Below are positions 1 to 39,032 of a DNA stretch of 39,032 nucleotides, piece by piece. The DNA comes from a virus. The notes beneath the pieces were generated by a model, which saw nothing but the letters and a program-made list of their open reading frames with translations, had not been told where the DNA came from and did no database searches. The stretch lies in IMG/VR virus record IMGVR_UViG_3300030090_004288, positions 1 to 39,032 of that record. The stretch is one strand, 5' to 3'. The first letter of the stretch is position 1. Each line of letters begins with the position of its first letter. Position numbers and translations under genes: made by a program.

Positions 1-53
1 AGTCCACCAGCATGAAGTCCGCTCCGTGGGAATCCAGCGAAGATATATAGCAT
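1..53 (-). CDS. 5' part of an ORF leaving the left edge
   Basis: An ATG at 53 on the minus strand opens a frame with no stop before the window edge. The visible residues include FAGFPRSG, which superficially resembles the GFPRSG P-loop of sulfotransferases and kinases, but 17 residues are too few to assign a function. A GGTGA stretch nine bases upstream could serve as ribosome binding site. If base 1 is joined to base 39032 the frame continues without a stop into the reading frame ending at 38672, giving a 137-residue protein. It lies directly downstream of the fibre-like gene and would be its operon neighbour. Confidence 0.4.
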   Translation of the reverse strand, partial: MLYIFAGFPRSGLHAGG

Positions 54-55
54 TG

Positions 56-1360
56 CTAGGATGTCACCAACGAGTACACATGGAGTTCATCCTGACCGTA
101 TGTCACGGATGCGTTTATCGAGCGACCCCGTAGCTTCACCGCTGTAACCTCAGCAGTGGGCAGGGCCACGCTATTGATGGCATATTTACCAACGGCATTT
201 GGAGCGGCGTCTGTTGCGAACTGATACCCATGCCCAACGTAATTAGTGACTCTGGCTCCATATTCCCATTTAGCAGTTTGAGCTTCTGCCTGGTTGGTGG
301 TGGAAAACACATTTGTGCCATTGGCATTTGTTGAATTGAGTGCTAGATGCAGTTCTGCCCTACTAGCCGCACCAGACGTTTTACGCACTACAGCAACCGC
401 AAAGAACGGTTGGGTAGCCGCAATGGTCAAACTGCTTGATGTCAGCAAATCACCTTCGGATGTGCTGGTGGTAGTGGCTTCGGAGGTCTGACCTCCTTCA
501 CGGGAGACAGCACCACTAGAAGCAGCAGCCCAAGCTATATCAGTGCCGTCACTGGTTAGAACGTAATTAGCAGAGCCTTTGGCTAATGCCGCAGGGTCAC
601 CACTAGCGTTCCCATAAATAATTGACCCTCGGGTAAGCCCTGCCATTTTTGCCAATGTGACTTGGTTGTCTGCTATGTGCGCCGTGTCGATAGAGCCGTC
701 TGTGTAATGCTCTGAATCCACCGCATCGTCTGCTATCTTAGCCCCTGTAACTGCGTCAGCGGCAAGATGAGCAGTATCTATTGAGCCATCAGTATAGTGT
801 TCAGAGTCGAGAGCATCATCAGCTATTTTAGCCCCTGTTATCGCATCGGCAGCAATCAAAGCTGTTGTAATTTGTAGGTTAGCAATATGGGCTGTATCTA
901 TAGACCCATCAGCGTAATGCTCTGAATCAATGGCGTCATCAGCGATTTTGGCACCAGTCACCGCGTCAGCCGCCAGATGGGCGGTGTCTATAGAACCGTC
1001 TACATAGTGCTCGGAATCTATTGAGTCATCAGCTATCTTGGCCCCAGTTACTGCGTCAGACGCCAAGCCAGAAGTGGCTATCTGACCACCGCTATTACTT
1101 GCGGCGTGCGCGTGGTTAGCGTTACCCCAGTTGGTAGACCCGATTGTTGGCGAAGCTGTCCACGCGGGTAACCCTGAAGCAAGTTCAAGTACATTCCCGT
1201 CCGTACCTTTTGCTAATCGTGACAGAACCGTAGACGACGAGGCATACAGGATGTCCCCCGAAGCCTGTGAGTCGAATACATGGCCTGTGCCATCAGACGA
1301 GATGAACTCTGCTTGCGTCAGTTCTGCGCCAGGGTCTTTGTGCTTGAACTCGTTAGCCAT
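56..1360 (-). CDS. Tail-fibre-like structural protein with 30-residue repeats
   Basis: A 434-residue protein, probably part of the receptor-binding or fibre apparatus. Residues about 102-231 hold four near-identical 30-residue units of the type DAVTGAKIADD-x-DSEHY-x-DGSIDTAH, with a 10-residue insert after the second. Such Asp/Ala/Gly repeats are common in phage fibre and appendage proteins and usually form extended trimeric stalks. Residues about 240-285 contain a GSIIYGNASGDPAAL-type segment also seen in fibres, and the last 150 residues are a Ser/Thr-rich, probably beta-rich head domain. The ATG overlaps the stop of the preceding gene as TAATG, so translation is probably coupled. The structural role is well supported; the exact position in the virion is inference. 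Confidence 0.7.
   Translation of the reverse strand: MANEFKHKDPGAELTQAEFISSDGTGHVFDSQASGDILYASSSTVLSRLAKGTDGNVLELASGLPAWTASPTIGSTNWGNANHAHAASNSGGQIATSGLASDAVTGAKIADDSIDSEHYVDGSIDTAHLAADAVTGAKIADDAIDSEHYADGSIDTAHIANLQITTALIAADAITGAKIADDALDSEHYTDGSIDTAHLAADAVTGAKIADDAVDSEHYTDGSIDTAHIADNQVTLAKMAGLTRGSIIYGNASGDPAALAKGSANYVLTSDGTDIAWAAASSGAVSREGGQTSEATTTSTSEGDLLTSSSLTIAATQPFFAVAVVRKTSGAASRAELHLALNSTNANGTNVFSTTNQAEAQTAKWEYGARVTNYVGHGYQFATDAAPNAVGKYAINSVALPTAEVTAVKLRGRSINASVTYGQDELHVYSLVTS
671..1060 (-). repeat. Four 90-bp coding repeats in the fibre gene
   Basis: Four copies of a 30-codon unit, two plus two, are separated by a 30-bp insert. The copies are almost identical in protein but differ at many third positions, so the protein repeat is under selection and the DNA copies are not recent duplications. 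Confidence 0.85.
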
Positions 1361-1650
1361 TAGCGATACCCCACCGTCAGAGTTATGTTACTTCCTGGGA
1401 TATCAGCATATATCGCTGTGCCAAAAACCAAAGCTCCTTCGTTTTCTGAACCGAAACGAAGGAACGTCTGGCTATTAGCGGGAGCGACACCGCTTACGAG
1501 GTCAGTCCCGCTATCATCTGTGCTGTCGTTGAGTTGCCATGCTCCGCCAGTAGCGGCAGCAGAGACAAGCACCCAATATACCTTGCCTGGATTGGAACTG
1601 ACCGCTCCGTCAGAGGTCAGGACTGTAGTATCAACTGTATTGTGAGCCAT
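1360..1650 (-). CDS. Small probable structural protein
   Basis: A 96-residue protein, Ser/Thr/Gly/Ala-rich, with alternating hydrophobic residues suggesting a beta-sandwich and no motif I can assign. It has a good ribosome binding site (GGTGGGAGA upstream of the ATG) and overlaps the preceding gene by 20 bases, so it belongs to the late operon. Its composition and its place between tail and head genes suggest a decoration or fibre-associated protein. It is not recognised as a named family. Confidence 0.6.
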   Translation of the reverse strand: MAHNTVDTTVLTSDGAVSSNPGKVYWVLVSAAATGGAWQLNDSTDDSGTDLVSGVAPANSQTFLRFGSENEGALVFGTAIYADIPGSNITLTVGYR

Positions 1651-2314
1651 TCTTTTTCTCCCACCTCTGGTGTTTTTTACTGCGTGTGTGCTGGGCTACG
1701 TATCCTTCTCTGACTTGCCCGCCACATCCACAGGGGGTGTAGACGCCTGTATCGGAGATGCTGGTGTCGTCGTGGTTTGGGCTTTGGGCTTGCGTCCCCG
1801 TTTGGGCTGCGAGGCCGAGGAGTTGGCGCTGGAAGTCACGCTCTTCTTCTTTCTCCCGCCTCTCCCGCTCTTCGTAGATTGTTTGCCACTCCATTCTGTG
1901 GCGGATTTGGACGTGCCTGTTAACTTGGAACTCAGAAATGAGATTGGACTTGTTACAAGTCGGAAAACCCCAGATATCATATTGCCACCTTTCTGGATCA
2001 TCAGGATGAAGTAGGCACTTCAGTGTGCCGCGTTTCGGCTCGAACGCAGGTTTCACTGTCGTAAAGTACCTTGTGCCATCTGGCCGGAGTTTAGACAGTT
2101 GCGTTTCAAGCATGTTGCGGTTTATGACAGATCTTTCGCCTGTCTCGGTGTCATAGACATACACATAACCAGCAGACTCTAGCGATGCTACCTGTACGTC
2201 GATCGGAAATGTATCTGATGGTGAGTGTATGACCTGGCGTCTATTAAAACTACCAGGCTCAGGCGCCACCTCTGCCTCTTCAATAAGTTCTACCGTCATT
2301 TTCTCGGTCGTCAT
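1631..2314 (-). CDS. Uncharacterised phage protein with C-terminal Cys/His motif
   Basis: A 227-residue protein of unknown role. Residues about 140-165 are strongly charged and probably helical (EERERREKEEE). Near the C-terminus there is CGCGG followed by QHTRSKKHQRW, a Cys/His arrangement that could bind zinc, as in C2H2-like fingers. A further pair of cysteines sits near residue 100. The ATG at 2314 has an ideal Shine-Dalgarno, AGGGAGA at 2322-2328, seven bases upstream. It overlaps its upstream neighbour by four bases (ATGA-type coupling). A second open frame with a credible ribosome site lies inside it (1696-1980). Confidence 0.65.
   Translation of the reverse strand: MTTEKMTVELIEEAEVAPEPGSFNRRQVIHSPSDTFPIDVQVASLESAGYVYVYDTETGERSVINRNMLETQLSKLRPDGTRYFTTVKPAFEPKRGTLKCLLHPDDPERWQYDIWGFPTCNKSNLISEFQVNRHVQIRHRMEWQTIYEERERREKEEERDFQRQLLGLAAQTGTQAQSPNHDDTSISDTGVYTPCGCGGQVREGYVAQHTRSKKHQRWEKKNGSQYS
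1696..1980 (-). CDS. Candidate overlapping gene, Lys/Ser/Thr-rich with AT-hook-like core
   Basis: A 94-residue frame nested out of frame within the 227-residue gene on the same strand. It starts at an ATG preceded by AAAGGTGG at suitable spacing. The product begins with a hydrophobic/amphipathic stretch (VFRLVTSPISFLSSKL). It continues as a Lys/Ser/Thr-rich tail containing GRGGRKKK and PKRGRKPKAQ, the latter resembling an AT-hook (RGRKP core). The composition looks like a real low-complexity phage protein rather than an accidental frame, but no homology is known to me. An alternative is a frameshift-derived tail of the host frame. Low confidence. Confidence 0.3.
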   Translation of the reverse strand: MISGVFRLVTSPISFLSSKLTGTSKSATEWSGKQSTKSGRGGRKKKSVTSSANSSASQPKRGRKPKAQTTTTPASPIQASTPPVDVAGKSEKDT

Positions 2315-2703
2315 ATGCCTCTCTCCCTAGATATCGTTGCTAATTTATCCACATGGTCATGGTACTCAGAGATGAGATCCCGCGGTGCTATCTCTGGGCG
2401 TACCGTGGGTCCCAGGCGTATCACCTCGGCTATCTCTCTAAGCTCCCCCACGCTATGGAGAACTTCCACGCGGCGAGTAGCAGCATCCCACACACCACCA
2501 GGTATACGAAACGCATCAGCGGCGAAACTCTTAGCCGGCCCCAAGTCTTCGCGGTATTCGGCAAGGCGCTCGCCCCTTACCACCGATATGATCTGATACC
2601 TACGCCAGCCCGTACTATCAGGTGACTGTAGATTGACTTCAACAAGATTGAACGCAGGCTCATCTAGATGAACTTCTATGGCTGCGCCAATTAACTTACT
2701 CAT
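2311..2703 (-). CDS. Hypothetical protein in the head-tail cluster
   Basis: A 130-residue soluble protein of mixed alpha/beta character, not recognised. The ATG at 2703 follows the stop of the upstream gene closely, and the end overlaps the next start by four bases, so it is translated within the late operon. It has no membrane segment, Cys motif or repeat. Its position between decoration proteins and the fibre region makes a minor virion or assembly role plausible, but this rests only on context. Confidence 0.6.
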   Translation of the reverse strand: MSKLIGAAIEVHLDEPAFNLVEVNLQSPDSTGWRRYQIISVVRGERLAEYREDLGPAKSFAADAFRIPGGVWDAATRRVEVLHSVGELREIAEVIRLGPTVRPEIAPRDLISEYHDHVDKLATISRERGI

Positions 2704-2704
2704 A

Positions 2705-3001
2705 TCATGTCCACGCTGGGATATACATCACTGTGCCGCCATCGTCTGTGACGGTAAGCCATTTGCTGATGGTGGCTGTTCCCACCCCAGACGGAGCGAC
2801 GTTGGATATAGTAACAGTGCCCGAAGCATTGGCTGTCCAATGGGCACTATCGTTTAGTGTAATCGTCCCGTCTACTGTTAGTCCGTTGACTACGGATAAA
2901 CCAGGAGACACATTATCAAATTGCGCTACGACAGTACCGTCCACGGTTACTTCTAATCGTGAACGGCTACTGTCATAACGAAACCCTCGCCTGGTTGTCA
3001 C
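2705..3001 (-). CDS. Small beta-rich protein, probable virion component
   Basis: A 98-residue protein rich in Thr, Val, Ser and Gly, with a repeating pattern of hydrophobic strands and turns (LTVDGTITLNDSAHW) typical of phage decoration or fibre domains. The start used is GTG at 3001 and no clear Shine-Dalgarno precedes it, so translation probably depends on coupling to the gene ending at 3008. No catalytic motif is visible. Probable structural protein; family unknown. Confidence 0.55.
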   Translation of the reverse strand: MTTRRGFRYDSSRSRLEVTVDGTVVAQFDNVSPGLSVVNGLTVDGTITLNDSAHWTANASGTVTISNVAPSGVGTATISKWLTVTDDGGTVMYIPAWT

Positions 3002-3007
3002 TTAGGA

Positions 3008-3760
3008 CTACTTAGTCCAGTCCCGATTCGCCCAGACCTTAATGTAGTCCACATCAAGAGTCTTGACAGCAGTGGTCTTGGACTCAACTAGCAGGTTCAT
3101 GCACATATCCACAGAGGTGGAAGCAGCACCCTCGACGGTCTTCTTGAGGACCCCATCAACGAAGAACTCAGCAGTGCCATTGGGGTGAACTTCCATGCGA
3201 AGGATGTTGTACTCACCTGTAGCGGCGACCACATTCAACTCATTCTCAGTAGAGTCAGTTTGACCCGTAGTGGTGCCGCCATTGAATACACAGTGCCATT
3301 CACTGTTCTGCGTAAGATCGGATGCCATCAGGAACCCAACTATATCGGAAGCAGTGAGCGTCAGGGTGGTTGTGTCACCGTGACAGATTGCGCCCTCGAT
3401 GATAGCCAGGTCAGTGGCTACATCAGAGAATCCGATAAAGACCTCACCAGTATTCAGAGCCGCCTGACGAACCCGTGCTTCGAGCACGATGCTACCGTTA
3501 AGACCAACATCGAACATCACAGGAGTCTGGAAGCCTGCGCAGTGAACATCTTCATTGGTGGTGGTTAATTGAACCACGCCGTTGAGTCCGTCGGAGTCAA
3601 GGATAACGGCACCAGAGTCATTCTCGGCAACGCCTTGTCCAACAAACGTCAGGTATGGAGGCCAGTTGATGGGGGGAGCAGTAGTAGAAGCAACCGCTAC
3701 CTCAGTTCCACCAAGAAAGTCCTCGCAGATCATTAGCCTGCCATCGCCAGCTTCAGCCAT
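3008..3760 (-). CDS. Lectin/LamG-like probable head decoration protein
   Basis: A 250-residue protein whose pattern resembles concanavalin A-like lectin/glucanase (LamG-type) jelly-roll domains. Features are a long run of beta strands, GSIVLEARVR near residue 90, LRMEVHPNGTAEFFVDGVL near residue 200, and a strand ending DVDYIKVWA at the C-terminus. Such domains occur on phage capsid decoration and tail proteins and bind glycans. The start at 3760 is chosen because AGGTGA lies five bases upstream. The in-frame GTG nine bases earlier is itself part of that ribosome site. It overlaps the preceding HNH-like gene by eight bases. Its position just after the coat gene suggests a capsid surface role; this is inference. 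Confidence 0.65.
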   Translation of the reverse strand: MAEAGDGRLMICEDFLGGTEVAVASTTAPPINWPPYLTFVGQGVAENDSGAVILDSDGLNGVVQLTTTNEDVHCAGFQTPVMFDVGLNGSIVLEARVRQAALNTGEVFIGFSDVATDLAIIEGAICHGDTTTLTLTASDIVGFLMASDLTQNSEWHCVFNGGTTTGQTDSTENELNVVAATGEYNILRMEVHPNGTAEFFVDGVLKKTVEGAASTSVDMCMNLLVESKTTAVKTLDVDYIKVWANRDWTK

Positions 3761-3965
3761 TGTATTCACCTATCTGTTTGAGCTTTAGCTCTAAATTTCG
3801 TATTCGCTCCCTGTAGGGAGCCGTAATTAGAAAGACGTTATCGCGTGGGACAGCGGCTAGGTTCTCTAACCGCATGTCCCGTGGTTGACCATTCAAGTTA
3901 TGAACAACCCACCCTTTAGGTATGGGGCCATGAGCCGCAGACCATATGGTGCGCCGTTCGTTCAC
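3753..3965 (-). CDS. Degenerate HNH-endonuclease-like small protein
   Basis: A 70-residue protein aligning by eye with the core of phage HNH_3-type homing endonucleases: GPIPKGWVVHNLNG followed by RLENL. In active members the second His of VHH and the NN pair are conserved. Here the second His is Asn and the NN pair is replaced, so cleavage activity is doubtful. There is no DNA-binding AP2 domain, and residues about 45-70 are a charged helix. It starts with GTG overlapping the coat-gene stop by one base, so it is translationally coupled to the major capsid gene. It may be a captured remnant of a mobile endonuclease reused as a small coupled protein. Confidence 0.55.
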   Translation of the reverse strand: MNERRTIWSAAHGPIPKGWVVHNLNGQPRDMRLENLAAVPRDNVFLITAPYRERIRNLELKLKQIGEYNG

Positions 3966-4849
3966 TAGGAAGTAGGTGCAGTAGCGTCCGACTGAACTTC
4001 AAATAGCCAGTTCCCTGCACTCCGCTCGCCGTATGCGTACTCGTCATAGAGATACACCACGGTTGCGCCACCACCGATATCCTCACGGCGAACCGTGGCG
4101 GTACGGGGAGCGCGTCCCTGCACCATAACGATAGCCTCTTGAGCGAACACGCCGCCCTTGGCATCGTCGGTACTGGAGTCAATGGTGATGTTCCCGTCTT
4201 CAAAGATTTCAACTCCCGCAATCTTGCCACGGAAGCCTTCCTCGAACACACGGGCTGTGATACCAGAGATGTCTGACCGTTCAGCCGTAGAAACGGCGGC
4301 AGTCAATTCATCATAAAGGTCTTTGATCTGGAAGCCGTGGAGTACCGCACGGTATGGTGGGTTCCCAGGCTCAGTTGCATTGCTACTGATTCGGTAAGCC
4401 GCAGCAGCAATGACGCCGGATGCCAGGGTGGTGCCTGCGCCAGAAAGAATTGTGGTCGCCCCGTCAAGGACAGTGAGGCCGTCTTCGTCCTTCTTACGCT
4501 GTATGGCGTTCTGTGCCAAGCTACCGAGCTGGGCATAGGACTGTGAGTTAATACGGGCAGCTACCCGGTCAGTCACCAGGGTTTGAATACCAGTAACGGT
4601 GGGGGTGATGCTAAATACCGTATCAGACATCTGCTGTGGGTTATCCAATACAGTTGTTTCGGTGATGTTCTGGGCATTTAGCGCAGCCATCGAGATCTCA
4701 CGCCAGCTGGTGCCGCTACCCTCAGCGAGGGTAACCTTATCTACCAGGTTGGGCATGACGCCCTCATATTCACGGATCTGCCGGGCCGACGCTACAACGG
4801 TGTCAAGGCTATCGGCCAGTGATTGGGTAATGGTATCGCCAGCAGCCAT
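3965..4849 (-). CDS. Major capsid protein
   Basis: A 294-residue coat protein forming the icosahedral shell. Support comes from its place directly after the scaffold gene, its length, and the typical plan of an N-terminal helical arm followed by a mixed core. The core contains TDRVAARINSQSYAQLGSLA, PYRAVLHGFQIKDLYDEL and a late AGVEIFEDGNI segment. It resembles the P22/N4-like and other HK97-fold coat proteins that lack an N-terminal delta domain when scaffold is separate. The ribosome site GGTAGGAA lies just before the ATG. A probable promoter at 5647-5675 drives scaffold and coat together. HK97-fold membership is inferred from context and pattern, not from a search. Confidence 0.8.
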   Translation of the reverse strand: MAAGDTITQSLADSLDTVVASARQIREYEGVMPNLVDKVTLAEGSGTSWREISMAALNAQNITETTVLDNPQQMSDTVFSITPTVTGIQTLVTDRVAARINSQSYAQLGSLAQNAIQRKKDEDGLTVLDGATTILSGAGTTLASGVIAAAAYRISSNATEPGNPPYRAVLHGFQIKDLYDELTAAVSTAERSDISGITARVFEEGFRGKIAGVEIFEDGNITIDSSTDDAKGGVFAQEAIVMVQGRAPRTATVRREDIGGGATVVYLYDEYAYGERSAGNWLFEVQSDATAPTS

Positions 4850-4858
4850 AGCTAGTTC

Positions 4859-5605
4859 CTACCTTCGTTTATTTATTCTGGTAGCCCTTGCGTGGTCTTC
4901 AGCGGATGGGTTGTCCATCTTGCCGTATATTTGGGTAAACCAAGTCCAGTCGTCTTGGCCTCCAGTGCCGCCCCGCGCCGGGCCTGTATCAAGGTCGTAA
5001 ATGCCAGCTTCCTCTAACCGTAGGTTAGCCGCTTTGCGTTCTTCCTCTCGGACACGTTCCGTTTCACTTTGCGCCTTGCCGCGCTCTACCTGCCGCACTA
5101 TGTTGTGGGCATCTACTAACGTGCTATATAACCTTTGCAGGCTACGGCCCTTATTAGCTTCCACCCATGCCTGGCGCACCCCTTCCAACTCCGGGGATTC
5201 GTATAGGTCTAAACCCGTACCATCCACCGCCTCTTTGAGTTGTTCGGTCAGCGATGCGTACTGCGTCTGGTAGTTGCGTCCACGCGCTGTATTACGTTGT
5301 TGTGCCTGTATCTGACCAAGCTGTTGTGGAAGAGCTTCGGTATCGCCAGCGGCTAGTGCAGTTATTAGGGCTGCGTTTGACTGCTCAATGGCAGCTAGGC
5401 GGTCGCCTAATAGTGCATCAGTCTCTTCGCGCTTCCGATTACGTCCTTGCTCAGTCTTTAATTGTTGCTCTAACCTTTCAGCTTGAGCCTTCCAGTCTAC
5501 TTCTGGTTCAGTAGTAGGTTCCGGTTCAGCCTCTTCTACCTCTGTCAGCGGGGCATCAGGTTCCTGAGTTACCACTTCCTCTGGTAGCTGCTGTTCGTCT
5601 GCCAT
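4859..5605 (-). CDS. Capsid scaffold protein
   Basis: A 248-residue acidic, helical protein. Residues 1-40 are Glu/Pro-rich, residues about 40-75 predict a coiled coil (KAQAERLEQQLKTEQGRN), and the C-terminal 30 residues are more basic, as is common for coat-binding ends of scaffolds. It directly precedes the major capsid gene, the standard order. The ATG at 5605 is chosen because GGAGGG stands five to six bases upstream. The longer in-frame start at 5656 would lie inside a probable promoter and has no ribosome site. No embedded protease is visible, so the scaffold is probably released or cut by another protein. Confidence 0.78.
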   Translation of the reverse strand: MADEQQLPEEVVTQEPDAPLTEVEEAEPEPTTEPEVDWKAQAERLEQQLKTEQGRNRKREETDALLGDRLAAIEQSNAALITALAAGDTEALPQQLGQIQAQQRNTARGRNYQTQYASLTEQLKEAVDGTGLDLYESPELEGVRQAWVEANKGRSLQRLYSTLVDAHNIVRQVERGKAQSETERVREEERKAANLRLEEAGIYDLDTGPARGGTGGQDDWTWFTQIYGKMDNPSAEDHARATRINKRR

Positions 5606-5646
5606 ATACCCTCCGTGAGTTACCAATACTGGGTCGTCACTGCTAT

Positions 5647-5675
5647 ATAAAACCACTAGATGAGTGTAAAGTCAA
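5647..5675 (-). promoter_or_regulatory. Probable promoter for scaffold and capsid genes
   Basis: On the minus strand TTGACT (5670-5675) and TTTTAT (5647-5652) are separated by exactly 17 bases, in the 70-bp gap after the giant gene. Transcription would start about 35 bases before the scaffold start. It could boost coat expression. The -10 matches consensus at four of six positions. Confidence 0.45.
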
Positions 5676-8600
5676 TTACCTGGCTGCGAATAAGCTATCT
5701 AAATTACTAGATGTTGCTGTCGTTTGCGTAGGCCCTTCACTATCTGGTACCAGCGGCGGCATCTGTAGAACAGGGCGTTGGCTGGGTAGCTGTACATCAG
5801 TCATGATGTCCTCTATTTCTTCTAGTAACCGGATAGCTTTAGGCGTGACCGGGTTGACCTCGTAGCCCCATTTGACCAGCAAAGTTTCTATAGCCTCGCC
5901 TTTCGTGCCGTTATCTAGTATCCATTGCTGTGATCGGTCTGACATATAACCTAGCAGGGTACGGTACGCAGGGGTCTGGCGCATCTTACGCTTGATCTGG
6001 TCAGTAGCATTATCGTAGTCTTCCCACATATCTGCCCATGCCGCGCTAATATCAGTCCTAGATGATAGGTTCTTGGCCCACTGGTCACGTAATTCCCAGT
6101 ATTCCTTCAAGGCACGCCTATCATTCACAAGCTCAGAGCCTTTAGGGCTGTGCCACAAACCTGTATTTATGCTTACGTACTTGGCCTGTTCGGGAGTCCA
6201 CTCTCGCTCTAGTTCTTCCAAATCTGCATTGATCTGGTCCCAGTCCATAAGCACACGCTCCCCCTCTATGGCAGAGGCCCGCTGGTGTACTTGTATGTAC
6301 TGAAGCATGGCACGCTTATTTAGGTTCGGCTCATCTTCAGGTAGTCTTTCTTCATCGAAAAGGTTGGCATCTGCCCAGACCTGTCTATTGCTAGCATACT
6401 TATCTGCCTGTATCCTATCGAACTCCTTGATGTATTCCTGTCCGTCGATGGCATTACCTTCCGCTGCCGCCTTGGGACTATATAGACGACTATCCAGCAC
6501 CTTTTCAGCTTTGATAGCAGACTTAATATTTTCCCAGGCTTTAGCTGAGGCTGCTCCGAAGTCACCCGGAGCGTGCAAGCGTGCCTCATCGTAGAGTTCG
6601 GGGTAGTTCAAAGACATCCAGTGTTCCTCGAACTGGGTGGCATCTCTGAATGACGGCTGGCTTACACCCAGCTTTTTCTCCTCATCCATACCCATCTCCT
6701 GGCGTGCCAGGTTCATCTCGTTCAATGGGTCTGAAATCTGTTGTTGGTAGATGAGGTCTAACTGCTGGTAAGGATTAGCCCTAGTAGTCAAGCCAAATGC
6801 CTCTGTCATGGCTTCCCATCTACCTTCCTCCAACCCCTTCACCATCTCGGTGGGGGCGATAGGCAGTATGAACTCTTCAGCACCTGCGAATAACCCTCTA
6901 CCAGATAGATCTATCTGCTCACCCTCGAATGTCCGGGCACCGTAAGGCGAGAATAAGCCTTCAGCGGTAAGGCCAATCGCCCTGAATGGTAGGCCTGCGC
7001 GACCATTCATGAACCTGCCTATCTCGCCCGCAGCTTTGTCGAAGTCGCCTTCACTATTGGCGTAGCCAACACGGGCCAGGGTTCTGAGGTAGCCGTAGAA
7101 CGGACCGAATACGTTTGCGTAACCCTTGCCCATCGGGAACTGCATCCAGTCCGGGGCATACGGATCAGTGACGTTAGGCGGCCTGCCTGTCTGTGCAATA
7201 TGTATGCCAGCAGTCAACCCATACCCTGCGGCTATCATGCTTACTAGCGCACGCCTGGCTTCCGCGGCGCCTCGGTTGGGATGTGCGGCCCTGCCTCCGA
7301 ACATGGGGGCGCGTTCTATCCCCTGCTTGGAGAGGGCCTGGCCTAGCAGCCCAAGGTTAGCCCTGAAGAACCTGGCAGCGAAGAAGGTAAGAGATTCAAT
7401 CATCTGCTGCGTCGGGCGTATGCCTAGTATGGCGTAGCTTTCCGTGCCTAGTTCTTTGCGTATAGCCTTTCCTAGATCTATCAGGGCATCTCTAGCTTCA
7501 ACCTGATTGAGTGCCTGCCCCCAGGGTGCATCCTCTAATGCTACGATGTTCTGACGGACAGATTTATATAATTCTGTCTGGGCCGTGACTACGTACCACT
7601 CGAACATGCGGTTGAAGCGAGTGAACACCGGGCCTAGTAGGGGTATCTTGGTTGGCAGAGAGGCTAGGCCGGTCCGCTCGAACATGTATTCTGTCGGACG
7701 GATTATGGCGCCTGCGTTCATGCCCTCTTCCATGATCTCCCAGTTCTTGGCTATGTATGCCGTTGGTTCTTTCACGAACGCCGCCCAGGAACCAAGGGTG
7801 GCCTGTCCCCATACTATCGGGTGACGGGTCAAAATGAACTGACCATTGATGAAGCTAGCCGCTGCGTCTACGTTTGTGATCATCGAACGCATCAACTGGA
7901 ATACCTGGCGAACAGGCTCGACAAGTCCCATTTGTTGGATGCTAGCTCCTCGTACCTGTGGAAGCTCGATCATCTCGCGGATATCTTCAACTACTTCTTT
8001 TGCGCCTATCCTGCCACCAAGGGACGCTTCATTCAGATTAGCCACCATGATACGCTCTTTGGCTGCAAGTAATTCAGACTGTTTCGTTATGTAATCTGCG
8101 TCAGCCCTGCGCATGGCAAGCTCAAGATCGGGGTTGTACGGCACCGGATTTTTAGACCGATTTGCAGCATTTAAGTGGGCGCGATATATCTTCGCAGTTT
8201 CTTGCCGCATCTTCTTGGCGTCGTTATAGCTTTTTAGAACGAGTGGCTCATGCTCGCCAACACCAGATCTTGAAAACTTTTCTAGCTTGGTTTTGAATAT
8301 CAAGTTCTCGGTGGGGCCTAAGCCTACGTCTTTATCAGTCAACGCCATAATTTCGTTCCAGGCGTTCTGGTTTGTTGTAGACTCGATGCCTGCATCTAAC
8401 CTGGCAAGCAGTCGGAGGTATGGGTTGGTTTCGTATTCCAACCCGGCTTCTAGGGCTTTCGGCATCTTCTCGAAATCACGGGAGTAGGTGTAGCCGCGCT
8501 TGCCGCCCATGAAATGCTCTTTTAGAATGTCGCTGAAGAAATCATCTTTTACCCCTGTGGTTAACAGTATGCGATGCCAGTAATTATCATTGATGGCAAG

Positions 8601-11600
8601 GACATTAACTCCGGCTGCCTGTGCGTCGCGTAGCATACGCTCCTGCATATTCAAGCCGGCGTCGATCACCTCTTGCTGTCTAGGGGTTAGCCTGAATCTA
8701 GGCTCATAGTCTGTTATCAGTTGTAGGACAGTCGAATCCCCAGTCTCTATCCATTCATCTTGGAGCTTCTTTAGCTCGTCGGCATCCTCAAGGATGTCAT
8801 CAATGGTGGCGTGATACCTATCCGTGATGGACGGGTCATATCCCTGTACCTTGACCGCACGCCAGACACCCCTCTTTCTGCCTAATACCTTGTTGATTGC
8901 AGATCGACCAGTCTCCTCAAAACCTAGTGCGTCCTGGGCTTCGTTCCACCACTTCATGGCAGCAGCGGTAGCCTTGGCTTTTTCTATATCTTTATGTAGT
9001 ACCGCACTATGGCCGATCATGGCTATCTTATTATTTCGCTCAAGGGCCACACGGCTCCACATGCCTAATACTTTAGATATACCAGGGACTCCGGCATACC
9101 ATCTATCAGCGTGGGAACTACCAGGGCCGAATAGTCTGTCATGCGTGTGGTAAGCGTCCATCACATACGGCGTATTGGTCAGGTCGACAGGATTCTCGCG
9201 CTCGGCTACAGCAGCCCGCTGTTCCGGTGTGAGGGCACGCATGCCCTTTGCTTCCCGATCCAAGTCAGCCAACGTCCTGGGCTTCTCGCCCATGGTCCTA
9301 CCGGGAACGACAGGTGCCTGTGTATCTCCTGCTGGTTTTACAGATGGGTCAGAATCTACGGGACGTGGAGTTACATCGCTGATATGGTTGGCCTGCGTAT
9401 CGGAGATAAGGCCAGCCTGGTTTATGCGGGGGTCCATCGGCCCTATCAACTCGCTGCCATATTTGAAGGCCGACCTGCCAGCGATACGCATATCAACAAG
9501 ATCAGGGTAGGCCAGGGCAAGCTGTTTCAATAGGGACTTCATGGCGTCACCCCGGAACATACCGGGGCCGCCGCCCTCGACGGTCGGGTAGAAGTGGATG
9601 ACTTCCGTGGCGTTCCCGTCCTTGGGCGCTGCGACCTCTAGGATAGCCACAGTCTCCGGCCCATCGGGCGTGCGTGTTTTGACCTGGAATATGTCGTAGC
9701 CACCGAACTGCGCTGGCAGGTGCGGCGGTGGGGCTACCCGCTCCAAATCCACAGCGCCTGCTATGAACCGGGTGGTAGGGCCGGGAGTCCTAACCTCCCG
9801 TGGGAACTGGTCAAGGTACTTATTCAAGATAGCCCGCGACTGCGTGACAGGCATCTCCCTTCCTACGAAGGCAGGCTCATCGTCAATGATCAGGCCTGGT
9901 GGTATGTCAGGCTCAAGGGACTTCTCGAAGTTACTAAATGCCTCCTTCCCGCTCAACGCACGCACTCTATCCAGGTAGCCACCGCGAGATAGGAAGTCGG
10001 TCTGTTCGGTTGGAGTCATTGCTGCCCAGTTATCTGGCAACTCTATCCCTGCTCTAGTAGCTATTCCTCGGAAAGTGGTGCCAGTTGGCAAATCTATGCG
10101 TGGCCTGCCAAGATTGCGGCCCTTCTCAGCCCACTCTTTAAGCAAGCGGGATGAAGCGTCCCTGACCTCGGCACGGCTGGCACTACCAGGCAAAACTAGA
10201 TAGTCACCAGGCGATAGATCTAACTCTTCTAGCAGTCTATTGGCATTACGGTTGACTGGCAATGTGACACGGCGCCCGTCCGGGTACTCCCGTGAAACTA
10301 TTATTATCTGCTGTTGGTTATCAGGTAGCGGGTCTACCCTACGGTAGTTCTGATCCCGGATAGATGGCACTTCATCAGATGGAAGCACGGTAGTGGTGTA
10401 CTCGTCCCGCGTTCTGATAGCGGCAGGTAGAGCAGTCTTCTTTATCGTGTTGATCCGGCGCTTTTCTTTCTGGGTCTTACCAGTCTTCTTTTCTAATTGT
10501 GCCAGCTCTTGCTCTAGCTTGGTGACTCTGCTAGCTTCTTGCCTATACCGCTTCAACTGTTCGTCGGCGGTCATGGTTAAGATGCGTTCGGGCACGCCAA
10601 CACGCCCTGTCTCTAGTCCTATAGGTGGGGCATCGGGCCTTACGGCACCGCCAGGGAACTGCCATGATTCCGTAGGAGCGTAGTTAGGTAGCTCCTCGTC
10701 GGCCCAGGGGAGCCACGGTATGTCCTGCGGTGGTTCGTATAGCCACGGTACAGCCTTGTCGAACATGGTTGGATCTGTTGGGGCGAGTGGACTCCAGCCC
10801 GGTGAATGTTCTAGGAACATCCTATCTGCCAAGCTAGGCATCTGCTGGGTGTCTACATCGAAGAGATACCTCGCCGGGAGGGGGATATCAGGCACTCCGC
10901 TTAGACCGCGCTGTGCTAATTTTGCAGCAAAAGCGTCTGTCTTGGTAAGGGCCAATGCTAGCTTGCCGCCCTTAGCCGCTAGGTTGATGATAATGAACGG
11001 GTCTAGGAATCCAATAGCTATCTGCTGGAGCATAGGCCGGGCTTCAAACGCCTTCAGGTATTCGTTCTCGGGGTCAACGAATTTCCCAGGGTCTGTAACC
11101 AGATCGGTGAGTACCTTAAATAAGGCGGGGTCCAGCTCGCCTTTGTGTAGATCTGATGTTATGGTCTGCCATGCAGCCTCAGAAAATACATCTAAGGGTC
11201 GGGTCCCTACTTCGATGGCGTTCAATGCCTGCCGTGTGTGCCGGGAGTTGAAGTCATCTGGTATGAACTGCGGTATCTGTGGAGGCTCGGCGTTAGGATC
11301 CATAGCCGCGTCCATCACCGAATCCACGAACCTATTGTAGCGTTCTTCCGGGGTCAGGCTTGCCCAGTTCTGTTGGAAGTAGTCTTTCTGTTCCTGTGCA
11401 GGGTCTGGAAGAAATGAGGCCCAGGGCATAAATTGTTGAAGCACCTGCTGGCCGACCCCTATAGCTCCAGAGGTAAATTTATCTACCCAGCCGCTATCTT
11501 CCTGCTCGAAACCAGGTTGTTCTTCATAGAAGATGTCGGGGATTTGGCCTGCTTCTGGTAAATCAACATCTGAAACCGCAGGCTCTACGGTCTGCCGGAA

Positions 11601-11771
11601 TTTTTCCAACCGCTGTTGGGCTGGTGTCTTTACAGGCGAATCAGTATTCGGGCGTATACCAACACGCGTCTGTTGACGCCTGGTAGGCGAAGGTCTTATG
11701 CCCGGCCTAGTTGGACGCGGTAATTCTGCGGGCTTCTCGGGTCCCCATAGATGGTCGTACTTGTTAACCAC
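5676..11771 (-). CDS. Giant (2031 aa) virion-associated, polyvalent-type protein
   Basis: One of the two largest proteins, probably packaged in the virion and ejected or internal. The first 120 residues are Pro/Arg-rich and disordered. Residues about 247-280 form a hydrophobic stretch (AIGFLDPFIIINLAAKGG). A mostly helical part at about 900-1550 resembles the long multidomain polyvalent or internal virion proteins of phages, including hydrophobic patches near 1300 and 1500. The C-terminal 400 residues are charged and helical. No protease, lysozyme or polymerase motif is obvious. The GTG start at 11771 has AAGAGG six bases upstream and follows the preceding stop by one codon. Lying between portal-proximal genes and the scaffold, it suits an ejection or internal protein. 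The function is inference. Confidence 0.65.
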   Translation of the reverse strand: MVNKYDHLWGPEKPAELPRPTRPGIRPSPTRRQQTRVGIRPNTDSPVKTPAQQRLEKFRQTVEPAVSDVDLPEAGQIPDIFYEEQPGFEQEDSGWVDKFTSGAIGVGQQVLQQFMPWASFLPDPAQEQKDYFQQNWASLTPEERYNRFVDSVMDAAMDPNAEPPQIPQFIPDDFNSRHTRQALNAIEVGTRPLDVFSEAAWQTITSDLHKGELDPALFKVLTDLVTDPGKFVDPENEYLKAFEARPMLQQIAIGFLDPFIIINLAAKGGKLALALTKTDAFAAKLAQRGLSGVPDIPLPARYLFDVDTQQMPSLADRMFLEHSPGWSPLAPTDPTMFDKAVPWLYEPPQDIPWLPWADEELPNYAPTESWQFPGGAVRPDAPPIGLETGRVGVPERILTMTADEQLKRYRQEASRVTKLEQELAQLEKKTGKTQKEKRRINTIKKTALPAAIRTRDEYTTTVLPSDEVPSIRDQNYRRVDPLPDNQQQIIIVSREYPDGRRVTLPVNRNANRLLEELDLSPGDYLVLPGSASRAEVRDASSRLLKEWAEKGRNLGRPRIDLPTGTTFRGIATRAGIELPDNWAAMTPTEQTDFLSRGGYLDRVRALSGKEAFSNFEKSLEPDIPPGLIIDDEPAFVGREMPVTQSRAILNKYLDQFPREVRTPGPTTRFIAGAVDLERVAPPPHLPAQFGGYDIFQVKTRTPDGPETVAILEVAAPKDGNATEVIHFYPTVEGGGPGMFRGDAMKSLLKQLALAYPDLVDMRIAGRSAFKYGSELIGPMDPRINQAGLISDTQANHISDVTPRPVDSDPSVKPAGDTQAPVVPGRTMGEKPRTLADLDREAKGMRALTPEQRAAVAERENPVDLTNTPYVMDAYHTHDRLFGPGSSHADRWYAGVPGISKVLGMWSRVALERNNKIAMIGHSAVLHKDIEKAKATAAAMKWWNEAQDALGFEETGRSAINKVLGRKRGVWRAVKVQGYDPSITDRYHATIDDILEDADELKKLQDEWIETGDSTVLQLITDYEPRFRLTPRQQEVIDAGLNMQERMLRDAQAAGVNVLAINDNYWHRILLTTGVKDDFFSDILKEHFMGGKRGYTYSRDFEKMPKALEAGLEYETNPYLRLLARLDAGIESTTNQNAWNEIMALTDKDVGLGPTENLIFKTKLEKFSRSGVGEHEPLVLKSYNDAKKMRQETAKIYRAHLNAANRSKNPVPYNPDLELAMRRADADYITKQSELLAAKERIMVANLNEASLGGRIGAKEVVEDIREMIELPQVRGASIQQMGLVEPVRQVFQLMRSMITNVDAAASFINGQFILTRHPIVWGQATLGSWAAFVKEPTAYIAKNWEIMEEGMNAGAIIRPTEYMFERTGLASLPTKIPLLGPVFTRFNRMFEWYVVTAQTELYKSVRQNIVALEDAPWGQALNQVEARDALIDLGKAIRKELGTESYAILGIRPTQQMIESLTFFAARFFRANLGLLGQALSKQGIERAPMFGGRAAHPNRGAAEARRALVSMIAAGYGLTAGIHIAQTGRPPNVTDPYAPDWMQFPMGKGYANVFGPFYGYLRTLARVGYANSEGDFDKAAGEIGRFMNGRAGLPFRAIGLTAEGLFSPYGARTFEGEQIDLSGRGLFAGAEEFILPIAPTEMVKGLEEGRWEAMTEAFGLTTRANPYQQLDLIYQQQISDPLNEMNLARQEMGMDEEKKLGVSQPSFRDATQFEEHWMSLNYPELYDEARLHAPGDFGAASAKAWENIKSAIKAEKVLDSRLYSPKAAAEGNAIDGQEYIKEFDRIQADKYASNRQVWADANLFDEERLPEDEPNLNKRAMLQYIQVHQRASAIEGERVLMDWDQINADLEELEREWTPEQAKYVSINTGLWHSPKGSELVNDRRALKEYWELRDQWAKNLSSRTDISAAWADMWEDYDNATDQIKRKMRQTPAYRTLLGYMSDRSQQWILDNGTKGEAIETLLVKWGYEVNPVTPKAIRLLEEIEDIMTDVQLPSQRPVLQMPPLVPDSEGPTQTTATSSNLDSLFAAR

Positions 11772-11921
11772 TTATACCTCTTGGCGGTATAGTCCTTGCT
11801 CTTTACTATAATACGCCATCTGCCGGATGTTGCAGCGACTACACTGGCGTAGACTCCATATCGCCTTGGAGTCGCGCCATGAGTGCCCGAACCATTTACA
11901 TAACACGCTACCTACGCCCAT
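11772..11921 (-). CDS. Tiny zinc-ribbon-like protein
   Basis: A 49-residue protein with LCKWFGHSW and, 15 residues later, CSRCN. This is a C-x4-H plus C-x2-C arrangement that could hold one zinc ion. The start at 11921 is preferred over an upstream in-frame ATG at 12062 because GGGAG stands eight bases before it, and because the longer version would lie almost entirely inside the preceding gene. It overlaps the 1369-residue gene by 14 bases and ends immediately before the giant gene. A similar C-GH-W/C-x2-C pattern occurs in the small protein at 33228-33446. Role unknown. Confidence 0.55.
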   Translation of the reverse strand: MGVGSVLCKWFGHSWRDSKAIWSLRQCSRCNIRQMAYYSKEQGLYRQEV

Positions 11922-14900
11922 ACCTTGTTCTCCCAGTCCCTCTTGGAGTAAATCTTGCCTGCCGTGTGCCGCCCTGTCCCATAGGAACCATCGAGCGGAA
12001 CTCACGTTCAAACGCTTTCTCTGGGATGCCAGCCAATCGCCCCATCTCTTGATATACCTCAATCTCCTCGGGAAGTAGGTTAGAGATCGTCTGCGCTGAC
12101 GGCGCCCTCATGCCAGCCTGGCGGAACAGAGAACGAGGTGCGCGTGTCGGGCGTCCTGTCATCATCTCTGTGATGCCCGCAGGAATGACCTGTGCGCCTG
12201 GCGGCAGATCAACAAGCTCTGGCCCCATCTCTCCCACTAGGGCCGTCCCTCCATCAGAGAATCCGCCAAAAGCGAAAGAGTCAATCGCATCAGAGAACTG
12301 ACTGCGTAACCGTTTGCGTTGTTTGGGTTTAGCTGGCCTGTTAAGGGGGACTATCTCTGTGCCGCGCGGGAATAACGCAAGCTCTGGGCCTTCCTCACCA
12401 ACCAGGGTGAATCTATCGCCAGTACGGATACCTTCGGCTCCTTCGTCATAACCAGACCAGTAGGCTTCCTCCGAAGCAGATGAAACAGGCTCAGGCTCTT
12501 GAATATACTGATATCCAGCACCTTCGTCTTCTTCAAATTCTTCATACGTGTACACAGGTTCAGGCTCAGGCTCAGGAACGTCAAACCACTCGTATTCCTC
12601 AGATATCGTAGGACTAGATTCGGGAACATCAAACCACTCATATTCCTCAGATATCGTAGAGCTAGATTCAGGGTCGTAAGCTGGTATTGCGCGAGCACTT
12701 CCCGAACCCATTCCTACGCCCCACGTATGAGGAACAGGCATAGGTGTTGCAGTTGGAGTGGAAAGGTTTGCTGGGCCTACCTTTGTTGCATCTTCAAATG
12801 GCAGTTCCCGTCTCTCGTCCCGTCTCTCGCTTAAGCTACTAGCTGGGAAAAACTCCGGTACTTCCTGTACTTCCTGTGCTTCCTCTAAGCGAGAGAAAAA
12901 TAATTCTGACTCTGATGGGCCGTATATAGGCTCACTTGGCTCAAGTACCACCCAATCACCGGCAGCATTCCGTCCATATCCAGGCTCGGTATATCCAATA
13001 ATAACTTCTGTTGGCTCTACCTCATCAGTGACTCCACTAGAGTATGCTCCTGGCGGCACATAGTAATCATCTCCGCCCGCAGAGCCGAACATCCACGACT
13101 CATCAGCCACTGCCTCGTTGCCTGTAAACAGATTGCCAGCCTGTGACTCATCGAATAAGTTTGCGGACGTGGAAGTAGTTGGAAAGGCTTCAAAGCCTCC
13201 TTCATCTCCAATATCTATCGGTGCATTTATGTCATATACAGTGAAGGATTCTTCGCCCAATAATTCTTCAAATTGCTTGATAGGATTTCCAAAACTATCC
13301 CATTGTTCACCAGTACCTAGATTGATAAAACTACCGTCTGATTGCTTTACACCGCCAGCCGCCAGGATACGATCTATTCTTTGGTTAAGGCCTCCTTCGT
13401 AATATTCCTCTTCATTCCATCCCGTATCCTCTTCTTCGGTGCCGCCGGTGCCGCCGGTGCCGCCGGTGCCCATGTCGCCGGTGCCCATGTCGCCGGTGCC
13501 CATGTCAACGCCCAATGGATCAAAAACATCATCCACATCCTGGGCAGCAGCTTGGTCCTGTTCTTCTACGGTGAAGCCTGTATCTGTATATAGCTGCTCG
13601 GCACTACTAGTAGTGACAGTTTGATCGGTAGCAGATACATTCGGCACCCCGAACTCGCTCTGGATGGTCGGAACTGCAGACGGATCGCCTCCGCCAGCCA
13701 CGAAACTGCCTTCCTCTGCTCCAGGTTCCGATGTTATGTCCTGCGCTGAGATACCCATTGATGACTGTAGTGCCACCCAGGCATCTCTAGCCCAACTAGG
13801 CGGGGCACCGATGCGGCGGAGTTCACCCATCGGGCCTGGTTCCGGCTGGAACATGCCACGGACTATCGCAGATACCGTGAAGACATCTGCCGGGGAGCGT
13901 GCCCACTCCATAGCTGCATTGAAGTATTCCAAGCTGGTTGGCCTATCCCGGAAGTTAGCCATAGCTACGGCCTTTCCGGTCTGGCCTGATACCAGATACT
14001 GGGTTATCAGGTCGTCCATAGACGGCATGTCTGCCACTTCTAGCCTGCCGTCTGGCTGCTGGAAGTAGGGCATCATGGTCTTTTGGTCAACTATGAAGCT
14101 AGGGTCATAACGCTGGGTGTATGGGGTAAGCCCGCCTTCCCGGTCCTGGAGTATGTCGTATCCAGGCAGGTCTATACTGCCGGGGCCAGTCTCTGCTATA
14201 ACACCCGGAGTATAGGTCGGATCAGACTTCTTGACCGTAGATACAGCACCCGTAGGGCTGGTTATCATCCTATAGTCTGTGCCCGGTATGTCCTGGATAT
14301 TCGTCGCGCCAGGCTGTCCGGTGGCAGACTTCTTGCTCTTGAATGTCTGCCCACCTACGGATACGAAGGCATCTTCCACGCCTGGCACTGTGACTACGAC
14401 AGGCTCCTGTAAACCCAATGCACCCCTGCCCTCAAGCATACCGAGGACTTCTTGCAGTTTGTCTGCGTCTATAAGCGGCTGCGCACCCTCAGCGGGCACA
14501 CGTTCGCCCTGCCGATTGGTTGTATAGCTGTCGTATAGTACCTCGTCTAGCTGTCCGCGCTGGAAGATATCAGGTATCTCGATATTAAAGGTGTTGAACC
14601 ATGCCTCTTCAAGATCTATGTTTTGCGCAGTCTCCTGGGATCCGGCCATAGACTCGTATCTAGCCCGCATCTGGTCAGCCGTATATATGCCTTCAGGAGT
14701 AGAGCCGCCCTCAAAGTCATACCCCGGAGATGCCTGGTAATGGAACTGGGGACGGCCATTTTCTTTGTTACGGGTTACTTTAGTAACGCCTTCTAAGGCA
14801 GCTTGCCAGGCATCATTAGTCTCCCAGTTGCCAGTATCACGATCCATGACGTGCCAGACGCCGTTGATCTTCTTGAAAGGTACGTTGTCTGCCATAGCCT

Positions 14901-16017
14901 CTGTGACCTCTGTTGGTTCTGGTGTAGATTCTACTATATCCTGGGGCGTTGGTACTATCGGTGCCTCTTGTAATGGGTCTGTCGTAACAGTTCTGCGGGA
15001 GATGGGTATATTCTCCCTAGGAGATGTGTGGGGCTTCGGGTGCGGGTGAGGATGTGGGCTTGCCTGGACGTTAGCCTTGAACTCATCTTTATTGGTGATC
15101 GGATTCCCAGTCATACCATCGGGGTTAGCATCAGTGCCCCATCCGTAGTTCCAGGGTTCTCCCATTACCAGGCGCATAGCTTCGCCTACATCATCAGAGC
15201 GCTCTCCCCTGATATCGCTCGTGATAGCGTGCATGAAGTTCTCGCCGTGCTGCCCACCATAGTTGATGGTGTAGTCTTGTAGGCCTCCCTCGTCTCCCGT
15301 ATGTGGAAGCGCACCAATCATGTGCATAGCTTCGTGGAGAACAGTCCCCATTTGGGACTGCTTACTACCCATATACCTGGCTTCGTCCTCTGGCATACCC
15401 TCGGCCATCTTCAAACGGGCGAAAGCATTTAGGCCCTCAAACCCAGCCAGTGCTTCGATCACAGAATCACCAACCAAGGTCATTGGGTTTTCAAATTCAG
15501 TTCCACCTGGTGTGGCCCCGGCAAATCCTCCCATCCCGCGCACGATGTAATAGGGAACTATCCCTTCGGGCATATGGTGATTGGCGACACCTAATTCTTC
15601 TTCTGGATAGGTAGTGCCGTAATGGTCATTTTCCGACTGCCATTGCGTAAGCATTTTACGAGAGTTCTTTACCTGTGTAGGAAGCACAGATAATCCTGTC
15701 TCGGATAATGCGCGGCTAAGATTCTTGTCTAGCTCTTTATGTTGTGCGTCACTTAGCTTCCAATTACCTGTCCAGATATATTTATTTTTTCCTGTATCTA
15801 CCAAATTGCCAGAATCGCGTTCATTGATAAGGTCTACTTTAGGGTAGATAAAGATAGGCTGGATAGTGTGGCCTGATAATCCTATCTTGTCATCGTCAGG
15901 CGAGAACCATCCCTCGAATGTACCAGCTTCGATAGGCGTGCGGAGGTCACGGATACGCTGGGCTTCTCCGTACGCTCTCATTTCTATTGCTTTTTGAAAA
16001 TCAGATAGTTCGGCCAT
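11908..16017 (-). CDS. 1369-aa virion protein with HExxH protease motif and tape-measure-like motifs
   Basis: A large probable virion protein with an unusual domain mix. Residues 228-239 read HEAMHMIGALPH, a zinc-metalloprotease HExxH core followed by Gly and a further His. The spacing is one residue longer than the metzincin HExxHxxGxxH. A Thr/Pro-rich linker follows, then long acidic, low-complexity stretches, Gly-Thr-Asp tandem repeats near 837-859 and a 16-residue duplication near 1117-1148. Close to the C-terminus are two VGExGPEL motifs (about 1206 and 1261), each followed by a Pro-x-Gly turn. This signature is common at the end of tail tape measure proteins. The last 60 residues are basic. 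It may be a tape-measure or ejection protein carrying a protease for capsid maturation or cell-wall passage; both roles are inference. Confidence 0.65.
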   Translation of the reverse strand: MAELSDFQKAIEMRAYGEAQRIRDLRTPIEAGTFEGWFSPDDDKIGLSGHTIQPIFIYPKVDLINERDSGNLVDTGKNKYIWTGNWKLSDAQHKELDKNLSRALSETGLSVLPTQVKNSRKMLTQWQSENDHYGTTYPEEELGVANHHMPEGIVPYYIVRGMGGFAGATPGGTEFENPMTLVGDSVIEALAGFEGLNAFARLKMAEGMPEDEARYMGSKQSQMGTVLHEAMHMIGALPHTGDEGGLQDYTINYGGQHGENFMHAITSDIRGERSDDVGEAMRLVMGEPWNYGWGTDANPDGMTGNPITNKDEFKANVQASPHPHPHPKPHTSPRENIPISRRTVTTDPLQEAPIVPTPQDIVESTPEPTEVTEAMADNVPFKKINGVWHVMDRDTGNWETNDAWQAALEGVTKVTRNKENGRPQFHYQASPGYDFEGGSTPEGIYTADQMRARYESMAGSQETAQNIDLEEAWFNTFNIEIPDIFQRGQLDEVLYDSYTTNRQGERVPAEGAQPLIDADKLQEVLGMLEGRGALGLQEPVVVTVPGVEDAFVSVGGQTFKSKKSATGQPGATNIQDIPGTDYRMITSPTGAVSTVKKSDPTYTPGVIAETGPGSIDLPGYDILQDREGGLTPYTQRYDPSFIVDQKTMMPYFQQPDGRLEVADMPSMDDLITQYLVSGQTGKAVAMANFRDRPTSLEYFNAAMEWARSPADVFTVSAIVRGMFQPEPGPMGELRRIGAPPSWARDAWVALQSSMGISAQDITSEPGAEEGSFVAGGGDPSAVPTIQSEFGVPNVSATDQTVTTSSAEQLYTDTGFTVEEQDQAAAQDVDDVFDPLGVDMGTGDMGTGDMGTGGTGGTGGTEEEDTGWNEEEYYEGGLNQRIDRILAAGGVKQSDGSFINLGTGEQWDSFGNPIKQFEELLGEESFTVYDINAPIDIGDEGGFEAFPTTSTSANLFDESQAGNLFTGNEAVADESWMFGSAGGDDYYVPPGAYSSGVTDEVEPTEVIIGYTEPGYGRNAAGDWVVLEPSEPIYGPSESELFFSRLEEAQEVQEVPEFFPASSLSERRDERRELPFEDATKVGPANLSTPTATPMPVPHTWGVGMGSGSARAIPAYDPESSSTISEEYEWFDVPESSPTISEEYEWFDVPEPEPEPVYTYEEFEEDEGAGYQYIQEPEPVSSASEEAYWSGYDEGAEGIRTGDRFTLVGEEGPELALFPRGTEIVPLNRPAKPKQRKRLRSQFSDAIDSFAFGGFSDGGTALVGEMGPELVDLPPGAQVIPAGITEMMTGRPTRAPRSLFRQAGMRAPSAQTISNLLPEEIEVYQEMGRLAGIPEKAFEREFRSMVPMGQGGTRQARFTPRGTGRTRYGRR
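12575..12670 (-). repeat. 48-bp coding tandem duplication
   Basis: Two adjacent 48-bp copies (12575-12622 and 12623-12670) encode a 16-residue acidic unit containing ISEEYEWFDVPE. Only a few bases differ, so the duplication is relatively recent. Confidence 0.8.
13441..13506 (-). repeat. 9-bp and 15-bp coding tandem repeats
   Basis: On the plus strand three copies of a GCCGCCGGT-type 9-mer run into nearly three copies of a GTGCCCATGTCGCCG 15-mer. They encode a Gly-Thr/Gly-Asp-Met flexible linker in the 1369-residue protein. Copy number is likely to vary between isolates by slippage. Confidence 0.85.
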
Positions 16018-16237
16018 TACCGCCTACATTGTGTAGTACATTGTTCAGTCCATTGGTCTGGATCTCCATCAGACGCTCGAACTCTGTCATATTCTGGAAA
16101 TTCTTCCTGCGGGTCCGTGGGTCTGAGCCTCTTTCGTGCATGAATAACGGTGCCGTACCCGCGCTTTCCTCTTTCATCCGCTGCAGTTCTGCGCTGATAT
16201 TCATGGTCGCTAGCGTGAAATCACTAACCTCGGCCAT
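16001..16237 (-). CDS. Short protein sharing an N-terminus with its large neighbour
   Basis: A 78-residue hydrophilic, helical protein between the portal and the 1369-residue gene. Its first residues (MAEVSDFTLA) closely match those of the next gene product (MAELSDFQKA), hinting at a partial duplication or a shared packaging or interaction tag. It begins as TAATG on the portal stop and overlaps the next gene by 17 bases, so all three are coupled. No known family is recognised. Possible roles are a small head protein or a portal partner. Confidence 0.6.
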   Translation of the reverse strand: MAEVSDFTLATMNISAELQRMKEESAGTAPLFMHERGSDPRTRRKNFQNMTEFERLMEIQTNGLNNVLHNVGGNGRTI

Positions 16238-18045
16238 TATCGTGCTAACTCCTGTCCGACTCTACTAGGTCTTGCCACGCCTGGTGTAAGTGGGTTCCTT
16301 GTGGGTCTTCCTGTGCCGCCAAGACCCGCCATAGACCCCATGCTTTGTTGTATCGGCATACCGTCAGGGCCTAACATCGGCCCCTGCTGGTCCATAGCAG
16401 ACATCTGCTGGTTCTGCATCCGCTCCTCTTCCTGGTCCAACAGGTCTTGCAATCCAGCTTCGCGTGCCACCTCCTTAGCCATGAGTTCCTGCACTCGTGG
16501 ATCAGAGCGTATCAGGTCTTCGAGTAGGCGCCGCTGTTCACCAGTGGAATCCTCCAGTTTAGCATCAGCAGACCAGTAAGTCTCCTTGGACTTCAGTCCT
16601 TGCTGGACCTCTCGCAGTCCTATCTCGCGGTGCTGCAGCTGCATTACCGGGTCAACCAGCTCGAAGCTGATCAATATCGAGTAGTCACTCTCAACTAGGC
16701 TTGGGTCTATGGCGTGTCCACGTATGCGCAGGCTCAGGTCCAGCACATCTATCCACTGTAGGATATGTGATGCGGATTGCGTTGCAAGATGTTGCAGTTG
16801 CTTGCTCGGTGCTACGAACTTCCGTCCAGCAGCTGTGGTCAGAATCGCCTGTTGACCAACTGTAGATACGCCAGTTTCGCGGACCCCCTGGAGTGCCCTT
16901 GAGAACGTACCCATCTCGATATCCCTATCTAGCCATTCCTCGGACTGGAACATCCAGTTAGGTAGGTTAGGCATCTCCATCTTCCAGACATCGCCTCTGT
17001 TCCCCATCTCGATGACATCACCGCGGGCCATCTGTTCCTGCAGTTCTGCTGAGTCCATGACCGTACCCGTCGGGTTGAAAGTGGCTTCCATGAGGGCGTT
17101 GTGCCTACCGGAGACAGCCTGGGCCTGGGCTTTAAGTACCGGCATGACGGGTTCAAGTACGCCGACAGCCATATACGTGGGGTCTGATTCCTCGATGGCC
17201 GTGACCTCCTGGCCGTAGCCAGAGAAAGCATGGCTATAGGGCACGAATCCCCAGGTATTCTTCTCGACGAACAATAGTTCGCTATCTGCGACCATAGCGT
17301 GCCAGCACTCGGACCAGAACTCATCGACCATGATTAGCTCGAACGGGTTATCCCCTGTCTTCCAGGGGTGTACCTCACCGCGCTTGGCCTTTGATCCTGT
17401 CATCCTGGACCTTGTGGTTTCCTCAAGGTCTATGGACCGTCGATAGGAGTGCTTAATGGCTATCCTGGGTTCTTTTTCTGTTGGGTCTAGCAAGATACGT
17501 GACGGGTGAGGCGCCCTGGTACGGAAGGGCATCATGCTCTTTACCGCATTACGGTGGATACGGACGCGCCTGTCGTACTCGTCCTGTGGTTCGTTGCGTC
17601 CTTTGCGCGGTTTTTCCCGGCGTTCGACCATGCAATCGGTATCGAGGCCGTCTTCAACTACGGCATACCCATAGAGGAGCAGGTGCTTACCTACCTGTTT
17701 CCATGTAAGGTTAGGCTCAAATAGGGACGCCTCGTCCAGTATGGCCTTCATCGCAGGCTCTACCTGGTCGGCCCGGCGCTTGCTTGCCTCGGTCTGGGTC
17801 GTCGGCCAGCGGTGGACCATCGGTTCATAGGCTAGCTGGTGGTCTACGGCGTGGTCTACTATCGAGCGTGACCGGGCGGGTTTCAGCCATTCGGGGCGGT
17901 TCATCCCCTCCGGCCAGAGCTTAAAGGTCTGCTGGTAGTAGCTGTCTATCTCCTGCCATTTGGTGTGCGTGCGCGACCATAGGTCCTGGAGATACCTTGT
18001 CATCTGCCGGATGGACTCTACTGTGGGTTTATCATCGTAAGCCAA
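16237..18045 (-). CDS. Portal protein
   Basis: A 602-residue protein forming the dodecameric portal at the packaging vertex. Identification rests on its size, its position right after the large terminase, and the overall portal pattern. There is a helical N-terminus, a central region with VLEPVMPVLKAQAQAVSGRHNALME resembling the portal stem and crown helices, and a long Gln/Met-rich C-terminus (MQNQQMSAMDQQG) typical of portal crown or barrel ends. The start is TTG, supported by GAGGTGG five bases upstream. No in-frame ATG nearby has comparable support. The gene begins two bases after the terminase stop and ends overlapping the next gene. Confidence 0.8.
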   Translation of the reverse strand: MAYDDKPTVESIRQMTRYLQDLWSRTHTKWQEIDSYYQQTFKLWPEGMNRPEWLKPARSRSIVDHAVDHQLAYEPMVHRWPTTQTEASKRRADQVEPAMKAILDEASLFEPNLTWKQVGKHLLLYGYAVVEDGLDTDCMVERREKPRKGRNEPQDEYDRRVRIHRNAVKSMMPFRTRAPHPSRILLDPTEKEPRIAIKHSYRRSIDLEETTRSRMTGSKAKRGEVHPWKTGDNPFELIMVDEFWSECWHAMVADSELLFVEKNTWGFVPYSHAFSGYGQEVTAIEESDPTYMAVGVLEPVMPVLKAQAQAVSGRHNALMEATFNPTGTVMDSAELQEQMARGDVIEMGNRGDVWKMEMPNLPNWMFQSEEWLDRDIEMGTFSRALQGVRETGVSTVGQQAILTTAAGRKFVAPSKQLQHLATQSASHILQWIDVLDLSLRIRGHAIDPSLVESDYSILISFELVDPVMQLQHREIGLREVQQGLKSKETYWSADAKLEDSTGEQRRLLEDLIRSDPRVQELMAKEVAREAGLQDLLDQEEERMQNQQMSAMDQQGPMLGPDGMPIQQSMGSMAGLGGTGRPTRNPLTPGVARPSRVGQELAR

Positions 18046-18046
18046 A

Positions 18047-19549
18047 CTACCACCTCAAGCGGTTGCGGTTCCTTCCTAAGATCCTCTTCCACCCACTCTC
18101 ATGTGGGCCATATATGTCTCTTCCTGATGCCTGGGCGAAGCGGCGCAACTGCCATGCCACGCCCACAGCAAGGGGATAATCGTCGTGTGCCCCTGCCTGG
18201 CCTTCGATCCTGCCATTCTTCTTCGGATTTCGTATGACCGCATAGAACTGTTCAAGCCCTTCGTGGCTGGGAACAACCAAGAGTCGGTCTGTGACAGCCT
18301 CGATCAGTTCGCCCCAGAGGATATACCTAGAGCGTTCATCGGTATGCCAGCCGCATTTATCATCGTCTCTATAGTATAGGTGTGGGTATCTAGCTTCCCT
18401 GGCAGTCGATATGGTAAGTACGCCCCAGTCGTTATCCTCTATCCCCCAGACAGGGTTGTGATACATCTTCAATAGTTCCATAGAGGCTAAAGAAAGTTGG
18501 TCGGGCGGTATCAAGTTTGTCTGGATATCTGCGACGATATAGCCTGTACTTACGTCCAAGACCACTGTAACGGCGTAGTCTCCGCCAGTGCCGTGGGATG
18601 TATCCGTCGCTGCCACATATCTCTTGCCTGGATGATATTCCTGCCATATATTGGCTGTGACCGGGCCTACCTGGGATGTACGTATAGGTGTTCGGGTGTC
18701 CTGGGCCATAAGGTTAAGCACGTCATGATCGAAGGCGGCTATGGTCCGGGGCGGGGATAGGGCTTCTGCTTCACTTGACGGGTATTCTTTCTCGAACAGA
18801 GATATATCTGAATATTCGCGCTGGCGTGCAGTGAACCACTCGTTATCCCTGCCGGGGCGCACGTTCCAGCCGTAGAATATCTTCTTAAACCCGTTGTCCG
18901 GCGCCTCCTGGTACACCCTTTTGAACATGGACCTGGAATTAGCAGCATTGGACGTAGACACCATGATCAACTGGCCGCCCCCGTCGTCGATGGTGGGCTT
19001 TACAGCGGCGTAGTTGGCCTCCAGGTGTTCGTGGAAGTCGGCCTCGTCCAGTATGACCAGGGATGCCGTAGCGGAACGTCCTGCCTTATCGGTGGATGGT
19101 AGGGCGCGGATACCTGATTCTATGGACGGGAACGTGAGTTCCTGCCTGGAGTCCGTGCCAAGGGGCACCTTCAGACCTGCCGGCAGTCTCTCATAGATGA
19201 ACCGACTCTTGGATAATAGGACCTTGGATTCCTCTTCACCCTGGGATAATAGCAAGACCAGTGCGCCTTCCTTGTACATGGCAGTCCACAGTGAATAGGC
19301 AGCTAACAGCCAGGAAGCGCCTGTCTGCCGTGATTTCAGCCATACGATCAGCTTTTCTTCGTCAAGGTCCTGACATACCTCTACGAGGTGATTCCAGCGT
19401 TCGAACTGTATGACCCCCCTTCCGGGTGGGGGTTCCATGACCTGCACATGGTCTAAGAAGTCATTGAAATACCGTTCCGCCAGTGCGAACCCGGCAGCTT
19501 CACCGACCTCAAGTGCAAGACTCTCATCCGGTTTAATCACCTGAGTCAT
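18047..19549 (-). CDS. terL: Terminase large subunit
   Basis: A 500-residue DNA-packaging motor subunit with an N-terminal ATPase and a C-terminal RNase H-fold nuclease. Visible motifs are a divergent Walker A, KSRQTGAS near residue 73, and Walker B LVILDEAD near 165. Nuclease acidic residues lie in AATDTSHGTGGD (about 313), WGIEDNDWG (about 367) and GAHDDYPLA (about 457). The start at 19549 is preferred because GGAAGG lies five bases upstream; the in-frame GTG six bases before it is part of that site. It overlaps the small terminase gene by 17 bases and runs directly into the portal gene. It acts with the small subunit at the portal to cut and translocate DNA. Confidence 0.92.
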   Translation of the reverse strand: MTQVIKPDESLALEVGEAAGFALAERYFNDFLDHVQVMEPPPGRGVIQFERWNHLVEVCQDLDEEKLIVWLKSRQTGASWLLAAYSLWTAMYKEGALVLLLSQGEEESKVLLSKSRFIYERLPAGLKVPLGTDSRQELTFPSIESGIRALPSTDKAGRSATASLVILDEADFHEHLEANYAAVKPTIDDGGGQLIMVSTSNAANSRSMFKRVYQEAPDNGFKKIFYGWNVRPGRDNEWFTARQREYSDISLFEKEYPSSEAEALSPPRTIAAFDHDVLNLMAQDTRTPIRTSQVGPVTANIWQEYHPGKRYVAATDTSHGTGGDYAVTVVLDVSTGYIVADIQTNLIPPDQLSLASMELLKMYHNPVWGIEDNDWGVLTISTAREARYPHLYYRDDDKCGWHTDERSRYILWGELIEAVTDRLLVVPSHEGLEQFYAVIRNPKKNGRIEGQAGAHDDYPLAVGVAWQLRRFAQASGRDIYGPHESGWKRILGRNRNRLRW

Positions 19550-19931
19550 TTGCACCTTCCAAAGTCCTAGATGTTCCCTCGATTATATTGCGTCGTAGTT
19601 CGACAAGGGACCTTAGTTCTTCGTCTGAGAAGTCGTTGATAGCTCTGTGTACCACTTCACCTTCTATCTCTACGACCTGCGTAGCCTTACCGTAGGCCCG
19701 ATCCATAAGTAATTCTATGGCCCGTATCTGGTCACTGGGCCGGGACCCCTCTATCTCGCCCTGTGCCAACGCTACGAGGCGTCTTACCAGCATCTCCCCG
19801 TTCTGCGTAGAGAACAATATCTTCTGTGCCAGGTCTTTACTGCGTTTGACGGGGGTGCCAGACGGGTTACCCGACTGCCCTTTACGCCACGGTGGCTGCC
19901 AATTCGGTGGAGCGTTCTCCATATTAACCAC
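19533..19931 (-). CDS. terS: Terminase small subunit
   Basis: A 132-residue DNA-recognition subunit of the packaging terminase. The N-terminus carries WRKGQSGNPSGTP, the GQSGNPxGRP-type signature of DUF5681 proteins often found beside large terminases. Helices follow, including RAIELLMDRAYGKATQVVEIEGE, a common small-terminase motif. It overlaps the large subunit start. The start is uncertain: GTG at 19931 has GGGAG only three to four bases upstream, while ATG at 19922 is twelve bases away, so the protein could be 129 residues. It is the first gene of the leftward late operon after the control region. Confidence 0.82.
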   Translation of the reverse strand: MVNMENAPPNWQPPWRKGQSGNPSGTPVKRSKDLAQKILFSTQNGEMLVRRLVALAQGEIEGSRPSDQIRAIELLMDRAYGKATQVVEIEGEVVHRAINDFSDEELRSLVELRRNIIEGTSRTLEGANDSGD

Positions 19932-20115
19932 GAACTCCCAGCATTTCTGTCAATATATGCACAAGATACTACGGTATTACGTGCTGTTGCAAGAAAATAA
20001 CAGTTGTGCTACCCTGCCAGAACAGTGCGGGGATGGCCCTATATCCCCGGCCCTGGCATATAGCTGGGGCGCGTCAGGAAGAACAGGCCCCTTATAAACG
20101 AGGGTGGTGGGCCTA

Positions 20116-20157
20116 ACCTAACCTCCGATGCTATATCTCTTATATCGGAAGTTAGGT
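20116..20157. promoter_or_regulatory. 14-bp inverted repeat, possible operator
   Basis: Arms ACCTAACCTCCGAT (20116-20129) and ATCGGAAGTTAGGT (20144-20157) are reverse complements except for one base, with a 14-base AT-rich centre. The size and symmetry suit a dimeric repressor or activator site upstream of the late genes. A factor hairpin in the late leader is the alternative. Confidence 0.5.
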
Positions 20158-20231
20158 GGTCAGGGGTACTTCCTGGGCCGGGATGGACTAGCGTCGCTCA
20201 CCGGTTAATCGCAAAATCTGCAAGTATGTCC

Positions 20232-20261
20232 TTGGGACTTTTACGTAATATAAGTTATGGT
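20232..20261 (+). promoter_or_regulatory. Possible promoter of the candidate small RNA
   Basis: TTGGGA (20232-20237) and TATGGT (20256-20261) are 18 bases apart. Each matches sigma70 consensus at four of six positions. Transcription would begin near 20267, exactly at the first hairpin of the candidate RNA. Confidence 0.35.
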
Positions 20262-20266
20262 ATAGA

Positions 20267-20343
20267 CGTGGCTTCTCCCTAGCCACGCCTCCTCGCTGAA
20301 ACCCCCTGGAATGGTTAACCCCACCATACCCAGGGGGTTTTTT
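20267..20343 (+). ncRNA. Candidate small regulatory RNA with anti-Shine-Dalgarno motifs
   Basis: About 77 bases with two hairpins. The first has arms CGTGGCT and AGCCACG around a loop TCTCCCT. The second is the terminator at 20299-20343. The linker between them contains CCTCCTC. Both unpaired C-rich stretches are complementary to Shine-Dalgarno sequences used by this phage: AGGGAGA before the genes at 2314, 25672 and 26117, and GAGGAGG before 26950, 29183 and 31429. C-rich loops of this kind are known in regulatory RNAs that block ribosome binding. The competing view is a minus-strand late leader in which the same bases read as Shine-Dalgarno sequences. No coding potential is convincing. Confidence 0.4.
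20299..20343 (+). terminator. Strong intrinsic terminator, plus strand
   Basis: Perfect 11-bp arms AAACCCCCTGG and CCAGGGGGTTT enclose an inner ATGGT/ACCAT pair and are followed by a run of six T on the plus strand. The minus strand offers only three T after the stem, so termination is mainly for rightward transcripts. Confidence 0.85.
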
Positions 20344-20451
20344 AGTAACGGTGAAATAACGGTGAAAATCAGGCAAAAACTTGAAAATTTGAAACAGTTT
20401 TGTCAGTAAATCAGCGTCTACTGGTCCCCCTACCCCCACAGTACCCCATCC

Positions 20452-20473
20452 CCCCCACTTGGCGATGTGGGGG
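20452..20473. repeat. G/C-run hairpin
   Basis: CCCCCAC (20452-20458) pairs with GTGGGGG (20467-20473) across an 8-base loop. It is embedded in a cytosine-run tract from about 20425. No T run follows. It may be a structural element of the control region. Confidence 0.55.
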
Positions 20474-20526
20474 TGCCCAATAGCTACTCACTCGCCAATA
20501 GCAAGTATCACGCTATAGCATAATAG

Positions 20527-20670
20527 CTATTACGCTACCGGATACTACTAATTAGAACAAATGTTCCGATCAGCCTTTGCTACGGGAAGCTACCAATTAG
20601 AACATATGATCTAATCGCAGCTTTTGCTATCGTGAACTAGCGATTAGAACATAGGTGCTATAGAACATAA
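20527..20670. repeat. Three degenerate 45-bp direct repeats with ATTAGAACA core and GAAC-N4-GTTC site
   Basis: The core ATTAGAACA recurs at 20551, 20596 and 20643, each preceded by a similar 22-base tract, with a fourth partial TAGAACATA at 20661. The first copy forms GAACAAATGTTC (20555-20566), the GAAC-N4-GTTC palindrome of Gram-positive-type LexA/DinR boxes. The second forms the 20-base palindrome ATTAGA-N8-TCTAAT (20596-20615). The placement upstream of the first early gene suits repressor operators. An iteron role in replication is also possible. Confidence 0.55.
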
Positions 20671-20839
20671 GTTTGAGTGTAATTTCTACCGCTTGCCTAT
20701 AGCGGGATAGCTTTTCCATTCGATAGCTTTAATCGTGCTTAGGTGCCCGCTATGGCCCTATCTCCGGTACAAAATCCCATTTCATTCCATACAGTGCTAC
20801 TCCTTGCTATTTGCTACCATTTTTAGTAAAATGGGATAG

Positions 20840-20880
20840 GCGCATCACCACGGCCTAGGCCGAAAATTTAAGCGATGCGC
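20840..20880 (+). promoter_or_regulatory. Structured leader of the first early gene
   Basis: GCGCATC (20840-20846) pairs with GATGCGC (20874-20880) and encloses the perfect palindrome CGGCCTAGGCCG (20851-20862). The outer stem ends directly before the ribosome site GTGGAG, so its folding could affect access to it. A further inverted repeat, ATCCCATTT (20774-20782) with AAATGGGAT (20829-20837), lies just upstream. Confidence 0.5.
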
Positions 20881-20890
20881 GTGGAGTTTC

Positions 20891-21637
20891 ATGGTAACTA
20901 CCAACACATACAAGCTAGGCAATCCGGCGCAAGAATATGGGCTTATAGACATACTAGGGATAGTCAAGGACGAACCTACCGGAGCTATAGCGGTAGAATT
21001 CGCCGAAAAGTATCCCGATGATGCCGCCCTAGTAGTTGGGGCCGGAGTGGCTAGGGGCAAGGCTATCGGGAGCGAAAAAACTCAAAAGCAAACCAAAGCT
21101 AAAGGCGAAGTCGAATCGGATGAAAAGCTAGTAGCTAAAACACTATCCGCCTTGGGGCCGCAACTATCCTATAGGTGCGAACTAGGAAAAGTCACCGGGA
21201 AATTTACCATCACGGTAGACGATAGCGAAAAAGCTACCAAGGGCGCGGTCAAACTCATATTGGATAGCTACACTCCGGTAGGCATAGGTGGCAATGGCGG
21301 TAGCGTAGCATCGCCGCTATTCTCCGGTGATAAATTCGACCATTTCAAAATCAACGGGAAAGCTACCGCTACTATCAAGCATAACGACTATGACAATCTT
21401 AAAGATGATAGCAAGGCCGTTATACCGGTAGGCACTAGCATCAAACTAGATAGCGGTAAAAAGCTACTATGCGCCCTAGGCGTGGCCGTGCGTGCCAAGG
21501 CGGCTAGTGCGGAGGGAACTAGTACGCCCAAAATCATAGCCTTGGGCGATGCCACCAAAGCTACCATAAGCGTAGTAGATGTGGATGGCGTCGAATCTAG
21601 CTTAGTAGAATACATCAAAGCTAACAAAGCCGCCTAA
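20891..21637 (+). CDS. First early protein, function unknown
   Basis: A 248-residue soluble, beta-rich protein (MVTTNTYKLGNPAQEYG at the start) not recognised as a family. It has a Lys/Gln-rich basic segment near residues 60-80 and Gly/Ser/Asn turns in the middle, with no membrane segment or Cys motif. GGAG stands four bases before the ATG. It is the first gene after the control region, has its own structured leader, and is followed by a hairpin and a terminator, so it is probably made early and in quantity. Phages often place host-takeover or single-strand-binding proteins here, but nothing in the sequence proves either. Confidence 0.65.
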   Translation: MVTTNTYKLGNPAQEYGLIDILGIVKDEPTGAIAVEFAEKYPDDAALVVGAGVARGKAIGSEKTQKQTKAKGEVESDEKLVAKTLSALGPQLSYRCELGKVTGKFTITVDDSEKATKGAVKLILDSYTPVGIGGNGGSVASPLFSGDKFDHFKINGKATATIKHNDYDNLKDDSKAVIPVGTSIKLDSGKKLLCALGVAVRAKAASAEGTSTPKIIALGDATKATISVVDVDGVESSLVEYIKANKAA

Positions 21638-21650
21638 GCTATCCGCAACC

Positions 21651-21705
21651 ATAGGCCTAGCGCAAGCTAGGCCTATGCCGTGGCTAGCTTAGGGATAGGC
21701 CTAGC
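21651..21705 (+). repeat. GNRA-capped hairpin with a third repeat copy
   Basis: ATAGGCCTAGC (21651-21661) and its exact reverse complement (21666-21676) flank a GCAA tetraloop, giving a very stable RNA stem. A third, direct copy of the 11-mer stands at 21695-21705. There is no T run, so this is not a standard terminator. It could stabilise the 3' end of the upstream message or switch with the third copy. Confidence 0.65.
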
Positions 21706-21738
21706 TTGCACATTAAAAACTATTATCGGAGTCAAACT

Positions 21739-21951
21739 ATGCAATGCGCAAATTGTGGTTGCCCTATGGAATATAGCACCCTACTAGATAACATCAACCG
21801 AACATGCCATAGATTATTCTATTGCTACCGTTGCCTTTGGCAACTAAACAAGTACACGGTACTAGATACACTAGCTACCATATACCAAGATTCTAGGTTC
21901 GGTAATTTTGGCAACGGCGTGGATAATATTACGCCGGATGAAGTCGTTTAA
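21739..21951 (+). CDS. Small zinc-ribbon-like protein
   Basis: A 70-residue protein with CANC near the N-terminus and CYRC about 25 residues later, a four-cysteine zinc-ribbon layout. The C-terminal half is hydrophilic. The ATG at 21739 is chosen because CGGAG precedes it at eight bases; the upstream TTG in frame at 21706 has no ribosome site. It shares a transcript with the first early gene and ends 10 bases before a strong terminator. It may bind nucleic acid or a host protein; the function is unknown. Confidence 0.6.
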   Translation: MQCANCGCPMEYSTLLDNINRTCHRLFYCYRCLWQLNKYTVLDTLATIYQDSRFGNFGNGVDNITPDEVV

Positions 21952-21960
21952 CCTAGCACA

Positions 21961-21997
21961 ATGCCGGATAGCCTATCACTATCCGGCATATTTTTTT
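21961..21997 (+). terminator. Intrinsic terminator of the first early unit
   Basis: Perfect 11-bp arms ATGCCGGATAG and CTATCCGGCAT with a 7-base loop, followed by one A and seven T. It ends the first early transcript containing 20891-21951. Confidence 0.92.
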
Positions 21998-22255
21998 GCC
22001 TCATAGCGTGCCACCTGGTCGATCAGGTGGACCTAGCATAAAGCACAAACTGCGAGAAATACTGGACTTGATGACGTGATAGCAAAATCGCAGCCTTTAT
22101 ATCCGCCGGCACCCAGGCGCTACAGTTCCCTCTGATCCACCCTAACCGGTCCTTCCAGGCGCCGTACCTCACACCACCTCCACCTACACACTGACTGACA
22201 CTGACTGACACTGACAGGACTCATAGCCGGCGGGCTGCCCACGATACTATATCCC
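21998..22255. other. Gap with hairpin and 10-bp tandem repeat
   Basis: No gene is supported. CCACCTG (22011-22017) pairs with CAGGTGG (22024-22030). CTGACTGACA is repeated in tandem at 22191-22210 with a trailing partial copy. The region ends at the promoter starting at 22256. Confidence 0.55.
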
Positions 22256-22284
22256 TTGCCAAACGTGGTAGTTTATGGTATAAT
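22256..22284 (+). promoter_or_regulatory. Near-consensus sigma70 promoter, second early unit
   Basis: TTGCCA (22256-22261) and TATAAT (22279-22284) are separated by 17 bases. They match consensus at five and six of six positions. Transcription would start near 22291, leaving a short leader before the AGGAG ribosome site of the ATPase gene. Confidence 0.88.
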
Positions 22285-22326
22285 AGGGAAGGCCGTGACC
22301 AAATTTAAGGCCACCAGGAGTACAGC

Positions 22327-23562
22327 ATGGTAGACCAAATACTATGTGGCGATTGCAATAATACTTTCGCTACGTTCGAGGAGAGGGACAGTCACAACTG
22401 TATCCCTGCACCACCTCCGGTAGTGGAGGAACCAACGGTAGTTGATCAACCAGTAGTGGATAACTTCGCTATCGTCAACAACAATGGCGATGCTATCCAG
22501 CAAGGCATGGTCAACTATGTCATACCCGCCGGCAGTGAGTTAAGCGCACCGATAGAGGATGAGCTGGACCGCATCCTTGATAGCAAGGGACTCCAGCACG
22601 CAGATACTTGGAGTGACTACGGGCAATACCTATTTAATCATATAGTCAACAAGTGCCCACACAATCCGACCATCGCTGCTATAGGGCACGCTGGTATGGG
22701 TAAGACTAGGTTCTTCCAGGCCATAGCCCGTGCTAAGGGAATGGACTTCGTTAGTGTCAATGCCCACCAGGGCATGGACATATCGTGGCTGGTGGGTATG
22801 CCCGTACCTACCAATACTACCAACGGCGTCGGCCTGATCTTCGCTGATGGAGATCTAACAGATGCCATCCGTAGCAGCAAGAACCCCAACGGTACGATGT
22901 TCGTACTAGAGGAGTTCAACAGGGCGCCGCCTGAATTCATGACTAGACTGCATGGACTCACCGACCAGAGTGCGCCACGATGGACACTACCGGAAGCTGC
23001 TGGCATCGGTGATACCTATGTCCCTATACACTCCGGCTTCCAGTTCGTAGCTAGCATGAATCCTAGTGGCGGCGAGTATAACGCAGCCGCTATAGATTGG
23101 GCTATGAAAGATAGGTTGACCGTGACCCTGCCTGTCAATGAACCGCTAGCCGATGAGCTGGCTATCATCAAGGGCTACTTCCCCGATGAGACAGTGATCT
23201 ATAACTCGGATAAGAAAGCTAACGTCACGGTTGGCAGGTCCGCATGGATAAATACATGGGAGAAATTCATCATAGATGCCAGGCCTCCCATCATAGATAG
23301 GCCGAAACCTAGCAACGATGGCTCCATCATGCCATCACTACCACACCAGGTACACCGTGACTTTGGCAGTGGTAGTGGTAGCACTAGGATGTTAAGCACC
23401 AGAACCCTACTAGATATGATGCTACACATCAAGCTGGGTTGGACGCCGACCGAGGTGGCAGTCATGGTACTAGCCGACCGCTATGAGAATAGCGCAGGCA
23501 TAGCCAACAAATTCCTGCCACTATTCGGGAACGGCATCAAAGCAGAGGCCGCTCATGCCTAG
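22327..23562 (+). CDS. MoxR/CobS-type AAA+ ATPase with N-terminal zinc finger
   Basis: A 411-residue ATPase of the MoxR/CobS group. Residues 7-25 (CGDC, then HNC) form a probable zinc finger. A Pro/Val linker follows, then Walker A GHAGMGKT at 120-127, Walker B MFVLEEFNR at 191-199, and a typical MoxR sensor segment (ASMNPSGGEYNAAAIDWAM). The next gene overlaps by eight bases and encodes a CobT/VWA partner. MoxR-VWA pairs act as chaperone-like machines that remodel other proteins, while true CobS works with CobN in cobalt insertion, which is absent here. Phage CobS-like genes are widespread but mostly unexplained. AGGAG stands six bases before the ATG. Confidence 0.85.
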   Translation: MVDQILCGDCNNTFATFEERDSHNCIPAPPPVVEEPTVVDQPVVDNFAIVNNNGDAIQQGMVNYVIPAGSELSAPIEDELDRILDSKGLQHADTWSDYGQYLFNHIVNKCPHNPTIAAIGHAGMGKTRFFQAIARAKGMDFVSVNAHQGMDISWLVGMPVPTNTTNGVGLIFADGDLTDAIRSSKNPNGTMFVLEEFNRAPPEFMTRLHGLTDQSAPRWTLPEAAGIGDTYVPIHSGFQFVASMNPSGGEYNAAAIDWAMKDRLTVTLPVNEPLADELAIIKGYFPDETVIYNSDKKANVTVGRSAWINTWEKFIIDARPPIIDRPKPSNDGSIMPSLPHQVHRDFGSGSGSTRMLSTRTLLDMMLHIKLGWTPTEVAVMVLADRYENSAGIANKFLPLFGNGIKAEAAHA

Positions 23563-25399
23563 CCCACAACAGGTAGCTAAAGCTATCGTCGAGAATATAG
23601 AAGAGGCCCATGCCTGGCTGGAGAGATACCCACTAGACAAGACTGTGGGTGACATACCGCTAGAGGCATGGAAGCAGGCCTTTGAACTAGAAACTGGGTC
23701 CATCGTAGATGTGCAAGTAACCTACGACACAGATAAGGTAGGCCGGCTGCCCGATGGGTCATGGTTTGTAGGCTTAAAGCTAGATGATCACTGGTCTGCT
23801 GGCATCCACGAAAAGGGACACATGCGCTGGTCTCCCTTCGATGAAGTGACCAAAGCAGGTGAGGCCATAGCTAGGCAAATGAATAGGCCGGAGATAGCTG
23901 CTCTGACCAATGTCATAGAGGATGTGCGGATAGAGAATATGTGCGACTACTGGTGGCCGGCTGTTGAAGTCGGTGCCAACCATAGGGCTGCACTACTACG
24001 GGCCATGATAGAACGTAGCAATACATTCGGACAGCCCGCTCTTCGTGACAGGGTGATGCACCCATCTGCGCCGTACATCATACCTAATGGTGACGGTAGG
24101 CCACAAACCCTATGCAATGCCCTGCTCTACTATCTATACGATATACCTAATCTATGCCTAGACCCAATAGCCAATGACGTGATCAGCAGGTTCGGTAAAG
24201 AGTTACGGGCCACAGTCAAGGACCCAGGTGGGTACATGGGCATAGGCTCCAAGCTAGCCAGCGTCAAGCTAGCCATCAAGATAGCCAAGTACCTGCAATG
24301 GAAAGAGAACCAGCCCGATGAACCCCAAGATGGTGACCACCAGAACGGGGGAGAGGGCCAGCCGGGTGGCAGTACTACACCATCCAATGATAGCAACGAC
24401 GACGACAGCGACGGTGCTAGCGATGATGGTGATAGCGATGATGGTGATAGCGAACCATCACAGGATGACAAGGATATAGATGACCTGCTAGATGCTGTCG
24501 ACAAAGAGATAAGCAGGGAAGTCAAAACCATAGTCAATGCCGATAAGCGCCGGCAAAAACTAGATGTAAGGGGAGCAGCCGGCAACCTGGCCAGTGACCA
24601 TCCCTGGTATCGGGTTGATGTACCGCAAGATGCTCCACCACTGCACCATAAACTGCGGTCCATGCTAGATAGCTACACCGAGCCTATCGCTCCGGTCAAG
24701 GTAGCAAGGCATGGCAGGTTCGACGGTAGGAAAATCACCAAGCTCCAGCAAGGGAACACCAACGTGTTCACTGCCAGGCACCGAACTCGTGGCCCTGTGA
24801 TCATCATGGTGGATGGTAGCAGTTCGATGGATTGCCACTGCGACCGACACTTCGACCCTCTCCAGTGGCACGTACATAGGCTTCGCACTGCCTTGGGCAA
24901 AAAGATAGCCGTAGAAGATAGGCTCAATAAAGCTGGAGCAGCCTGGCAATTAGCACGAAGCATAGCTCGGGCGGTAGGCGACGCTGAGGTGTACGCCTTC
25001 ACATCCGCCGGCAGGCCCGCAACTATAGCGCCTATCAAACATGATATGCAGGCACGCTGTATGCACGATGGTTTATATGGCGGCACTCCACTCTGTAGTG
25101 CGATGGTATGGCTATCCAATAGGGTAAAGGACAGCCAACATGCCACGGTGCTATTCATAACCGATGGTGAGGGTGCTTGCTGTCCGGCTGGTATCAAAGA
25201 ACCACCTAGCCATACCTATCAGGTGGCAAGCCAGATGCACAATAGCGGGGTTGACTTCATAGCCATACAGCTAGGTGACTTCCCCGACTCGTTCCCCAGC
25301 GATATCCTGATCAAGATACCTACCTACGATAAATGGGTAGATGCTAACGACCTAACCAGTGTGGGCGTAGCGATAAAACATATAAGGGAGAATAGATAA
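23555..25399 (+). CDS. CobT-like protein with HExxH and VWA domain
   Basis: A 614-residue partner of the ATPase. The N-terminal domain has HEKGH at 85-89 and a later NVIEDVRIE (119-127), the HExxH plus downstream Glu layout of a zinc peptidase-like fold found in CobT/VWA proteins. Residues about 256-310 are an acidic Asp/Ser/Gly linker. The C-terminal VWA domain shows the metal-adhesion site DGSSS (420-424), Thr 511 and ITDGEG (Asp 537), all in place. The two proteins probably form an ATP-driven complex that binds and remodels or cuts a target. The target is unknown. Confidence 0.82.
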   Translation: MPSPQQVAKAIVENIEEAHAWLERYPLDKTVGDIPLEAWKQAFELETGSIVDVQVTYDTDKVGRLPDGSWFVGLKLDDHWSAGIHEKGHMRWSPFDEVTKAGEAIARQMNRPEIAALTNVIEDVRIENMCDYWWPAVEVGANHRAALLRAMIERSNTFGQPALRDRVMHPSAPYIIPNGDGRPQTLCNALLYYLYDIPNLCLDPIANDVISRFGKELRATVKDPGGYMGIGSKLASVKLAIKIAKYLQWKENQPDEPQDGDHQNGGEGQPGGSTTPSNDSNDDDSDGASDDGDSDDGDSEPSQDDKDIDDLLDAVDKEISREVKTIVNADKRRQKLDVRGAAGNLASDHPWYRVDVPQDAPPLHHKLRSMLDSYTEPIAPVKVARHGRFDGRKITKLQQGNTNVFTARHRTRGPVIIMVDGSSSMDCHCDRHFDPLQWHVHRLRTALGKKIAVEDRLNKAGAAWQLARSIARAVGDAEVYAFTSAGRPATIAPIKHDMQARCMHDGLYGGTPLCSAMVWLSNRVKDSQHATVLFITDGEGACCPAGIKEPPSHTYQVASQMHNSGVDFIAIQLGDFPDSFPSDILIKIPTYDKWVDANDLTSVGVAIKHIRENR

Positions 25400-25403
25400 C
25401 ACT

Positions 25404-25658
25404 ATGCACATATCAATCAGGGTACTCAATGAAGCCAGCGAGGTCCAGGAGTTCGTCGATGAAGCTATCAAAAATCTAGGTGACGGCGTAAACCTGCAAG
25501 GGGATGGCGATATAGGCGACATAGATATGGTGACACAGCTTTCCGATTTCTTAGCTGAACTCAAACTCAAGGTTGACGCACTGTATAACGAGGCCGATGC
25601 AGTCGATGACTTCTTCAATGGCCGCGGCTGCTCACTTAGCGACATAACATATCTATAG
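25404..25658 (+). CDS. Small acidic early protein
   Basis: An 84-residue acidic, helical protein not recognised as a family (MHISIRVLNEASEVQEFVD at the start). It follows the CobT-like gene by four bases. The nearest Shine-Dalgarno, AGGGAGA at 25385, is twelve bases away inside the upstream gene, so translation may rely on coupling. It may be an accessory of the ATPase-VWA unit; this is context only. Confidence 0.6.
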   Translation: MHISIRVLNEASEVQEFVDEAIKNLGDGVNLQGDGDIGDIDMVTQLSDFLAELKLKVDALYNEADAVDDFFNGRGCSLSDITYL

Positions 25659-25671
25659 GGAGATAACAATC

Positions 25672-25905
25672 ATGCTGTCACGTAAGTATTACAAAGGATT
25701 AGCAGGGGCAATGAAGGCGGCCTACGAGGAGGCCGCCGCCAGCTCTACAGATGTAGAGGAGAGGATGTATACACAGGGCATCAACTTCGCCTATGACCGG
25801 ATGGTTGAATACCTGGCAAGTGACAATCCCAGGTTCAACGAGGAAAAATTCCACGCAGCCTGTGTACCTGATGCACCTGTCCAACCACGGGGCAGGGTCT
25901 GGTAG
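25672..25905 (+). CDS. Small helical early protein
   Basis: A 77-residue helical protein with alternating charged and Ala-rich stretches and no known motif. It has an excellent ribosome site, AGGGAGA at 25657-25663, eight bases before the ATG. It closes the second early transcript: a long GC hairpin follows nine bases after its stop. Function unknown. Confidence 0.6.
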   Translation: MLSRKYYKGLAGAMKAAYEEAAASSTDVEERMYTQGINFAYDRMVEYLASDNPRFNEEKFHAACVPDAPVQPRGRVW

Positions 25906-25913
25906 TTAAGACT

Positions 25914-25954
25914 CTCATTGCAGCGGTGCCGGCTGCCGGCACCGCTGCTGTGAG
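25914..25954 (+). terminator. Long GC hairpin ending the second early unit
   Basis: Arms GCAGCGGTGCCGG (25920-25932) and CCGGCACCGCTGC (25936-25948) pair perfectly around CTG, and outer CTCA/TGAG add a further stem. No T run follows, so it may work poorly as an intrinsic terminator. It could instead protect RNA 3' ends or bind a factor. Confidence 0.6.
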
Positions 25955-25971
25955 GGCCTCAACTATACCGC

Positions 25972-26000
25972 TTGACATGGTAAATCGTGGAATATATAAT
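25972..26000 (+). promoter_or_regulatory. Exact-consensus sigma70 promoter, third early unit
   Basis: TTGACA (25972-25977), a 17-base spacer and TATAAT (25995-26000) match consensus at all twelve positions. It should be very strong and drives the replication-recombination genes from 26117. Transcription starts near 26007, giving a leader of about 110 bases. Confidence 0.93.
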
Positions 26001-26043
26001 AATTATATGCCCTCAAATACACTGACGTAGTACTGGAGATATT

Positions 26044-26061
26044 ATGCAACAACTACATTGA
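26044..26061 (+). CDS. Possible five-residue leader peptide
   Basis: In the leader of the third early unit an ATG at 26044 with GGAG five bases upstream opens a five-codon frame (MQQLH) and stops. Its placement, ribosome site and length suit a regulatory leader peptide. It could equally be chance. Confidence 0.2.
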   Translation: MQQLH

Positions 26062-26116
26062 CTGACAAACTGATGTCCAATAGCGAGAACGCACATCCAG
26101 TAATAGGGAGAGTTCT

Positions 26117-26731
26117 ATGAGTACATACCATAGCATGGGTAAAAAGAAGTCGCGCACCAAGAAAGCTAGGCGCCAGTTCATGACCTATCAGATAACCTCA
26201 GATGTGTGCGAATACATGGTGGCAAATCCTGACATCCCACTTCAGCAGGTTGGTAGATACATGGGGTTAGGTGATTCCACCATCTATAACTGGTTCAGTT
26301 ATATTGAATCCAAGCGCACTGCGAATTTAGCAAGGTGGTTAGGCACTAGCGACAACTACCAGCGACTACGCAACGCGCGACCACGCTTAGCGATGTTCAA
26401 CACCGGACAGAACCACAACCTGGAAGTGCCGCCCACGTCCCGTCAAGAGTTTGCAGCTACATGGGAGACAGATGTAGCCACGGGGCATGATCTGTCAGTA
26501 CTACGTGAAGAGGCGTTGACGGTAGCGGCTCAGGCCAAGTCTATAAGCATCGACGTTGAAGCGTTGGTAGCCGCTATCGACTTGGTTCACCAGTGGTCCA
26601 GCGATAGAGAGAGGCTAAACCAAACTAGCAAACTGGTCATCTCATTGCAAGATACTATCGCAAAGCTAGAGTCCGAGAAAAAGGCTGCGATGGAGCGGCT
26701 AGTTCGAGCGCAGTCCACTCATTCAAATTAG
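26117..26731 (+). CDS. HTH DNA-binding regulator
   Basis: A 204-residue probable transcription regulator. The N-terminus is basic (GKKKSRTKKARRQF). Residues about 36-62 form a helix-turn-helix (QQVGRYMGLGDSTIYNWF) typical of DNA-binding proteins. The C-terminal 60 residues form a probable coiled coil (LISLQDTIAKLESEKKAAM-type heptads), suggesting a dimer. The ribosome site AGGGAGA (26105-26111) is six bases before the ATG. As the first gene behind the strongest promoter it may regulate the early-to-late switch; its binding sites could be the repeats at 20527-20670. Both statements are inference. Confidence 0.65.
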   Translation: MSTYHSMGKKKSRTKKARRQFMTYQITSDVCEYMVANPDIPLQQVGRYMGLGDSTIYNWFSYIESKRTANLARWLGTSDNYQRLRNARPRLAMFNTGQNHNLEVPPTSRQEFAATWETDVATGHDLSVLREEALTVAAQAKSISIDVEALVAAIDLVHQWSSDRERLNQTSKLVISLQDTIAKLESEKKAAMERLVRAQSTHSN

Positions 26732-26848
26732 TAGATAATCCCAGCGGTTCGGCCTCCTATCCATGTCGGCAGTTGAGCATAACAACACCGACGCTATCAC
26801 TTAGCTGCTACTAGGCTCCTGTTTCGTACCATTGGACAGGTGCATACG

Positions 26849-26953
26849 ATGATAGCTAGGCACACAAGGCCGATAATGGGTGTCACTGTCCACCAACTCC
26901 AGGCAGGATGGCACCCGCCGCTACCAAAGCGAGGAGGAGGCAGTAACTCATGA
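26849..26953 (+). CDS. Possible 34-residue small protein
   Basis: A short frame with weak ribosome site AGGTG whose stop overlaps the next start as ATGA, the arrangement of coupled phage genes. The product is basic and Pro/Gly-rich at the end (PKRGGGSNS), partly because it reads through the next ribosome site. The rest of the 218-bp gap from 26732 shows nothing else clear. Confidence 0.3.
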   Translation: MIARHTRPIMGVTVHQLQAGWHPPLPKRGGGSNS

Positions 26954-27144
26954 ACCATGAGGAGATCAGCAATAACCTGGAGGACATACGCAAGGAGTTG
27001 CGGATAGCTAACTTCATCAAGCTAGCGGAACTAACACTAGCCAGAGAAACTGGCCATAACGTACCTATCTCAGCACATGGTCAACAGAAACTATGGCGAG
27101 ACATAGCCAAATATATAGCAGGGGAGAAGCATGATGCCCACTGA
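26950..27144 (+). CDS. Small helical early protein
   Basis: A 64-residue helical protein (MNHEEISNNLEDIRKELR) with no known motif. It has a very strong ribosome site, GAGGAGGAGG ending nine bases before the ATG. It overlaps the following gene by 14 bases, so the two are probably translated together. Function unknown; context suggests recombination or replication support. Confidence 0.6.
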   Translation: MNHEEISNNLEDIRKELRIANFIKLAELTLARETGHNVPISAHGQQKLWRDIAKYIAGEKHDAH

Positions 27145-28219
27145 CATAGAAATTGCCGACCGGTTAGATTACACACTAGCACCAGCCAATCTATCAGCCG
27201 AAGTGTTCGAGCAGATGATGGATGATGCAACCAAGAAAGCTAAGATTCTGACCAAGGTCATTCAATCACAGTCCGACAAGTACGTAGTACATGCAGCCGG
27301 CCAGGAGTTCCTGCGTTTCGAGGCATGGTCTACGCTAGCCCGTGGATACGGGTGGACTGCCGGGGTCGAAACCATCACTGACGTTCTAGACACTGACGGA
27401 CATACCGTCATTGGTGTCGAAGCATACGCCGTCCTCCGTGATAGCACGGGCACACAGATAGGTGGCGCACCAGCGCGGTGCATGTTGGATGAATCGAACT
27501 GGTCCAACAAACCATTAGCTCAAGTCGCTAGCATGGCCGGAACCAGGGCCGCTAGCAAGGCACTTCGCATCGGCCTGTCATGGGTCGTGGTGCTAGCCGG
27601 GTACAATCCGACACCCGCTGAAGAGTTTGAACGGGACGCTAGTGGTGAAATCGTGGTAGCTAGTAGAACTACGTCTACCCAAACCACCCGAAAACGCACA
27701 GAGAGCCGAAATAAAGGGGTCGTAGCTGACGAGGTGGCGTCGGAGTCGGAAGAGGATTTAATCTGCCCCCTACATAACGTAGAATTTTTCAAACGGGGTA
27801 GGATGAAGAGCTATGCCCACCCTATGAAAGACATAGACGGGTCAGGCAACTGGTGCAACCGCCATGATGTGCAAGCCGTAACCCCAGCACCTGCGCCAGC
27901 GCCACCACAGATTCCTACTCCAGTTGAAGAACCGAGGCGGGCGGTCCCCGAGGATCCCGAGGACCGGGACATCGACGCTCAAACTGTGAGCGAACCTGCG
28001 CATGAAACTATAGAAGAGCCTGACCTTATCCTTGTCGCAGCAGATGAGGACGAGCCGGCCGACCTGGACTACCGTGCGATGGTAGCCGAGGCAGGGATGG
28101 AGTGGGACGACTTCATCAACAAGGTACTGCCAGCCAATGTCACCCTGGAAACTTTCATAGAGATGGGCGGTACTGTGGATATAGCCAAGGCGCGTATCGC
28201 TAACATGAACAAGGGATAG
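27131..28219 (+). CDS. Putative single-strand annealing or recombination protein
   Basis: A 362-residue protein. Residues about 55-165 hold FEAWSTLARGYGW, a Gly-rich beta region, and MAGTRAASKALRIGLSWVV followed by LAGYNPTPAEE. This pattern, including the TRAxxKALR helix, recurs in phage proteins next to exonucleases and resembles single-strand annealing proteins, though I cannot place it in Erf, RecT or Rad52. Residues about 211-246 (CPLH, then H and WCNRH) form a probable zinc finger. A Pro/Glu linker leads to a small helical C-terminal domain. It starts 14 bases before its neighbour ends and precedes a RecB-like nuclease, the standard recombination pair order. Function is inferred. Confidence 0.5.
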   Translation: MMPTDIEIADRLDYTLAPANLSAEVFEQMMDDATKKAKILTKVIQSQSDKYVVHAAGQEFLRFEAWSTLARGYGWTAGVETITDVLDTDGHTVIGVEAYAVLRDSTGTQIGGAPARCMLDESNWSNKPLAQVASMAGTRAASKALRIGLSWVVVLAGYNPTPAEEFERDASGEIVVASRTTSTQTTRKRTESRNKGVVADEVASESEEDLICPLHNVEFFKRGRMKSYAHPMKDIDGSGNWCNRHDVQAVTPAPAPAPPQIPTPVEEPRRAVPEDPEDRDIDAQTVSEPAHETIEEPDLILVAADEDEPADLDYRAMVAEAGMEWDDFINKVLPANVTLETFIEMGGTVDIAKARIANMNKG

Positions 28220-28223
28220 GCGC

Positions 28224-29207
28224 ATGGCTAGACGCATGGCTAGGACACCTGAACAGATTGCACAGCAATGGGAATCATTAGGGAGAAAGGATAGTATGCC
28301 TGACACAATACAAGCCAATGAACAAGACAGGATCATCGGTGAACTACGGTTCACCGATGAGTGGGCTGGCACAAGGGTCGAACGGACTGACAGTAAGTAC
28401 GGCAACGACAGGGTGTATGCCATTGACGGACTAGGGGAGTACACCTCGGTGACCAGCAGCCTTAGCGTCATCAATAAACCCAGGCTAGCTGACTGGCGGA
28501 AGAATAGGGCGCTAGACAAGATACAGTTATTGCTTCCCCAGCAGGCTAAATACCAAAAGTTAGCCGATGAGAAGAACGCCAAAGCCAGGAAACACAAGAA
28601 TAATACCTGGCAAAGCATGATGAGAGAGGAAGCCTCGAAAGCACCAGGCGAGATCATGGAAGCTAGCCGTATGTTCGGCACCTACGCTCATTCAGTGGTT
28701 GAGCATATGGTTTTAGCAGAGAACAATGACCGCATACTAAATCGTAAGCAAGACAGGCCGCCCGAATCCTTCGTAATCGGACCTGAGTACGCACATATAG
28801 CTGAGGGATTTCAGGCATGGCAGCGTGATACCGGACTGACAGTGGTAGCCACTGAACTCATGGTGTGGCACTCGTTCCATGAGTACGCAGGCACCATCGA
28901 CATGGTGGTGCGCACTGACTCCGGCGTCCTTGGTGTCATAGATATCAAGACTGGTGGCGTGTTCAACGAGGCCGCTATGCAGTTGGCCGCCTATGCCAAA
29001 GCACTCCAGCACCTTACAGGCGAACCGGTCGAACACGCATGGGTACTTCAGCTCCCGCGGGAGCGAAGCACAACTAACACAACCGAAGAGTTGTATCAAT
29101 TCGTTGAGCTAGCGAACCTGCCTTACTGGTTCGATGGCTTCAAAGCTGCCAAAGAACTAGCACCTTACTCAGAGGAGGAAGCATGGCCCCAACTACAAAC
29201 CTCGTAG
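28224..29207 (+). CDS. RecB/Cas4-like PD-(D/E)XK nuclease
   Basis: A 327-residue nuclease with the full PD-(D/E)XK set: a His-containing GTYAHSVVEH (152-161), Glu 211, GTID at 223-226, DIKTG at 240-244 and QLAAYAKAL from 253. These features match phage recombination exonucleases of the RecB/Cas4 group, which digest DNA ends for an annealing protein. A strong alternative start at 28296 (Met 25) follows AGGGAGAAAGG, while the upstream start at 28224 has a weaker site, so the protein may be 303 residues. It follows the putative annealing protein by four bases and overlaps the next gene by 25. Confidence 0.82.
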   Translation: MARRMARTPEQIAQQWESLGRKDSMPDTIQANEQDRIIGELRFTDEWAGTRVERTDSKYGNDRVYAIDGLGEYTSVTSSLSVINKPRLADWRKNRALDKIQLLLPQQAKYQKLADEKNAKARKHKNNTWQSMMREEASKAPGEIMEASRMFGTYAHSVVEHMVLAENNDRILNRKQDRPPESFVIGPEYAHIAEGFQAWQRDTGLTVVATELMVWHSFHEYAGTIDMVVRTDSGVLGVIDIKTGGVFNEAAMQLAAYAKALQHLTGEPVEHAWVLQLPRERSTTNTTEELYQFVELANLPYWFDGFKAAKELAPYSEEEAWPQLQTS

Positions 29208-29386
29208 AAACTATATCCGTGGCTCAGGCCGGTGTACTACTAGGTATCAGCCGTAAGACAGCATACAAATTAGCCAAGACAGGCGAACTACCGGGCGTGA
29301 GGAAATTGGGTGGGCGATATAAGGTGGTGACGCACAAGCTGTATGAGTACCTAGACGGCAAACAGAACTTGGCGTTTCTACAGTAG
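29183..29386 (+). CDS. Excisionase-type HTH protein
   Basis: A 67-residue MerR/excisionase-like winged helix-turn-helix. ISVAQAGVLLGISRKTAYKLAKTG is followed by the wing GVRKLGGRYKV and the helix LYEYLDGK, the usual layout of helix_turn_helix_17 proteins. The ribosome site GAGGAGG (29172-29178) is four bases upstream, inside the previous gene. No integrase or attachment site is visible, so an excisionase role is unlikely. A transcription regulator or initiator partner placed just before the replication genes fits better. Confidence 0.75.
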   Translation: MAPTTNLVETISVAQAGVLLGISRKTAYKLAKTGELPGVRKLGGRYKVVTHKLYEYLDGKQNLAFLQ

Positions 29387-29390
29387 CCGC

Positions 29391-30131
29391 ATGAGCATCA
29401 AGTGTCTAGCATGGGCGTGGGGGAAACAGCTTCCCCCACTCCCTAAACTTGTGCTATTAGCCATTGCTGACCATGCCGATGATAACGGGTACGCCTGGCC
29501 CGGAGTCAATGGCGTAGCGCAGAAGTGCGGAGTATCCAAACGCACGGTCCAGCGTTACGTTAACGTGCTAGTTCAGCTCAAGATCGTCGATGTCGAAACA
29601 CGCCAACGGCTCGATGGCAGCCATACATCCAACGCCTACCAACTCAACATCCACGGTAGTCACCCCCCCGTGTCAGACAGTCACCCCCCCATGACAGGGG
29701 TGACACCCCCCCATGACACTACTGTCACCCCATTAACCGTCATAGAACCGTCAATGAACCTTACTACTACTACGTTGCCTGAATGGTTCAAGGTGCTAGC
29801 CAAAGAAGAAACGCCTGACGATAACCGGATACGCAACATGCTAGAGTGGGCCAAGCCATACCCTGAGTCACTACTACGTGATGTTGCGCACACAGTGGTT
29901 GATAAGTGGGATATCTATAAGACCAAGAACAAGAGTATATTCTCCACGTTCCAGAACTGGTACCGCCGAGATGCTATATCTATGGGCATCAGGCACGATT
30001 CTAAGAACCCCAATAAACTACCCATCGGCACTAGCATAGAGATCGAACAGCACATCCAATCACAAGGATTGCATCCATCATCTACAGAGGCACAGAGAAT
30101 AAGAGATAACTGGGAGGTTGGGCATGGCTAG
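29391..30131 (+). CDS. Lambda-O-like replication initiator
   Basis: A 246-residue protein. Residues about 10-75 are an HTH_36-type winged helix (VNGVAQKCGVSKRTVQRYV). A Pro/Thr-rich linker follows, and the C-terminal domain (PEWFKVLAKEETPDD, then YPESLLRDVA and FSTFQNWYRRD) resembles DnaD-like and phage initiator C-terminal regions. Lambda O has the same plan and a downstream helicase-loader gene, and here a DnaC-like gene follows. The linker-coding DNA contains four iteron-like repeats (29660-29731). It likely binds these to open the origin. Family assignment is by pattern. Confidence 0.72.
   Translation: MSIKCLAWAWGKQLPPLPKLVLLAIADHADDNGYAWPGVNGVAQKCGVSKRTVQRYVNVLVQLKIVDVETRQRLDGSHTSNAYQLNIHGSHPPVSDSHPPMTGVTPPHDTTVTPLTVIEPSMNLTTTTLPEWFKVLAKEETPDDNRIRNMLEWAKPYPESLLRDVAHTVVDKWDIYKTKNKSIFSTFQNWYRRDAISMGIRHDSKNPNKLPIGTSIEIEQHIQSQGLHPSSTEAQRIRDNWEVGHG
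29660..29731. repeat. Iteron-like repeats, candidate replication origin
   Basis: Copies of TCACCCCCCCrTGwCA stand at 29660-29675 and 29681-29696. ACACCCCCCCATGACA is at 29703-29718, and a partial TCACCCC is at 29725. Starts are 21, 22 and 22 bases apart, about two helical turns. Each has inverted GTCA/TGAC ends. They lie in the linker of the initiator gene, as the lambda origin lies in gene O. Confidence 0.6.
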
Positions 30132-30246
30132 CATACGGAATAGCCTGGTGAGGAAACTTATCTTAGAGATACGTGAACTACGGGAGAAGCTGAAGGAGTG
30201 TACATGTGGAGAGCCTGAACGAATCACTACAAAAATACATGACTAG
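30124..30246 (+). CDS. Small basic protein between initiator and loader
   Basis: A 40-residue basic, helical protein (IRNSLVRKLILEIRELREKL) with a C-terminal CTCGEPE. It overlaps the initiator by eight bases and the helicase-loader start by 41 bases. No strong ribosome site is seen, so coupling is probable. It may be a small partner of the initiator or loader. Function unknown. Confidence 0.4.
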   Translation: MASIRNSLVRKLILEIRELREKLKECTCGEPERITTKIHD

Positions 30247-31063
30247 CCTAGACCATATACCAGAGGAGGTGAGGTACATACCTGAAGATGGGATCTGTCC
30301 TGAGTGCAACCAGCTCAAACGCAACCATCCCCAGGTTAATAAGGTGCTAGCTGCACGCCAGCTGCAATACATAGACGTGGACACGGGCGACCTAGTTGTA
30401 GCCCAGCCGATACCATACTGTCGGTGCGGTGATGCGGTACAAGAACGTGCTGCCAACCAACTCGATGATGCGTTGAAGCGCGAGCGTGACAGCAACCTAC
30501 CGCAGTCGGTTCACGGCGCCGGGCCTCGCATGTTCCTGGACGCCACGTTCGAGAACTTTACTTCTCGTGTCGGGACGACCGAGGGGTTTGAGGCGGCCAT
30601 TGATTTCACTGTCGGCAATACTGCACCCATCTTAATGCTGCTTGGTGGAACAGGCACGGGCAAGACACACTTGATCGAGGCTATCGGCCGGCAGTATCTA
30701 GCACAAGGAAGCACAGTACGCTACGAACTCGTCGCCCATCTGTTAGAGAAAGCACGGGCAGCCGTGCGTATCGGCGCTGAGGAGGACGTGTTTACCCCTA
30801 GCTATAAGGCTAATCTCCTGTTGTTAGATGACATTGGGCTAGAGAAGCCTAGCACATGGGTGGCAGAACAGATCAGCGCACTCGTAGACGAACGCTACCG
30901 CAACAAGCGACTGCTTGTACTGGGCACTAACTGTACCTACATACAGTTAAAGGATAGCTACGGCGAACGCCTAGCTTCACGACTGTTCGACACGGCGTCT
31001 GGTACAGTAGCGCAGGTATATCTTAACTGCTCGGACTATCGGGCTGGAGTATCCGATGCTTGA
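30206..31063 (+). CDS. DnaC-like helicase loader ATPase
   Basis: A 285-residue AAA+ ATPase that loads the replicative helicase onto DNA. Walker A GGTGTGKT is at 147-154, Walker B LLLLDDIG at 204-211, sensor TN at 241-242 and the SRLFD motif, including the arginine finger, at 258-262. The N-terminus adds a cysteine cluster (CPEC at 31-34, CRC at 72-74), a zinc site also seen in phage loaders. The GTG start at 30206 has GGAG seven bases upstream. With the initiator it forms a lambda O-P-like replication pair. It overlaps the RusA gene by eight bases. Confidence 0.85.
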   Translation: MESLNESLQKYMTSLDHIPEEVRYIPEDGICPECNQLKRNHPQVNKVLAARQLQYIDVDTGDLVVAQPIPYCRCGDAVQERAANQLDDALKRERDSNLPQSVHGAGPRMFLDATFENFTSRVGTTEGFEAAIDFTVGNTAPILMLLGGTGTGKTHLIEAIGRQYLAQGSTVRYELVAHLLEKARAAVRIGAEEDVFTPSYKANLLLLDDIGLEKPSTWVAEQISALVDERYRNKRLLVLGTNCTYIQLKDSYGERLASRLFDTASGTVAQVYLNCSDYRAGVSDA

Positions 31064-31427
31064 GATAGTCATTCCGTCATTGCCACCGGCAGAGTTCAGC
31101 CCTAACGCAAGGGTGCATTGGGCTGCCCGAGGGAAAGCTGCAAACCAGGCGTACGATGAAGTAATAATCGCCTTGCATCAACAGGGATGGTGCGGCCCGC
31201 CGATCCACGCAGCTTTAATACACGTATCCTGGGGTGTGAAAGATAAAAGGAGGAGAGATACTGACAACTTCGTAGCTAGGACCAAGCCATACATAGACCA
31301 ACTGGTGAAGTCGGGGGTGCTAGCTGACGACGATAGATTTCATGTCCGTTATCGGTACGGATGGCATGAATCCAAGACAGGTGAAACAGTCATAAAGATA
31401 GAACCAGACCCAATAGAGGAGGGCTAA
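31056..31427 (+). CDS. rusA: RusA-like Holliday junction resolvase
   Basis: A 123-residue endonuclease that resolves four-way DNA junctions. It shows the RusA plan: PSLPPAEFSPNARVHWAARG at the N-terminus, the acidic DTDN cluster (Asp 68 and 70) and ADDDR near residue 91, matching the catalytic aspartates of E. coli RusA. The length is typical. It overlaps the loader gene by eight bases. With the RecB-like nuclease and putative annealing protein it completes a recombination and resolution set, possibly also clearing branches before packaging. Confidence 0.85.
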   Translation: MLEIVIPSLPPAEFSPNARVHWAARGKAANQAYDEVIIALHQQGWCGPPIHAALIHVSWGVKDKRRRDTDNFVARTKPYIDQLVKSGVLADDDRFHVRYRYGWHESKTGETVIKIEPDPIEEG

Positions 31428-31428
31428 C

Positions 31429-31593
31429 ATGATACTGCGACCGGTAGGTACATGTCAGATCTGTGGAGCAGAGGACGTTATGAAATACCAATGCCAGCGG
31501 TGCCGCAAGTGGGCGTGCGGCAATGACGACTGTATTAAATACATGAGGTCGATACGGGACTGTAGTGTGCCCAAGCACCTGCTACCAAGATGA
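31429..31593 (+). CDS. Small Cys-rich zinc protein
   Basis: A 54-residue protein with CQICG, CQRCRKWAC and a further Cys pair, a zinc-ribbon or treble-clef-type pattern. The ribosome site GAGGAGG (31416-31422) lies six bases before the ATG. It starts right after RusA and its stop overlaps the methyltransferase start as ATGA. Function unknown; DNA or protein binding is likely for such small zinc proteins in phage early regions. Confidence 0.6.
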   Translation: MILRPVGTCQICGAEDVMKYQCQRCRKWACGNDDCIKYMRSIRDCSVPKHLLPR

Positions 31594-32117
31594 ACGTCCT
31601 ATCGCTATTCACAGGATATGAGGGATTCGGCCTCGGCTTGAAACTAGCCGGGGTCGATACCCGGCACGTAGGCTACGTAGAGATAGACCCCTACGCTCAA
31701 CAACTCATACAGCAGAGGATAGAAGATGGACACCTTGACTGGGCACCCATCATCACTGACATCAAGGCCGCCGATTTTAGACCAATGGCCGGACTGGTGG
31801 ACCTCATCACTGCGGGCTTCCCGTGCCAGCCTCACTCCACAGCGGGACGGCGCCTTGGCGAGGCTGATCCACGCGACCTTTGGCCGGATACCCTCGCAAC
31901 CATTAGCACAGTGGCACCAGCCTACGTCCTGTTGGAGAACGTGCCAGGCCTCCTTTTTGGAAATGGAGAACGGGAACCTTATGGGGGCAAGGTGGTCGGG
32001 CAGCTTTCCGACATCGGGTATGACGCACAGTGGCAACTTATATCAGCTGCAGCCGCTGGTGCCCCGCACCTTAGATGGAGATGGTGGTGCCTGGCACATT
32101 CCAAGCCCAACAGTTAG
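31590..32117 (+). CDS. C5 cytosine DNA methyltransferase, catalytic part
   Basis: A 175-residue N-terminal half of a cytosine-5 methyltransferase. It contains the cofactor motif LFTGYEGFGLGLKLAG, the catalytic GFPCQPHS, the ENVPGL motif and, near the end, APHLRWRWWCLAH, the basic motif VIII. The frame then stops, while motif IX, target-recognition and the motif X-like part continue in another frame. The ATG overlaps the stop of the preceding gene. It may act with the separate C-terminal polypeptide, as two-subunit enzymes are known (M.AquI, M.EcoHK31I). A frameshift mutation or assembly error is the alternative. Confidence 0.72.
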   Translation: MNVLSLFTGYEGFGLGLKLAGVDTRHVGYVEIDPYAQQLIQQRIEDGHLDWAPIITDIKAADFRPMAGLVDLITAGFPCQPHSTAGRRLGEADPRDLWPDTLATISTVAPAYVLLENVPGLLFGNGEREPYGGKVVGQLSDIGYDAQWQLISAAAAGAPHLRWRWWCLAHSKPNS

Positions 32118-32913
32118 TGACTTATATACAGGTAACCTAGCAAGTACACAGCAAAGCGAAGATACCAACCACTCGGTCACCCTGCCTCAGTGGGCATCAA
32201 GGTTCCCCACGCCTAGTGCGAATAAGAACACACCTAACACCGCCGACCCAGACGACCTAGTGGATAGCGAAGGCGCACCCTGGGAGCCAGGCAAGAAACC
32301 ATACGATAGACGCACAGGCAAACCTGTGACTACGACTCTAGCTGATATGGTTAGATACCCTACTCCACAGGCTGCCGATGGTAGTGATGTGGAGACAGGC
32401 TTCGGCCTGCGTGACTACGTGAACCACAAGCGTAAGTACATGCTGCCTACGCCTACGGTATCGGACGCACCTGATGGCGGAGGGCCACCTAATAAGAACG
32501 CTAACACCACCATGTGGGATGGGGTGAATAGTCTTGGCCAGATGGCAAAGCAAGGGCACTGGCCTACGCCACACTCATCCGCCGGTACTGGACCGGGGAC
32601 ACAAGGACGTGAAGGCGGAATGAATATACAGACAGCTGTGCAAGATGACAAAGGCGGCAAGTTGTCTGCGGTCTGGGTGGAGTGGCTGATGGGTGTGCCT
32701 AGCGGATGGGTGAGTCAAGACCCTCTATCGCCAGGGAATGAGGGTGAGTGGTTCGAGTTGGTAAGCGCAGGGATCTGGTGGGATGAGGAGCGTGGGCTGC
32801 CACGGGTGGTGGATGATCAGAAAGACAGGGTGCCCATGTTAAAAGCACTAGGGAACGGCATCGTGCCCCAGTGTATACCTATCTTTCTTGGGGTATGGCA
32901 GCCTCAAGCCTAA
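32020..32913 (+). CDS. C5 cytosine methyltransferase, target-recognition and C-terminal part
   Basis: An open frame, shifted by one base from the catalytic half, encoding the remaining regions: WHIPSPTVSD repeated as PTPTVSD-type segments, the LSAVWVEWLMGVPSGW segment, and ALGNGIVPQ near the end (motif X with the GN-x-x-P core). Its long stop-free stretch argues for selection. The start is uncertain: ATG at 32020 and GTG at 32059 are both in frame, neither with a strong ribosome site; residues before about 32060 read out of frame with the real motif order. It ends four bases inside the convergent minus-strand gene. Confidence 0.55.
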   Translation: MTHSGNLYQLQPLVPRTLDGDGGAWHIPSPTVSDLYTGNLASTQQSEDTNHSVTLPQWASRFPTPSANKNTPNTADPDDLVDSEGAPWEPGKKPYDRRTGKPVTTTLADMVRYPTPQAADGSDVETGFGLRDYVNHKRKYMLPTPTVSDAPDGGGPPNKNANTTMWDGVNSLGQMAKQGHWPTPHSSAGTGPGTQGREGGMNIQTAVQDDKGGKLSAVWVEWLMGVPSGWVSQDPLSPGNEGEWFELVSAGIWWDEERGLPRVVDDQKDRVPMLKALGNGIVPQCIPIFLGVWQPQA

Positions 32914-33059
32914 TCGTTCTCAAGGACCTTCATGCCTAGTGCGACCATCCCGCCTATCGTGCCTGTTGCTACCTCAACCATGTTGGCGAAGATAGCATAG
33001 CCTGTTATTAACCCTAGCATAAACAACGCCAAGAATATCTGGGGTCGTATCTTACTCAA
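32910..33059 (-). CDS. Small membrane protein, holin-like candidate
   Basis: A 49-residue protein starting with TTG at 33059 (or at 33062). It has one to two hydrophobic segments (IFLALFMLGLITGYAIF, then VATGTIGGMVALGM) and short charged ends, as in small phage holins. It overlaps the preceding small gene by eight bases and ends against the convergent methyltransferase gene. Together with the next gene it may form the lysis cassette. No homology can be claimed from the sequence alone. Confidence 0.5.
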   Translation of the reverse strand: MSKIRPQIFLALFMLGLITGYAIFANMVEVATGTIGGMVALGMKVLEND

Positions 33060-33222
33060 CAAACATCACCACCATGTAGACCATCAGGCCAACTAAGATA
33101 CTGAGCATCGCCAATATCAACTTGACCTGGGCGTCAAGGGCCGCAACCTTGCGCTCCATATGCACCCAGTCGTTGGTCAGAAATTTGTAGAACTTATCCT
33201 TGAAATCTCGTATCTCTTCCAT
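33052..33222 (-). CDS. XhlA-like coiled-coil membrane protein
   Basis: A 56-residue protein with a hydrophilic helical N-terminal part (FKDKFYKFLTNDWVHMERKV), a heptad-like middle and a single C-terminal membrane helix (LAMLSILVGLMVYMVVMFV). This is the layout of XhlA/hemolysin-type phage proteins, which assist holins in lysis. It sits at the end of the late operon next to another small membrane protein. The ribosome site is weak, and the following gene overlaps it. Assignment is by pattern. Confidence 0.6.
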   Translation of the reverse strand: MEEIRDFKDKFYKFLTNDWVHMERKVAALDAQVKLILAMLSILVGLMVYMVVMFVE

Positions 33223-33227
33223 CACTG

Positions 33228-33446
33228 TCACTTAACATCTAAGCGTATGTGTTGGCTCTGTTCTGGGTTCTGTTCATAGATATCATTGATGAACGTATAC
33301 GTGGACTTGCAGTAGATACACTGTCCTTCGCTACGCCCAAGATTCCCTCTAGCAGCGGCATCCTGGGCGCACTCTAACTGCCAGTTGTGAGCGTGCCCAG
33401 GTATACACTCAGGCTTTGGGGTAAATGTCGGCTTCTTCGCTCTCAT
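33228..33446 (-). CDS. Small Cys/His protein
   Basis: A 72-residue protein with Cys 14, His 18, His 20 and the pair CIYC at 43-46. This C-x3-H plus C-x2-C arrangement is like that of the tiny protein at 11772-11921 and suggests a single zinc site. It overlaps the preceding basic gene by four bases (ATGA coupling). No family or function is recognised; it may be a minor virion or late regulatory protein. Confidence 0.55.
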   Translation of the reverse strand: MRAKKPTFTPKPECIPGHAHNWQLECAQDAAARGNLGRSEGQCIYCKSTYTFINDIYEQNPEQSQHIRLDVK

Positions 33447-33589
33447 TTAGAGGGCTTCCATCCATGCTTGATTGCACGTAATAGATTGGCCTGCCGCTTC
33501 GCCTTAGCCTTGGTAGTGCCCTTTGATTTAGTCCCGTGCGGCGATGTGACTTTGTATCTATTGCCAGACTTGCTGATGCGATATGGCAT
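33443..33589 (-). CDS. Small basic protein
   Basis: A 48-residue Lys/Arg-rich protein (KSKGTTKAKAKRQANLL) whose N-terminus, YRISKSGNRYKVTSP, resembles short phage DNA-binding or virion basic proteins. The ATG overlaps the stop of the preceding gene by one base, and its own stop overlaps the next start. It may help compact DNA in the head, together with its Arg-rich neighbour. Inference only. Confidence 0.55.
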   Translation of the reverse strand: MPYRISKSGNRYKVTSPHGTKSKGTTKAKAKRQANLLRAIKHGWKPSK

Positions 33590-33771
33590 TAGACATAGCG
33601 CCGCATAGTTGGACGACGCATGGGCCTACGGACAGGTCTTCCCATAGGGCGAGCCGCGCCCATAGGACGGCGACGACGCACAGGTCTAGTAGTAGGTGAG
33701 CCTGCCGCTAAACGTGCGGCTCTCATACCTGATGGGGTGTAAGGATATCGACGGCCTCTTACAGTGGGCAT
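33589..33771 (-). CDS. Arg/Pro-rich protamine-like protein
   Basis: A 60-residue protein in which arginine makes up roughly a third of the residues, in repeats of the PMGRPVRRPMRR type, with almost no acidic residues. Such composition is typical of DNA-condensing proteins, for example the adenovirus protein mu. It follows the large tail gene by one base and precedes another basic gene. A virion DNA-condensing role is plausible but unproven. Confidence 0.6.
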   Translation of the reverse strand: MPTVRGRRYPYTPSGMRAARLAAGSPTTRPVRRRRPMGAARPMGRPVRRPMRRPTMRRYV

Positions 33772-33772
33772 G

Positions 33773-35989
33773 TTAGACCTCCGCTAATGTGAACGTGACA
33801 TAGTATTCTGTTGCCCGGTTTCTGTCGTTGTGTGCTTCCTGTTCTTTGAGGCTGCCGGGCATAAAGATAACGGACTTTGGGTCCTGTTCGTCGGGTGTGC
33901 CAAAGACCAGATCCGCAGGGGCTGCATCCCACGCGCGTAGCTGCTTGATATCTGCCTTTGGGTTGCCGCTGATCGACCCATTCAATGTCATTTGATGACC
34001 TGCTAAGTATACTGTAATGGGATATAGCTTCGTGGCATCAGGTCTTAGCTGGGCTTTTAATCTAAAAGACCGCAACTCAGGAGCAGTAGTACCAACAGAT
34101 GTCAATGCAGGTGTTAGCCGCAGTTGTAGAGTCTTACCGGTGGTCCCCAGGGGGAAGTTCAAGGTTTGCAACGGGCTTTCGGTCACGGTATCGAGCGTAG
34201 TCCAAGCATCGGCATTGTCTAGTTTATATTGCACCGTGATTTGTCGCCCGCCCGCTCCCAAGTTCCGTGTCTCTAACTCGATTGACTCATATCTTTTGCT
34301 TACCCGTGGTAGGTTAGCGTCCCACACAACGGTATCCGCATACGCGTCCGTGTCGTTAGTATAGCCATCGTCCTCGTCATCCCCGGTATCCCCGAACGCT
34401 ATGTAATATGGCATGGATGACACGGAACTTTCCTCGTATCCAATCCATAAGCGCCGGCGGTCCGTCCGGCTTGTGTCTACCATCAGTGCTGCTCTAGATG
34501 GATAGATAGTACCGTCAGCTCCCAGTTTTGCTAGCACTTGCCAACGGAAAGCAGGCACACCCTCATGCTCTACCTCGTTAGCCTGCATCACATAGTAGTA
34601 GCCCTCGTCTGGGTCAGAGTCACGGACCAGCGCAAAGAGATGCGTTGGATCTCCGTGCATGGCTACTACCTGGCCATGTAATGCTGTCTGGTCAGGAGCA
34701 GATATACTCAGGCTTATATCCTTGATGGTAGCGTTTGCGTAGTTGAAGTCAAGCAGCCCACCGCCGCCCAGCGGGAGGAGGATGTGCCCGTTCCACACGT
34801 AAGCACCACGGAAGTTGTTCTCGTGGCCGAATTGGCGGAAAAGTGTAGTGAGATTGCGTACCTGCCCGTCGGTGGTATAACTGTAGATGCCGTCGGTCTT
34901 GGTCACTAGTATCGTGTCTGTATCGCCGTCCACCACTATGCCTGTGATGGGCGAATCGTCCGTGCCTATCTCCACGGCGGTAGACCATGACCCCGTATTG
35001 CTCGGATCCGATGATGACTTGATGACATGTGGCTGGTACAAGCTGATGATAGCCCCTGAACTATGTGCCCTTGCTGCGCTTCCGTAGCCACGCACAACGG
35101 TCAAGTCAGAACCTGATACTCCAGTTACCAATAGGGTTTCTTGGGCGCCGAGTGCGCCAATCAGAATGATATCGTTAACAGCGATATGACCAGAGGCGGT
35201 GCCGCTTAATGTCAGTGTGGTATCTGAGTCATTGAATGTCTCGTTGACTGTACGTGCTGTCTTGAAGATATGGTTAGCACCCCAGAGTATCTCGTTGCCC
35301 GCACTGTTGCGGCCCACCGTCATGTATTTGAAGCGTCCAGCGGTGATGGTGCTGCTTGTCCAGTTGGTATCAGTTGCCGCCTTGTAGATATACGGAGCGG
35401 CGCAGTCAGTGATGTCACTGCCGACGTACCATGACGGAGCAACGGCGGTAGTACCGAAGATAACAGCATTTCTGTACTGTACATCTGCTGCCAGCGGTTC
35501 TGTTTTTATGTCCCACTCATCATCTGATGGGTCCCATTGGTACACGTCACGCCCAAGAAATAGCCACAAGTCATAATTTATGACTGCCGCCGCCGTAATC
35601 ATGGGTATCACGCCGAACCCTGTTGGCCTGTAATTGTTGGGAGTGTCTCCGCTCTTGATGGCAGTTAGCGTTGCCTCTCGGGCAGGCTTGAGTGTACCTG
35701 GGACAGAGGTATCTATCTTGTTGGCAAAGGCCAGGCGCTTGGGGTCCAGGCGATCATTGATACCGCCGATGCCTAATGACCAGTCCTCTTGAAACCATAT
35801 GAGTTCTAGCTCGGGCGGAAGCTCGGAGTGAGTGACCTCACCCATGCTCAGAACACGGGGGCTAATGGTCTGTGAGTCCTGGCTAGTCCATTGCCTGATA
35901 CCATTCTGTCTTACAAGCATGAACCCTAACCGGTTCGTGCCTCCGGCGTCTTCAATGGTTATGTCATGTGTGACTCCCGCAGACGGCAT
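33773..35989 (-). CDS. Large tail protein, nozzle-like (738 aa)
   Basis: A 738-residue beta-rich protein with repeated strand-turn patterns like those of beta-propeller phage tail proteins. It is close in length to the T7 gp12 nozzle (about 794 residues). Segments such as YKAATDTNWTSSTITAG, VDGDTDTILVTKTDGIYSY and WIGYEESSVSSMPYYIAFG look like propeller blades. The C-terminal 150 residues form a separate beta domain. It follows the adaptor-like gene with an ATGA overlap, the T7 gp11-gp12 order. Probably part of a short tail; the name rests on size, pattern and position. Confidence 0.6.
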   Translation of the reverse strand: MPSAGVTHDITIEDAGGTNRLGFMLVRQNGIRQWTSQDSQTISPRVLSMGEVTHSELPPELELIWFQEDWSLGIGGINDRLDPKRLAFANKIDTSVPGTLKPAREATLTAIKSGDTPNNYRPTGFGVIPMITAAAVINYDLWLFLGRDVYQWDPSDDEWDIKTEPLAADVQYRNAVIFGTTAVAPSWYVGSDITDCAAPYIYKAATDTNWTSSTITAGRFKYMTVGRNSAGNEILWGANHIFKTARTVNETFNDSDTTLTLSGTASGHIAVNDIILIGALGAQETLLVTGVSGSDLTVVRGYGSAARAHSSGAIISLYQPHVIKSSSDPSNTGSWSTAVEIGTDDSPITGIVVDGDTDTILVTKTDGIYSYTTDGQVRNLTTLFRQFGHENNFRGAYVWNGHILLPLGGGGLLDFNYANATIKDISLSISAPDQTALHGQVVAMHGDPTHLFALVRDSDPDEGYYYVMQANEVEHEGVPAFRWQVLAKLGADGTIYPSRAALMVDTSRTDRRRLWIGYEESSVSSMPYYIAFGDTGDDEDDGYTNDTDAYADTVVWDANLPRVSKRYESIELETRNLGAGGRQITVQYKLDNADAWTTLDTVTESPLQTLNFPLGTTGKTLQLRLTPALTSVGTTAPELRSFRLKAQLRPDATKLYPITVYLAGHQMTLNGSISGNPKADIKQLRAWDAAPADLVFGTPDEQDPKSVIFMPGSLKEQEAHNDRNRATEYYVTFTLAEV

Positions 35990-37272
35990 CAGATCCTGCC
36001 TCTATCGAACACGATGTAGCGGCCGCTGCTGTCATGTTCTATATGCCAGACATGGTTATTCTTATGTGCGCCTAGTCGGGGCATACGCATCCCTGGCTGA
36101 GATGCCATCCTGACCGCATCTCTGCTAAATATCGTCGCTAAGTCGGAGTACCCCTCTCGCTCGTCAATCGCGTTGCCCGCAGCCTGAGTGCGGAAGAAAT
36201 ACATAGCTGCATATGCTGTGATGATATTAACCTGTGGCGTCCCTACCTCTGTCGTTGCTATGTCGCTGGCCGGTCGGCTGAGTACATTCATTCCCTCGAA
36301 CCGCAAGCGCCGGCCCGGAGTGGGGCCACCCCGTATGGGATAGTATTCCCCGTTCGGCTTGGCCTCCTCCCCTTGTTCGGTGAGATAGTGAGGCCCGGTC
36401 ACGATCGACGTAGGTATGGTGTACCGCTGGATAGGACCAGCAAGAAGCCAGGCCGCGTCGAAGTATGCTGTTCCACTAGCTGCTACCTCGATGATTGCTT
36501 TAACCTGCGTCGCAGAAGTGGGTACACTAGCGGTGATATCCAACAGCTCCCACTCGTTCTGGCCTTTATGGTAGTCAGAGTTTTCTATGTCAGATCCGTC
36601 CCAATCAAGGCGGATGCGGGCTGTGTCTGCTGCGGCACACCACACCCAGCACTTGAATGTGACGGATTTGTTGGATAATTCGTTGATGTTAATGGTGGGA
36701 GCCTGGGTCAGCTGCCCAACCGCACTGCTGTCACCAACCACTTTGGCTGACTGGCTCCCGTGCATGACATAAGTAGTGTCGGCGGTTACGGTTGGGGACC
36801 CTACTTCTGTCCAATTAGTGAACCCACCACTGAAAGTCTCAAAGTCTGAATTTGTGAGCCTGTCGTCCACGACAATCGTCTCATCCCTGATGGGTAGGTA
36901 AAGGAACGGATAAAGTTCTTCGATGGCTCTATTGATGGCCTGGTGCTTCTGTGAGGGGTCGTAGCGATGTAGCTCGTAGGTCACCAAGGAATCTACGGCG
37001 CCACCAGAGAAGCTCTCTTGTACGACTAGCGTGGTGGTGTTGGCGATATAGTCTTTGATCCGCCTCGATTCACCTGTGTTAGCACCTGACGTGACTAGGA
37101 TGTACCATGAATCAAAGGCGGAGTCACGGTCGCCTCCGGGTAGGTTCCGTAGACCTGTGTCTACAACTGACGTACCCGCACTATTACCTGCACTCGTAGT
37201 AGTAAGTGACTGATAGTCGCCTATCTCCTCAGAGAGCCGTTGGCGTAGCGTTGCGCGGGTTGTCGTAGCCAT
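35989..37272 (-). CDS. Adaptor-like protein with carbohydrate-binding-like insert
   Basis: A 427-residue protein. The N-terminal part (RATLRQRLSEEIGDY, then SQKHQAINRAIEELYPFLYL) resembles phage head-tail adaptor or tubular proteins. Residues about 165-275 form a jelly-roll like CBM4/9-type carbohydrate-binding modules (NSDFETFSGGFTNWTEVG, then GSQSAKVVGD, then a strand ending GTAYFDAAWLL). The C-terminal helices (AAMYFFRTQAAGNA) again look adaptor-like. It may join portal and nozzle while displaying a glycan-binding domain. It starts as TAATG on the previous stop. Inferred from pattern. Confidence 0.6.
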   Translation of the reverse strand: MATTTRATLRQRLSEEIGDYQSLTTTSAGNSAGTSVVDTGLRNLPGGDRDSAFDSWYILVTSGANTGESRRIKDYIANTTTLVVQESFSGGAVDSLVTYELHRYDPSQKHQAINRAIEELYPFLYLPIRDETIVVDDRLTNSDFETFSGGFTNWTEVGSPTVTADTTYVMHGSQSAKVVGDSSAVGQLTQAPTININELSNKSVTFKCWVWCAAADTARIRLDWDGSDIENSDYHKGQNEWELLDITASVPTSATQVKAIIEVAASGTAYFDAAWLLAGPIQRYTIPTSIVTGPHYLTEQGEEAKPNGEYYPIRGGPTPGRRLRFEGMNVLSRPASDIATTEVGTPQVNIITAYAAMYFFRTQAAGNAIDEREGYSDLATIFSRDAVRMASQPGMRMPRLGAHKNNHVWHIEHDSSGRYIVFDRGRI

Positions 37273-37610
37273 TATTCCACATCGTCCTTTACATCAATGA
37301 GGATATACCCGTCATTCGGGAAAGTCTGAATACTAGAGTCTGCATATGTGACCTGAAATTCCCCCTCGTATACGTCGGCGGTATTGGTATTGGCAGATGC
37401 CCAATCGTACTGAATATCGCCAGCACTTGCATCATTCACCGTAACCGCCTGCTTGTCTACCTTGGTCGTGCCAGCGGGCTGGACTCTCATGCTGAATACC
37501 ACAGACGCGCCCGTCACATCAGCGGGTAGCCCATCGCTGTCTTTAAGCGTGACCCTCAGCGGGGGCTTGGTGTCATTCTGTTTGATCTTGAATGTCTTAG
37601 ACGGGGGCAT
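37272..37610 (-). CDS. BppU-like tail or baseplate protein
   Basis: A 112-residue protein matching the N-terminal domain seen in phage baseplate upper (BppU) and related proteins: FKIKQNDTKPPLRVTLKD, then GASVVFSMR and YEGEFQVTYADSSIQTFPN. In those proteins the domain anchors receptor-binding parts. It is coupled to its downstream neighbour through an overlapping stop and start. A beta-sandwich fold is expected. Likely a minor tail or appendage protein. Confidence 0.7.
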   Translation of the reverse strand: MPPSKTFKIKQNDTKPPLRVTLKDSDGLPADVTGASVVFSMRVQPAGTTKVDKQAVTVNDASAGDIQYDWASANTNTADVYEGEFQVTYADSSIQTFPNDGYILIDVKDDVE

Positions 37611-37860
37611 ACTCTACGTTGGTTGCTCCTTCGGTGAACATATCCACCTGAGTTGGGGCACTGACCGCCGTTGCGTTAGCTGGGAATATAGGTGGTGCCA
37701 ACTGCATGAACACGAACGGCAGGGAATACTTGATTACTTTCGGCTCAGTAAACTCCATAGGCTGACGGTTAGCTTCAGGCATAATTACGGGGGCATTGAA
37801 CGCCCCAGGAAATGTGAGTGGAAATGCTAACGGCAAACCTTCAGCTAAAAAGTACATCAT
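37597..37860 (-). CDS. Small Pro/Phe-rich structural protein
   Basis: An 87-residue protein rich in Pro, Phe and Ala (LPLAFPLTFPGAFNAP) with no recognised motif or membrane helix. It overlaps both neighbours by 4 to 14 bases, so it belongs to the late operon. Similar low-complexity small proteins lie among phage tail genes. Function unknown. Confidence 0.5.
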   Translation of the reverse strand: MMYFLAEGLPLAFPLTFPGAFNAPVIMPEANRQPMEFTEPKVIKYSLPFVFMQLAPPIFPANATAVSAPTQVDMFTEGATNVEYAPV

Positions 37861-38126
37861 GCTCGTTCCATAGCTTTACGCAGTTCTTCTCGCCTTTCAT
37901 GCCGTTCTATCTTCTTCATGAACGGCACGCACTCAACGCAATTCTCCTTACCGCAAGTCGGGGCGTCGCAAAGGTGGCAATAACCACGCCTGGTTCCACT
38001 GCCAGGGCGTACAATCTGTACACAATTACAGTGAGGGCAGGTAAAAGTGTCATGCTCCTCAGTCTTCCCATCGACATCGACCATGATGCCATAGCCGCCA
38101 GGGTTATGCAGGGTTACTCTTCCCAA
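37857..38126 (-). CDS. Phage zinc-binding protein with several Cys pairs
   Basis: An 89-residue protein with CPHCN, CHLCDAPTCG and CVECVPF, and a helical Arg/Glu-rich end. The pattern HC-N-x-PGSG-RG-C recurs in many phages as a small zinc protein of unknown role. It uses a TTG start at 38126 that overlaps the previous stop. The shared LHNPGGYG start of the family supports TTG over a later ATG. It lies between tail-structural genes and may act in assembly. Confidence 0.65.
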   Translation of the reverse strand: MGRVTLHNPGGYGIMVDVDGKTEEHDTFTCPHCNCVQIVRPGSGTRRGYCHLCDAPTCGKENCVECVPFMKKIERHERREELRKAMERA

Positions 38127-38566
38127 AATGCCACAGCCCTAAAGTCTGTAGTCGCAGAGGCATGGAGAGAGTGTATGCCTATGCCATCACCAGATGTGGC
38201 AGGGCAAACTATCTCGCTTCCATCTTTGGCTACCCATCTATAGGTGGCGCGGTGGTTCAGTGGCACTTCCATGACCTCATGGTTGCTGGTGTAGGTTGGT
38301 TCGCTTGTGTGGTTCTCTCCGCATACAGCCTGAGCCGCGCGGTCGGATAGATCAAGCAAAGTTGGGGTAACAGATGTTGCCGTACCAGGCGCAGTAACTC
38401 GTTGCACTGTCCACACGCTAAGGTGGTCTGCGGGAGTGCCTACATTCCCAAACACAAGCTCATAAACTAAGTTGCGTTGCACCGTACTCGTATTGGAAGT
38501 AACGCTCAGGCACGTTGCCGCGCTTGTTGTTAGAGTTTGACTGCCTGAACCCGAGTATTTAGCCAT
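38114..38566 (-). CDS. Structural protein, beta-rich
   Basis: A 150-residue protein beginning MAKYSGSGSQTLTTSAATC. It has Ser/Thr-rich strands and a NHRATYRWVAKDGSE segment, a pattern I associate with small phage head or tail proteins. The ribosome site GGAGG is five bases before the ATG. It overlaps the zinc protein by 13 bases. A possible promoter with TATAAT lies in the preceding gap. Probably a virion component. Confidence 0.6.
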   Translation of the reverse strand: MAKYSGSGSQTLTTSAATCLSVTSNTSTVQRNLVYELVFGNVGTPADHLSVWTVQRVTAPGTATSVTPTLLDLSDRAAQAVCGENHTSEPTYTSNHEVMEVPLNHRATYRWVAKDGSEIVCPATSGDGIGIHSLHASATTDFRAVAFWEE

Positions 38567-38671
38567 GATTCCTCCTTGAGTATAGACACCATATACACAT
38601 TATAGTCGTTCCACAGCGACACTGAACTTCACGGTGCCAGCCAAACAGATGGCACTTTATCCAGCGCCACA
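38567..38671 (-). promoter_or_regulatory. Gap with possible late promoter (38599-38626)
   Basis: On the minus strand TATAAT (38599-38604) matches the -10 consensus perfectly. The best -35, TTCAGT (38621-38626), is 16 bases upstream but matches at only three of six positions. A 6-bp stem (GTGCCA/TGGCAC, 38634-38655) follows the end of the upstream gene. It may be a weak internal late promoter. Confidence 0.3.
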
Positions 38672-39025
38672 TCAGCGCACACTTACTGGCGTTTCAACCA
38701 CGTTGTCGGTCACACAACGCGCCTTGACCGTGCTGTTGAAAACCGCACTGGCACTATTTATGCCCGTGCCGTTACCGAACTGATTGGTACTCTCAAACAC
38801 GATGTTACCCGCTTTCACATAGTCCCAGTCCCATGCGCCAACACTAGCGTCAACATCGTCGATGAGAATCTCACCGATGGTCGCGCCATTGTCGCCGTTA
38901 GTGTTCAGGATGATACGGTCAACCTGGCTGTTCTCAGCGATATAGGTGCCTGCACCTCTGTCGCTATCGACCACCAGATTAGGGATGGTCGCGTCTATCT
39001 GGATGGCATTGGTATGACCATCCAT
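38672..39025 (-). CDS. Beta-rich structural protein, 3' part of an ORF crossing the window end
   Basis: 117 residues are visible from the ATG at 39025, but the frame stays open to the edge of the window. If the sequence is circular, it joins in frame with the ATG at 53, giving a 137-residue protein. The visible part has repeating beta-strand segments (NLVVDSDRGAGTYIAEN, then RIILNTNGDNGATIG) typical of right-handed beta-helix or fibre proteins. It would follow the fibre-like gene ending at 56. Probably a tail or fibre component. Confidence 0.55.
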   Translation of the reverse strand: MDGHTNAIQIDATIPNLVVDSDRGAGTYIAENSQVDRIILNTNGDNGATIGEILIDDVDASVGAWDWDYVKAGNIVFESTNQFGNGTGINSASAVFNSTVKARCVTDNVVETPVSVR

Positions 39026-39032
39026 GTGGCCC

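Follow-up and report, generated by a model that had tools for sequence, protein, structure and literature searches.

Few phage replication origins have been mapped, and most of these are in model phages. In phage lambda and in Stx phages, the origin lies inside the initiator gene O (PMC7466680), between the parts encoding the DNA-binding and C-terminal regions of the protein; it contains dyad iterons (20-24 bp apart in lambda, as measured in locus L198), the opening region lies directly downstream of the iterons, and the loader gene comes next (PMC7466680). In Staphylococcus phage 80-alpha (ORF20-ORF21) and in SPP1 (G38P, oriL), an initiator gene with an embedded origin is likewise followed by a helicase loader, and the failure of 80-alpha ORF20 to be complemented in trans is genetic evidence for the embedded origin (PMC5499656). 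Staphylococcal RepA_N plasmids such as pSK41 have an N-terminal winged helix that binds Rep boxes in the central part of the rep gene, and the pSK41 origin encodes a dispensable linker (PMC5703833). RK2-type iteron plasmids (TrfA, DUE 13-mers) have two repeat sets: iterons in duplex form and another set that plasmid Rep proteins bind as a single strand (PMC4081077).

The locus analyzed here lies in a viral DNA of 39,032 nucleotides (IMG/VR record IMGVR_UViG_3300030090_004288), which as a whole is referred to as the window, and its layout resembles each of these systems in the respects just given, with protein binding and strand opening being inferred for the window. The tandem iterons are intragenic and lie between the two domains of the initiator, and a helicase-loader gene is located directly downstream, as in lambda. 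However, the iteron sequence is unrelated to that of lambda, as had been predicted, a GAACCGTCA array occupies the position of the AT-rich tract, the loader is DnaC-like rather than P, and the initiator is of the HTH_36 type. In contrast to the window, pSK41 is a plasmid whose C-terminal domain contacts DnaG, and RepA_N is not among the Pfam matches of the window protein; for 80-alpha and SPP1, the bearing sections of PMC5499656 contain no iteron or 9-mer array of the window kind; and the RK2 13-mers are AT-rich, while plasmid Rep proteins have two winged-helix domains and the window initiator only one.

The N-terminus of the initiator matched HTH_36 (PF13730) at residues 13-65 (E=1.3e-14; 54.1 bits versus the curated Pfam cut-off of 25), and the protein matched the PHROG replication initiation and O-like families phrog_1032 and phrog_391, which places it among the HTH_36/O-like phage initiators. 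RepA_N (PF06970) was absent among its Pfam matches at E values up to 0.001. In the AlphaFold2 model, pLDDT exceeded 95 over residues 1-70 and was 87-88 over residues 71-90, followed by a low-confidence linker at about residues 90-130 that encodes all the repeats. The C-terminal region is the probable contact to the loader or the helicase, as inferred. A structure search with Foldseek returned many tied winged-helix matches, the weak ones including RepA chains and the N-terminal domain of DnaD. In the phage records searched, the window had no relatives at the DNA level, protein relatives were found only below 60% identity, and an IMG/VR search with the loader as the query gave no match. Elsewhere in the window, the best PHROG match of an AAA_5 ATPase (22327-23562) was labelled porphyrin biosynthesis (CobS-like by name only).

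Table 1. Features of the proposed origin and its surroundings in the window.
Feature	Position	Strand	Remarks
Initiator gene, HTH_36/O-like, 246 aa	29391..30131	+	frame carrying the proposed origin
Winged-helix domain, residues 1-88	29391..29654	+	AlphaFold2 and PF13730; recognition helix SKRTVQRYVNVL named by alignment
Iteron 1	about 29659-29675	+	TCACCCCCCCGTGTCA / GTCACCCCCCCGTGTC
Iteron 2	about 29680-29696	+	TCACCCCCCCATGACA / GTCACCCCCCCATGAC; spacing 21 from iteron 1
Iteron 3	about 29702-29718	+	ACACCCCCCCATGACA / GACACCCCCCCATGAC; spacing 22; frame shifted by one
Fourth, half iteron	29724..29731	+	GTCACCCC; spacing 22 from iteron 3; abuts the 9-mer array
9-mer array	29734..29764	+	TAACCGTCA 29734-29742; GAACCGTCA 29745-29753; GAACCTTAC 29756-29764
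C-terminal region	29765..30128	+	AlphaFold2 model helical, low confidence
DnaC-like AAA+ helicase loader, next gene	30206..31063	+	IstB_IS21 E=2.5e-15; phrog_50 E=9e-34

The repeats at 29659-29731 comprise three near-identical 16-mers and a fourth half copy at steps of 21, 22, and 22 bp (Table 1). Counting motifs was weak evidence, with three matches at up to three mismatches versus 1.0 expected from shuffles of the window; the tandem spacing is what is decisive for the iterons. The best three-copy score in the initiator gene was 42, while 400 synonymous recodings of this gene, drawn with the phage's codon use, averaged 25.6 and peaked at 36, so that none of the 400 reached 42, and no other place in the whole window reached this score. 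Copies three and four are out of the reading frame of the first two, and therefore selection acts on the DNA.

The same constraint was observed across the family. Among 70 non-redundant relatives, the commonest repeat spacing in the same linker was 22 bp (944 observed versus 96 expected after synonymous recoding), a peak missing from the HTH and C-terminal regions of the same genes. This step is not a multiple of 3 and breaks the reading frame, yet it is the commonest family-wide. Recoding, family spacing, and control regions together show that the iterons are constrained as DNA and not only as protein. The original prediction, made from the sequence alone, thus held in several parts: the repeats are spaced 21-22 bases (the third copy has one mismatch to the pattern given then, and the fourth half copy is an addition), they lie in the linker between the winged-helix and C-terminal domains, and they are followed by a DnaC-like loader. 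The cytosine runs, which had been considered odd, are not, as C or G runs next to dyads are common in the family. The proposal of a lambda-type origin inside the initiator gene is well supported by comparison and by no experiment; without binding or replication data, we consider it highly likely that the linker iterons are part of such an origin.

Most iterons in the family consist of a C or G run and a variable dyad, and the half-site words tend to follow the recognition-helix class of the same protein. An RTxxR helix occurred with TGACA in the window, in Brucella (L099 and its IMG/VR copy L009), in Campylobacter (L091), and in L033 and L166; the other pairs of helix class and dyad word were RGxQK with GAAC, RAVQ with TGCA, RNANY with CTGCA, DRKTV with AACGG, and VRNA with CGGCA. 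A Mantel test of helix against iteron words gave a correlation of 0.21 (0/2000 permutations), which was 0.17 with the rest of the domain held constant (0/2000), and the control with C-terminal DNA gave 235/2000. Iteron similarity correlated more strongly with the rest of the HTH domain (0.30) than with the helix, and therefore shared descent contributes and the helix alone is unproven as the cause. The association itself is shown; it offers only indirect, inferred support for binding of the iterons by the initiator.

Base composition did not reveal an AT-rich opening tract adjoining the iterons. The segment 29721-29780 had 50-60% A+T in 30-nt bins, only slightly above its surroundings, and the array found in place of such a tract was about 45% G+C per 11-mer, with a small local G+C dip beside the iterons. 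This absence weakens the claim of strict membership in the ori-lambda class, but not the claim that the locus works like one. The GC skew of the window showed no sharp turn at 29.7 kb. A DnaA-dependent origin was not supported, since TTWTNCACA boxes were absent near the array and the sole box of the window lay at 2345. In a few relatives, a perfect TTATCCACA DnaA box was seen beside or shortly before the iterons (L146, L152, and, in the linker, L075); in the 70-gene set, such boxes numbered four in linkers, none in HTH regions, and one in C-terminal regions. The other candidate origin named in the original prediction, at about 20526-20672, contains three to four TAGAACATATG-like repeats spaced 45, 47, and 16 bp in an intergenic region between leftward and rightward genes, and these look more like repressor or promoter operators than an origin.

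The interval originally predicted stops just short of an element with wider conservation. Immediately after the iterons, TAACCGTCATAGAACCGTCAATGAACC (29734-29760) consists of GAACCGTCA 9-mers at 11 bp steps, so that successive units are read in different codon phases; the third 9-mer of the window, GAACCTTAC, is degenerate and keeps only GAACC. The first relatives carried the array DNA too, some in another reading frame, but they had been partly chosen by that very DNA, and the array was therefore tested further. Scanning IMG/VR with the pattern GAACCGTCAWWGAACCRTC gave 77 loci, 71 of them immediately behind a winged-helix domain within an open frame and 6 in genes cut by a contig end; in every case the array lay on the initiator gene's sense strand, and each of the three codon phases was represented. 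In GTDB genomes, 50 loci matched, of which about 30 were initiator linkers or had iterons upstream, and the remainder look like chance (about 15 chance matches estimated). Host labels included Streptomyces, Campylobacter concisus, Aquidulcis, Verrucomicrobia, Opitutales, Brucella, Roseovarius, and many Burkholderiales; metagenome bins in this set may be mislabelled, and it is likely that the hosts of array-bearing phages and prophages span several phyla. The layout is common to distant phages in several phyla. Bordetella phage PHB09 (L199) is one carrier of the array, and Pseudomonas phage LESphi3 (L201) has a degenerate version. Array matches in plasmids were at chance level only, and outside initiator linkers they were not above chance. 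No description of the array was found in the literature searched, the matches of which were only partly examined and, as far as examined, did not concern phage replication, so this is not proof that it is unknown; the origin literature searched gave lambda, SPP1, 80-alpha, and RepA_N, none with the array.

Array units occupied more than one codon phase in 51/51 non-redundant genes, and synonymous recoding would keep the array in 8.4 of these 51 genes (0.4% for the window gene). Additional units outside the scan pattern were present in 22/51 genes on each side, versus 0.0004 expected per gene and side, at spacings of 9-13 bp, and the 9-mer is therefore the unit. As these 51 genes were chosen by the array motif itself, a set selected by protein is the unbiased and weightier test. 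It was drawn from HTH_36 searches of GTDB genomes in four host groups, because 20 diverse HTH domains, when aligned, proved too divergent for a locus search. Among initiators chosen by protein family alone, 7/39 had the array no more than 450 nt downstream of the HTH domain, versus no array clusters in 168 kb of control sequence taken from these loci. The array is thus not obligatory, most protein-selected initiators being without a clear copy.

Three loci stood apart in these scans. In Oceanospirillum linum (L085, about 2532-2550), GGTGTCACCATGACC iterons and an array occur in a 68 aa frame in which no HTH domain was found, possibly a copy in decay or else an origin that is not within an initiator gene. 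In Thiocapsa marina (L126), a 419-aa frame in which the HTH model used found no domain has GCGTCATGCCCC-like iterons and an array at its extreme end (4735-4753). An HTH_36 initiator frame with the three 9-mers AAACCGTCA/GAACCGTCA/GAACCGTCA (L137) belongs to the same genome of Bifidobacterium stellenboschense as an exact-pattern match (L101) that looks like chance.

The array remained constant while iterons, helix class, C-terminal domains, and downstream genes varied. The genes following array-bearing initiators encode a DnaB-like helicase, a lambda-P-like loader, a DnaC-like loader, or a primase-helicase, and the C-terminal regions are highly diverse among relatives. Because both vary, the idea that the array is read by one particular loader or C-terminal domain was rejected, and the recognition helix was disfavored, as several helix classes share the array. 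In the protein-selected set, the array was found in 7/16 initiators with an MSI-type N-terminus and in 0/23 without it (Fisher p=0.0007). This association points to the initiator itself, in its invariant part, or to a partner that this clade has in the host, and it could also reflect clade inheritance (shared ancestry). The best candidate reader, inferred from co-occurrence only and unproven, is the invariant N-terminal face of the initiator. Plasmid Rep proteins bind iterons as duplex and DUE repeats as a single strand (PMC4081077), which makes such two-site reading plausible.

We propose that 29659-29764 is probably the replication origin of the phage, within the unstructured linker of the initiator gene. 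Winged-helix dimers would bind the 21-22 bp iterons on one helix face in an O-some-like complex, the layout being shown and the binding inferred. This complex would strain and open the neighboring GAACCGTCA array, whose position is shown and whose opening is inferred, and the exposed strand would be held by the initiator complex, probably through the invariant N-terminal face and not the variable recognition helix. The C-terminal domain and the DnaC-like loader would then bring host DnaB, as inferred from the gene families. The layout, the DNA-level constraint, the helix-iteron association, and the near-constancy of the array in phages having it are shown; binding, opening, and DnaB loading by the DnaC-like protein remain inferences. 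Against the full explanation stand the lack of binding, opening, or replication data, an array that is not AT-rich, and the lack of a sharp turn in GC skew, and we hold it with moderate confidence.

Alternatively, the reader of the array could be a host factor shared by many bacteria (e.g. a helicase, a primase, or a DnaA-class protein), the origin being otherwise as proposed. This would explain a constant array amid varying phage parts, and the array indeed varies little among phages and prophages of several phyla, beside different loaders and C-terminal domains. However, the array tracks one initiator clade, is not above chance in plasmids or outside initiator linkers, and has no DnaA box near it in the window. 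It is unlikely that the iterons alone are the origin and the array an RNA or transcription signal (e.g. pausing, processing, or antitermination in the early transcript). The constant placement on the sense strand of the initiator gene fits such a signal, but in phages whose operons differ the array still comes immediately after the last iteron, and these data do not separate its orientation to the iterons from that to transcription.

A recombination seam for the exchange of HTH and C-terminal modules would account for an array with a variable HTH domain on one side and very different C-terminal domains on the other. Nevertheless, a crossover joining arrays of different frame would disrupt the gene, unit number and spacing vary (9-13 bp), and the array is always beside iterons, which makes this reading very improbable. 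Finally, the repeats could be a proline-rich linker under protein-level selection without a DNA role, as the window linker encodes S/T-H/P-P motifs and many relatives have EPS or TPP-like strings. This explanation is practically ruled out: the 22 bp and 11 bp steps change frame, three codon phases are used, the frame test refutes it, and synonymous recoding destroys both the iterons and the array.

With the linker origin as the preferred reading, a bolder version can be stated, toward which the balance of evidence falls slightly short: phages of many bacterial phyla may share a two-part linker origin, in which phage-specific, helix-following iterons are joined to a near-invariant GAACCGTCA array that would serve as a common strand-opening or helicase-loading code, recognized by the invariant N-terminal face whatever the reading frame, the C-terminal domain, or the type of loader. 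A layout readable from the sequence alone would allow origins to be predicted in many uncultured phages and prophages, and cross-reacting initiators could be predicted from the relation between helix and iteron. The conserved array raises the question of which protein reads a code shared across phyla, and synonymous recoding can address this because the protein stays unchanged.
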